Of a DNA stretch of 42,570 bases, positions 1 to 42,570 are shown piece by piece. The notes below the pieces were generated by a model. The model ran no database searches. It was not told the DNA's origin and worked only from the letters and a program-made list of their open reading frames with translations. This DNA is from a virus. Each line of letters begins with the position of its first letter. Position 1 is the first letter of the stretch. The position numbers and the translations under genes are program-made. The stretch is from positions 1-42,570 of the IMG/VR virus record IMGVR_UViG_3300036785_000787; one strand, given 5' to 3'.

Positions 1-28
1 AGGGAGGTTATGGGGGAGGTTAAGAGGT
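1..28. repeat. Left copy of a G-rich inverted repeat
   Basis: These 28 bases are found exactly, in inverted orientation, at 35584-35611. Both copies lie upstream of promoters of the same design (left-end promoters here, the leftward promoter at about 35450-35490 on the minus strand). The match begins at base 1, so it may continue outside the window. The repeat is rich in GGTTATGG-like and GGGAGG words. It may be a regulatory or origin element, and it may also be why the assembly stops here. Confidence 0.85.
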
Positions 29-40
29 ATTGGGATACGA

Positions 41-204
41 GTCAAGGTTATATGCTTTACCTTATGGTTATATAAGTCAAGTAAAATCGCTACACTCATT
101 GCGTGCTGATGCTGACTTGCCACAGTCAAGCGAAAATGCTATGCTATTCTGCATGGCAGGCATTCTCACTTGACTGTTGCGTGGTCAAGCCTATTTGCTA
201 GACT
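41..204 (+). promoter_or_regulatory. Left early promoter cluster with four GTCAAG motifs
   Basis: Four copies of GTCAAG, then six variable bases, then a (T/C)GCT-like word start at 41, 76, 125 and 184. One clear sigma-70-type promoter is TTGCCA (117-122), a 17-base spacer and TATGCT (140-145) with an extended TG. A second, TTGACT at 170-175 followed 17 bases later by ATTTGCTAGACT, is matched almost base for base by the leftward promoter near 35.47 kb. CTTGAC (169-174) and GTCAAG (184-189) form an inverted repeat like the operator at 32702. This suggests strong early transcription under control of the phage HTH protein. Confidence 0.65.
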
Positions 205-209
205 GAATT

Positions 210-329
210 ATGGACAAGAAACAACAAGCTTCTCTCGACTACCTCAAGGCCGTGCTTGAGCGCATTGCAGCCCGCAATGACAAATGTGCAGAAGTAGCCC
301 GCAAGGCACTCCAAGAAAAAGGAAAGTAG
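210..329 (+). CDS. Small early protein, 39 aa, unknown
   Basis: The frame opens with ATG right after the promoter cluster and encodes a 39-residue charged, probably helical protein that starts MDKKQQASLDYLKAVLERIA. There is no good Shine-Dalgarno sequence, and the start lies only a few bases after the last TAGACT box. The message may therefore be nearly leaderless, or the start may be served by another promoter. A terminator-like hairpin follows at 404-429. I do not recognise a family. Its place as first gene of the early operon suggests an immediate-early function, but none can be assigned. Confidence 0.6.
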   Translation: MDKKQQASLDYLKAVLERIAARNDKCAEVARKALQEKGK

Positions 330-403
330 AAAACGGACGCCGAGTTTGTTTAGGGCTAGACCGGGAATTTCACACGGTGGCTTGCGTGACAGCAAGCGGT
401 AAC

Positions 404-429
404 GGGCAGAACATTTCCCTGCTCTTTTT
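404..429 (+). terminator. Intrinsic terminator or attenuator after the first early gene
   Basis: GGGCAG (404-409) pairs with CTGCTC (419-424) with one G-U wobble, and five T follow directly. It lies between the first small gene and the DUF932-like gene, so it would reduce rather than abolish downstream expression unless read through. Confidence 0.5.
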
Positions 430-434
430 CGTTT

Positions 435-476
435 GGTTGCTCCACAAGCCGCGCGTGCGCGGTTTTTGGCGCAATC
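435..476 (+). other. Nested hairpin element A
   Basis: An outer stem GGTTGC (435-440) with GCAATC (471-476, one G-U pair) encloses an inner stem CCGCGC-GT-GCGCGG (449-462), followed by a T-run. The same nested design recurs at 1342-1390 and 1801-1852, each time just upstream of a gene with a GGAGCA-type ribosome-binding site. It may act as attenuator, RNA-processing site or mRNA stabiliser. Confidence 0.5.
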
Positions 477-496
477 ACGCGCTTAGGAGCAACAAC

Positions 497-1345
497 ATGA
501 ATATGCAGAATAACGTTTACGCGCAGACCGCACGCTTCGATACTGGTCGCGCGTTGAGCGAAGATGAAATGCGGCGCATGGCGCCGTCCATCTTTGCGAC
601 TAGCGCACACCCTTCTCGAAGTGATCGGTTCTCGCCAATTCCGACAATTGACGTTCTGCGAGCTTTGAAGTCCGAAGGCTTCGAACCCGTAGGCGTAAAG
701 CAATGCAAAGCGCGTGACCTGACTAGGATCGAATATACCAAACACCTGATTAGGTTGCGGCGTATGGACGATGAGAAGAAGTACCGAGTTGGCGATACTG
801 TCGCCGAAGTCTTGCTCAAGAACGCGAATGATGGCACAGCGGCCTACGATTTGCTGGCCGGTCTATTCAAGATCTTGTGCATGAATAGCTTGGTCGCGCA
901 AACGACCACGATGGACAGTTTGCGTGTCAAGCACCAAGGCGACGTGGCCGCCAAAGTGATCGAGGGCACTTATCGCGTTCTCGATACGGCCACGAAAGCT
1001 TTGGAAGCACCTGTTGAATGGTCGCGGATCATGCTTGACCGCGATGAACAGAACGTGTTTGCCGAAGCCGCGCACGAAGTTCGGTTTGATCATGTCGATA
1101 CGCCGATCAGGCCAATGCAATTACTGATTGCGCGTCGCACGGCCGATCAGCAACCTAATCTCTGGAACACGTTCAACGTCGTTCAGGAAAACGCTGTACG
1201 TGGCGGTCTTACGGCCATGGGACGCGATGCCAACAACCGCCCACGTCGCACTACGACGCGTGCGGTGAATGGTATCGATCAGGATGTGAAGCTCAACCAA
1301 GCCTTGTTTACGCTGGCCAGCAAGATGGCCGAACTGAAGCGTTGA
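497..1345 (+). CDS. DUF932-like phage/plasmid protein
   Basis: The chosen ATG follows TTAGGAGCAACAAC, a strong ribosome-binding site. An upstream extension of the frame to 284 is not supported. The 282-residue product has the features of the DUF932 (phage/plasmid-like protein) family: an SDRFSPIPTIDVLRALKSEG segment near residue 45, a basic middle region, and a long helical stretch with DGTAAYDLLAGLFKILCMN and a conserved-looking SLRVKHQGD. Members are common in plasmids and early regions of phages, sometimes next to anti-restriction genes. The biochemical role is not established. The stop codon lies inside hairpin element B. Confidence 0.8.
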   Translation: MNMQNNVYAQTARFDTGRALSEDEMRRMAPSIFATSAHPSRSDRFSPIPTIDVLRALKSEGFEPVGVKQCKARDLTRIEYTKHLIRLRRMDDEKKYRVGDTVAEVLLKNANDGTAAYDLLAGLFKILCMNSLVAQTTTMDSLRVKHQGDVAAKVIEGTYRVLDTATKALEAPVEWSRIMLDRDEQNVFAEAAHEVRFDHVDTPIRPMQLLIARRTADQQPNLWNTFNVVQENAVRGGLTAMGRDANNRPRRTTTRAVNGIDQDVKLNQALFTLASKMAELKR

Positions 1346-1390
1346 TTGACTAAAGGCGCCGCGAACCGCGCGGCGTCCTTGGGCAATCAA
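1342..1390 (+). other. Nested hairpin element B
   Basis: TTGATTG (1342-1348) pairs perfectly with CAATCAA (1384-1390), enclosing a GC-rich stem of AAGG-CGCCGCG type. It overlaps the stop codon of the DUF932-like gene. Compared with element C, the outer stem bases differ but pairing is kept, as expected for a functional RNA structure. Confidence 0.6.
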
Positions 1391-1413
1391 GCCAATCACT
1401 CGGAGCAACACAA

Positions 1414-1632
1414 GTGAAAAACTTCATCAACGAATATACGGTAGACAACCCGCGCGTCCGTTGCGGGTTTACCTGCCCATTGTGCTATGGCCCAAAGGAC
1501 GCTGGGCTTGTTGTGTGCTGGCCATGTCATCGCAATCAAGAACTGGAAAATGATGGTTGCTACAGCGAAGATGCTGAAACAACAATCGCGGAATTCGAAA
1601 ACTTCTTGGCATCGCAGGAGCGACGCACATGA
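1414..1632 (+). CDS. Small zinc-binding protein, 72 aa
   Basis: The GTG start is preceded by CGGAGCAACACAA, the ribosome-binding site type used throughout this operon. The product has two cysteine pairs, CPLC (residues 21-24) and CWPC followed by H (35-39), which look like a zinc ribbon, and then an acidic tail rich in Glu and Asp. The stop overlaps the ATG of the next gene (ATGA), so the two are translationally coupled. I do not recognise a named family. A small adaptor or nucleic-acid binding protein is possible. Confidence 0.75.
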   Translation: MKNFINEYTVDNPRVRCGFTCPLCYGPKDAGLVVCWPCHRNQELENDGCYSEDAETTIAEFENFLASQERRT

Positions 1633-1805
1633 CAGAAGATCAAATCGAAGAGTGCGTTGAGTACATGATAAACCATCTAGATCGCGTGTTCCTTGCGGGC
1701 AAGATCGATGAAACAACGTACGAAAACAAAATGCGTGACCTTCATGCATGGGCAGAAGCCAAATACTTGGAACATGCCGATAGTAAAACTTGGGTTAAAC
1801 GCTGA
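1629..1805 (+). CDS. Small acidic early protein, 58 aa
   Basis: The start overlaps the stop of the preceding gene by four bases (ATGA), with GGAG eleven bases upstream. The product is helical and acidic (MTEDQIEECVEYMINHLDRV...). It has a pattern seen in several small phage proteins: an N-terminal Glu-rich helix, a G-K-I-D-x-x-T-Y segment, and a final helix with aromatic residues (HAWAEAKYLEHA). No function is known. Its stop codon lies in hairpin element C. Confidence 0.7.
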   Translation: MTEDQIEECVEYMINHLDRVFLAGKIDETTYENKMRDLHAWAEAKYLEHADSKTWVKR

Positions 1806-1852
1806 TTGCGCTACAGGCGCCGCACGTCGCGACGCCTTTGGGGCAATCCAGC
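1801..1852 (+). other. Nested hairpin element C
   Basis: GCTGATTGC (1801-1809) pairs with GCAATCCAGC (1843-1852) with one bulge. Inside is a GC-rich hairpin (AGGCGCCGC...CGCGACGCCT). It has the same layout as elements A and B and again precedes a gene with a CGGAGCA ribosome-binding site. Confidence 0.55.
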
Positions 1853-1875
1853 CCACAACCATCGGAGCACCACAC

Positions 1876-2055
1876 ATGACACCGCACCACAAGCCACGCA
1901 ACGTCACATTGACCAAAATCTCCCGGCTAAACAAGGGACCAAACAACTTCCCGTTTGTTCCCGATACGGCCTCAGACAAGGCCGTTGCCGGCCAGCATCT
2001 TGGTTTCGAAATCTCACAAGCCGCGCTCATGCGCATTCGCGCTGGCCTAATCTAA
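1876..2055 (+). CDS. Small basic early protein, 59 aa
   Basis: The ATG is preceded by TCGGAGCACCACAC. The product has a basic N-terminus (MTPHHKPRNVTLTKISRLNK), a central PNNFPFVPDTASDKAVAGQH segment, and a short C-terminal helix. Alternative frames over the same bases are longer but lack ribosome-binding sites and run through hairpin C. The family is not recognised. It is part of the small-gene early operon. Confidence 0.65.
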   Translation: MTPHHKPRNVTLTKISRLNKGPNNFPFVPDTASDKAVAGQHLGFEISQAALMRIRAGLI

Positions 2056-2065
2056 CGGAGCAACC

Positions 2066-2251
2066 ATGAAAACCTTAGAAGAGCGAATGGTATTCGCTCA
2101 CAAGGAAGGCATGATGCTTGCCAAATTCTGCATTACAGAAACCGAAGTCCGCGAAATCGCCGCAACCCGGTTTGGTTCCGGCGACGAACATGACTCAATG
2201 ATCGCGGGCTATCTTGGTCAACTCCGACGCATGAATGGGGCAAGGCTATGA
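2066..2251 (+). CDS. Small early protein, 61 aa
   Basis: CGGAGCAACC directly precedes the ATG. The product is mostly helical (MKTLEERMVFAHKEGMMLAK at the start, then CITETEVREIAATRF and a charged C-terminus). The pattern looks like a small DNA-binding or adaptor fold, but no motif is decisive. The stop overlaps the start of the next gene by four bases. Function unknown. Confidence 0.7.
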   Translation: MKTLEERMVFAHKEGMMLAKFCITETEVREIAATRFGSGDEHDSMIAGYLGQLRRMNGARL

Positions 2252-2451
2252 CCTACGGAACCTGTTATTTCCGCAGTCTCATGCACGCGGTTTGGTACTA
2301 CAAGAACCAGTACGGTGAAGCCGCACTGGTTCTTGTTCCAGAAAAAATCAGGGACGGCGACATCCATGTTGGAATGCCGCCCCTGAAAGATGGCGAAACC
2401 TGCTTCCTGATCGACAACGGAACGCGGTGGGCCGTGGACACACACAAATGA
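2248..2451 (+). CDS. Small early protein, 67 aa
   Basis: Starts at an ATGA overlap with the preceding gene. The product has aromatic residues in its first third (CYFRSLMHAVWYYKNQYGEA) and a probable beta-rich remainder with a DGDIHVGMPPLKDGETC segment. No known domain is visible. It is translationally coupled within the early operon. Confidence 0.65.
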   Translation: MTYGTCYFRSLMHAVWYYKNQYGEAALVLVPEKIRDGDIHVGMPPLKDGETCFLIDNGTRWAVDTHK

Positions 2452-2462
2452 ACGGAGCAAAC

Positions 2463-2639
2463 ATGAGAATAAAAAACCAATACGACTACCGCATTAAGCC
2501 AGTTCGCAACGGCCAATGGGCAGTCTATGATTTGCGACTACAAACTTTAGTCGCGGTTTTCGACAGTCCGCTTGGCGCCGCTGCGTGGGCACGTGAACAG
2601 CTAATCAAACGGAGCAAAAATGACCATCACCAAACGTGA
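2463..2639 (+). CDS. Small early protein, 58 aa
   Basis: The ATG at 2463 follows CGGAGCAAAC, so the in-frame upstream extension to 2427 is rejected. The product begins MRIKNQYDYRIKPVRNGQWA and continues as a probable small beta-beta-alpha unit (YRIKPVRNGQWAVYD, then an Ala-rich helix with WAREQLIKRSK). This resembles small DUF-type phage proteins, but I cannot name a family. Its 3' end overlaps the next gene by 20 bases. Confidence 0.65.
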   Translation: MRIKNQYDYRIKPVRNGQWAVYDLRLQTLVAVFDSPLGAAAWAREQLIKRSKNDHHQT

Positions 2640-2841
2640 GTTCCGCAATCTGCTATGTATCATGCATAGCATCGACAGCTGGGAATTGCCGGATCACTGG
2701 ACCGTCGATCAGAAATCAAGATTTCTGGACATTCCAATTCCGTTCTTCCTGAACAGCGATGATCGGCGTATGGACGAAATCTGGCAAATCGTCACGCGCC
2801 GTGCAATGGGAACTGAATTGGAAATCGACACGCCATTCTGA
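2620..2841 (+). CDS. Small acidic early protein, 73 aa
   Basis: CGGAGCAAAA precedes the ATG. The 73-residue product (MTITKREFRNLLCIMHSIDS...) is acidic and helical, with several Trp residues (WELPDHW, IW) and an acidic C-terminus. It is the last protein gene before the repeat array, and no terminator separates it from the array. The array could therefore be the 3' part of the early transcript. Function unknown. Confidence 0.7.
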   Translation: MTITKREFRNLLCIMHSIDSWELPDHWTVDQKSRFLDIPIPFFLNSDDRRMDEIWQIVTRRAMGTELEIDTPF

Positions 2842-2998
2842 GACAGGCGCGGGTCGGATGCTCCGTATTGGGGGCCATGTGCCTCGGTATTCAGAAAGTC
2901 AGTCTGTGGCAGATCCGCGTCTTGCTGCATGAGCGGCCATTCAAGGCTGACAACACATGGCGGGGGCGGGTAAGGGCGCATGACCTTGCGTCGCCCCA
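2842..2998 (+). other. Leader region of the repeat array, no gene
   Basis: No plausible gene. One possible decayed array-like block lies near 2932-2960: AGCGGCCA, then nine bases, then an ACAACACAT word. It is out of register with the array. An imperfect GC-rich hairpin is possible between about 2974 and 2997. No clear sigma-70 promoter is seen, so the array may be transcribed by read-through from the early operon. Confidence 0.4.
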
Positions 2999-4118
2999 CT
3001 TAAGCCGGGCAGTCGGATCAACATCAGGAAGGATGAGCGAGCCATTCAGAAAGATCAAATCAGGACTCAGCAGCGAGCCAACATATTCTATCAACATCAT
3101 GCATGCCAAGCGAGCCACGCTCGACAATAAACATCAGCAGAGAAGATGCGAGCCTAGGAGGATGACCATCATCTGCCCGGTTCAGCGAGCCACAACAAGA
3201 GATCAACATCCGTTACCGCCAGCGAGCCATTGCTGCTGATCAACATCAGAAATCACGAGCGAGCCACCGGGTACTCTCAACATCATGCTTGATAAGCGAG
3301 CCAAAGAGCCTTATCAACAAGCAGGACGTAAAAGCGAGCCAAAATTCACAATCAACATCAGCATGTGTAAGCGAGCCACGACCGCGGATCAACATCATAG
3401 TCGAAAAGCGAGCCACGCGCGCAAATCAACACCTCGCCAGCGAAGCAAGCCACTATCGGGAATCAGCATCAAAGGCTATTAGCGAGTCATTTTTCGTCAT
3501 CAACATCAATGCAAGAGAGCGAGCCAACATGAAGGAATAACATCAATGCGAGTGAGCGAGCCACCACTGACGATCAACATCATCCGTCACAAGCGAGCCA
3601 GAGCCGCAAATCAACATCAGAAGCTAATAGCGAGCCAAAGCCGAAAATCAACATCAACCACCCGTAGCGAGCCATAGGACGGTATCAACATCATGAGCGG
3701 GAAGCGAGCCAAGGAGGTCAATAAACATCAGACCTTAATAGCGAGCCGGGACCTACGACAAACATCAGGCTGTGATAGCGAGCCAAAGCTACCTACCAAC
3801 ATCATGCGGTGGAAGCGAGCCAACCCGTCCAATCAACATCATTGAATGCGAGCGAGCCACTGAGCAATACTGGCATCAGGGGAAGCAAGTGAGCCAGAGA
3901 GCAGAACTATCACCACCTTCAAAAAGCGAGCCAAAGCTACAGATCGACACCAGCCGGAATAAGCGAGCCACTGCTTATAACCAACATCAGCGCACGAGAG
4001 CGAGCCAATGGTTCTAACTACCATCATCGACAATGAGCGAGCCATGGATCTTGACCAACATCAAAGCAGTTAAGCGAGCCACTGCAACGGACTAAAATCA
4101 GGGTAATCAAGCGAACCC
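2999..4118. repeat. TIGR-like dual-spacer array, about 30 units of 37 bp
   Basis: Each unit is AGCGAGCCA (9), variable block A (9), ATCAACATCA (10), variable block B (9). AGCGAGCCA-type blocks start at 3036, 3072, 3109, 3147, 3184, then every 37 bases to 3295, at 3333, and every 37 bases to 4110; a degenerate first block lies at 2999. Twenty-four of the 30 from 3036 on are exact. The second block is looser: 11 of 30 are exact and most keep CATCA, and it drifts toward ACCAACATCA in the units nearest the protein gene. The A and B blocks look unrelated from unit to unit (for example ccactgacg with tccgtcaca; gagccgcaa with gaagctaat). Read on the minus strand, the second block becomes TGATGTTGAT, reminiscent of box C. 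The 37-base period rules out a coding repeat. This matches the published tandem interspaced guide RNA design (units processed to 36-nt RNAs with two short spacers). The transcribed strand is undecided: the plus strand is favoured by operon direction, the minus strand by the box-C-like word. Confidence 0.88.
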
Positions 4119-4133
4119 AAATGGAGAACCCAA

Positions 4134-5117
4134 ATGACCGAGTACAGCAATGTCAAAGCAATGGTGCGCGGTACCTACGACCTGCAAAAGCTGCGCATTC
4201 AAACCGCACTGCGCTTGTATGCCAACTTCCGCGCCAAGCTAAAGTCTTCCGAGCCAGAAGAGGAAGAAACAGAGGAAGGCGAATTGTCGGAAAAGGCCGT
4301 CAAACTGATCGACAAACTGAAAGCGGAATACAAGCTGATCACCGCCGGCATTGCCCGCAACCGCACCCTGCCAACGCGCGAGGGCTTTGTCGGCCAAGAA
4401 CTAATCTCAACTTTCCCCGAGCTTGTCCTCGTGGATCAGTACCTCGCACTGGAGCGCGACGAGAAAAAGCAATTCTCGCAATTCGAAGCCGTGTTGGACG
4501 AAATCCCAATCTATCGCGACTACCTCAAGCATATCGTTGGCATCGGACCGGCCATGGGCGGCGTCCTGATCGCGGAGCTGGATCCAGGCAAGCCGAAACA
4601 CGTCAGCGGCTGGTATCGCTATATCGGCATCGATGTGGCTAATGACGGCAAGGGACGCTCGCGGCGCAAGGAGCATCTTGTCGAGTACACCTACAAGAAC
4701 AAGGCCGGCGAAGAAGCCACCCGCATCGGGCTAACCTATAACCCGTGGCTGAAATCCAAACTCGTTGGCGTCCTGCCGGGCAACTTTCTGCGCTTGGGCT
4801 CGCCGTGGCGTACAGTGTATGACGGGTACAAGCATCGGCTCGAAACCGATCCAACCCGACAAAAGGCGACGGTTGCCGAATACAAAAAACTACACAAGAC
4901 AGATCCCGCCGCCGCAGCCGAACTCTGGACGCCGGGACGCATCGACAAAGCATCCAAGCGCTACATGGTGAAAATCTTCTTGCACTGTCTGTGGGACAAG
5001 TGGCGCGCAATGGAAGGATTGCCGGTCGATGATCCATATCCGGTCGCCAAGCTAGGCCTGCCAAAGCACGGCAACAATCCGGAGGACTTCTACCCGCCGC
5101 AAGCGTCGGCCGCATAG
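4134..5117 (+). CDS. tasA: TIGR-associated protein, nuclease-less TasA type (Nop/IS110 C-terminal-like)
   Basis: This 327-residue protein starts 15 bases after the last array block, with GGAG at 4123-4126 before the ATG. Residues 1-125 are helical and include an acidic run (PEEEETEEGE, about 41-50). Residues about 130-290 match the IS110/IS116 transposase C-terminal (Transposase_20) and Nop-like fold: a helix-hairpin-helix HIVGIGPAMGGVLIAELD at 133-150, then a GWYRYIGID segment, a basic KGRSRRKEH loop, and a YNPWLKSKLVGVLP helix followed by W-R-T-V-Y-D-G-Y-K. The IS110 N-terminal DEDD catalytic domain is absent, and there is no HNH or RuvC motif. Known Tas proteins bind tigRNAs through a Nop domain and direct DNA binding; forms without a nuclease are called TasA. 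I infer RNA-guided DNA binding without cutting, perhaps transcriptional interference. A lone transposase fragment is less likely given the adjacent array and intact frame. Confidence 0.85.
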   Translation: MTEYSNVKAMVRGTYDLQKLRIQTALRLYANFRAKLKSSEPEEEETEEGELSEKAVKLIDKLKAEYKLITAGIARNRTLPTREGFVGQELISTFPELVLVDQYLALERDEKKQFSQFEAVLDEIPIYRDYLKHIVGIGPAMGGVLIAELDPGKPKHVSGWYRYIGIDVANDGKGRSRRKEHLVEYTYKNKAGEEATRIGLTYNPWLKSKLVGVLPGNFLRLGSPWRTVYDGYKHRLETDPTRQKATVAEYKKLHKTDPAAAAELWTPGRIDKASKRYMVKIFLHCLWDKWRAMEGLPVDDPYPVAKLGLPKHGNNPEDFYPPQASAA

Positions 5118-5140
5118 GTCGAAAAAATCCCAAAAAAAAA

Positions 5141-5170
5141 TTCCAAGAAAAAATTGTGGCATGGTAATAT
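5141..5170 (+). promoter_or_regulatory. Probable late promoter
   Basis: TAATAT (5165-5170) with an extended TG (TGG just upstream) is preceded at 18 bases by TTCCAA (5141-5146) and by A-rich tracts at 5122-5150 that could act as an UP element. It lies between tasA and the head-packaging genes, so it would start late transcription. Confidence 0.5.
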
Positions 5171-5188
5171 AGAACCTTAGGAGAACAA

Positions 5189-5260
5189 ATGCGGAAACTG
5201 GAAGAACGCCAAAAAAGCACTGCCGGCCAAGCCGGCAGTGCAAGTTCGCGAGTACCCTAA
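5189..5260 (+). CDS. Tiny ORF, 23 aa
   Basis: CTTAGGAGAACAA gives an ideal ribosome-binding site for this ATG. The product is 23 residues (MRKLEERQKSTAGQAGSASS plus three more). The second half lies inside a perfect 11-bp hairpin, so the reading frame may be a leader peptide rather than a functional protein. Translation across the hairpin could affect the following genes. Confidence 0.45.
   Translation: MRKLEERQKSTAGQAGSASSRVP
5211..5241 (-). terminator. Perfect intrinsic terminator, minus orientation
   Basis: GCACTGCCGGC (5217-5227), loop CAA, GCCGGCAGTGC (5231-5241) is a perfect 11-bp stem. On the minus strand it is followed at once by six T (5216-5211). On the plus strand no T-run follows. 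It would stop leftward transcripts before they enter tasA and the array. Confidence 0.7.
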
Positions 5261-5291
5261 GTGGGAAAATCCATCATATCAGGAGACAGCA

Positions 5292-5591
5292 ATGGACGAC
5301 AAGATCGAGCTTGCCGCGCTGATGCAGCGGATCCATGGATCGCTGGAGGCCATCGACAAATCCGTAAACGAAATCGCCAGCGTCATGCAAACCCTGCGCG
5401 ACCGCTCCGACGCCGAGCTCAAGCAACGCATGGCGCAACTCAACGCCATCGCCGCTACGCCGAAATTCGCTTCCGGCCGCTGGACTAGACGCGACGGCGA
5501 CGGCTTTGCTAACTTGCCGTCCCGCAGCGCAATTCCGCTACCAGACGCAGACGCGGCCAAACATGGCGACGGTTCGTCAGGGAATTTATGA
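5292..5591 (+). CDS. Possible small terminase subunit or coiled-coil protein
   Basis: CAGGAGACAGCA precedes the ATG. The 99-residue product starts with a long heptad-like helix (residues 1-60, MDDKIELAALMQRIHGSLEA...), consistent with oligomerisation. It ends in a flexible region rich in Gly, Asp and Arg. Its position directly before, and 29 bases overlapping, the large terminase gene suggests the small terminase subunit. The usual helix-turn-helix is not obvious, so the call is by position only. Confidence 0.5.
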   Translation: MDDKIELAALMQRIHGSLEAIDKSVNEIASVMQTLRDRSDAELKQRMAQLNAIAATPKFASGRWTRRDGDGFANLPSRSAIPLPDADAAKHGDGSSGNL

Positions 5592-7362
5592 TCTTTTAAC
5601 GAGTGTCGAAATCGACACCAAAGAGCTTGGACGTGCCAGGGTCGATCCCTGGCCGTCCCAGCGGTTAGTCATCGACGCCGTTGCCAGAGGATTGCAGGAA
5701 GGTGTTCACGAATTCGTCGTTCTCAAATGCCGCCAAGTCGCCATCACGACGGTTTGCAGCGTCATTGAGCTATTTTGGGCATTGGCAAATGCTGGCGTAC
5801 AAGGCGCCATCATTGCGGATCGCACCGACAACCTTGAGCGCCTGCGGCGCATTTTTGCCAGCCTGCTCGAAACCCTCCCGCCAGAATGGCGCTCGCCCGA
5901 GCACCGACTAACTCAGAATAACCGCACCGGCATGGCATTTGCCAATCGGTCTGTGATCGATTTGCTGGCCGCCGCTTCCAATCCAGATCTCGGCGCTTCC
6001 CGCGCGCTCAACATGATGCACGCAACAGAATGCGCACAATGGAAGTCGCTTGCTGGCGTGGAAAGCCTAAAAGCATCATTGGCGCGGCAAAACCCGAACC
6101 GGCTCTACATCTGGGAAAGCATCGCCAACGGCTTCAACTGGTATTACAATTTTTGCCAACAAGCGAAACAAGACCGCCATATGCGGTTTATTTTCATCGG
6201 CTTTTGGGCTAGTCCAAGCTATGCCATTCCTAAATCAGATTCCGATTTTAAAATTTACTGGGACGGCGGCAAGCTGACCGAAGAAGAAATCACTCGCGCT
6301 CGCTACGTCAAACAACAATACAACATCATCATCAAACCTGAGCAAATCGCATGGTGGCGGCGCGAAAGCGAATTCCGTCACGAAGAATACATGCTGCGGC
6401 ATTACCCGTGGCACGAACGGGAGTGCTTCATCGCCAGTGGCAGCGGGTTCTTCCCGGCGCAGCGAACTCTCGAAATCTCCGAGCAACTCTCGCCATCAGG
6501 ACCGCCCTACAAGGGCTACAAATATTTTTTCAACGAACAGTTTCTGGAAAGCCGGATCGAACCGACGACTGATCGCGATGAAGCTATGTTGAAAGTCTGG
6601 GAACCGCCAGAGCCAGATGGCATCTATGTCATCGGTGTTGATCCAAGCGGCGGTGGCGGCGGCGACAGTGATGATCATGCAATCCAAGTCCTGCGCTGCT
6701 ATGCCGACAAAATTATTCAAGTAGCTGAATTCAGAACCAACAAGCCACTCACCTATCAAATTGCCTGGGTCCTGGCCCACCTTGCTGGCGCGTACAAAGA
6801 TCATATCGCTAATCTGGAAGTGACTGGTGTTGGCGCCGCAGTGCTGCCAGAGGTGCGCAATCTGCGTTTGATGGCTCAACGCGGCATTCTGCAGGGGGCT
6901 CCCGGGTCGGGAAACATTCTCGACATGATCGGCGCGGTGCGCTGGTTTCTCTACCGGCGTGCCGATACGCTCGGCGGGGCAGGTAACGTGATTGCCTGGA
7001 AGGCCAACATTGACAACAAGCATCAAACATACAGCGAAGTGCGCGATAGCCTCATGCTGCACCGGCTGGAAATCCGTTCATCCGCGTTGATCACGCAAAT
7101 GCAGGCCGTCATTGAGGATGAGGGATGGATCGGCGCCGGCCCGGATACCGGGGAAAACGATGATCTGGTGTCGGCGCTGGTTCTGGCGCATCATGCCTGG
7201 GTTGAATGGCGCTGGCCCGCCCTGGTCGCGCGTAACTACACCTGGGACCGGGTCAAGGGTCAGCGTCCGCCGGCCAATATCGGAACCATGCTTAGTTTTG
7301 CGTTCTCGCAAAAGATGGCCGATATCAACAAAAAGGCGCAAGTGCGCAAGGAGAAATTCTAA
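5563..7362 (+). CDS. Terminase large subunit
   Basis: The 599-residue product (start MATVRQGIYD chosen; an in-frame start at 5506 would add 19 residues) has the packaging motor layout. A Walker A-like KCRQVAITT lies at 55-63, and a Walker B-like LNMMHATE followed by CAQW at about 149-160. The C-terminal RNase H-like nuclease has Asp360 in VIGVDPSGGGG, a Glu in NLEVTGVG near 425, and a late Asp pair in GENDDLVSALVLA. Length is typical for large terminases. It translocates DNA into proheads and cuts concatemers. Stop and next start overlap as TAATG. Confidence 0.92.
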   Translation: MATVRQGIYDLLTSVEIDTKELGRARVDPWPSQRLVIDAVARGLQEGVHEFVVLKCRQVAITTVCSVIELFWALANAGVQGAIIADRTDNLERLRRIFASLLETLPPEWRSPEHRLTQNNRTGMAFANRSVIDLLAAASNPDLGASRALNMMHATECAQWKSLAGVESLKASLARQNPNRLYIWESIANGFNWYYNFCQQAKQDRHMRFIFIGFWASPSYAIPKSDSDFKIYWDGGKLTEEEITRARYVKQQYNIIIKPEQIAWWRRESEFRHEEYMLRHYPWHERECFIASGSGFFPAQRTLEISEQLSPSGPPYKGYKYFFNEQFLESRIEPTTDRDEAMLKVWEPPEPDGIYVIGVDPSGGGGGDSDDHAIQVLRCYADKIIQVAEFRTNKPLTYQIAWVLAHLAGAYKDHIANLEVTGVGAAVLPEVRNLRLMAQRGILQGAPGSGNILDMIGAVRWFLYRRADTLGGAGNVIAWKANIDNKHQTYSEVRDSLMLHRLEIRSSALITQMQAVIEDEGWIGAGPDTGENDDLVSALVLAHHAWVEWRWPALVARNYTWDRVKGQRPPANIGTMLSFAFSQKMADINKKAQVRKEKF

Positions 7363-7823
7363 TGCGTGCTATCTATGTCCTCGTTCTCACCCTATTCCTG
7401 GCACTGATCGTAACTCTCAGTCAGGCCCAAGTTGCGAATTGGTGGGGCGGATCGGCAAGCGGCACCGGCTACCCAACTAATTCAACACCAGTCACTGCAT
7501 CTACTCCCGGCACTGTCGGGGCAATTGCGGCTACGCTGCCCGGTGTAGCGGGGAAAACGACGTTTATCTGCGGGCTCTCGATGACATCCGGTGGCAACAC
7601 CGCCGCCGTAACTGGGCTTGGAACAGTCGTCGGGACCATTAGCGGCACCTTAGATTTTGCTTACGTAGCACCCGCTGCCGGAACTCAAGGGCGTCTAGTT
7701 GTTACCTTTGCGCCGGTTTGTATTCCGGCAAGTGCGATGAATACATCCATTGTTGTAACGCAGCCTGCGGCAGGAGCGGGAACAGTAAATGCTGCAGTTA
7801 GTGCCTGGGGGTATCAACTCTAA
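7362..7823 (+). CDS. Secreted or virion-associated protein with signal peptide
   Basis: Starts at a TAATG overlap with the terminase gene. Residues 1-22 form a clear signal peptide (MRAIYVLVLTLFLALIVTLS then QAQ). The mature 130 residues are rich in Gly, Ala, Thr and Val, have two Cys (FICGLS and PVCIPA), and look like a beta-sandwich. A gene for an exported protein between terminase and portal is unusual. It may be a periplasmic or surface protein made during infection, or a head decoration protein. Family unknown. Confidence 0.7.
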   Translation: MRAIYVLVLTLFLALIVTLSQAQVANWWGGSASGTGYPTNSTPVTASTPGTVGAIAATLPGVAGKTTFICGLSMTSGGNTAAVTGLGTVVGTISGTLDFAYVAPAAGTQGRLVVTFAPVCIPASAMNTSIVVTQPAAGAGTVNAAVSAWGYQL

Positions 7824-8281
7824 TGCCCATCGTCCGCACCTACCAATGTGAACAGTGCTTCAACCGCATCGAGCTCACCCTCGCGGCCGAAGACTGGGAC
7901 GCGCCCGCACCTGAATGTCCGGCCTGCGCTCGCCAGCTACAACAGCAATTCAAGCCGGTCGCCATCGGCGGTTCAGTCGCGGGCAAAGCTCACGCCATTG
8001 CCGAAGATATCGCCAGCAACGATTATCATGTCGCCGATATGCAGCGGGAACACCGCCCGCAAGGCACGCCAACCGTTCGTTACAAGGACGCGGGGTCCGC
8101 TCCGGCAACCGCGCCCACCTGGGGCGCCACCAGCGAAACACTCAGCCAAGCCATTGCCGCCGGCCGGGAAACTCGATTGAATTACGGCAGCGGTCTTGAC
8201 GTATTGCAGGCAAACCTCAAAAGCGGGCGCGAACCGGATCTGATCGAGCTTTCCAAACGCCGCAGCATCAGGGTTGGTTGA
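7823..8281 (+). CDS. FmdB-like zinc-ribbon protein
   Basis: The N-terminus resembles the FmdB/CxxC regulatory-protein zinc ribbon: YQCEQC at residues 7-12 and CPACA near 32-36, with the intervening EL segment. The rest (about 60-152) is hydrophilic and may be a flexible structural domain. It lies in the packaging operon, with TAATG at its start and TGATG at its end. Proteins of this type recur between terminase and portal in podovirus-like genomes, but their role is unknown. Confidence 0.7.
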   Translation: MPIVRTYQCEQCFNRIELTLAAEDWDAPAPECPACARQLQQQFKPVAIGGSVAGKAHAIAEDIASNDYHVADMQREHRPQGTPTVRYKDAGSAPATAPTWGATSETLSQAIAAGRETRLNYGSGLDVLQANLKSGREPDLIELSKRRSIRVG

Positions 8282-8493
8282 TGCCCATTATCGCCTATGA
8301 CGCCAAGGGTCGGCCGCGCGTGATCAAGCGACCGGAACAAATCTCGCGCATGACCATGCCCGACCTGATCGCCCTGGAGGCGTTCTTGTGGAAATGCATG
8401 GATACCAAGATCACAAATCCAAGTGTTGTTCATACCCTCAACGTAATTCACCGGGAGGTAGAGTGGCGTGCTCAAGATCCCGAGTTCAAATAG
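8281..8493 (+). CDS. Small protein before the portal, 70 aa
   Basis: ATG overlaps the upstream TGA (TGATG). The 70-residue product (MPIIAYDAKGRPRVIKRPEQ...) has a basic first part, then a helix with MPDLIALEAFLWKCMD. Its last 26 bases overlap the portal gene. No family recognised. It could be a small terminase-like or portal-associated helper, since it lies between packaging genes. Confidence 0.65.
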   Translation: MPIIAYDAKGRPRVIKRPEQISRMTMPDLIALEAFLWKCMDTKITNPSVVHTLNVIHREVEWRAQDPEFK

Positions 8494-10201
8494 AGACAGC
8501 CTGCTGGAAGTTTGGGCCAAGGAAGTCATAGACGAGTGCATGGCCTCTGTAGAAGAACGCGCCATGGTTTATATCCGCGCGGCGCAGTACTACTACACAG
8601 GAACCTACGACAGCCGCGCTGCGATCTACAACAAAACCAAGGGGCATATCGACAAACTGTCCGGCTTCCTAATGCAGCCGACCGATGTGCGCTATCAAAT
8701 CATCTACGACAGCGGCGAACCAGAGGACATATTGGAACGCTCGCAACTCGTTTCCGAAAAACTCACGGCCGACTATCGACAGACCGACAGCGACATCACA
8801 TTCGCCGAAGCACTCACTTGGTCAATGATCAACGGGTGCCAATTGCTCAAACACTACCCGCACGATAACGGGTTCAAGGTCGCCCACGTACATCCGCAGA
8901 ACTTTGGCGTTCTCGGCGAAACCATTATGGATCTGGAGGAACAAGAAGCCTTTTGTCATGTCACCTACCCGACGATTTCGCGTCTGCGCACCATTCTACA
9001 GGAGCATCCACGCCGCGCTGAGATCCTCGAACGCATTTCGGATGGCCGGCCGACGCAACAGGACGACGAAAAACCGACCTACTTTCATCAGATGGTGATT
9101 GGCGGGCTCAATCCCTTGGGCGAGCCGGGCGGCGCTGCCAACCCCGAGGCCGCCGGCATTGTCAACGTCTTTCCCGTACCCACGCCCTGGCGCCCGCAGC
9201 GTCGCATTGCTCCTACAGTCAAGTTCTGCGAATTGTGGATCAAAGATCGTGATCGGGACGGCGATTACACGACAATGCAAATCGTCTATCCGGACATCAT
9301 CATCGAAGGCGACGTGACCCGGCGCAATCTCTCGCGCGTTCCCGGCCATTCGTCATTCGTCAAGATCCAGCCGGCAGTCACCCCCGGCTATTTCTGGGGC
9401 CGCAGCTACATTGCCGATGTGCAGATGTTACAAGACTTGTTGAACAAAAGACTGCGCGACATCAAGGTGATGTGGGACCGGAACGTCAATGCGCCGCAAG
9501 TCTTCTCCGGATTTACCGGAGTTACTGAAGAGATGTATTACAAAATCATCAATGAAGGCGGGTTCATCAATGACCCAAATCCAAACGCAACAGCAAAAAA
9601 ACTCGTTGAACCCCCGCCTCCCGGCTACATGGAAGAGCTCCAATTTATTTTCCAAATGTTTGACGAGGCCGGCGGATTCACCCCGGTCATGTCCGGGCAA
9701 GGCGAGCCTGGGGTGCGTGCCGGCGTTCACGCGCAGACTTTGGTCCGCACGTCCTCTCCGCGCCTCATTGATCAGGCTGCTCGCGTCGAGCGCCAACTAG
9801 CCCAAAGCGGGTATCTGTCACTGCGCATCATGCAGGCCATGGACGCGTTGATTTATTCGACCGATAGCGGGCAGGAGTTCGTCTTGCACGATCTGCCGGA
9901 TAATTTTCAAGTTCAAGTCGATAGCCACAGCGCCAGTCCAGCCTTTGCCGAAGACAACCGGCAAGTCGCCATTGCGCTCGCCCGTGCCGGCGCCATCGAT
10001 GCCGAGGATCTGATCCACATGCTGCACCCGCCAAGTGCCGAACTCCTGCTGGCACGGCTGCGGCAACGGCAGAAAAATCAAGCCAAAGCGGCACAGGCCG
10101 AAGAGCAAAAGGAAATGCTGCGCGACGTGCTACAGTTGCCCTCTAGCGGGCGTAGCAGTGGCCACAGCGGGCGCCGCCGCAAGGGTAGTGGTGGGGGGTA
10201 G
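8468..10201 (+). CDS. Portal protein
   Basis: The GTG start follows GGGAGGTAGAGTGGC. The 577-residue product is the size and layout of podovirus portal proteins. It has an N-terminal helical part with KGHIDKLSGFLMQPTDVRYQ, a middle region naming a path of GRSYIADVQMLQDLLNKRLRDIK (wing and stem helices), and a C-terminal barrel-like helical tail rich in Gln, Lys and Glu ending in Gly/Arg. The portal forms the dodecameric DNA gate in the head vertex and works with the terminase just upstream. Confidence 0.9.
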   Translation: MLKIPSSNRDSLLEVWAKEVIDECMASVEERAMVYIRAAQYYYTGTYDSRAAIYNKTKGHIDKLSGFLMQPTDVRYQIIYDSGEPEDILERSQLVSEKLTADYRQTDSDITFAEALTWSMINGCQLLKHYPHDNGFKVAHVHPQNFGVLGETIMDLEEQEAFCHVTYPTISRLRTILQEHPRRAEILERISDGRPTQQDDEKPTYFHQMVIGGLNPLGEPGGAANPEAAGIVNVFPVPTPWRPQRRIAPTVKFCELWIKDRDRDGDYTTMQIVYPDIIIEGDVTRRNLSRVPGHSSFVKIQPAVTPGYFWGRSYIADVQMLQDLLNKRLRDIKVMWDRNVNAPQVFSGFTGVTEEMYYKIINEGGFINDPNPNATAKKLVEPPPPGYMEELQFIFQMFDEAGGFTPVMSGQGEPGVRAGVHAQTLVRTSSPRLIDQAARVERQLAQSGYLSLRIMQAMDALIYSTDSGQEFVLHDLPDNFQVQVDSHSASPAFAEDNRQVAIALARAGAIDAEDLIHMLHPPSAELLLARLRQRQKNQAKAAQAEEQKEMLRDVLQLPSSGRSSGHSGRRRKGSGGG

Positions 10202-10239
10202 TTGCATCCTACTAGATTTTGAGCGTAATTTATCGTCCC

Positions 10240-10728
10240 ATGGCTATTGGCGACGAAACCGGCCCACAAAGCGCTAACGCTCCCGATCCTAGTGCTAGCG
10301 GCGCATCCCCTGGCGGCGGTCCTCCTGGTGGAGCTCCTGGCGGCGGCGGTCCTCTTCTCGCGGCACTCGCGCGCCGGCAACAAGGTCCGCAGCCCAGCGC
10401 TCCCGGCGCGGGTGATCAAGCTTCATCCATGACACAGGTCCAGAACGCACTGGGCATGCTGCAACAAGCATTGTCAGGACTTCAGCCTGGAACGCCAGTG
10501 CATCGCGATGTGTTGCGTGCGCTACAATCGCTCAGCCGGCACATGGCGCAGGGCGCTCCGACAGCCGGTGTGCAGCAAACTCAGCTTAAGGACATGCTCC
10601 GCGCAGTCGCCCGCAACGCTTTACTGTCCAACATCATGGGGCAACAGCAGCAGGGGGGCGGCCAGGGAGCCCCAGCCGGGGCCATGGCGCAGGCGCCGAT
10701 GCCATCGACACCACTACCGGGAGCATGA
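10240..10728 (+). CDS. Gly/Pro-rich virion or assembly protein
   Basis: The ATG start MAIGDETGPQ is chosen; a TTG 21 bases upstream is in frame but poor. Residues 15-50 are Gly/Pro-rich (GGGPPGGAPGGGG), followed by a helical Gln-rich part (TQVQNALGMLQQALSGLQPG) and a low-complexity tail. It lies between portal and scaffold. It may be a minor head protein or assembly factor. No family recognised, and no clear ribosome-binding site. Confidence 0.65.
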   Translation: MAIGDETGPQSANAPDPSASGASPGGGPPGGAPGGGGPLLAALARRQQGPQPSAPGAGDQASSMTQVQNALGMLQQALSGLQPGTPVHRDVLRALQSLSRHMAQGAPTAGVQQTQLKDMLRAVARNALLSNIMGQQQQGGGQGAPAGAMAQAPMPSTPLPGA

Positions 10729-10756
10729 TAAACGGCGGACTGAGAGGATAACCAAA

Positions 10757-10942
10757 ATGGCGATGAACCGCAGCTATGATCCCCCCATTACAACCCCACC
10801 GGAAACACCTCCACGAACTATACTGCAAGTTGATACCCAGTCGGAGGTATCAGAGTGGGGCGCGATCCCTAAAGTAGTACCTAAGCCCGAGGGCGGCGTT
10901 CCATTGCAGCCAAGCATTATTGGCAAGAACAACAACAACTAG
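10757..10942 (+). CDS. Small Pro-rich structural-region protein, 61 aa
   Basis: GAGAGGATAACCAAA precedes the ATG. The 61-residue product (MAMNRSYDPPITTPPETPPR...) is Pro/Thr-rich and extended, and ends in four Asn. It would be disordered and could be a linker, decoration or assembly peptide. A longer frame through this region is a shadow of the upstream gene. Confidence 0.6.
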   Translation: MAMNRSYDPPITTPPETPPRTILQVDTQSEVSEWGAIPKVVPKPEGGVPLQPSIIGKNNNN

Positions 10943-10950
10943 GTTCTGCC

Positions 10951-11493
10951 ATGCCGCGCGAAGTCTCAGACGAAGAGTACAATTTTCTTCAGGGCCGCAA
11001 GCAAGTCGCCGACTTCGTTGAAAGTATTTACAACGATCCGGTGCTTTCCAAAGAGGCCAAGGCGCTGATCAAGCGCAAATACCCGCAAGTGCAGATACCC
11101 GACTTCGATATCGAAGAGCGCGTTAATCAGCGCTTTGACGATGACAAAAAGCAGCGCGACGATGAAAAGCGCGCGGCCAAAGAGGCCGAAGAAGAAAAGC
11201 GTTTTACCGAAACGCGCAACCGGGTGCAGAAAGAATACGGCTTTACCGAAGATGGCATGAAGGACTTGGAAAAATTCATGCTCGAAAAGAACGTCGGCGA
11301 CTACGAGATTGCCGCAGAATATCACGCGGCCAAAAATCCAAAGCAGAGTGACGCGACTCAACATGATGGCCTCTGGCATCATCAGAAGCAGGACAACTTT
11401 GCTGAGATTGCCAAAGACCCGGAGGGTTGGGCGCGCAATGAAATCTTCGGTGCGCTGGTCAAGGATCAGCAAAACGCCAGAGGCGGGAGGTAG
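10951..11493 (+). CDS. Scaffolding-like coiled-coil protein
   Basis: The 180-residue product is strongly charged. A central coiled coil (residues about 50-95, DIEERVNQRFDDDKKQRDDE...) is Lys/Glu/Asp-rich, followed by a helix (EDGMKDLEKFMLEKN) and a shorter tail. It sits directly before the major capsid gene, the usual place for the scaffold. Composition and place suit a scaffolding protein that is removed from the prohead. This is inference, since scaffold sequences diverge widely. Confidence 0.7.
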   Translation: MPREVSDEEYNFLQGRKQVADFVESIYNDPVLSKEAKALIKRKYPQVQIPDFDIEERVNQRFDDDKKQRDDEKRAAKEAEEEKRFTETRNRVQKEYGFTEDGMKDLEKFMLEKNVGDYEIAAEYHAAKNPKQSDATQHDGLWHHQKQDNFAEIAKDPEGWARNEIFGALVKDQQNARGGR

Positions 11494-11551
11494 CAACAAA
11501 TATCGGGCCGGCTCCCCTGTATTTGTTGTTGAACATTGATAGGAGGGTAAA

Positions 11552-12580
11552 TTGCCCGTACTAGGGACCGGCCTAATTCCGAGCGGCCCGATTGGCCTCG
11601 AACTCCAAGCGACAGTAAGACGAGTTTTCGCTCAGATGGTTGTTGTTCTGCTCTACAGGCAGAACCCGCTTTTAGCGTTATTGCTCAGAAATGCCATTCG
11701 CGCATCGGGCGGCGTAAGCCCATATACGCAGCCCGTGCAGACTGGCCAGTATGTTACATCGTCATGGATCGGACCTGCTGGTCAGTTTAATTTGCCCACC
11801 GATGTAGCCGCGACCGTCAATGCAGAATTCAATCTATGTGCTTTGGCGACGCCAGTGTCATCCTTGGGTCTGGAGCAGCTCGTAACCCAAGACGCCATTG
11901 CCGTCGCCAGCCGCCTCATGTTGAAACTTAACGACATGAAGAATTCGGCGCTGAATTCTCTATCAGCAGCTTTGTTTGGTCCGCCAGTGGCCAATGTCTT
12001 GCAGATGTTTAGTTTGAATGATGCTTACGGCGCTACTGGCGTATACGGCGGACTTGATCGGGCTACGTATCCAACTTGGGCTGGGCTCAGCATACCAACG
12101 GCCGGCGCTATCCTTACCCGCGCCACGATGATCCCGACATTGCTAAAAGCCGTCAAACACTCAGGCGGCGAGGCACTCGATTTTGTTGTCACTTCGGTAG
12201 AGGACTGGACAACGCTGCTCACCGACTTTATGACGGTTGAGCGCTACAACAACGACCCATCGAGCAGATGGGGCAAGGACGATCCGGTCAACAGTGGTTT
12301 CAGAGGGCTGCTGCTGGGAGATACCCCGATCTTCTTTGACCTCAACTGCCCGGTGGGCACTGCGTTTGGCTTCAACAGCAAATACATCACACTTGTAATT
12401 CACGAAGATTGTAACTTCAGTTGGACTGGTTGGTATTCAACAATTCCACAAGGACAGATTGCCAGCGTCGGGTTGTCGTTGACTGCGCTCAATCTGGTTT
12501 GCTCTAAGCCATCAACAGGCGTGATCATTACTGGCATCACTGGCGGGCAAGCTGGTTTTCCATCCGCACCGCCTCCGTAA
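11552..12580 (+). CDS. Major capsid protein
   Basis: TAGGAGGGTAAA gives an excellent ribosome-binding site before a TTG start. The 342-residue product has helical segments around residue 100-135 (LEQLVTQDAIAVASRLMLKLNDM and following) and beta-rich parts later, with a conserved-looking WYSTIPQGQIASVGLSLTALN. Length, position after the scaffold and codon strength indicate the main shell protein with an HK97-like fold. It does not show the cleaved N-terminal domain of some HK97-type capsids. Confidence 0.75.
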   Translation: MPVLGTGLIPSGPIGLELQATVRRVFAQMVVVLLYRQNPLLALLLRNAIRASGGVSPYTQPVQTGQYVTSSWIGPAGQFNLPTDVAATVNAEFNLCALATPVSSLGLEQLVTQDAIAVASRLMLKLNDMKNSALNSLSAALFGPPVANVLQMFSLNDAYGATGVYGGLDRATYPTWAGLSIPTAGAILTRATMIPTLLKAVKHSGGEALDFVVTSVEDWTTLLTDFMTVERYNNDPSSRWGKDDPVNSGFRGLLLGDTPIFFDLNCPVGTAFGFNSKYITLVIHEDCNFSWTGWYSTIPQGQIASVGLSLTALNLVCSKPSTGVIITGITGGQAGFPSAPPP

Positions 12581-12592
12581 CAGGAGCGGTGA

Positions 12593-14407
12593 ATGGCAAG
12601 AAGAAATCAAAGGGCAACGGGTATCCCTCCTGTCATTCCTCCAGGTGGAGCATATATATTTAGCGAGCAGCCGGCTGAAATCATACGCGTAGATTCAGTA
12701 ATTACTGACGGCTCATATACATCGACCGGCGGTCAGAACGATAGAATTAAAATTCCGTTCTCCTCCGTTCGATTTGGACCGGCTACAATAGACTCCAATC
12801 AAAATCTGCAATTTGCTGACCTCGTAGTAGATGATGCCCCCCTGCTTACAATAACATTGCAAACAAACACTGTTCCCGCCAACAATTTTATTTGGGGACA
12901 GTGGGATAACGGAACAATATTTTTAATTACTCAAACACACATCCCTACAACCTCTCCGGTTACAATATCCAACATACAAATATTTCCTCCTAACTATGGG
13001 AAATTTCCGGATCAGTATGGGCAGGCGCAAACTCTAACACTATATACTTCCTCCGATAATAACGCTGTTTTCTCTTGGAGTAACGGTCATGTATTCGGCG
13101 TTGACGAAGTTTTAGTTTGGCCACCAGTCGAGTATGCCCCAATTCCACCTTCTATAATTGGCACTGCACCACCCCCCTCAACATATGGTAAAGCTTTATT
13201 AACTGCAACAATTGCTGATGGCAATACGGGCGGCCCTACATCAGGTTGGTATCATTTTCGTTTTGCTTCAGTAACTCCCCCTGGGATTGCGACCATCAAT
13301 ACAAATGGAGATTTGGTATTCGCTACCACACCAACTCAAGCAATATATTTTGCATTAAATTTTACAATGGGCGCGGCAGATGTTATGCAGGCCGCCGTCG
13401 CGTGGGATGCCGGAACAATAAATGCTATAGCCAGTGGGCCAAGTCCATATTCAGTAGCCGTAACAAGTATACTCCCGCCAAATGGACACACTCTTGCTCT
13501 CTATGTCGGGTTCAACCTGTCTGCGACAATGACATGGACTGGTGTCAAAGTTTTTATACCTTCTCCTGACCTTGTGGCGAATATCACCGACTTCTCTACC
13601 ACAACCAATCCTTATCAAACTACTTTTTCCGGTGTTTCTGTCGGACAGAAAGCGACTATTGCGACTGATGGAAGTCTGTATTTTGGAGAAAATAACAGTG
13701 GGCCATCCAATTTGTTGCTAGACGTAACGATGACTCACACCACAGCTACGAATTTGACTATTTCTTATCAATGGGGCGGAGAAACACTGCAAACAGCTTC
13801 AGTTGTTCCCCTTGTTGCAAACGTTGCTAATACAGTAACAAACGTTGCCATAGCCGGACCTACAGTAGGTACACACAATCAATTATACATTACTTTCGGT
13901 TTTGCTAATGCTGGGACAGCTACGTGGAGCGGTGGTAAGGTACACACTCCTATAACGTCAAGCTTGCTCGATATTGATGTAAGCGCCGCTTCAGTTTTCC
14001 CAGGTTTCACGCCTATCATTCCTCCACCCTTGATCGGACAAGGCGGCGGCGCTGCACCGGCCTTCCCGCCACCGACACCGCCGCCAATCGGGCACATTCC
14101 TGCTGGCGTACTGGTAGGACCAGCCATTGCAGCAGCGGCAGTACCGCCATCAACACCCGGCTTTATACAACCTCGGTACGGCAGTGGCAGCGCTACCGTG
14201 CCACATACGCTGTTCCCATACTCCACAACGACGTATCCGAGCCCGCCGATTGTTTTCAGCAACATCTTTACTGGCGGGACATCCCCAACGACACCTCCGC
14301 ATACAACAACAACACAAAACGTCCCTGTAGGGGGCTGGGGTCCACCGGTCGGACCGGCATTTCCGCCGCCGAGCTTCACACTGCCAACTCTTGCGGCGGA
14401 TGAGTAA
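12593..14407 (+). CDS. Large surface or decoration protein with beta domains
   Basis: The 604-residue product (MARRNQRATGIPPVIPPGGA start, GAGCGGTGA just upstream) has several similar beta-rich segments of about 130 residues, each with an ITDGSYT/TIADGNTG-type start and a TSSDNNAVFSW-type strand. A Pro/Gly-rich C-terminus (IIPPPLIGQGGGAAPAFPPP) follows. The DNA from about 12600 to 13980 is visibly more A/T-rich than its neighbours, and codon use is different, which suggests later acquisition. It may decorate the capsid or form fibres. No named family recognised. Confidence 0.65.
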   Translation: MARRNQRATGIPPVIPPGGAYIFSEQPAEIIRVDSVITDGSYTSTGGQNDRIKIPFSSVRFGPATIDSNQNLQFADLVVDDAPLLTITLQTNTVPANNFIWGQWDNGTIFLITQTHIPTTSPVTISNIQIFPPNYGKFPDQYGQAQTLTLYTSSDNNAVFSWSNGHVFGVDEVLVWPPVEYAPIPPSIIGTAPPPSTYGKALLTATIADGNTGGPTSGWYHFRFASVTPPGIATINTNGDLVFATTPTQAIYFALNFTMGAADVMQAAVAWDAGTINAIASGPSPYSVAVTSILPPNGHTLALYVGFNLSATMTWTGVKVFIPSPDLVANITDFSTTTNPYQTTFSGVSVGQKATIATDGSLYFGENNSGPSNLLLDVTMTHTTATNLTISYQWGGETLQTASVVPLVANVANTVTNVAIAGPTVGTHNQLYITFGFANAGTATWSGGKVHTPITSSLLDIDVSAASVFPGFTPIIPPPLIGQGGGAAPAFPPPTPPPIGHIPAGVLVGPAIAAAAVPPSTPGFIQPRYGSGSATVPHTLFPYSTTTYPSPPIVFSNIFTGGTSPTTPPHTTTTQNVPVGGWGPPVGPAFPPPSFTLPTLAADE

Positions 14408-14413
14408 TGGACA

Positions 14414-15889
14414 ATGCGCCGGAAAACCCCGCTCCCAAAGAGAAGGGTTAATCAACTCTATCTATCTCCCGCGTATTATTCTTCGCCCTCAGACGTTCCA
14501 CATCCTCCGCTGGAACCGCATTACACCGTTCCTTTCTCGCATTTGCTTGATCCACCATTTGATCAAATGGTGAACCCGCCATTATGGTGGGAACCAATCG
14601 GGGCGACTGGAGCGACTGGAGCGACTGGAGCACCCGGACCTTCCGGCGGACCTGTTGGACCGACCGGCCCAATTGGCCCAACTGGCCCACCGGGCACTGG
14701 CGGCGGTGGCACGGGCGGCGGCGCGACTGGGCCAACCGGAGCGATTGGTCCGACTGGCCCCGCTGGCCCGGCCGGACCGACCGGAGCGCAGGGGGCCATT
14801 GGCCAAACCGGACCAACAGGAGCTGGCGTAACCGGGCCAACAGGAGCGCTAGGTCCGACTGGTCCTGGTGGTGGGGCGACCGGAGCAACCGGCGCTGTCG
14901 GGCCGACTGGTACGGCTGGCGCTCTAGGACCGACTGGAGCGCAGGGGGCTATCGGGCCAACTGGAGCGGCGGGACCAACTGGGCCCGCAGGATCAACTGG
15001 AGCTGCAGGCCCGACTGGTGTTGGAGTGACTGGATCAACCGGAACGGCTGGAGCACTCGGGCCGACCGGAGCGGCTGGAGCAATCGGGCCGACTGGACCT
15101 CTCGGACCGACTGGAGCTGGAGTAGCTGGACCGGTCGGACCGACTGGCGCGGCCGGATCTACTGGAGCGGCTGGAGCAACTGGAGCCGGCGGATCGGTCG
15201 GACCGGTTGGGCCTACCGGAGCCAGTGTGACCGGACCGACTGGCGCGGCCGGACCTACTGGAGCAACTGGAGCCGGCGGATCGGTCGGACCGGTTGGGCC
15301 TACCGGGGCAACTGGAGCGCCAGTCGCTTCTAGTACCACCCCGATCATGGACGGCACGGGCGCGGTCGGGACCGCCACCACCTATGCCAGAGGAGATCAC
15401 GTTCATCCGAGCGACACCTCGCGCGCCGCTCTCGTGTCCCCGACATTTACTGGAACGCCAGCCGCACCCACGCCGACCGCCAACACCAACACAACGCAAA
15501 TAGCAACCGCAGCATTTGTGAATGCCGCCATTGCTAATCGCTTGGCCCGAATGCTGGATACGGTCGTAACGCTTACGGACGGCGCTACAGTCGCACTCGA
15601 TGCATCACTCAGTAACGTGTACCGGCTAACGGCGGCAGGAAGTCGAACGATCTCGGCCCCGACAAACAAACCCGCTGCCGGTCAAGCGCAACGTATCGTC
15701 ATCATGCATCAGGCGAGCGGCGCAAACCAAACACTGACGCTCGCCACCGGAGCCGCTGGAGCATTTTCATTTGGGACCGACATTACGGCATTGACCGCCA
15801 CCACCAGCGGCCTGACCGATCACATCGGCTGTATCTACAATTCAATAGCTGATCGCTGGAACGTCGTTTCCTACACTAAGGGGTTCTGA
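14414..15889 (+). CDS. Collagen-like fibre protein with shared anchor
   Basis: Residues 31-59 contain [15 protein letters not shown] and PPLWW, an anchor shared with the spike at 16647. Residues about 63-310 are Gly-X-Y repeats ([15 protein letters not shown] and similar), expected to form a collagen-like triple helix. Residues about 315-375 contain a fibre repeat module ([13 protein letters not shown] then [10 protein letters not shown]). The C-terminal 110 residues form a probable head domain. A second ATG at 14407 opens a 14-codon frame overlapping the upstream stop (TAATG) but stops early. I chose the ATG at 14414. It is probably a trimeric adhesin or surface fibre. Confidence 0.85.
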
Positions 15890-16647
15890 TGGACAATCTT
15901 GACCCCAATGTAACGCCATTTGCCGATGTTACGACCGGTATTGTTGTTTGGTATAAATTTGAGGACACGGTCACCACCGACAGCTCCGGCAATGGTTATA
16001 CTGGAACATTCGGGGGCTCACCAATTCCGACGCTTGGTCCAGGGAAAATCGGGCAGGGCGCAGTGTTCAATGGTCCGACCGGACAGATTGCGGTGCCAAT
16101 AGCGGCAATGAATATCCCGACCGCTACATCATCATTCTCGGTCATGGCATGGTTGAAATCGACTGCGACGGACACGCCGATTTTTGGCGGACGCAATAGT
16201 GGCAACGGTAACCCGATTATGGACATAGGCATCGGGTCCAACGGCGTCACCAATGTCGGTACTGGAGCCGCTACGTTCATCATCCGCGATGATAGTGGCC
16301 TGGGACTTACTTACATCAGTGATACCAAATCCATCAACAATGGGGTTTTTCGTCACGTCGCGGGAGTTTTTGATGGCAGCGGCGGCATCAATAGTCAAAC
16401 AATGACCTTATACGTGGACGGTGTTTCGGTCGCGTCGGCTACAGCTCCGCTACAGACTAGCGTCACGGTCGACGCGCCCGGCTGCAATGTCGGCCGCGAG
16501 CACCTGCAAAATTGGGGCACGGTAGGCACTATTGACGATTTTCGAAATTTCGGTCGCGCATTATCGAGCAGTGAGATAGCGTCGATCTTCGCCGCCGCGA
16601 CACCCCCGGTCGGGTTCGCGAAACAATCTATGTTTTTAGTGCTGTAA
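15889..16647 (+). CDS. LamG/concanavalin A-like fold protein
   Basis: TGATG overlap at its start. The 252-residue product shows the LamG (Laminin_G_3/concanavalin A-like) pattern: VVWYKFEDTVTTDSSGNGYTG near residue 20, FSVMAWLKS near 85, a GVFRHVAGVFDGSGG segment near 150, MTLYVDGVSVASA near 173 and GTIDDFRNFGRALSSSEI near 225. Such domains bind carbohydrate or support adhesion. With the flanking fibre genes it probably forms part of the host-attachment apparatus. Confidence 0.8.
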   Translation: MDNLDPNVTPFADVTTGIVVWYKFEDTVTTDSSGNGYTGTFGGSPIPTLGPGKIGQGAVFNGPTGQIAVPIAAMNIPTATSSFSVMAWLKSTATDTPIFGGRNSGNGNPIMDIGIGSNGVTNVGTGAATFIIRDDSGLGLTYISDTKSINNGVFRHVAGVFDGSGGINSQTMTLYVDGVSVASATAPLQTSVTVDAPGCNVGREHLQNWGTVGTIDDFRNFGRALSSSEIASIFAAATPPVGFAKQSMFLVL

Positions 16648-19118
16648 TGAAAAAAGACTCAGACACACCTGTCAGCAGCCGCGATCTACGCTTTGGGTTG
16701 GGCGCCGGGTCGAGCAATCTGCCGCCGGCAAGTGCAAATCCGCCAATCGAGCCTCACTATACGGTTCCCTACTCGCATCTACTCGATCCGCCTTACTCTG
16801 ACATGCTCGATCCGCCGTTGTGGTGGGACGTTGGTGGAACCGGCACGCCTGGACCGCCCGGCCCTACTGGGCCAGCGGGGCCAGCAGGGCCACAAGGGCC
16901 GCCGGGGACCGGCGGCGGTGGCGGGGTATCTCTAGCAATTACGCGGGCACAGATATCGACAACCACCATTCCAACATCAGTACCGCTTTTTTACACCTCT
17001 GACGGCGCTCCTTGGGTGCAAACCACGGACACCACACAGCCTACCTACACGGCTGACGCAGGCGGTACGGGTTGGATGCTCTCGCAATCGACCGGTTTTG
17101 CCAAATTGAGTTGGTTCAAGAATGCCAGCGCGATGGCAATTGCCGATTGGAATACAACCGCGCTGACTGGGACAGATAATTCTATAGCGTTCTTGGAAAT
17201 GAACGCATTCGGCCGCAAGGTCTGTGCCGCCGGACGGCATTTCTTGCTTGATGCTACCGCTAACCATCCTAATCACTGCTGGGGTTTCAACTTCAATAAC
17301 TGTCAAAGCGCCTTATTCAATCTGACGTCATTCACACTCGACGGCGGCGGTTCCAGCTTCCAAAATATTCAGGGAGCCGGACAATCTTCCAGCACTTATA
17401 GTCCGTGGTTCTCGTCCTCGATCCCCAACGCGAACATGAGCGCGTTATCCAGCGGATACATCAATTCATACTTCCCGATCAGCGCCAATGCGGAACCGGG
17501 GGCAACATCAGTAACACTCACGACCAGCGGCCAAACGGCATCCTTCAATATTGGTGACTGGATTGCCATCGCCAGCTTATCAATTCAGTATTCCGGGTAT
17601 CCGCATAACTGGGACCGCTGCGAATTTGTTAAAATAACAAGTATCGGCACAGGAACCATTTCGTTTACACCGCCACTCAAATATGAGCACCGCATTGACT
17701 TTCCCGATGACGTAACTGCCGCACAATTCCCCGGTGCGGCTAAAGTAATTCAACTCAATAGCCCCAGTGGTGCCTTGTATCATCCGCCTAGCTTTACCGA
17801 CACTATCTCTTGGAATGTCGATCAACTATTCCGCAACATGACACTTTTGCCTGCAGTTAATTCAACGCTTACTTACTCATCAATTTCTTGTCGCAAGTTT
17901 CGTATCGAAAATTGTACATGGGTAGGTAATTCCGAGTCCATGTGCATGGATTTTTCCTCATTCAATACCGTATTCAATGCAGTGCCCGAGCCAGACAAGA
18001 ATTGCAGCCGCGTACATCATGAAAAGTCTACTTGGCCACAAGGTATAAACTTTCAATCCGCAAGTTTCGACTCCGTCGTGTTCAATGACTGCGTTGCCTT
18101 GGGTAACGGAATTGGAGCGTCGGGCAGAACAGTAATCATAAATGGCGGGTCCTATAGCACGCTTGCTACCGGCGTCAATTCGGCCGGGTTGACCCGATCT
18201 ATCATAGCATCCGGGGCACAAATACTAGCTTGCAATGAACCTCTGCTCTGGCCCGGCAATCATTTCACTGTTGATGGAACCAATATTCAATTCGTCAACG
18301 GCACGTTCAAATGCCTTAAAAGTTACGCAGCGCTCAGTATCTTGATACAGGCCCCTCCAGGATCGCAATTGGCATGGCAACCAAGTCCAGCCGCAGTCGG
18401 CGCAAATTTCATGTTCCCTGGCGATCTTGGGATGATGACCATTGCCAAAGTTTACCAAGATAGTACTTATGTCTACTTCGACACCAATAGTCCATTTGCT
18501 GGAGTGCCGTCATGGTCGGATGGTGGTGTGGCCAGACTGGCCACGCAATCGGTGTTAATGAACAACTGCATTGGCTGCGATCCCGTTCGCCGTGCATCAG
18601 AGGCGACGCAACGCGGCAAACCAAACTCATTATTCAAGGTGATATTCTTCGGCAAATTCAGCAACTCAGGTAGTTGGACTTCGGTCGTCATCGGAACATT
18701 AACGACCATTAACGTGACGGTGCGTCAAACAACGGCCCTGGCCGGGGCCTATTTCCAAATGGAAATAGCACTGTTCAGCACGACCGCTCCATCAACCCCG
18801 GCTGGCCCGCATGTTTTGCGCGTCTACATCGATACTTCACATGTCGGCACCCGTGTGCTGACGACGACGGGATTTACCGGCACACAAGGCAATGATGCCA
18901 TCACCTGGGGCGGACTGACTGCCGCGATGACTGCGCTTCCGGCCAATGCTCTAATAGGTCCCGGTATTGATTGGTACGTACCCGTAGACAATACAGGTGC
19001 ACCTAACACCATGCCTATCATTGACTTTGAACTGGAAACCGACACTGGAATGCTTGGCCCGTTACCGACAATGATCGGGAGCACGGGCGGTAACTCCGTC
19101 GTAATTCCGGGAATATAG
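16647..19118 (+). CDS. Tail spike-like protein with anchor, collagen stretch and beta-helix
   Basis: TAATG overlap at the start. Residues 32-60 carry the same EPHYTVPYSHLLDPP and PPLWW anchor as the collagen-like protein; residues 64-90 are Gly-rich collagen-like; the rest (about 100-823) is long, beta-rich and full of Asn, Ser and Thr, consistent with a right-handed beta-helix of the pectate-lyase-like spike type. A catalytic site cannot be placed by eye. It likely recognises or degrades host surface polysaccharide. The shared anchor suggests that both proteins bind the same particle site. Confidence 0.75.
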   Translation: MKKDSDTPVSSRDLRFGLGAGSSNLPPASANPPIEPHYTVPYSHLLDPPYSDMLDPPLWWDVGGTGTPGPPGPTGPAGPAGPQGPPGTGGGGGVSLAITRAQISTTTIPTSVPLFYTSDGAPWVQTTDTTQPTYTADAGGTGWMLSQSTGFAKLSWFKNASAMAIADWNTTALTGTDNSIAFLEMNAFGRKVCAAGRHFLLDATANHPNHCWGFNFNNCQSALFNLTSFTLDGGGSSFQNIQGAGQSSSTYSPWFSSSIPNANMSALSSGYINSYFPISANAEPGATSVTLTTSGQTASFNIGDWIAIASLSIQYSGYPHNWDRCEFVKITSIGTGTISFTPPLKYEHRIDFPDDVTAAQFPGAAKVIQLNSPSGALYHPPSFTDTISWNVDQLFRNMTLLPAVNSTLTYSSISCRKFRIENCTWVGNSESMCMDFSSFNTVFNAVPEPDKNCSRVHHEKSTWPQGINFQSASFDSVVFNDCVALGNGIGASGRTVIINGGSYSTLATGVNSAGLTRSIIASGAQILACNEPLLWPGNHFTVDGTNIQFVNGTFKCLKSYAALSILIQAPPGSQLAWQPSPAAVGANFMFPGDLGMMTIAKVYQDSTYVYFDTNSPFAGVPSWSDGGVARLATQSVLMNNCIGCDPVRRASEATQRGKPNSLFKVIFFGKFSNSGSWTSVVIGTLTTINVTVRQTTALAGAYFQMEIALFSTTAPSTPAGPHVLRVYIDTSHVGTRVLTTTGFTGTQGNDAITWGGLTAAMTALPANALIGPGIDWYVPVDNTGAPNTMPIIDFELETDTGMLGPLPTMIGSTGGNSVVIPGI

Positions 19119-19120
19119 TG

Positions 19121-19870
19121 ATGTTGGCCAATTACATCAACGAAGTGCAGAACCTGCTCAACGACAATCAGGGGCAGTTTTTCGTCAATGTGACTTTGGC
19201 TAACTATATCAATCGTGCCCGCCGTCGAATTGCCGCCGTCTCCGGATGTTTACGAGTCATTCCGCCCGGCGTGCAAACCATCCCTAATCAAGAAATCTAT
19301 ACATTCCGCTCCTGGGATGCACTAGTGCAAATGATCATGCCGCAAGCGCAATCGGTGCTTGCCTGCCGGTCGATGGCTGTTGGCATCGGTGGCCGATGGC
19401 AAACCACGACTGACGATCAGGGTAACATTTTGAGCGCCAGCATCGTCGGCGGATCTTGGAAACCACTATGGCGCCGTATCGTATGGACAGATTTTCAAGC
19501 CCGTTTTCGAATATACGGGGGCACTTTCATGGGCACCATCAGCGAACCAGGATGGTTTGCTCAGTACGGCGAAGGGCCAACCGGAGCGATCTATCTCGCA
19601 CCAGTGCCCACACAATCGCTGCCGATGGAAGTTGATCTCACCGTCATCCCCAGCCCGCTCCTGACGGACAACGATGTTGACCCTATTCCATATCCATGGC
19701 GTGATGCCGTGAGTTACTGGGCGGCAATGCTCGCGCTCCTGCAACAGCAACGCCGCGAGGACGCGGCAGCAATGCAAGCGCTGTTCGCAGCCGAGCTCCC
19801 CCTGTGCGCGGCGGTGGTTTGCCCGCAAATGATCCAAACGGCGTATGGCGCCACGCTCCGCTCAGCATGA
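19121..19870 (+). CDS. Head-tail adaptor-like protein
   Basis: ATG at 19121 is chosen (GTG at 19118 overlaps the upstream stop). The 249-residue product begins LANYINEVQNLLNDNQGQFF and has a helical N-terminal part (about 1-45) with R-R-R, a middle beta-rich part, and a helical, Ala-rich C-terminus. The pattern and position before the large hub protein fit the P22 gp4 / adaptor group that plugs under the portal. The assignment rests on order and overall shape. Confidence 0.65.
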   Translation: MLANYINEVQNLLNDNQGQFFVNVTLANYINRARRRIAAVSGCLRVIPPGVQTIPNQEIYTFRSWDALVQMIMPQAQSVLACRSMAVGIGGRWQTTTDDQGNILSASIVGGSWKPLWRRIVWTDFQARFRIYGGTFMGTISEPGWFAQYGEGPTGAIYLAPVPTQSLPMEVDLTVIPSPLLTDNDVDPIPYPWRDAVSYWAAMLALLQQQRREDAAAMQALFAAELPLCAAVVCPQMIQTAYGATLRSA

Positions 19871-19871
19871 T

Positions 19872-21569
19872 ATGCCCATTCAGTCCGCAAATCCTCCGCA
19901 ACTACACACATTCCAGAATTGGACATTGGGCCTCAATCAACAAACCGGGCGCGGCTCGATAGCGGACGACGAGCAATGGTGGAACGAGAACCTCTTCGCA
20001 ATTGGGCCTGGGAATTTGCGTTCCTGCTGGGGTCCCGGCCCCGTGCTTTATACCGCGCCTGCCGGCGTGACGATCTTGCGCATATTTTTCGGCTTTATCG
20101 GCGATATTACGCCACAGAACAGCGCCCCACCACCCGGCCGCTACGGTTGGATGTTCCTCAGCGACGGCAGCATCGATCAAGTTGATGTTGATACCTTGGC
20201 CGTCACGCATATCGGCACTGCCGCCGCGCCAGTATGGCAACCAATTGCCCCACAATACTGGGCGAGCGCCAAAGTGTGGCGCCCGCGCTTTGTCGGCAAC
20301 GTCAGCGGCCAGCAAGGCGGCGTCTTGTTCGGCTCGCCACTCGGCATGTTTGGCTGGGATGGCACTACGCTTTCGCGTCCTGGCGATCCCGCGCCTGACT
20401 GGTTGACCGATGCCCTAGAGGTCTCTCCCGGTGTACCGTTTACCATGCCGACAGGATTACCCGGCATTTACACGATGGAGGTTTACCAATCGCGATTATT
20501 CGTGGCTGGCAAAGACGTGATTTCATTTTCCGCCCCCTCCAACGGCGCGGATTTTTCCACCACAGACGGCGGCGGATCATTCGGCTACTTCGGCGACCGC
20601 CTGACCTACAGCTACATGGATCTGGCGGCGACCGCCGGGTACCTGTACGTTTTTGGCGACAGTTCAGTTGATCTAATTAACCAAGTGGAACTGATCGGGT
20701 CAGGCACGCCCGAGGCGCCTTTCACCACGAACTTGGCTTACACCAATGTCGATCCCCAGGTCGGACAACGTTTTCCGCGTCCGGTGGGGCGCATCGGCCG
20801 CTTTATGCAGACGTGGAATGGCGCCGGTATATTCGAACTTCGCGGGGGTGAGGCAATTGAGATTGGGCAAAAGACCACCAACGTTTTTAACACGCTTGTC
20901 ATCCCCAAAACGGCTTCAGATACCACCCTATACTATCCGACCATGGCCCCGGCAACCATGTTCGGGTTTCGTGTATTGTTGTGTAATGGAAGATTTACTG
21001 ACATTTATGGTGTGACTCGTAATCTGATCCTGATGTGGCACCCGCGAACAGGAAGCGATTTCTGGTCGATTGCATCACAAGGCGCCGGCTTGGAACTGAC
21101 CAACATCGCCTCCTATGAGCAAGACAGCGTCATCACCCCATTCGGTACCGATGGCACGCATTTGTATCAGCTATTCGCTACTCCCGACCCTAATCTTCTC
21201 AAAATCCTGTCCACTAAATTCGTGCGCGGTGAGGGCTTGCAGCAATTAACGATCAAAAACGCGAAGCGCATATTTATGGAATTCTTCGACAATGACGGGC
21301 GCGGGGTGAATTGGGCCGGCAATCTGACGACAACAGGCGGTGGCATTCCCAACGGCATTCAGGAAGTGAATTTTGCCCTGGCGCCAGGACCGCATACGCC
21401 GGCACAGATTGCCGGACCAGCCGGCACGGCTTCGACATCCGCTTTTGAACCACAAGCGCTGCAGGGCGCGGGTATCGCCGCCGCTCTAGACATTCAATCG
21501 CTATCGCCGGATTTCACTCTGGAACGCATTCATCTGATGGTCGAAGATCGCACACTATGGGGAGCGTAG
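19872..21569 (+). CDS. Tail hub / DNA stabilisation protein, P22 gp10-like
   Basis: ATG at 19872 starts just after the upstream stop. The 565-residue product is beta-rich with TLGLNQQTGRGSIADDEQWW at residues about 18-37, YRSPSNGADFST-like elements later, and repeated propeller-like strands (YMEVYQSRLFVAGKD and similar). Length and order next to the adaptor match P22 gp10-type hub proteins that seal packaged DNA and bind tail parts. It is followed by a 119-base gap with hairpins rather than another structural gene. Confidence 0.65.
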   Translation: MPIQSANPPQLHTFQNWTLGLNQQTGRGSIADDEQWWNENLFAIGPGNLRSCWGPGPVLYTAPAGVTILRIFFGFIGDITPQNSAPPPGRYGWMFLSDGSIDQVDVDTLAVTHIGTAAAPVWQPIAPQYWASAKVWRPRFVGNVSGQQGGVLFGSPLGMFGWDGTTLSRPGDPAPDWLTDALEVSPGVPFTMPTGLPGIYTMEVYQSRLFVAGKDVISFSAPSNGADFSTTDGGGSFGYFGDRLTYSYMDLAATAGYLYVFGDSSVDLINQVELIGSGTPEAPFTTNLAYTNVDPQVGQRFPRPVGRIGRFMQTWNGAGIFELRGGEAIEIGQKTTNVFNTLVIPKTASDTTLYYPTMAPATMFGFRVLLCNGRFTDIYGVTRNLILMWHPRTGSDFWSIASQGAGLELTNIASYEQDSVITPFGTDGTHLYQLFATPDPNLLKILSTKFVRGEGLQQLTIKNAKRIFMEFFDNDGRGVNWAGNLTTTGGGIPNGIQEVNFALAPGPHTPAQIAGPAGTASTSAFEPQALQGAGIAAALDIQSLSPDFTLERIHLMVEDRTLWGA

Positions 21570-21606
21570 TCAGCCACCCTACTTGACGACTAATAGTGTT
21601 TAGGTT

Positions 21607-21659
21607 GATTGTTCCGCAATCGGCTCCGTATCGTGACCCAAGAACGCACCGCTGGTGCG
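21607..21659 (+). other. Intergenic hairpins before the Arg-rich cassette
   Basis: GATTG-TTCCG-CAATC (21607-21621) and CGCACC-GCT-GGTGCG (21645-21659) are two short perfect hairpins in the 119 bases between the hub gene and the first Arg-rich ORF. TTGACG at 21583-21588 might be a -35 box, but no convincing -10 follows. They may tune expression of the cassette. Confidence 0.4.
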
Positions 21660-21688
21660 CTACCCACTCAATCGAGGGAGAGGACAAC

Positions 21689-21730
21689 ATGGCACGACGT
21701 AGACGCCGCCACCGTCGCGGGCGCCGGTAA
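21689..21730 (+). CDS. Micro-protein MARRRRRHRRGRR, 13 aa
   Basis: A strong ribosome-binding site (GGGAGAGGACAAC) precedes this ATG. The 13-residue product has nine Arg and one His, a protamine-like composition. Its stop overlaps the next ATG (TAATG). The pattern of start/stop overlaps through the following five frames supports real translation. It could help condense DNA in the head or act as a nucleic-acid binding peptide. No family recognised. Confidence 0.6.
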   Translation: MARRRRRHRRGRR

Positions 21731-21810
21731 TGCGCAAGCGCTCTAAGGCTCTGAAAATGACGCGGAGAGCCAAGCGCATTCGCGCCCGAAAGCACAAGCG
21801 GCACGGATAA
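21730..21810 (+). CDS. Arg/Lys-rich micro-protein, 26 aa
   Basis: TAATG overlap with the preceding ORF. The 26-residue product begins MRKRSKALKMTRRAKRIRAR and has about half basic residues. The next ATG follows its TAA directly. It is part of the basic-peptide cassette. Confidence 0.6.
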   Translation: MRKRSKALKMTRRAKRIRARKHKRHG

Positions 21811-21930
21811 ATGCCGAAATATGGCCAGCGCAACACCGCTAGTTTGCGCCGAGCCCTCAAACCGAAAAGCTGGCGGTTGCCTAAGTGGCGACCGCGCCTT
21901 TTTTCATATCGCAAGGGCAGGAGGCTTTGA
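21811..21930 (+). CDS. Basic small protein, 39 aa
   Basis: The ATG follows the upstream TAA directly. The product (MPKYGQRNTASLRRALKPKS...) has about twelve Arg/Lys and several Trp, so it could bind nucleic acid. TGATG overlap with the next frame. Part of the same cassette, family unknown. Confidence 0.6.
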   Translation: MPKYGQRNTASLRRALKPKSWRLPKWRPRLFSYRKGRRL

Positions 21931-22106
21931 TGCCCAGAGGTGTAGACCTGGGAGGACGTTCCAGGGTTGACCCTGCTGGCCGCTTCCCCACGCGCCGTCC
22001 TCGTACTGAAGTTCCCGTTCCTCAAACGCGCTCCCGACACACTCGCGACTGCAGTCCGCACGGCGGATCGCAGCGTTATCGGCGTTCGCGTCGAGGTGGG
22101 AGGTAG
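21930..22106 (+). CDS. Arg-rich small protein, 58 aa
   Basis: TGATG overlap with the previous gene. The product (MPRGVDLGGRSRVDPAGRFP...) contains about 17 Arg, with an Arg/Ser/Gly tail (YRRSRRGGR). Its own upstream GGCAGGAGGC gives a ribosome-binding site. It belongs to the basic cassette. The Pro/Arg tract (TRRPRTEVPVPQTRSRHTR) suggests an extended nucleic-acid binding chain. Confidence 0.65.
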   Translation: MPRGVDLGGRSRVDPAGRFPTRRPRTEVPVPQTRSRHTRDCSPHGGSQRYRRSRRGGR

Positions 22107-22109
22107 GCG

Positions 22110-22145
22110 ATGGCACGCAGGGGAAGACGACGCGGACGACACTGA
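22110..22145 (+). CDS. Micro-protein MARRGRRRGRH, 11 aa
   Basis: GGGAGGTAGGCG precedes the ATG. The 11-residue product has six Arg and resembles the first cassette member (MARR...RGR). Its TGA overlaps the next ATG (TGATG). It is very short, so it may be a coupling leader for the next frame. The two MARR-starting members suggest duplication. Confidence 0.45.
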   Translation: MARRGRRRGRH

Positions 22146-22309
22146 TGGCTCGCAAGGTCAAGGGCCGCACAGGCGCGGTAAATCGGTTGCCTTGGCATGA
22201 CGGAGCTTGGCCGAGTGACTGGAGCCGTACTCGGTTGATGGCTCGTAAGCGCTCCGGGTCTCCACGGCCCGGAGCGCGTACGGGTCCGGTGCGCCGTGCG
22301 CGGCGATGA
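22145..22309 (+). CDS. Arg-rich small protein, 54 aa
   Basis: TGATG overlap at the start. The product begins MARKVKGRTGAVNRLPWHDG and ends in PVRRARR; it has 14 Arg or more. The ATG of the VRR-NUC gene overlaps its stop (ATGA), so it is coupled to the nuclease. Last member of the cassette. Confidence 0.6.
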   Translation: MARKVKGRTGAVNRLPWHDGAWPSDWSRTRLMARKRSGSPRPGARTGPVRRARR

Positions 22310-22677
22310 AGGCCAAGATTACCGAGGCCGCACTTCATAAAACCATTGCAGACCTACTCGACTGGGTTCTGCTTCCACCAGCGCTATGGACGACGTTTCC
22401 AGCGGGTTGGGGGAAACTCGGCAAAGCCACGGCCGGCCGTCTGCACGGCTCCGGGCTCAAAGCCGGGTTCCCCGACATTCTGGTATTTTTCAATGGCCGC
22501 GCCGTGGGAATTGAGCTCAAGGCCGCCACCGGGGTCGTGTCCAAACAACAGACCGCGATGTTCCTGCGATTATACGAGGCCGGCGTTCGGGTATATATTT
22601 GCCAAAACACTGATGACGTGATCGGCGTTTTGGAGCAAGAAAGCATTCCCCACCGCAAAATGGAGATTGCAGCATGA
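22306..22677 (+). CDS. VRR-NUC domain nuclease
   Basis: The 123-residue product carries the VRR-NUC (PD-(D/E)xK-type) signature. GLKAGFPDILVF (Pro-Asp) near residues 50-61 is followed by GIELKAATGVVSKQQ with the E-x-K, and then a helix. Such small nucleases act on branched or replication DNA and are common in phages, where they may resolve structures before packaging. Start overlaps the previous stop by ATGA. Confidence 0.85.
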   Translation: MKAKITEAALHKTIADLLDWVLLPPALWTTFPAGWGKLGKATAGRLHGSGLKAGFPDILVFFNGRAVGIELKAATGVVSKQQTAMFLRLYEAGVRVYICQNTDDVIGVLEQESIPHRKMEIAA

Positions 22678-22997
22678 GCAAAGAGAACCAACGCGCATGG
22701 CCGAGGACCCGGGAGGACGGATCGGAGCGCCGCAGTCCAACGGCATTTTACGCAACGGCGGACGGGTATCTGAAATCCGGGCGCTCACTCGCCGGGCCTT
22801 TGCGTCTCGGCACTGCCCCGCCCGTCGGACCAAGCGGCGCCGTCAGAAACGGTAGCAGCGACTTTGGCATGGATCGCGTCACCCCGCGCGGATTCGATCC
22901 GGAAGGCACCGCGCTCAACACTTATGGCCCACAGGAGAGCTCGCCGCTGGTATCGCGCGAGCTACGCGGAGATAATAATCGCCGCCGCGAGGATTAG
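22674..22997 (+). CDS. Unknown hydrophilic protein, 107 aa
   Basis: Start overlaps the VRR-NUC stop (ATGA). The product (MSKENQRAWPRTREDGSERR...) is basic, Gly/Pro/Ser-rich and probably mostly disordered, with a Gly-Pro stretch in the middle and an Arg/Asp-rich end. It may be a minor virion protein. No family recognised. Confidence 0.6.
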   Translation: MSKENQRAWPRTREDGSERRSPTAFYATADGYLKSGRSLAGPLRLGTAPPVGPSGAVRNGSSDFGMDRVTPRGFDPEGTALNTYGPQESSPLVSRELRGDNNRRRED

Positions 22998-23351
22998 ATG
23001 CCCCTCGCCTCACTCCTGACATTGCCCACGAACGCGCGTGGTGCTGCGGGCTTTGTGTTCGACCACGATCAGGAACATCGCTCGATGGTCTCCACGCTGG
23101 AGGCTACGACATTGCGATCAAACGCAGCATTGCCGACGCTGCTCGATCCCGCGCCAATTCACCTTACCGCGCAGCGCGCCGGCAACTGGCACTTCGACCA
23201 TCAAACTGGACACGATCAATTCAACGCGGCTATGTTCGGCTTTCGCATCCCGCAGAACATGGCCGACGCCACTTTCGCAGATAAGTTGAGTTTATCATGG
23301 TGGACCTTCGTCAATCATCAAGAACACTACCGGATCAATCAAATTCCGTAG
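22998..23351 (+). CDS. Small virion-type protein, 117 aa
   Basis: The start codon follows the previous stop directly. The product has histidine-rich pieces (FDHDQEHRSM, WHFDHQTGHDQFNAAM, WWTFVNHQEHYRINQIP) and a conserved-looking NAAMFGFRIPQNM. I recall similar small proteins in podovirus structural regions with an HQxxH-like pattern, but I cannot name a family. The 3' end overlaps the next frame by 55 bases. Confidence 0.65.
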   Translation: MPLASLLTLPTNARGAAGFVFDHDQEHRSMVSTLEATTLRSNAALPTLLDPAPIHLTAQRAGNWHFDHQTGHDQFNAAMFGFRIPQNMADATFADKLSLSWWTFVNHQEHYRINQIP

Positions 23352-23818
23352 CGTTTCGACCAGAGATTACAACAACAGTCGAAGCCGACACGGTTTTGTT
23401 GGACCCGTGGCTGTTAAGCGAAAATGATTTACCCTGGTTGCGAAATCTTTTTGGGAAAAAATACGATCAGGGGTTCGACGCCCTGACGACCGAAAATTGG
23501 TTTCGCAATATTGTGTTGAAGAACCCGATGATGTTCTACCCGGTACGACTGTCCAACTCGTTCATGATTGCAATGCTATCGTGCCTGCCGTGGCTCCCGT
23601 CACAGTTTGATTGCAACGTCATTTGCGTGTGTGCAGACGATGGCGCCATGTGGGAAACCATGAAGCTATTGCGCGGCTCTATCGACTGGGCGCGCAAACG
23701 CAAGTGCAAGCACTGGATGCTGGCGTCCGACACCGTCTTTGATCTGGCACCGATGGCGCTGCGGCTCGGAGCCAAGGAACTTTGGCCGCGCTATATGCTC
23801 AATCTGGAGGTCTCATGA
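23297..23818 (+). CDS. GNAT-like virion-region protein
   Basis: The 173-residue product begins MVDLRQSSRTLPDQSNSVAF. Residues 120-173 (ADDGAMWETMKLLRGSIDWA and following) resemble the GNAT-like fold found in phage tail-region proteins (a helix, then KHWMLASDTVF, then LRLGAKELWPRY). Acetyltransferase activity cannot be shown from sequence alone. The large overlap with the previous gene means the true start may be later, though no good later start is seen. Confidence 0.6.
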   Translation: MVDLRQSSRTLPDQSNSVAFRPEITTTVEADTVLLDPWLLSENDLPWLRNLFGKKYDQGFDALTTENWFRNIVLKNPMMFYPVRLSNSFMIAMLSCLPWLPSQFDCNVICVCADDGAMWETMKLLRGSIDWARKRKCKHWMLASDTVFDLAPMALRLGAKELWPRYMLNLEVS

Positions 23819-24141
23819 GCAACAACATCGGCGCGTTGCTGACGCAGGGTGGCGTTCCCGCCACTGGGCTGCAGACGGCCTTAAATCAATACACCAAAGG
23901 CGAAGGCGAAGTAGCCAATGCAGCCCAGTTTTCGGCGGGCATGGGCCACAGCACCGGCGCTACGCAGGGCGCGACTGGGCCGCTCGCCAACCTTGCCCTG
24001 CAGCAAGGACAGGCATCGCTTTCCAACACGGCAGCGCAAGAAAACTTCCTCAATCAATCCTTCAGCAACTTTGCCGGTGGAGTAGGAAACATTCTCGGCA
24101 AGCTTGGTGGTGCTGTTGGGGGCGGGGGTGGAGGCGGCTAG
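23815..24141 (+). CDS. Gly/Ala-rich virion protein, 108 aa
   Basis: ATGA overlap with the upstream gene; the upstream in-frame extension is rejected. The product (MSNNIGALLTQGGVPATGLQ...) is helical and Ala/Gln/Gly-rich, ending in a GGAVGGGGGGG run. Its order and composition resemble the small ejection proteins (gp7-like) of P22-type phages. This is positional inference. Confidence 0.6.
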   Translation: MSNNIGALLTQGGVPATGLQTALNQYTKGEGEVANAAQFSAGMGHSTGATQGATGPLANLALQQGQASLSNTAAQENFLNQSFSNFAGGVGNILGKLGGAVGGGGGGG

Positions 24142-24503
24142 TGTCAGGAGCGCTATCCAACTTTATTGGCGGCCCATTCGGGTCCTCTGGCGCACCGGGC
24201 TTTCTGCCGTCCGGTGCGACGTCAGCCGTCGGTCCTGCAGCCGGGCAGAGCGTGGAAATGATGGCAAACCGCTACAATCAGCTTGGCTTGGGCGGGCCGG
24301 GCGCGGGTGGCGGCACACCAAGCCCCATGGGAACGGCTGAGGCCATGGATTTGGGTGCCTTACCGAGCCTTACCGGCGGCATTCCCGCACAATTTCAGGC
24401 GGTGCTGGGGCAATTACAAAACCAAACTCTGCAAGGTAGTCCGCTGGGTGCCAACAAGAGCCCTGGCAACGTCATCGGCAACCTTGGTCACTTCGGCAAA
24501 TAG
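24141..24503 (+). CDS. Gly-rich virion protein, 120 aa
   Basis: A GTG start overlaps the upstream TAG (TAGTG), with GTGGAGGCGGC as ribosome-binding site. The product begins with V-S-G-A-L-S-N-F-I-G-G and is Gly/Ala/Pro-rich with a central helix (SVEMMANRYNQLGLG). It may be an ejection or internal protein. Low complexity prevents firm assignment. Confidence 0.6.
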   Translation: MSGALSNFIGGPFGSSGAPGFLPSGATSAVGPAAGQSVEMMANRYNQLGLGGPGAGGGTPSPMGTAEAMDLGALPSLTGGIPAQFQAVLGQLQNQTLQGSPLGANKSPGNVIGNLGHFGK

Positions 24504-24510
24504 GTGATGC

Positions 24511-26601
24511 ATGGCGGGTGGCGGCTTACCAGACATATTCGGCGCCTTGGGGAGCGGTCTTTCCAGTCTGGCCGGAGCGGGGAGCGGTGGCGCCGTGGGC
24601 GGCGGCAGTCCCAATATCCTGCCCCAGGAGCAGCCGCAGAATGCCGCCAGCAACGTTCTCACCGATCCACTCGTGGCATCGCAAGCGGCGGTCAGTGGTG
24701 GCGACCCCTCGATAACTGGACAGCAGCCGCAGCAACAGGCGCCACCCCAGCCGCCACCCCAGCCGCCGACCTTCACGCCTCCACCGCAAGCCCAACAGCC
24801 GCAACCCGTACCACAAGCATCGCAAGATTGGCTGGACACGGCGACTGACCCGAACAAAGCCGCCCAGGCGGCCGTGGCCGATCCTAATCAAGCGGCACAA
24901 GCTGATCCAAACCAAGCCCAGCCCATTACGGCACAGGCCGGCCCCGCGCCCGCGCAAGCGAATGTCGGTACGGCCACGCCGCCCCCGGAGACGGCAGCAT
25001 CGGCAACGGATCAGCAAGGGGCAGGCGCGGGACAGCAACGCGGACAGCAGCGCCAGCAGAACCCGCTCACGCAGGCCAGCAATTTTTTTAAAAACTTGGC
25101 CAAGCCGGGCAGCGCCCCGCACGGAATACCCAATCTGCTCGGCGACCTGTTGCGCGGCGGGCCGGCGGCGGTGATGCAGGATCTGATGGGGCTCACTAAT
25201 CAAGTCGGTCCTGCCTACGGACAACAGGAGTACGGCTCGCAAGGCGCAACCGAACATGGTTATGGCTACGGCGCGGCCCCATCCTCCGCACAAGCTGCTG
25301 TACCGCCCCTGGCGCAGCAGCAGGCCGCGCCGCAGCCGCCAGCTACAGACCGAGAGGCGCGGGCGGCAGAGGCTGAGCGCAACGTCCAGGCCGAGCTCGC
25401 CGCGCAAGCGGCCCAGCGTGACCCTAGCGCGGCCGCCCGTAGCGCTGGCGCGGCCGGGACGCCTACAGCACCCCCAACACAAACAGGCGCACCAGCGGCC
25501 ACTGTACCGCCTCCTGCGGCCCGTCCCCCCGCCACCCCAGCCTCATTGACCACCGGAACTACCGGCACCGGCCACGCTGCGTCGCCAATCGCGCAAGGCG
25601 AGATCCAGATCAGCCCCTATTCACGGGCCGGGGCGCCGCCGATGAAGCCGTCGCAAGGCAGTGTCGATGTGAGCCCGCTCGGCGGCGAGGTCAGCAATCC
25701 GAACACCGTGCGCCAAATGGCGCAAATGGTGTCGCAGGAAGTCGGACTGAAACCCGGCAATACCCGCGCTCAGATCATTCAACTGGAAACGCTGCGCAAC
25801 CGTGCGCTCTACGGCATTCAGGGTAATGGGCGCTTTCCAGATCGCACCCGCGCACCGACCAGTTTGGCGCAAGCAGGGCAAACTCTTCGTGGCCCCTACA
25901 GCCGCGCCGGCTATTCCGGCTATTACCCGGATTACAGTAACCAGCGGGTTAGTCCGGCACAGCAAGCTGCTTTCAAGCGCGACGTTTACGACGTGGTTTT
26001 CCCGCCCGATGGTGGTCCCGGATCGAACCTGTCGGACGTTGGCTGGGGACCAATGACCGGCAACGCCTCCAATGATCCGCGCATGGGCGAGAAAGGTATG
26101 GTGGCGAAGCATCAGTACCTGCGCGGCACGCAGGGCTACAGTATGCGCCGCTCTGGCGGCGATGATTACTTCCGTGAGCATGTCCGTTCTGGCGATAGCC
26201 TGCCGCAGGCTGGGCAAACGATGACGGCAGTAGAGCCGCAGCGGCTTTACGGTGAATTCAATTTCGGCCCACGACCGGATCTGGAGGGAATTGTCAACAC
26301 GACGGCGCAGGCGGCTCCGGGCGGATTGCCTACTCAGGACTGGCGCCGTTCGACTAACGTCGAAGAAGGCCGGGGCAACCCCTTCATGACGCCGCTTGCT
26401 TTCCCAACCGGACAAACTGGCGTCGATCCGGCGGTACGCAACGATTGGATGGCGGGGCTGCAATCGCCGCAGCGCAATACGGAAATGGCGCGGCAGCTTG
26501 GCATCAACGATATTGAGCCGTTGTTGGATCAGCTTGTCCAGCAATGGGCGATGCAGACGATGGGCGGGCCTGTGCCGATGCCGCGTCCGCGCCCGAGGTA
26601 G
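24511..26601 (+). CDS. Large Pro/Gln-rich internal protein (ejection-type)
   Basis: The 696-residue product is long and low in complexity. Residues 1-340 are rich in Pro, Gln, Ala and Gly; residues about 370-640 are more ordered and contain PNTVRQMAQMVSQEVGLKPG and an AQQAAFKRDVYDVVFPPDGG segment; the C-terminus has VPMPRPRPR. Size and order suggest an internal head protein ejected with DNA, like gp20. A cell-wall-degrading domain in the middle is possible but not visible by motif. Confidence 0.65.
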   Translation: MAGGGLPDIFGALGSGLSSLAGAGSGGAVGGGSPNILPQEQPQNAASNVLTDPLVASQAAVSGGDPSITGQQPQQQAPPQPPPQPPTFTPPPQAQQPQPVPQASQDWLDTATDPNKAAQAAVADPNQAAQADPNQAQPITAQAGPAPAQANVGTATPPPETAASATDQQGAGAGQQRGQQRQQNPLTQASNFFKNLAKPGSAPHGIPNLLGDLLRGGPAAVMQDLMGLTNQVGPAYGQQEYGSQGATEHGYGYGAAPSSAQAAVPPLAQQQAAPQPPATDREARAAEAERNVQAELAAQAAQRDPSAAARSAGAAGTPTAPPTQTGAPAATVPPPAARPPATPASLTTGTTGTGHAASPIAQGEIQISPYSRAGAPPMKPSQGSVDVSPLGGEVSNPNTVRQMAQMVSQEVGLKPGNTRAQIIQLETLRNRALYGIQGNGRFPDRTRAPTSLAQAGQTLRGPYSRAGYSGYYPDYSNQRVSPAQQAAFKRDVYDVVFPPDGGPGSNLSDVGWGPMTGNASNDPRMGEKGMVAKHQYLRGTQGYSMRRSGGDDYFREHVRSGDSLPQAGQTMTAVEPQRLYGEFNFGPRPDLEGIVNTTAQAAPGGLPTQDWRRSTNVEEGRGNPFMTPLAFPTGQTGVDPAVRNDWMAGLQSPQRNTEMARQLGINDIEPLLDQLVQQWAMQTMGGPVPMPRPRPR

Positions 26602-26603
26602 TC

Positions 26604-28781
26604 ATGACCGACACCAGCACTGCTGATCTCAACACGGATCAGCAATATTTCCCGCAGCCACCACCGTCGCCATTGCAGCAAGTCGCGCAATCGTCCCCAC
26701 AGGACGCGGGACAGAAAGCCCAAGACCGGCTTCCTGGCGGCAACGTGCCCTGGACAACTCGACCTACGCAGGGATTTTCTAGCGGTCCCCCACAGCCACC
26801 GCCACCGCCACCGATGCCCACGCCGCGCCCGCCAGAAGCTCCAGTCGCAACCGCACCAGTAACGTCGCCCAAACCGCCGCCGGAAAATCAACGCTTCACT
26901 CCGAACTCCCCACGCCCGCCAGACCAATTTGGCAAGCCGAATTGGGCGATTAGTGGATTGAAGCACTATCCGGGGCTGGAATTATCCACCTTCTTGCCCA
27001 ATGAGCAGGAGGCGCCCGGCGTCATGCGCGGCGCAGGCAAGCAATTGGCCCAATTCGGCCCGCCTTCGGTTGCTGGCCCGGCCAGGGCCGCAAGCGATCT
27101 TGCCGCCATTGTTGGTCCGTTTCTTGATTTCTACAGCCACAATGCTTTTTCCCAGCACTATCGCAGCACCATGTTGGGAGAAACCCAACAACAAGAAGCG
27201 CAAGTGCGAATGCAGCAAGCGAAAATGCGAATGCAGACCGAGCAGATGCAGGTGCTGCATGATCAGATGATGGAGAACGGCGCTCAAGCAATCGCTAACC
27301 ACAGCGCGCTGCTGACGCGCTATGGCGACATCATCAACAAACACAACAATCATACGATATCGGATGAGGCATTTACCGAAGCAATCCACAATCTGAATAT
27401 AGAGAGCGGACACAGCAGTCTTGACGCCACCCTACAAAACGGTGGTCCAACAGCAGTGATCAATCAACTACAATGGGAAGACCAACGACTGCGTGATTTT
27501 TGGAGTTCATATACTGTTCTCGATCAAGCGCAGCAAAGGCGTAAGAAAGAAACCGGCGATCAATCCGATGATTGGGTAGATGGCGGCGGCAGCAATAGTC
27601 CGGCGCGCCAATCCCTGATTATGGATGAAGATAAGCCGACACAACAAGCATCTGCCGATCAATCTGTTCCAACTGCTGACGGTGCCACGTCAACTCTCGA
27701 CAAAATCAAGAAACAAAACAATCTCAACGACCAAGGCATGAATGCTGCGCAAGACATCGTTGAGCAGGGCGATGTGCCGGGAATGACCAAAGCGGAGGGC
27801 GCAAAACTTCACCCTCAAGCCTATCGCGCCGCGACTACAGCAGCAGGACAGATTGGTCACGCTATCGGTCAAGTCGCATCTGGCGCAGGCACGCCCGAGG
27901 AAAAAATCGAGGCCATTCGTAACATCAACCCCAATGTTGCACAGACCCTAGATGATTTAGCCAACTATCGTCAGGAACTGAAGGACGTACCCAACGCCAC
28001 ACGCGGGCAAATCAGTAGTTGGGCGCATCAAGTCAATCCTAAATATGACCCGACCAAGGCGGCGCAGCTCAAGGAATTCTACAAGGCTGGCAGTAAAGAA
28101 AACACAGCAATGCAGGCCGCCGCCAACTTGCCGAATGTGATGATTCAGCTTTACAGCAATCTGCGTAAACAGGAAAACACCAACTACTTCGGCACCAAGC
28201 TCGATCAGGCATTGAAGGGCTTGAGCCAAGATCCGGAATACAATTTGATCGCCAATCAGCTACGTGTCGTGCAACAAGCAATCACCGCTATTCAGAGCGG
28301 AACCGGCGTTCCGCGTGTGACTATTCTGGAAGAAATGATGAAGGCTGTGCCAGCCACTGCATCATCAGAAACCATTCGCGGCGCCATGATGCAGGATCTA
28401 GCCGAGGCTTGGGGCCGCATCGGCAACATACAAGGTCAGTTCTCTAATTTTGGCGTTAAAGGCTATGCGCCAGGATTAAGCAAAGAAACCGTTGATCTCT
28501 ATAGCGGGTTCTTGCGCAGCAATTGGCGCAGCGGCGAATTCCCCAGTGACGTACCACCGCAGCTCAAGCAACTTAGTCGCGATCCGGCCAAGGCGCGAAC
28601 CGGATTATCCAAGACAGAGCGTGAACCGCCGGCCACCGAAGCCGAGGCGCGCGGAGCTAAGATCTTCTACGACCGCAACAAGGACAATCCAGATCCGGCC
28701 ATTCAGGCGCAGATACAACACGCCATGCGGACCATGGGACTCACCCCGAACCCGCCTTGGGAGCTCCACGTCAATGAGTGA
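26604..28781 (+). CDS. Large internal protein (ejection-type, gp16-like position)
   Basis: ATG at 26604 follows the upstream stop closely. The 725-residue product has a Pro-rich N-terminus (PPPPPMPTPRPPEAP near 80) and a long helical middle with a coiled-coil-like, Gln/Met-rich run (QVRMQQAKMRMQTEQMQVLH). Long helical segments follow to the C-terminus. Size and position fit a large ejection protein that spans the cell envelope. No transglycosylase motif is obvious. Confidence 0.65.
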   Translation: MTDTSTADLNTDQQYFPQPPPSPLQQVAQSSPQDAGQKAQDRLPGGNVPWTTRPTQGFSSGPPQPPPPPPMPTPRPPEAPVATAPVTSPKPPPENQRFTPNSPRPPDQFGKPNWAISGLKHYPGLELSTFLPNEQEAPGVMRGAGKQLAQFGPPSVAGPARAASDLAAIVGPFLDFYSHNAFSQHYRSTMLGETQQQEAQVRMQQAKMRMQTEQMQVLHDQMMENGAQAIANHSALLTRYGDIINKHNNHTISDEAFTEAIHNLNIESGHSSLDATLQNGGPTAVINQLQWEDQRLRDFWSSYTVLDQAQQRRKKETGDQSDDWVDGGGSNSPARQSLIMDEDKPTQQASADQSVPTADGATSTLDKIKKQNNLNDQGMNAAQDIVEQGDVPGMTKAEGAKLHPQAYRAATTAAGQIGHAIGQVASGAGTPEEKIEAIRNINPNVAQTLDDLANYRQELKDVPNATRGQISSWAHQVNPKYDPTKAAQLKEFYKAGSKENTAMQAAANLPNVMIQLYSNLRKQENTNYFGTKLDQALKGLSQDPEYNLIANQLRVVQQAITAIQSGTGVPRVTILEEMMKAVPATASSETIRGAMMQDLAEAWGRIGNIQGQFSNFGVKGYAPGLSKETVDLYSGFLRSNWRSGEFPSDVPPQLKQLSRDPAKARTGLSKTEREPPATEAEARGAKIFYDRNKDNPDPAIQAQIQHAMRTMGLTPNPPWELHVNE

Positions 28782-29760
28782 CGATAGCGATCTCGCCGCC
28801 TTCATGAAGCGGTCCAACTCACTCAGTCCGCCGCCCAAGGCTGCGGCCGAGCCCACCCCCACCTCCATGCCAACCGGACGCGGCGCCCGGTTTCATCCCG
28901 ACGAAGCCAAAGCCGCCACACCTACCCCGGTGCAGCCCGCCCCTGCAGAGCCGGAAATACCCGAAGAAGAATTACCTTGGGGGCAGCGGCACGATATTGC
29001 GCGCGGCATTCCGCACGGGTTAGCCGCGCTTGGTACCAACGCCGTTCGACTTCAACAAACGCTGGGGAACATTTTTGCGCCCAACCTAACGCAAGTTGTC
29101 AAAAGGAACATGCCGGATTTTGTCCGCAGCGCTTATCACCGCGCACGGGAATATGCTGATGAGCCCAGTCAATCAACGACTGAAACCGTCGCGCGTGGCG
29201 CTGCTGAAACACTTCCCCTGATGGCAATTCCGGGCGGGCCAGTTGAGGCTTTTGTCGGGCGTAGGGTTCTAAGCCAATTGCCACAAATCGCCGCCGCCGT
29301 CTCACCACGCGCCGCTGCAATAACGGGGGCAATTGCCCGTGGCGCTGGTGCGGCTGAACGGGGCGCTGTCGGCGGCGCAATCGCTGATCCCGAACACCCT
29401 GGCGCTGGTGCTGCAGCCGGCGCCATTGGGGGTGCTATTCCGGGAGCAGCCGGCGACATATTGCGCAGTCGCGCGGGACAATCCATTGGCGCGCATGGGC
29501 TCGCTGGGATTGCGACCGCTGGCGTCATCTACGCGCTCCATCATGGGGCGGGGCTTCCTTACGAGCTCGTTGCCGGCTTGGCCATTCCGGGAATTCGCTG
29601 GACGCGCACTCCCAGCGGCAGAATGGTACATCTTGTCGGCGAGAGGCTCGTGGACGCCGCAGGCCAAATCGTCGGTCACATTCCGGCCGGTGTCGCCGGG
29701 TTTGCCGCCGGCCGCGCCGCGCCCGCAGTTCTGCCACCGCCACAAGAGGCCGAGCAATGA
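28774..29760 (+). CDS. Ala/Gly-rich membrane-associated internal protein
   Basis: The 328-residue product starts at an overlapping ATG just before the upstream stop. Residues 1-75 are Pro-rich and charged; residues about 150-290 are Ala/Gly-rich with several hydrophobic stretches (AAITGAIARGAGAAERGAVG, AGAAAGAIGGAIPGAAGD) able to insert into membranes. It could be an ejection or pore-forming internal protein. Function unproven. Confidence 0.6.
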   Translation: MSDDSDLAAFMKRSNSLSPPPKAAAEPTPTSMPTGRGARFHPDEAKAATPTPVQPAPAEPEIPEEELPWGQRHDIARGIPHGLAALGTNAVRLQQTLGNIFAPNLTQVVKRNMPDFVRSAYHRAREYADEPSQSTTETVARGAAETLPLMAIPGGPVEAFVGRRVLSQLPQIAAAVSPRAAAITGAIARGAGAAERGAVGGAIADPEHPGAGAAAGAIGGAIPGAAGDILRSRAGQSIGAHGLAGIATAGVIYALHHGAGLPYELVAGLAIPGIRWTRTPSGRMVHLVGERLVDAAGQIVGHIPAGVAGFAAGRAAPAVLPPPQEAEQ

Positions 29761-30116
29761 GCAGCCTTGATCCGCTCGGCGTCAACGTCCGTCTCTACAA
29801 TCAGATTTCCGAGATTTTGCACCACCTTGAGACCGATGAGCGTGTTACGCTGAAGGAACGGATTGCGGCCCTGATCGCCATCGGCCGCATTCAAATAATG
29901 TTCATGGGGATGCGCAAAGAGAAAATCCATGACGCCAGCGCCGGGAGTTCCGTCCGAAAATACAGCAAGGCCTTCAAAGCCCATGACGCTCGTGGCCGAA
30001 AGGCAATTGCCGGAAGGGCGGAACCCGAGCGAACTGCAGACGATGATATCATCCGCGACGCCATCAACGACGCCTGGGGCGACGACGGCGGCGACGACGA
30101 GCACGGCACCGCCTAA
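29757..30116 (+). CDS. Unknown acidic-tailed protein, 119 aa
   Basis: ATGA overlap at the start. The product has an N-terminal helical domain (VNVRLYNQISEILHHLETDE, residues 9-28), a LKERIAALIAIGRIQIMFMG helix, a basic middle (AHDARGRKAIAGRAEPER), and a strongly acidic tail (NDAWGDDGGDDEHGTA). It is the last clear gene before the minus-strand region. Family unknown. Confidence 0.65.
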   Translation: MSSLDPLGVNVRLYNQISEILHHLETDERVTLKERIAALIAIGRIQIMFMGMRKEKIHDASAGSSVRKYSKAFKAHDARGRKAIAGRAEPERTADDDIIRDAINDAWGDDGGDDEHGTA

Positions 30117-30348
30117 TCTCACACAAGAATACATTCATCGGGCAGCATGGAAGGCGGGGGTGCTGGGGGCGCTCAACGTGCTCACCGTGGTGCTCGCCGT
30201 CCGCCTGACGCTGCTCGTTTCCGTTTGCGGTGCGGCCGGATTAGCTTACTTAGCCCTGACCGGACCCGACCCGTACCGAGGGGCAATTCTGGCGATTTAC
30301 TGCGCAACGGTCGTGCTTCCTCTGGTTTGGCTGGCGGCACGTCGTTGA
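30043..30348 (+). CDS. Small membrane protein, holin candidate
   Basis: The ORF overlaps the upstream gene by 74 bases (ATG at 30043 chosen among several in-frame starts). The C-terminal part has hydrophobic segments: ALNVLTVVLAVRLTLLVSVC, AAGLAYLALTG and GAILAIYCATVVLPLVWLA, ending in basic RR. Two or three membrane helices and a charged end match a holin, but it is not next to the endolysin. Confidence 0.5.
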   Translation: MISSATPSTTPGATTAATTSTAPPNLTQEYIHRAAWKAGVLGALNVLTVVLAVRLTLLVSVCGAAGLAYLALTGPDPYRGAILAIYCATVVLPLVWLAARR

Positions 30349-30499
30349 GATCGTCGCGCTCGGCTATTTCGGCCACGCTGCGGATGCCATCGGGAAGGCG
30401 GGCCATTTTGTCTCCCTACGCGCATTTTGGGGTGTTGGCCGTAACTTTACCCGACTTTGGGTCCCCGTTTGCGCAATAGACCCCGTTTCGGGATAAAAC

Positions 30500-30550
30500 C
30501 ATTGAAATCATTGAAGAATTTCCATTTTATAAAGTTCAATGAAATCAATG
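30500..30550. terminator. Bidirectional terminator-like inverted repeat
   Basis: Arms of 16 bp (30500-30515 and 30535-30550) pair with two mismatches across a 19-base A/T-rich loop. It lies exactly where the plus-strand late block and the minus-strand 30563-32644 block converge. The 30349-30562 gap holds no convincing gene. Confidence 0.55.
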
Positions 30551-30562
30551 ACTTAACCTTAA

Positions 30563-30778
30563 TTACGATTTTGGGCTCCCAGAACTCAAATTTGCAGCTT
30601 TGATTCCGAGCCTCGCCATTAGCTCCCAGCACCTCTCAACGCGGTGCGCTTTGCGCCGCCTTCGCTCATCCGGGGAATTGAAGTCTTCCCCGCCGTAATT
30701 AACCAGATCACTCTCATCGAGTTTGTTTTCTTTCATGAACCGCAAAACTTCACCAACGGCCGGATCGTTGCGCATCAT
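30563..30778 (-). CDS. Unknown small protein, 71 aa
   Basis: The start MMRNDPAVGE lies in an ATGA overlap with the stop of the upstream gene, with GCGGAGG ahead of it; a longer frame to 31024 is rejected because it overlaps that gene. The product has a helix (AVGEVLRFMKENKLDESDLV), an acidic stretch and a basic RRRRKAH followed by a final helix. No family recognised. It is the last gene of the minus-strand recombination block. Confidence 0.6.
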   Translation of the reverse strand: MMRNDPAVGEVLRFMKENKLDESDLVNYGGEDFNSPDERRRRKAHRVERCWELMARLGIKAANLSSGSPKS

Positions 30779-31125
30779 TTTAAAAGCGTCCTCCGCAGCA
30801 CGTCGGTAATCCGCGAGTGCGACGTGGTCTTTTCCATGTGCTGGCGCTTGCCGGTCTTGACCAGCCATTGCCGCCGCATCGCAGCGTTGGCCAGAGCGCC
30901 AAAGATATTGCTCGACTTCGGCGGCGGGCCAATTGTCTTTCGCACCAATCGGGTCAGATCTTCGAACTTGCCCTCCCACCCGGCCGGCAACCCGTGCACC
31001 ACGGCCAGGGCCGCCTGCCACCAATCGCCCCCACCACGCACGGCCCGCTTCATGCCTTCGTCGCGCGCCGCCTTGCCACCAGTCCAGCCGAACAGATCGC
31101 CCGTACTGGTGTCCCTAGTCCGCAT
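30775..31125 (-). CDS. Small phage protein, winged-helix-like, 116 aa
   Basis: ATG at 31125 overlaps the end of the exonuclease gene by 11 bases. The product has a DWWQAALAVVHGLPAGW segment and then a P-P-P-K-S-S-N-I-F-G-A-L-A-N-A-A-M-R-R pattern. I recall this in small phage proteins with an N-terminal helix and a C-terminal basic wing, often near recombination genes. It may bind DNA. The assignment is approximate. Confidence 0.6.
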   Translation of the reverse strand: MRTRDTSTGDLFGWTGGKAARDEGMKRAVRGGGDWWQAALAVVHGLPAGWEGKFEDLTRLVRKTIGPPPKSSNIFGALANAAMRRQWLVKTGKRQHMEKTTSHSRITDVLRRTLLK

Positions 31126-31825
31126 CGCTCACTTCCTTCAAAAGAACCGCGACATTGCCGTGCCGGCGTACGTAGCGCTCGACGTTATCAAGCTCATCCA
31201 AAAACAGATTCAATTGCAAGCGCAGCAAGGCGATATAGCGCGGGTCCGGTCTCGTTCGGATATGCACAGCGGCAAAGTCCGGATGATAGCTCCAGAAATG
31301 ACAGCAATCGAATTCACCGATCATGATTTGGCCCTGAACCTGCGCCTTGTACTTATCGCCCGGTCCCTCGACCATGTATTGGATATGCGTCCACGGCGCT
31401 GGCGCCTTGATCTCCACCGCCTCATTACGATGCGCAAATACCCGATCCGGTGAACAGCCAGTACGACCATCGTCGGTGGTGAAAAACCCGGCCGGCAACA
31501 ATTCGCCCGGAAAGCGATCCGCCGCCGCGCCCTCGCGCTCGTGCCCGTCGTCGGTGAATTGATTGCCGGCGAAGCGATCCGGCATTGTCGTTTGCAAAAT
31601 ACGTTCGGCCACCAAGCGATACAGATACTGCCGGCGCTCCTTGTTGTCGGGCGAGGTTGGCTTGCCGCCCGGCGTCATCAGCAAATGAAAGTTGCTTGCG
31701 GTTGGAATGCCCAGCCGCAAGCGCTTCCAGTCTTCCGAATACTGATCTACGGTGTGGTGTTTCACATACAGCTCGTTGTGCAAGTCTGTCCGCCCCGCCC
31801 ATCTGGTCGGCAGGTTGTTGAACAC
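31115..31825 (-). CDS. YqaJ-like viral exonuclease/recombinase
   Basis: The 236-residue product shows the YqaJ/lambda-exonuclease fold. DWKRLRLGIPTASNF opens the domain, GHEREGAA lies near 94-101, GCSPDRV carries Asp127, VEIKAP carries E138-x-K140, and KAQVQGQIMIGEFD (160-173) provides the Gln motif. The GTG start at 31825 overlaps the upstream gene by 64 bases; another GTG at 31765 would form a neat GTGA overlap and could be the real start. It degrades one strand at DNA ends and works with the SSB-like partner just upstream. Confidence 0.85.
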   Translation of the reverse strand: MFNNLPTRWAGRTDLHNELYVKHHTVDQYSEDWKRLRLGIPTASNFHLLMTPGGKPTSPDNKERRQYLYRLVAERILQTTMPDRFAGNQFTDDGHEREGAAADRFPGELLPAGFFTTDDGRTGCSPDRVFAHRNEAVEIKAPAPWTHIQYMVEGPGDKYKAQVQGQIMIGEFDCCHFWSYHPDFAAVHIRTRPDPRYIALLRLQLNLFLDELDNVERYVRRHGNVAVLLKEVSDAD

Positions 31826-31971
31826 GATCTTGTCGGGTTCTGAATTTTAATGGGCTTGCAGTTCGCCGGGTTTATCACGCACGCATCCGGCCGTGGGCGC
31901 GGCATCGGGACTTGCGCCAAAGCCGGCATCACAATTCCCAACAGCAGCACAGTCGTTATGATCCGTCGCAT
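31762..31971 (-). CDS. Secreted small Cys-rich protein
   Basis: ATG at 31971 follows TAGGAAGGACAGGCAA. The 69-residue product has a signal peptide (MRRIITTVLLLGIVMPALAQ), then VPMPRPRP, then a Cys-containing tail (six Cys). It lies between the SSB-like and exonuclease genes. It may be an exported or lipoprotein-like factor. The PMPRPRP motif recurs at the C-terminus of the protein at 24511-26601. Function unknown. Confidence 0.6.
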   Translation of the reverse strand: MRRIITTVLLLGIVMPALAQVPMPRPRPDACVINPANCKPIKIQNPTRSCSTTCRPDGRGGQTCTTSCM

Positions 31972-31984
31972 TTGCCTGTCCTTC

Positions 31985-32644
31985 CTAAAAGGGGATTTGA
32001 TCATTCATGTCGTTCGCGAGGGTATCAATCGGGTTGACCTCGCGGATCGCCTCCTTACTGCCATCCCAGCCAACAACCTCGAACAAAGGACACTGAACCT
32101 TGCCCCACTTCTTGGTGACTTCCGACGATGCCGCTAATTTGACCACCGGATTTTCACTGATCCCGGTTCTCAGCGTTCTGCGGTGATACAGCCGGCACAG
32201 ATTGCTGACCGCGCGCCGCCCGAAAAAAGAACTCGTCACGAATATGAATAGATCATCAGCTTGGTTTGTCAGCGGCAAAAGATATTGAAACACCCATGGG
32301 TCTTTCGGCTTGCCGTCCAACCCCGGCCCCCATTTGCTCGGATCGTTCTCGTCAAGCTCGTCACGCTCAAGAATGCGTTGCTTCTCAAGCACTGGATACA
32401 TCTTGCGCTCGGGTGGTCCGTCATCCTTGAATTTGATCCAGCACTTCGTCCAGCCGACGCAGTGCGCGATATACTCACTACCCAGCGCGACGGGCTCCTT
32501 GTTGATGAAATATTCGCCCTTGACGAATTTCAAGAATTTCTCACCGCCGTCCTCTTCAGCGGCGGCGCCGATGATCTCGGCTTCCCTGATGGCGGGGGTG
32601 GTAGGTTGAGTGAGGGCTAGGTCTTTTCTGCTTTCGTCGTTCAT
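31985..32644 (-). CDS. Putative single-strand DNA-binding protein with SSB-like tail
   Basis: CCAAAGGACGAAAACCG precedes the ATG. The 219-residue product has an N-terminal region, a beta-rich middle (SEYIAHCVGWTKCWIKFKDD), and a C-terminal end DMNDQIPF. The bacterial SSB tail that binds replication proteins is D-D-D-I-P-F, so the last eight residues look like a working tail. Order next to the YqaJ exonuclease supports a recombination or annealing partner. The fold itself is not obviously an OB fold by eye. Confidence 0.6.
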   Translation of the reverse strand: MNDESRKDLALTQPTTPAIREAEIIGAAAEEDGGEKFLKFVKGEYFINKEPVALGSEYIAHCVGWTKCWIKFKDDGPPERKMYPVLEKQRILERDELDENDPSKWGPGLDGKPKDPWVFQYLLPLTNQADDLFIFVTSSFFGRRAVSNLCRLYHRRTLRTGISENPVVKLAASSEVTKKWGKVQCPLFEVVGWDGSKEAIREVNPIDTLANDMNDQIPF

Positions 32645-32701
32645 CGGTTTTCGTCCTTTGGTTCATGGTTGACTTTCTCAGTCGCCCGTACACTGTTAAC
32701 C

Positions 32702-32721
32702 CTTGACCCAATTTAGTCAAG
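32702..32721. promoter_or_regulatory. Palindromic operator CTTGACCCAATTTAGTCAAG
   Basis: CTTGAC and GTCAAG flank an eight-base spacer with a central AATT. It lies in the 93-base region between the diverging genes 32644 (minus) and 32738 (plus), and overlaps plausible promoters on both strands (TTGACC on plus, TTGACT on minus). Similar half-sites occur at 41-189 and 35437-35455. It is likely bound by the adjacent HTH protein. Confidence 0.7.
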
Positions 32722-32737
32722 GGGATAATCCTTACCG

Positions 32738-33049
32738 ATGGGAACAGACCTGATCGAACGCCAGCGGCGGGCGCTGGGACTGGTTGAGCAATTGATCGAG
32801 TTGAAGCCGGACAATGGTACCTTGACGTATGCGCTGAAAATGCGCGAACGGCTCAAGCTGCCGATGACGGTGGTGCTAGCAAAGCTATGGCCAGAGCTAA
32901 GCTTGATTGACCGCTGCCGGCGCTTGGGCATCACCAAGCAAACTTATTTCGGCTGGCTCAATGGGCTCTATCGCCCAACCGCCCGACTGGCCAAACGGCT
33001 GGCAAAGGAAACCGGATTCAGTGTCGAGGACATCCGCGGCAAGATCTAG
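32738..33049 (+). CDS. Helix-turn-helix regulator
   Basis: The 103-residue product has a C-terminal HTH: LSLIDRCRRLGITKQTYFGW (about residues 54-73), followed by the SVEDIRGKI tail. The layout resembles small Cro/XRE or YdaS-type regulators. An operator-like palindrome lies just upstream, so it is likely autoregulated and may control the left-end, divergent and leftward promoters. It converges tail to tail with a short minus-strand gene (overlap of four bases). Confidence 0.75.
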   Translation: MGTDLIERQRRALGLVEQLIELKPDNGTLTYALKMRERLKLPMTVVLAKLWPELSLIDRCRRLGITKQTYFGWLNGLYRPTARLAKRLAKETGFSVEDIRGKI

Positions 33050-33189
33050 CGGCGGCGGCGGCGGCCCTTGCGCTTGCCGCGCCGTGCCGCGTTCAAAGCA
33101 ATGGCAATGATCTGCTTGCGCGAGCGCGGCCGACGACCATGGTGATAAAGCTCATGAATGTTGGCAGAGACGTTGGACCCGAGAGGCAT
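33046..33189 (-). CDS. Small basic protein, 47 aa (DUF6496-like)
   Basis: This frame is below the usual length cutoff but looks real: MPLGSNVSANIHELYHHGRR, then SRKQIIAIALNAARRG and a poly-Arg end. The KQIIAIALNAAR helix with a basic tail resembles DUF6496-like proteins (K-Q-A-x-A-I-A-L). Its stop overlaps the HTH stop on the opposite strand (CTAG). The ribosome-binding site is weak. It may bind nucleic acid. Confidence 0.5.
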   Translation of the reverse strand: MPLGSNVSANIHELYHHGRRPRSRKQIIAIALNAARRGKRKGRRRRR

Positions 33190-33224
33190 GGGAACACCCA
33201 GGATGCTTAAGAAATACACAAAAG

Positions 33225-33383
33225 CTGGAACGACTTTACCTCAAACGGCACGAATGCGCATGGTGTGGGATGCCTGTGCACAGGGACGATTGCGCCGCAA
33301 TCTATCAACAGTGCAGTGAGGAAACTCGCGAAAAGCGCCGCCAGAATTGTCTAAAGCATTATCGACCAAGAATGAAGGGATAG
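33225..33383 (+). CDS. Small zinc-binding protein with non-standard start
   Basis: The frame LERLYLKRHECAWCGMPVHR continues to DCAAIYQQCSEETREKRRQN, CLKHYRPRMKG and a stop. The C-x2-C, Cys and Cys-x2-His pattern and the charged helix look like a real small zinc protein. No ATG or GTG lies upstream in frame within reach. CTG at 33225 is a possible start; an ATG at 33203 is in a different frame and reads through 38 codons only. A sequencing error or a frameshift at 33203-33210 is another explanation. Confidence 0.45.
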   Translation: MERLYLKRHECAWCGMPVHRDDCAAIYQQCSEETREKRRQNCLKHYRPRMKG

Positions 33384-33387
33384 GCCT

Positions 33388-34509
33388 ATGAATATCTGTA
33401 TCAGCAGCGGCCATGGCCTCTACGTGAGAGGCGCGTCGGCCTCGCCACGCCCGCCGTACCTCGATGAAGTAGACGAGGCCCGCCGCGTCGTAAACCGGGT
33501 GGCCGAACTCTGGAGCGGCGCGGGCGTGGGCGTCAAAGTATTCCACGACAATACATCAACCTCGCAAAATCAAAACTTGTCCACCATCGTCAACTACCAC
33601 AATAGCCAAAGCCGCGATCTGGATGTCAGCGTACACTTCAATGCCTACCAACTCACCTCCAAGCCAATGGGCACAGAGGTACTCTACGTCACCCAGAGCA
33701 AGCTTGCTGCTGATACGTCTGCAGCCATTGCCAGCGCTGCCGGATTACCTAATCGCGGGGCCAAGTATCGCTCGGATCTATATTTTCTCAACAACACGAG
33801 CAAACCGGCAATTTTGATTGAAACGGTATTCGTAGACAGCTCGACCGATGGCAATGCCTATCGCGCGAATTTTGAAACCATCTGCACGCGTATTGCCGAG
33901 GTCGTCGGCAAGGTGACGATTGGCGAGCCCCCGCCAATCGAGGAACCGCCGCCGGTCGAACCACCAACAGAAACGGAAGTTCCGCGAGTCGAGATCGATA
34001 TCAAAGCTGTCGGTGAAGTTGTTATTTCAATCAACGGCCAAGACTTTCATTTCAATCAACCCGGCCCAGAGGAACCGGCAACCCTCGTATTTCAACCCAA
34101 TCATCAAGATATCATCTGCTCGGTGTTTGGCGGTTCAAGCGACCCGAATGACAGTGCTTATCCGCCGTATGACAAAATCACTGACCAAGAGCTGAGCTGC
34201 GCCTTGCCTTGGAAATTCGGCGGCGAGCGCCCGCGCGTACTGGTACACAACATCACCACTGGCAAGGATGTTGTTTGCCAGATCAGGGATGTCGGTCCCT
34301 GGGTGATAGACGATGACAAGTACGTGCTCGGCGAGGCGCGGCCGGTTGCCGAACCGAAGGGCTCAAAAATCCCGCGCGGCAAGAACCAGGGCAAGACCAG
34401 CAACGGGGCGGGCATCGACCTGACCCCGGCAGCGGCCAAAGCTATCGGCCTGTCCGGCATGGGAACGGTGCACTGGAGATTTACCGATGACAATGACTTC
34501 ACCGTCTGA
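33388..34509 (+). CDS. Endolysin: N-acetylmuramoyl-L-alanine amidase with C-terminal double-psi beta-barrel
   Basis: GAAGGGATAGGCCT precedes the ATG. Residues 1-180 match Amidase_3 with zinc ligands and catalytic Glu: His9 (ISSGHG), Glu27 (LDEVDEA), His83 (SVHFNA), Glu145 (ILIETVF). A Pro/Glu-rich linker covers about 184-207. Residues about 228-371 resemble an RlpA-like double-psi beta-barrel: CQIRDVGPW near 305 and GAGIDLTPAAAKAIG near 345. The second domain could bind or cut denuded glycan. The product cuts peptidoglycan at lysis. Confidence 0.88.
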   Translation: MNICISSGHGLYVRGASASPRPPYLDEVDEARRVVNRVAELWSGAGVGVKVFHDNTSTSQNQNLSTIVNYHNSQSRDLDVSVHFNAYQLTSKPMGTEVLYVTQSKLAADTSAAIASAAGLPNRGAKYRSDLYFLNNTSKPAILIETVFVDSSTDGNAYRANFETICTRIAEVVGKVTIGEPPPIEEPPPVEPPTETEVPRVEIDIKAVGEVVISINGQDFHFNQPGPEEPATLVFQPNHQDIICSVFGGSSDPNDSAYPPYDKITDQELSCALPWKFGGERPRVLVHNITTGKDVVCQIRDVGPWVIDDDKYVLGEARPVAEPKGSKIPRGKNQGKTSNGAGIDLTPAAAKAIGLSGMGTVHWRFTDDNDFTV

Positions 34510-34711
34510 CCGTTGGTCAACGGCGGAAAAACTGGCGTGCGTCGAGCGCGAGCTGCGCTATCGCATTCGCGTCTACGCACGCCTTGTTGCCCAGGGCAAG
34601 CTCACCGACCGACAGGCCGGGCGCGAGATCGCCATTATGCGAGCTGTCGTAAGCGATTACCAGAATCTGAGGGACGCGGAAAATCCCGAGCTTCCACTTG
34701 AAACTATCTGA
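34487..34711 (+). CDS. Small phage protein, 74 aa
   Basis: GGAGATTTACCG lies before the ATG, which overlaps the endolysin end by 23 bases. The product has the helical RELRYRIRVYARLVAQGKLT and AGREIAIMRAVVSDYQNLRD pattern that I recall in a small widespread phage protein of unknown role, often near replication or lysis genes. It is probably a small helical adaptor. Confidence 0.7.
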   Translation: MTMTSPSDRWSTAEKLACVERELRYRIRVYARLVAQGKLTDRQAGREIAIMRAVVSDYQNLRDAENPELPLETI

Positions 34712-34770
34712 CATGTCAACCAATCTCGTTTTGTTCTTTTTTTGGAAATTTTTTTATTTTTTTTAAATTT
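34712..34770. terminator. A/T-rich convergent terminator region
   Basis: The interval between the end of the plus-strand gene and the stop of the minus-strand gene contains T-runs on the plus strand and A-runs from the minus view, with no clear long stem. It probably ends both transcripts by weak hairpins plus T-rich tracts. The A/T content contrasts with the GC-rich neighbours. Confidence 0.45.
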
Positions 34771-34962
34771 TCACTCTTCCCGGAAAATTGCGTCCTGGCA
34801 GTTCTGGCACAGGCCGCTAATGCCGTACTCGCGCACAGACACGGCATCGCGAAACCCCTTCGGCTCCTTGCCGCAACGCGGACACTGGCCGCGATCAAGC
34901 CGTGATCCGGCTTCCTTACCGAAAGCAACAATGGCTGCGTAGCGCGCATTCTGACTGGGCAT
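34771..34962 (-). CDS. Zinc-finger-like small protein, 63 aa
   Basis: The start MPSQNARYAA at 34962 has TTGGAGAGATC just upstream and is preferred to the earlier ATG at 34989. The product has CPRCGKEPKG and CQNCQDA, a four-Cys zinc ribbon, in a basic context. It may bind DNA or RNA. It overlaps nothing upstream if the later start is used. Confidence 0.7.
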   Translation of the reverse strand: MPSQNARYAAIVAFGKEAGSRLDRGQCPRCGKEPKGFRDAVSVREYGISGLCQNCQDAIFREE

Positions 34963-34975
34963 GATCTCTCCAAGC

Positions 34976-35266
34976 TTAGCCAGGGACAAAATTGAACCAG
35001 TGCATCATCAGCAGCCCGAACACGACTGCGATCCAGAACGGCAGTAGCGGGTAGGTGCGTTGCCACTTCCAGATCATTTGCGAAAGCGTCGGCAATCCGG
35101 TCATCAGCGCATAGAGCTCCAGCGTCAGCATGACGATGGCAACCGCGCCGATGACGGTTTCCCAGATGACCTCCATCCTGCACTCACGCACACGCGGCTG
35201 ATCGCGCCAGAAGGCAAATCCGACAAAGACAAAAATCCAGGCGAGTTGGCCTATCCCTTCCCCCAT
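34976..35266 (-). CDS. Small membrane protein, 96 aa
   Basis: The product has three hydrophobic segments: LAWIFVFVGFAFW (residues 8-20), ETVIGAVAIVMLTLELYALM (about 36-53), and LLPFWIAVVFGLLMMHWF (about 74-91). A CCAGGACGT site precedes the ATG; an internal ATG at residue 30 is an alternative. It could be a holin or a membrane protein of the early region. Confidence 0.6.
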   Translation of the reverse strand: MGEGIGQLAWIFVFVGFAFWRDQPRVRECRMEVIWETVIGAVAIVMLTLELYALMTGLPTLSQMIWKWQRTYPLLPFWIAVVFGLLMMHWFNFVPG

Positions 35267-35427
35267 ACGTCCTGGCCTTCTTTTGCCGGCTCCGACTTTG
35301 TGGCGTGCTTAAGGGCAGACCGCGCCTCAAGCATTTCTTGCCACATTGCCTGATCGATCATGCGGCCACTCTCTCGCGCATAGACGATTTCGGTCAAGGC
35401 TAAGATCAGTCGCTCGGCGGGTGTCAT
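35251..35427 (-). CDS. Small early protein, 58 aa
   Basis: The ATG follows CAAGGAGGAACGA, an ideal ribosome-binding site, and is the first gene after the leftward promoter at about 35450-35490. The 58-residue product begins MTPAERLILALTEIVYARES and is helical and charged. It overlaps the next gene by 16 bases. Family unknown. Confidence 0.65.
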   Translation of the reverse strand: MTPAERLILALTEIVYARESGRMIDQAMWQEMLEARSALKHATKSEPAKEGQDVWGKG

Positions 35428-35436
35428 TCGTTCCTC

Positions 35437-35490
35437 CTTGACCCAACTTGTCAGGTCTAGTAAATAAGCTTGGCTAGGCTCCAGTCAAGA
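35437..35490 (-). promoter_or_regulatory. Leftward early promoter matching the left-end promoter
   Basis: On the minus strand, TTGACT is followed after 17 bases by ATTTACTAGACC. The left-end promoter has TTGACT, 17 bases, ATTTGCTAGACT. Shared CAAGC(C/T)T bases precede both. A CTTGAC/GTCAGG pair at 35437-35455 resembles the operator at 32702. The two sites are likely co-regulated by the HTH protein. Confidence 0.65.
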
Positions 35491-35583
35491 GGAATTACCT
35501 TATGGCTGTGGATTGGTCACAGCCTAGGGCGGAAGGGTGCAGGGCAAGTATCGACAACTTCCCTCAGGACATCTTTCCGCCCG

Positions 35584-35630
35584 ACCTCTTAACCTCCCCC
35601 ATAACCTCCCTCACCATAACCACCATAACC
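35584..35630. repeat. G-rich direct/inverted repeat, partner of 1-28
   Basis: On the minus strand GGTTATGG-like words occur in tandem near 35612-35630, then the 28-base block 35584-35611 that is found inverted at 1-28. It sits upstream of the leftward promoter. The pairs of G runs could also form quadruplex structures. The 35456-35748 stretch around it has no gene I can support. Confidence 0.7.
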
Positions 35631-35748
35631 AAAATGAAGATTGAAGTTATGGGTCCTCCGGAGAACGTCTCTCTGCCTTCGGCGCGCGTTTCGGGCTCGC
35701 CCCCATGCCGGATTTTCCCCAAAACTGGAAAAAATTTTGTGGCAATTT

Positions 35749-35976
35749 CTAGCGGTATTTTTTCCCTTCCATCATTGCCCATGTGTGTGATCCGAGCAGG
35801 CGGTCGCGGCGGGCGGCTTCCCAGGCGGTGACGTCGTGGTCCCATTGGGTCCAGGCTTCGGGGGTGATGTTGGCGTACAGGCCGCCGTATTGGGCGACGA
35901 GGTTTTGCAGGTTGGGGGGCGGGTGGGTGGCGAGCCAGATGTAGTAATCGGCGGGGTCGGGGGTGGTGGAGGTCAT
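35749..35976 (-). CDS. Unknown protein, 75 aa
   Basis: The product (MTSTTPDPADYYIWLATHPP...) has several Trp and Tyr (YYIWLA, WTQWDHDVTAWEAARRDRLL) and reads like a real small phage protein. It lies downstream of the RepA-like ATPase across the iteron region. No function recognised. A small helicase-loader-like or DNA-binding role is possible. Confidence 0.6.
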   Translation of the reverse strand: MTSTTPDPADYYIWLATHPPPNLQNLVAQYGGLYANITPEAWTQWDHDVTAWEAARRDRLLGSHTWAMMEGKKYR

Positions 35977-36021
35977 CGGAATTTCTTTAAGGGGCTACCG
36001 AGAAAACGGGGGAGCGCATGC

Positions 36022-36128
36022 GGTGCACATCGGTGCGGGGTGCACCCCCCTAAAGGGGGAGGTGCACACCCTGGTCCGCACTTTGGGGTGAACAGGTGGT
36101 ACACATGGGGTACACACATAGGTGCACA
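36022..36128. repeat. Iteron-like repeats GGTRCACA, six copies
   Basis: GGTGCACA or GGTACACA-type octamers occur at 36022-36029, 36039-36046 (GGTGCACC), 36061-36068, 36098-36105, 36109-36116 and 36121-36128. The sequence between the second and third forms an imperfect GTGCACC...GGTGCAC hairpin. It directly follows the ATPase stop. Iterons beside a replication gene are typical of replication origins, so this is a candidate origin. Confidence 0.6.
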
Positions 36129-36129
36129 T

Positions 36130-37272
36130 CTAGTCCAGGACAACATAATTGTACCTCCCGCGTGTGATAATTCTGAGGGTTCCTTTATCGATCAGGCGGC
36201 TGATGGCGGCGGCGAGTTCGGCGCGTTTGAAGCCGTTGGCGGCGCCGGTCTTGTCGATCATGGTTGCGGGGTAGCTGTGGGCGAATTGGCTGGCGCCGAA
36301 ATCCTGGCCTTGGCTGGTGTGTTTGCGGATGAAGTCGAGCACCAGGGTATCGGCGCGGGTGTCTTTGGCGGCTTGTTCGTAGGAGCTTGGTTTGGCCTCG
36401 CCCAGGAACATGCCGTTGCGCCAGTGCACGGTCAGGCTGTCGTCTTCGGGGCCGTACTGGTTTTTCAGGAAGCTGACCCGGCGCAGATCGGGGGTGTCCT
36501 TATCGCCTTCGATCCAGATCCGGGAGCGGAATGAGTTATGCCATGCGGTTGATCCGGAGAACCCGCCGCCGTCTTCGTCCATGCCCCGGCGGGAGGGGTG
36601 ACCGATCAGGGTGACGGAGCCGCCTGCTTGTTGCGCGATATGCACCAGCAGGGTTTCGAATTGCTGCACTTGGGAGCGATCATTTTCGTTGCCGGCGAAG
36701 ACGTTGGCGGCGGATGCGATCAGCACTTGTTCGGCTTGTAAGTTGACGGCTTGTTCGAGCAGGCGGTGATACAGCGGGGTGGCAACGATCTTGTTGGTTT
36801 TGGCATCGGCGTTGGCCAGCACCACGTCTTTGCCTGCCATTGGCAGGATGTGTAATCCGCCCGCGATCATGTCTTTGTAGGTTGTATCGTAGTGTTTGCG
36901 GATACAATCGAGCCGGCGCCAGATGACGTTGAAGTCGTCTTCGGCATCGAGAAAAATCGCTGGTCCGAGTTGTGGCAGACTGCCGAGCCATTCGCGTCCG
37001 AGCACGTGGGCGACGCACAGGTGCAGGCCGATGGTGGATTTGCCGGCGGCGCCGTGGCCGGTGAACAGGCAGGCTTGGCGGGCGGGGATGCGATTGGGCA
37101 CCGACCATTCTGGTTCGGGGACTTCGATCCCGTCGAGCGCGAGGTTGGCGAATTGCAGCGTCGATTGTTTATCGGCGCCGTTGCCTTTGTCGTGTTGGCG
37201 GTCCCATTCTTCGTCGGCTTTGCGGCACGCTTCGGCGAACGTCTCGGACAGGCCTTCGTAGGGGTTAGTCAT
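36130..37272 (-). CDS. RepA-like AAA ATPase / replicative helicase
   Basis: The 380-residue product has Walker A GHGAAGKST at 72-80 and Walker B PAIFLDAED at about 104-112. A conserved GHPSRRGMDEDGGGFSGSTA segment at about 224-243 matches the RepA/AAA_25 family, with arginines at FRSRIW. The last 30 residues (KRAELAAAISRLIDKGTLRI...) form a winged-helix-like end. Such proteins unwind or load helicase at plasmid and phage origins, and the adjacent iterons support this. Start overlaps the upstream gene by eight bases. Confidence 0.85.
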   Translation of the reverse strand: MTNPYEGLSETFAEACRKADEEWDRQHDKGNGADKQSTLQFANLALDGIEVPEPEWSVPNRIPARQACLFTGHGAAGKSTIGLHLCVAHVLGREWLGSLPQLGPAIFLDAEDDFNVIWRRLDCIRKHYDTTYKDMIAGGLHILPMAGKDVVLANADAKTNKIVATPLYHRLLEQAVNLQAEQVLIASAANVFAGNENDRSQVQQFETLLVHIAQQAGGSVTLIGHPSRRGMDEDGGGFSGSTAWHNSFRSRIWIEGDKDTPDLRRVSFLKNQYGPEDDSLTVHWRNGMFLGEAKPSSYEQAAKDTRADTLVLDFIRKHTSQGQDFGASQFAHSYPATMIDKTGAANGFKRAELAAAISRLIDKGTLRIITRGRYNYVVLD

Positions 37273-37525
37273 GGGGGAGCTCCGCGAACACGCGAGCGAT
37301 GACGGCTTGGATGGTATCTTGGCCGCAGGCCTCGGTCAGGCCGTTGTGTTCGGCCCACTGTTGCAGCCAGTCGATGGCGTCGTGGCGGGTGAGCTCGCCT
37401 TCGCGGTAGCGGTAGGCGCGGGTGGCGGCGAGGGCGACAAAGCTACGCTTGCGCAACAGCAATTGCTGCGCGTCTAGGTCGGCAATCTTTACAGTTTGGG
37501 GATTTGTGCTTATGTCTTGGGGCAT
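37265..37525 (-). CDS. Small helical protein before the ATPase, 86 aa
   Basis: GGTAGTGCGAGG-type bases are downstream in plus sense; on the minus strand CAAGGAAACAACAG precedes the ATG. The product has charged helices (LDAQQLLLRKRSFVALAATR, DAIDWLQQWAEHNGLTEAC). It is translated just before, and overlaps, the ATPase gene by eight bases. It may be a helicase partner or a regulator. Family unknown. Confidence 0.65.
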   Translation of the reverse strand: MPQDISTNPQTVKIADLDAQQLLLRKRSFVALAATRAYRYREGELTRHDAIDWLQQWAEHNGLTEACGQDTIQAVIARVFAELPHD

Positions 37526-37572
37526 CTGTTGTTTCCTTGGTAGTGCGAGGAACTCAGATTTGCTGGTCTTCT

Positions 37573-37602
37573 AAAAGGGTCGGGTGTCAGCCCGGCCCTT
37601 TT
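37573..37602. terminator. Bidirectional terminator in the divergent region
   Basis: AAAAGGGTCGGG (37573-37584) pairs with CCCGGCCCTTTT (37591-37602), with one mismatch and a short loop. Poly-A at the 5' end and poly-T at the 3' end make it an intrinsic terminator in both directions. It separates the minus-strand replication operon from the plus-strand tail-fibre operon. Confidence 0.7.
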
Positions 37603-37688
37603 CCTTTGGCGCAGCAGCGAACCCGCGTCGGTGTCGGGTGGCGCACCAAGCTAGTCCTGTGTTATTTCTATGACAAGGACGTAGCCCG

Positions 37689-38006
37689 ATGCCATCGTTC
37701 CCGTCGTCGATCTCCGCGCGCCCGATCCTGACCGTTGACAACAATGCCGGCCGGGTGATCGAGCCTGTCGCGCCCAATGGCACCTATCCGGGAATGCCGC
37801 TGGCGTTCGGGTTGATGCGCATGGCCACGTGCTTACCGACCAACGGCGCTGGTCCGGTGATGGTGGTGGAACCTCTCGTGCTTGGCGACGGGCAGTCGTA
37901 TCTTAGCGATCCGTCTGGCAGCTTCGTTGGCGAGCACGGCCCCGAATATATTCATCGGCTCCTGTCTGCGCGTTGGACTGAGAACACCCGCCGTCTCGGC
38001 GGTTGA
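37689..38006 (+). CDS. Unknown tail-region protein, 105 aa
   Basis: First gene of the rightmost plus-strand block. The product (MPSFPSSISARPILTVDNNA...) is Pro/Gly-rich in the middle, with FVGEHGPEYIHRLLSARWTE near the end. It may be a baseplate or tail component. The upstream intergenic region holds a possible -10 word (TTATTT) but no firm promoter. Family unknown. Confidence 0.6.
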   Translation: MPSFPSSISARPILTVDNNAGRVIEPVAPNGTYPGMPLAFGLMRMATCLPTNGAGPVMVVEPLVLGDGQSYLSDPSGSFVGEHGPEYIHRLLSARWTENTRRLGG

Positions 38007-38019
38007 TAGGACGCAGGAA

Positions 38020-38337
38020 ATGCCGATTTCGCGGCGTTATACCCCGGCCTGGGCGCCTGGAGAGGGTGCGCTGATCGGCATGGATTTTTCGTTCGTCATT
38101 CCGCCTGGGGTCGGCATTGTTTCGGGCACGCTGCACTTCTTCAACAACGTTGCGGTTCCCACCAACAGGGATGCTGATTTTATCATCGGCCCAATTCTTG
38201 TGTTGGGGCGCATTCTCTACACCAGTCTCGGCGGCGGCGTTGAAGGCATCGACTATCAGGTTTTGTGGACGGCGACCGACACCTTTGGTTTGGACTATCC
38301 GCGCACGGCGCTGATGCTGTGTGCGCCAACTTCGTGA
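38020..38337 (+). CDS. Fibre-associated protein, 105 aa
   Basis: The start MPISRRYTPAWAP at 38020 has GGACGCAGGAA before it and is preferred to the longer frame from 37882. The product has beta-rich segments (GALIGMDFSFVIPPGVGIVS, TLHFFNNVAVPTNR) that recur in small proteins next to tail fibres. It precedes the fibre gene by nine bases. Probable tail connector or fibre base. Confidence 0.6.
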   Translation: MPISRRYTPAWAPGEGALIGMDFSFVIPPGVGIVSGTLHFFNNVAVPTNRDADFIIGPILVLGRILYTSLGGGVEGIDYQVLWTATDTFGLDYPRTALMLCAPTS

Positions 38338-38346
38338 GATCCGGCG

Positions 38347-40650
38347 ATGGATGATTTTGTCATCAATGTCAGACAGATCGGCAACTACAAACAAGTTCAG
38401 TACATTGGCGCCAATGATTTGTTGTTGATCCAGCAGGGTGGGATCGGCGGGCCGTATCAATGCGTCACTCAGGACGGATTACTTGGACAGGTATTTCAGC
38501 GCCTCAACGTCGGCATCTTACCGGCGCCCGACAACAAGGGCATTGCCGCGAGTTTCTTGATCACTCCGTTGGGTCAGCGCCAAGGTTTCAACTGGTACGT
38601 GGACAGCGACGGGGTGCAAAGATATTTGCAAAATGGTCCGGCCGGGTACTGGTCGCAGGTCAACACCTCGGGCGAGTTGATCTGGGCCACCTTGCCGCCG
38701 GGCGAGAAGGACGACCAGATCGACACCACACAATGGGATGTGATTTTTGAACTGACGCTCGACGGTCAATTGACGGTGGGTGGCGTCACCATTATCGGGC
38801 CGCCGAGTGCCCCGACCGATGCCACGACGGTGGCTTGGGTGCAGGCCAACACGGTGGCTAGTTTTAATACGCGCATTGGCGCGGTCACGATGACGCTGGC
38901 TGACGTGACTGGGGCGGGTGGCGCGCCACTCGCTTCTCCTGGGTTCACTGGCATCCCGACTGCGCCGACTCCGGTGGTAGGGAATAGCAGCACTCAATTA
39001 GCAACGACTGCGTTTGTGGCTGGTGCCATTGCGGCAATCTCGGCTGGTGTCAGTTCGTTCAATGCACGCACCGGGGCCGTTGTCCTGAGTGCAGCGGATG
39101 TGACTGGTGCGGGTGGTGCGCTGCTTGCCTCACCCGCTCTTACTGGTGTGCCGCTGGCCCCGACCGCTGCTCCTGGCACGAGCACCACACAGATCGCTAC
39201 GACTGCGTTTGTCGCCGCCGCCGTTGGTAGCACCACTGGCTTTGCGCCGATCAATTCTCCGGCCTTTACTGGCAACCCGACTGCGCCGACCCCGAGCCCT
39301 GGCAACAACACTGGTTCACTTGCGACCACGGCTTTCGTCACTGCGGCGGTGGTGGCTTCGACGACGGGTGTGGTGAGCGTCAATGGCCGCACTGGCGCGG
39401 TTGTTTTGGCGACGGCCGATATCACCGCTGCGGGCGGGGCGTTGTCGGCTTCGCCAAGTTTTACCGGGGTGCCGCTGGCTCCGACTGCCGCTCCTGGCAC
39501 GACCACCACGCAGATCGCGACCACCGCGTTTGTGGCTTCGGCGATCACGGCGGTGGGTGGTGTGACCACGTTCAACACCCGGTCGGGTGCGGTGGTGTTG
39601 AGTGCGGCCGACATCACGGCGGCGGGCGGGGCGTTGTTGGCCTCTCCGGTGCTTACTGGTACGCCGACCGCGCCCACGGCGACGGCAGGCAACAGCAGCA
39701 CGCAGATTGCTACGACCGCGTTTATCGCCAATGCCATAGCCACCGGCACGGTGACCAGCTTCAACTCGCGTGTTGGTCCGGTGACTTTGAGCGGGTCTGA
39801 CGTTTCGGCGGCGGGCGGGGCGTTGCTGACCTCGCCAGCGTTCAGTGGGGTTCCGACCGCGCCGACGGCTGCGCCAGGGACCAATACCACGCAGGTAGCA
39901 AGTACGGGGTTTGTTTCGGCGGCGGTGACTGCCGGATTGTCGGCCGTTGCCGCTATTCCCAATCAGATTTCTGGTCTCAATCTTGCCAGCACTGGCAACA
40001 ATATATTCAGCATTGGCACTGGCTCGGCCTGTTCCGACGACGCCAGCATCGAAATGGCGCTGACGAGTTCCTTCACCAAGACCATCGCCGCTTGGGCGGT
40101 TGGCAGCGGCAATGGGGCGCTTGATAGCGGGGCAATTGCTGCCAGCACTTGGTATCATGTGTTTTTGATCAAGCGCACCGACACCAACGTGGTTGATTTG
40201 TTGATTTCGCTTAGTTTGGCCGCGCCGACCTTACCTGCAAATTACACCAAGCAGCGGCGCATTGGCTCGCTCAAGACCGCCACGGCGACGACGTTGCAGG
40301 CGTTCACGCAGGTCGGCGATCAGGTGTTGTGGCAAGTCCCGGTATTGGATCGCAACAATTTCTCTATTCCCGCGGCAACCGTGACACTGGTGTCGCTGCC
40401 TTCGGTTCCTTCTGGGGTCAAGGTGCTGGCCTTGGGCAATTTTACGGCGTCAGGCGGGCCGAGCGGCGTCATATCATCGCCGGATCAACCGGCGACGTCT
40501 CTTGGCGGGGCTCTTTTTAATCTTGCTTCGAACGCGGCAGCTGATTTGATGATACGCACCAATGCCAATCAATCGCTAAGCGTTTATTTTCCCAGTGCTG
40601 GCACCATTGAGATTTTCATTTATGGCTGGATCGACTATCGCGGCAGGTAG
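38347..40650 (+). CDS. Tail fibre with repeated Phage_fiber_2-like modules
   Basis: The 767-residue product has an N-terminal virion-binding part (MDDFVINVRQIGNYKQVQYI, about 1-170). Residues about 175-540 contain six copies of SP-x-F/L-T-G-x-P-x-A-P-T ... T-T-Q-I-A-T-T-A-F-V-A-x-A-I, alternating with F-N-x-R-x-G-A-V-x-L-S-A-A-D-V-T-G-A-G-G repeats, the phage_fiber_2 pattern. The C-terminal 230 residues are a distinct receptor-binding head (SIEMALTSSFTKTIAAWAVG...). It likely sets host specificity. Confidence 0.85.
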   Translation: MDDFVINVRQIGNYKQVQYIGANDLLLIQQGGIGGPYQCVTQDGLLGQVFQRLNVGILPAPDNKGIAASFLITPLGQRQGFNWYVDSDGVQRYLQNGPAGYWSQVNTSGELIWATLPPGEKDDQIDTTQWDVIFELTLDGQLTVGGVTIIGPPSAPTDATTVAWVQANTVASFNTRIGAVTMTLADVTGAGGAPLASPGFTGIPTAPTPVVGNSSTQLATTAFVAGAIAAISAGVSSFNARTGAVVLSAADVTGAGGALLASPALTGVPLAPTAAPGTSTTQIATTAFVAAAVGSTTGFAPINSPAFTGNPTAPTPSPGNNTGSLATTAFVTAAVVASTTGVVSVNGRTGAVVLATADITAAGGALSASPSFTGVPLAPTAAPGTTTTQIATTAFVASAITAVGGVTTFNTRSGAVVLSAADITAAGGALLASPVLTGTPTAPTATAGNSSTQIATTAFIANAIATGTVTSFNSRVGPVTLSGSDVSAAGGALLTSPAFSGVPTAPTAAPGTNTTQVASTGFVSAAVTAGLSAVAAIPNQISGLNLASTGNNIFSIGTGSACSDDASIEMALTSSFTKTIAAWAVGSGNGALDSGAIAASTWYHVFLIKRTDTNVVDLLISLSLAAPTLPANYTKQRRIGSLKTATATTLQAFTQVGDQVLWQVPVLDRNNFSIPAATVTLVSLPSVPSGVKVLALGNFTASGGPSGVISSPDQPATSLGGALFNLASNAAADLMIRTNANQSLSVYFPSAGTIEIFIYGWIDYRGR

Positions 40651-40665
40651 AGGACAGGACAAGCA

Positions 40666-41163
40666 ATGTCAATTCAGCAACAGGACTTACCGGCACCCTC
40701 CACTTCGACCTCGACCATCGGTCCGATCATTGGTGTTGTTGATGGTACCGATGCCGCGCCCGGCGAGGTTGGCGAGTTTATCCAGGCTCTCGGCACCTTC
40801 AATTACGCAGCTTATCCCAACACCAGTCAGGAAAATATAACGCTGCTCAATTTGCCGCCCGGCGACTGGGACGGCGCGGCTTCGGCTTCGTTTACCACGC
40901 CGGTCGGTGCAGTGTTCTTTGCCTTGGCGCAGCCGGTTCCCACTGGCGCATCTAACTCTATGGTTGGCTTTGCCGGCGACTTTGGCCCCGCCGCTGGCAT
41001 GTCGGCTGACGTGCTGGAGGTGGCGTTGATTGGTCAATGGGCGCGGCTCAGCTTTGCCAACCCTACGCCGCTGATCTTCGTTTTGCAGGTAGATCAGGGC
41101 ACAAATGCATCGCTGCTGGCTGGGACCATGACCATCCGCGTAGAAGTTCGCAGGAGGCGATGA
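40666..41163 (+). CDS. Tail-fibre-associated protein, 165 aa
   Basis: GGACAAGCA lies before the ATG. The product is beta-rich with a Gly/Ser/Thr-rich composition (GPIIGVVDGTDAAPGEVGEF, LPPGDWDGAASASFTTPVGA) and a basic end (VEVRRRR). It may cap or attach to the fibre. The stop overlaps the next start. Family unknown. Confidence 0.65.
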   Translation: MSIQQQDLPAPSTSTSTIGPIIGVVDGTDAAPGEVGEFIQALGTFNYAAYPNTSQENITLLNLPPGDWDGAASASFTTPVGAVFFALAQPVPTGASNSMVGFAGDFGPAAGMSADVLEVALIGQWARLSFANPTPLIFVLQVDQGTNASLLAGTMTIRVEVRRRR

Positions 41164-41366
41164 TGATCACGCTGACGTTTACCTATCAGGAAGCGCAGAC
41201 CTTGCTTAGTCTGCTCGGCAACAACGTGGTGTGGGCGCAGGCTAATCCGTTTCTGATGAAGATCGGCGAAGAGTTGCGCCGTCATCAGTCGACAAACAGC
41301 GGCGGTGAAATGCCTGCCACCGTGCCTACCAACTCCGATAACATGGCCATTAAGCGGAGTAATTAA
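41163..41366 (+). CDS. Small protein after the fibre operon, 67 aa
   Basis: GCAGGAGGCG lies upstream; the start at 41163 (MITLTFTYQEAQTLLSLLGN) gives better spacing than ATG 41160. The product has an amphipathic helical first half and a Ser/Thr-rich tail. Family unknown. It may be a fibre chaperone or assembly factor. Confidence 0.6.
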   Translation: MITLTFTYQEAQTLLSLLGNNVVWAQANPFLMKIGEELRRHQSTNSGGEMPATVPTNSDNMAIKRSN

Positions 41367-41385
41367 ATAGCATAACGGTGCTAAT

Positions 41386-41628
41386 ATGGCAGGACCAAGC
41401 GAGGAAGCGGGCAAGGCGGTCAACACCTTCGTGGATGCATTGAAGGGTCAGCCGTTGTCGCTGGCCTTGGTGGCGATGAACGTTTTATTGATCGGCTTCC
41501 TCTACTACACCGGTATCGTTGCGCATGACGAGCGCAAGACGGAAATGCAATTGCTGTATCAGAACCGCACCGAAATGGCGCAACTGTTGTATCAGTGCAC
41601 GCCGAAACAAGAGAGTGGACAGCATTGA
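41386..41628 (+). CDS. Small membrane protein, 80 aa
   Basis: One hydrophobic segment, PLSLALVAMNVLLIGFLYYT (about residues 23-42), is followed by a charged helical tail (EMQLLYQNRTEMAQLLYQCT) with a Cys. The layout matches a small single-helix phage protein that I recall near terminase or lysis genes. A holin or spanin-like role is possible. Confidence 0.65.
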   Translation: MAGPSEEAGKAVNTFVDALKGQPLSLALVAMNVLLIGFLYYTGIVAHDERKTEMQLLYQNRTEMAQLLYQCTPKQESGQH

Positions 41629-41631
41629 GCC

Positions 41632-41874
41632 GTGCTTTTGGAACTGACATTGGCGGTCGAGCTGCTACGCTTCACCTCGCCGGATGGGGCACCGATCTAT
41701 GTCAATCCGCAGGAGGTGGTAGCGGTGCGGCCGAGCCGAGCGACCGACCATTTTACTGGCACCGTTCATTGCGTGATGTTTCTGGTTGACGGCAAGTTCA
41801 TTGGTCTGCGCGAGACCTGCGAGGAGGTGCTAAAGCAAACGCCGATCCCGCTGCCGGCTCCACCATCGCGATGA
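41632..41874 (+). CDS. FlbD-like small protein, 80 aa
   Basis: A GTG start is used. The product has SPDGAPIYVNPQEVVAVRPS and a later GKFIGLRETCEEVLKQTP. The N-P-x-x-V-x-x-V and D-G-x-x-I-x-V-x-E-x-x-E-E-V pattern resembles the flagellar FlbD fold, also found in small phage proteins. A Pro-rich tail ends it. Role in the phage is unknown. Confidence 0.55.
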   Translation: MLLELTLAVELLRFTSPDGAPIYVNPQEVVAVRPSRATDHFTGTVHCVMFLVDGKFIGLRETCEEVLKQTPIPLPAPPSR

Positions 41875-41885
41875 GATAAAGGAAT

Positions 41886-42062
41886 ATGCGCATGGCTAAC
41901 GTCGGTCTGGTACTGGAAGTGTTTGCCTTCGTTTGCTTCGTTCTCGCTTCGGTGCCGATTGGTTCGCCGCACTGGAACCGGCTAGTCGGTGCTGGTCTCG
42001 CGTTCTGGGTCGCGGCCGAGATCTTTGGCGGTGCAGTTCGCATTGGATATCTGCCGCATTGA
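41886..42062 (+). CDS. Small two-helix membrane protein, 58 aa
   Basis: AAGGAAT precedes the ATG at 41886. Hydrophobic segments VGLVLEVFAFVCFVLASVPI and LVGAGLAFWVAAEIFGGAVR make two membrane helices. I recall a common short phage membrane protein of this layout. Role unknown. Confidence 0.6.
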   Translation: MRMANVGLVLEVFAFVCFVLASVPIGSPHWNRLVGAGLAFWVAAEIFGGAVRIGYLPH

Positions 42063-42126
42063 GCTTGACAGCTACTGTTGAATAAGTCAGATGGCGCACT
42101 AACTGATTTGGGCTTGGTTTGTTCAT

Positions 42127-42270
42127 ATGGCCTTATTGAGTACAGCTACTTCAGACTATGTGAGCTGGGAGCAGTGGTTCTATGCCCTGACAAACCCCGC
42201 TTGCGCGTTGGATCCATTCTGGATTGACTTCAAGCCGGACATGAAGGGTCTTTGGTTCTGGGCAGTCTAA
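42127..42270 (+). CDS. Small protein, 47 aa
   Basis: The ATG has no strong ribosome-binding site. The product (MALLSTATSDYVSWEQWFYA...) is rich in Trp and Phe with an acidic-aromatic middle. Its TAA overlaps the next ATG by one base (TAATG). It may be a membrane-associated or tail peptide. Confidence 0.5.
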   Translation: MALLSTATSDYVSWEQWFYALTNPACALDPFWIDFKPDMKGLWFWAV

Positions 42271-42371
42271 TGGTTGATTTGTTTGATCCGCAGAACAGAT
42301 GGCATTGGATTGCGCTCGTCGTCACTGTTGCTGTGCTGGTGATAGTCGTGTTGATCATCTTCATGGCTTGA
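42270..42371 (+). CDS. Tiny single-helix membrane protein, 33 aa
   Basis: TAATG overlap with the upstream gene. The product (MVDLFDPQNRWHWIALVVTV...) has one hydrophobic helix and a short charged start. The coupling and hydrophobicity support expression. It could be a small holin-like or accessory membrane peptide. Confidence 0.5.
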   Translation: MVDLFDPQNRWHWIALVVTVAVLVIVVLIIFMA

Positions 42372-42490
42372 CGAAATTTTGTTTTTATGATAGATGCGCT
42401 CCCGCTGATTTGCATTACTCCCTATGGAGATTGCTGACATGTCAACTAATAACCAAAGTTTAGTACTTTATTATCAACGCGACAGATTCC

Positions 42491-42570
42491 GGTCAACTAT
42501 AGGTTGCGCCACAATTGTTTTTGTAAGTAATTACTTACAAAAACAATTGAGGCGCAACCTATAGTTGACC
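42491..42570. repeat. 80-bp near-perfect terminal palindrome
   Basis: The left arm (42491-42530) is the reverse complement of the right arm (42531-42570), with only one mismatch (A at 42511 opposite A at 42550). The centre is TTACTTACAA on the right and TTGTAAGTAA on the left, with no loop, and CAATTG motifs lie in both arms. It ends exactly at the window end. It could be a hairpin-end structure, a processing site, or an assembly fold-back. Confidence 0.9.

What the first reader, a model, noticed from the sequence alone, without database searches (positions are those of the whole stretch)
2999..5117. Phage-encoded TIGR-Tas system: dual-spacer array plus TasA-type protein
Seen: about 30 units of 37 bp with two conserved blocks and two 9-base variable blocks, directly followed by a 327-residue protein with an IS110/Nop-like helix-hairpin-helix (HIVGIGPAMGGVLIAELD) and no HNH, RuvC or DEDD catalytic domain. 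Known: TIGR arrays are processed to 36-nt RNAs with two short spacers and are bound by Nop-domain Tas proteins, and these occur in phages. Inferred: this is a nuclease-less TasA system for RNA-guided DNA binding. With about 60 spacer blocks, it could silence host or rival phage genes. The array could alternatively serve as binding sites for the protein.
Basis: partly seen in the sequence, partly recalled or inferred. Interest (0 to 1): 0.96.

Follow-up and report, generated by a model that had tools for sequence, protein, structure and literature searches.

The report
Phage TIGR-TasA system, odd guide loop
This soil phage carries a recently described kind of RNA-guided DNA-binding system: about 30 paired short guides next to one guide-binding protein. 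Its guide RNAs have an unusual loop, and comparison with relatives suggests such guide arrays change by duplicating and reshuffling half-guides.

Summary
At 3000-4118 lie 30 units of ~37 bp (edge AGCGAGCCA, 9-nt spacer A, loop ATCAACATCA, 9-nt spacer B), running straight into a 327-aa gene (4134-5117). The protein passes NCBI's curated TIGR-Tas model, matches TasR by sequence, and its predicted fold is closest to solved TasH and TasR; no nuclease domain was found. So this is a TIGR-TasA system (Faure et al. 2025, PMC12045711): a known kind.

Three things go beyond the label. (1) The loop is unusual: among 54 distinct arrays parsed, 52 have a 9-nt loop with a G...C box pair; only this lineage has a 10-nt loop with two pyrimidines there (64 of 67 units). 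(2) A relative 94% identical in TasA shares only about half the units; whole units come, go and move, while edges stay fixed and spacers drift about as fast as synonymous sites. (3) Across 57 arrays, half-unit sharing within an array is ~8-10 times expectation, suggesting growth by duplication and half-unit recombination.

No target was found: ~1,000 guides against 1.7 Mb of related phage DNA gave chance-level matches. Function is therefore inferred.

The parts
2860..2990 (+). Intergenic stretch upstream of the array, shared (about 80%) with relatives that lack the array (L004/L005); probably holds the start of the transcript
   Evidence: BLAST window 2860-2971 to L004 3370-3479, 80%; no sigma-70-like site found on the + strand
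3000..4118 (+). TIGR array: 30 units of about 37 bp, edge AGCGAGCCA / 9-nt spacer A / loop ATCAACATCA / 9-nt spacer B; truncated edge at both ends
3002..3007 (+). 5'-truncated edge repeat (AAGCCG) opening the array
   Evidence: sequence; same position in L002 reads AAGCCA; truncated edges at array ends are described in PMC12045711
4110..4118 (+). 3'-truncated edge repeat (AGCGAACCC) closing the array just before the tasA ribosome-binding site
   Evidence: L002 equivalent at 4625
4134..5117 (+). tasA: 327-aa Nop-domain TIGR-associated protein without nuclease domain
   Evidence: NCBIfam NF052498 104.6 bits; PDB 9mty E 3.7e-6; phrog_4285 4.7e-27; AlphaFold pLDDT 84.2, Foldseek TasH 2.9e-8 and TasR 7.4e-8
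2972..5122 (+). Accessory cassette (array + tasA) missing from the otherwise collinear relative L004, where about 320 bp with an 85-aa ORF stand instead
5506..7362 (+). Terminase large subunit just downstream (context; used to collect relatives)
   Evidence: phrog_2 1.4e-17

Best explanation
A phage-borne TIGR-TasA system. The array and tasA are probably transcribed as one RNA, since the array runs into the tasA ribosome-binding site. The array transcript is cut inside each edge repeat into about 30 guide RNAs of about 37 nt. In each guide the two edge halves close a 2-bp stem (G-C and C-G); a TasA dimer holds one edge and one loop repeat. Spacer A pairs with one DNA strand and spacer B with the other over about 18 bp, and TasA, having no nuclease, binds and probably bends the DNA, blocking transcription or replication of host or competitor DNA. 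Shown here: array, protein family, predicted fold, orientation, edge covariation, the lineage-specific loop, array turnover. Inferred from the published homologues: transcription, processing, guide binding, DNA targeting. Pure inference: the silencing purpose. The loop of this lineage (AYnAACAYCA, 10 nt) lacks the G and the G...C box pair that all other parsed arrays of this TasA type have, so one TasA subunit must recognise the loop differently from the edge, or with less pairing.
For: Family model above curated cut-off; TasR sequence match; predicted fold nearest TasH/TasR, then IS621 and, weakly, Nop5. Dual-repeat array far above chance. In 70 of 79 TasA loci fetched from IMG/VR an array lies on the tasA strand, in none on the opposite strand. 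Edge pair 2-7 is G-C in 27, A-T in 23, G-T in 4 of 54 distinct arrays with no exception, and pair 3-6 is C-G in 50, T-A in 3, T-G in 1: RNA-type covariation. Arrays of Salicola phage CGphi29 (published SpTIGR) and Microcystis phage Mvi-JY20 have like repeats and end in a truncated edge and a terminator. Loop anomaly: 67 loops of this lineage have T/C at both positions 2 and 8 in 64 cases; it is held in two phages whose tasA differs at 94 of 981 nt, mostly synonymously (60 synonymous codon changes, 18 residue changes). Processing is published for homologues including a TasA, and tandem-spacer targeting for TasR and TasH (PMC12045711).
Against: No target found, so guide function in nature is unproven. 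Spacers in shared units differ at 27 of 225 sites, about the rate of four-fold sites in tasA (21 of 137), so there is no sign that spacers are conserved for fixed targets. No promoter identified on the + strand. TM-scores to solved Tas proteins are moderate (0.4-0.5 on the query). The box D / pairing rule described for TIGR repeats is not kept in the loop.
Confidence: 0.9

Rival explanations
1. The repeats are DNA binding sites (iteron- or centromere-like) for the protein encoded next to them, and no guide RNA is made.
For: The array lies directly before the gene; TasA-type loci have occasionally been reported next to ParB-like genes (PMC12045711). The protein has a helix-hairpin-helix-like stretch.
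Against: Edge repeats covary with G-C, A-U and also G-U pairs in 54 of 54 arrays, as expected of RNA. All arrays read in the same direction as tasA. Binding-site arrays do not need two 9-nt blocks of free sequence between every repeat. The family model and nearest folds are RNA-guided proteins.
Confidence: 0.05
2. The protein is an IS110-family transposase remnant or a domesticated one, and the array is an unrelated repeat.
For: phrog_4285 is labelled transposase and IS110-like folds are matched; IS110 and Tas share the Nop-like domain.
Against: NCBIfam IS110 model gives only 11.9 bits against a cut-off of 140, while TIGR_Tas gives 104.6 against 100. No DEDD domain. Association with dual-repeat arrays recurs in 70 of 79 relatives.
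Confidence: 0.02
3. The array is a decaying relic: tasA still folds but the guides and the changed loop no longer work.
For: The loop has lost the G...C box pair; several units have length errors (units at 3036, 3109, 3295); spacers drift at about the synonymous rate.
Against: Edge repeats are almost unchanged between the two phages (2 of 117 sites) while spacers are not (27 of 225). tasA changes are mostly synonymous, with the residue changes clustered in the N-terminal part. The changed loop is uniform over 30-38 units in two phages, which decay would not give.
Confidence: 0.08

Closest known systems
TIGR-TasA (e.g. Flavonifractor plautii FpTIGR; Faure et al. 2025, PMC12045711)
   Same: Solo Nop-domain protein beside an array of edge / spacer A / loop / spacer B units with 9-nt spacers; truncated edges at the ends; phage home.
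   Different: 37-bp unit instead of 36; 10-nt loop AYnAACAYCA lacking the box D G and the G...C pair; 30 units (paper: most often 5 to 15); array upstream of tasA and running into its leader, without terminator of its own.
TIGR-TasH of Salicola phage CGphi29 (SpTIGR)
   Same: Same edge core (AGCGAGCCA); 36-bp dual-repeat array; predicted fold of P0001 is closest to TasH structures 9w04/9vzx.
   Different: TasH has an HNH nuclease domain, the window protein does not; loop AGACAACCA of the usual type.
Related TasA loci in IMG/VR (L087/L051, L090-L167)
   Same: 38-56% identical TasA proteins with arrays on the same strand; same edge repeat types.
   Different: 9-nt AGnAAnCCA loops in all that were parsed; arrays more often downstream of tasA.
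IS110/IS621 RNA-guided recombinases and box C/D Nop5
   Same: Share the Nop-type RNA-binding fold (IS621 E about 1e-3, Nop5 E about 0.1).
   Different: IS110 has a DEDD domain and a single bridge RNA; Nop5 works with fibrillarin and L7Ae; neither has guide arrays of this kind.

Membership tests
TIGR-Tas | Nop-domain Tas protein | tested here: met
   NF052498 104.6 bits, cut-off 100; TasR 9mty E 3.7e-6; Foldseek TasH/TasR E down to 2.9e-8
TIGR-Tas | Adjacent array of two alternating 8-12-nt repeats separated by about 9-nt spacers | tested here: met
   9-nt edge, 10-nt loop, 9-nt spacers, 30 units
TIGR-Tas | Truncated edge repeat at the 5' and 3' ends of the array | tested here: met
   AAGCCG at 3002-3007 and AGCGA-ACCC at 4110-4118; no terminator follows, since tasA follows directly
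TIGR-Tas | Box C-like end (CCA/UCA) on both repeats and an edge stem kept by covariation | tested here: met
   Edge ends CCA, loop ends YCA; edge pairs 2-7 and 3-6 intact here and covarying in 54 arrays
TIGR-Tas | Matching box D / pairing between edge and loop (usual, called 'almost always' in PMC12045711; not a defining feature) | tested here: not met
   Loop position 2 is T/C in 66 of 67 units and never G; 52 of 54 arrays have G...C there, the two exceptions being this lineage
TIGR-TasA subtype | No HNH or RuvC nuclease domain | tested here: met
   Pfam and NCBIfam show none; model has N-terminal long helices and the Nop-like region only
TIGR-Tas | Array processed to about 36-nt RNAs bound by Tas | not testable with these tools
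   needs small-RNA sequencing
TIGR-Tas | tigRNA-guided recognition of both DNA strands | not testable with these tools
   needs binding assay; no natural target found
IS110 transposase | DEDD domain and IS110 profile match | tested here: not met
   IS110 equivalog 11.9 bits against cut-off 140; no DEDD-like fold in the model
CRISPR array | One repeat of about 25-36 nt with similar-sized spacers | tested here: not met
   Two different 9-10-nt repeats alternate with 9-nt spacers; cas genes were not searched systematically

The most novel reading that the evidence does not exclude
TIGR arrays are self-diversifying guide libraries. With no acquisition genes, they create new 18-nt split guides by duplicating units, recombining at the short edge and loop repeats so that a spacer A meets a new spacer B, and letting spacers drift; this phage lineage has in addition evolved a new, asymmetric guide RNA loop that its TasA reads without the G-C box pair.
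Probability: 0.35. Interest if true: 0.72.

Novelty: new variant of a known kind. Interest (0 to 1): 0.5.

Why it matters
How TIGR arrays arise, expand and find targets is stated as an open question in the founding paper (PMC12045711). This locus and its relatives give a usable comparison set: two phages whose tasA proteins are 94% identical and whose arrays share about half their units, plus about 55 distinct arrays. The data argue for internal duplication, half-unit recombination and drift, and against strictly end-polarised growth as in CRISPR. The changed loop gives a natural test of how strict the box C/D rule of Tas proteins is, which matters for building guides for TasA-based tools.

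Tried and rejected
Targets: spacer pairs in the published geometry (5'-A, 0-2 nt, rc(B)-3') were searched in the window, in 1.08 Mb of terminase-related phages and, with 1,019 unique guides from 73 arrays, in 1.7 Mb of loci. Matches with at most one mismatch were as many as in control geometries (8 against 8, 11 and 6), and none lay in the array's own locus. The one perfect hit (L088) had been fetched by pattern. Exact-pattern scans of IMG/VR for five guides shared by both arrays gave 1, 0, 22, 19 and 2 stretches. The 22 are mostly one conserved gene, in contigs of other metagenomes, and the 19 are scattered GC-rich genes, so none is a convincing target. A first impression that spacer differences between the two phages fall at third codon positions was not borne out by the other shared units.

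Host: terminase search of GTDB genomes found only a 28%-identical copy in a Chloroflexi MAG; the window has no tRNA and its first 25 kb have no close relative among GenBank phages. Host unknown, so host targets could not be searched.

Known RNA family: none in the window by Rfam. CRISPR and IS110 rejected (see membership test).

Full report
What is there. The window is a 42,570-base IMG/VR virus record with terminase large subunit, major head protein, tail fibre proteins and an amidase endolysin. Just upstream of the terminase, at 3000-4118, lie 30 tandem units of about 37 bp: edge AGCGAGCCA, 9-nt spacer A, loop ATCAACATCA, 9-nt spacer B. The array opens with a 5'-truncated edge and closes with a 3'-truncated edge, and the ATG of a 327-aa ORF follows 15 nt later at 4134. 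Lag-37 identity is 0.56 against at most 0.32 in 500 resamplings, and the composite pattern occurs 27 times against 0.07 expected.

What the protein is. Pfam has nothing, but NCBIfam NF052498 (TIGR-Tas system) scores 104.6 against a cut-off of 100, and phmmer against PDB finds TasR (9mty) at 3.7e-6 (9mty is cited in the TIGR-Tas paper). An AlphaFold model from 44 aligned sequences (pLDDT 84.2, pTM 0.79) matches TasH and TasR structures best (E 2.9e-8 to 6e-5), then IS621 (1e-3) and Nop5 (0.1). The model shows long N-terminal helices and the Nop-like region and no nuclease domain. It is therefore a TasA.

Relatives. A terminase search gave 80 related phages from IMG/VR. Among 50 of their records, four match the Tas family profile; one of these is weak, E = 0.003. 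L003, nearly identical to L002 where they overlap, carries a 94%-identical TasA. L007 carries a divergent TasA (289 aa) with two arrays of its own kind at the same place upstream of the terminase. L087/L051 carries a 56%-identical TasA with about 22 units, plus a 5-unit satellite array far away among structural genes. L004 is an empty-site relative: window 2972-5122 is replaced by about 320 bp with another small ORF. The cassette is thus an accessory module. A wider TasA search returned 80 loci; 70 of the 79 newly fetched ones have at least three array units on the tasA strand and none on the opposite strand.

Repeat structure. In one consensus per distinct array (54 arrays), edge positions 2 and 7 are G-C in 27, A-T in 23 and G-T in 4, and positions 3 and 6 are C-G in 50, T-A in 3 and T-G in 1. 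This is covariation of the kind expected if the two halves of a cleaved edge close the mature guide RNA, as reported for TasR (PMC12045711). The window keeps this edge stem. The loop is different: 52 arrays have 9 nt with G at position 2 and C opposite, and only the window lineage has 10 nt, AYnAACAYCA. In 67 loops of this lineage position 2 is T or C in 66, and the pair of positions 2 and 8 is pyrimidine-pyrimidine in 64. The paper says edge and loop motifs almost always covary; here they do not. That is the ground for calling it a variant. Six TasA residues differ from nearly all 41 comparison proteins (A25, P154, G159, I166, S208, N217); whether they touch the loop is not known.

How the array changes. 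Window and L002 arrays (29 and 38 parsed units) share 13 collinear units and 2 more out of order; the best null alignment score was 4 in 100 shuffles. Whole units are gained or lost in the interior, not only at one end. Edge repeats differ at 2 of 117 sites and spacers at 27 of 225, while four-fold sites differ at 21 of 137 in tasA and 20 of 294 in terminase. In 57 arrays, 40 unit pairs within an array share one spacer (at most 1 mismatch) but not the other, against 4.9 between arrays and 4.0 in shuffles; whole or nearly whole duplicates number 32, against 3.5 and 0.6. The simplest reading is unit duplication plus recombination at edge and loop repeats, then drift. Where new spacers come from in the first place is not answered. 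Two different targets sharing half a site, or a few parsing slips, could explain some pairs but hardly the excess.

Targets. None found, in the phage itself, its relatives or other TIGR phages. One guide identical in both arrays (AAGCCGAAA/ACCACCCGT) has a perfect split match with a 1-nt gap in an ORF, which I take to be an RNA polymerase beta-like gene from its translation alone, in another phage contig. Other exact-pattern scans gave scattered or single-family hits, so I treat it as possibly chance.

Verdict. A real TIGR-TasA system, so a member of a known kind, with a derived guide loop not seen in any other array parsed here. Its comparison set bears on the open question of how TIGR arrays evolve. 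Guide processing, DNA binding and purpose remain inferred from published homologues. The literature check covers an open-access library without bioRxiv, so newer TIGR work may exist; PDB already holds 2026 TasH entries.

Noticed in passing
L051 15545-15748 (IMGVR_UViG_3300036817_000042): Satellite TIGR mini-array of about 5 units between structural genes, with the same repeat type as the main array that follows tasA elsewhere on the same contig (L087 6784-7570).
   Followed up: partly
L007 2330-2790 and 3100-3583: Two TIGR arrays on either side of a small ORF, beside a divergent TasA (1461-2330), at the same place upstream of the terminase as in the window: different TIGR systems share this spot.
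   Followed up: partly
G051:C1:40072-40090 (L088, IMGVR_UViG_3300005563_000038): Perfect 18/18 split match (1-nt gap) to a guide shared by both arrays, inside an apparent phage RNA polymerase beta-like ORF. Single case, may be chance.
   Followed up: partly
L019 6006-6440 and 3972 onward; L040 about 1150: Long arrays of GGCNN-type 5-nt units (GGCAAGGCGTGGC...) upstream of the terminase in relatives without TIGR; function unknown.
   Followed up: no
L223 6467-6825 (Microcystis phage Mvi-JY20): TIGR array of about 10 units after a TasA-like gene annotated 'hypothetical protein'; the last truncated edge merges into a terminator hairpin. Array unannotated in the record; host is a cyanobacterium named in the record, so this may be a good bench system.
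   Followed up: partly
window 14957-15318: Collagen-like tandem repeats in a tail-fibre-like gene.
   Followed up: no
window 5217-5241: Strong hairpin GCACTGCCGGC-TTG-GCCGGCAGTGC, terminator-like only on the - strand, between tasA and the small ORF before the terminase.
   Followed up: no
window 284-1345: DUF932 protein (PF06067) upstream of the cassette.
   Followed up: no
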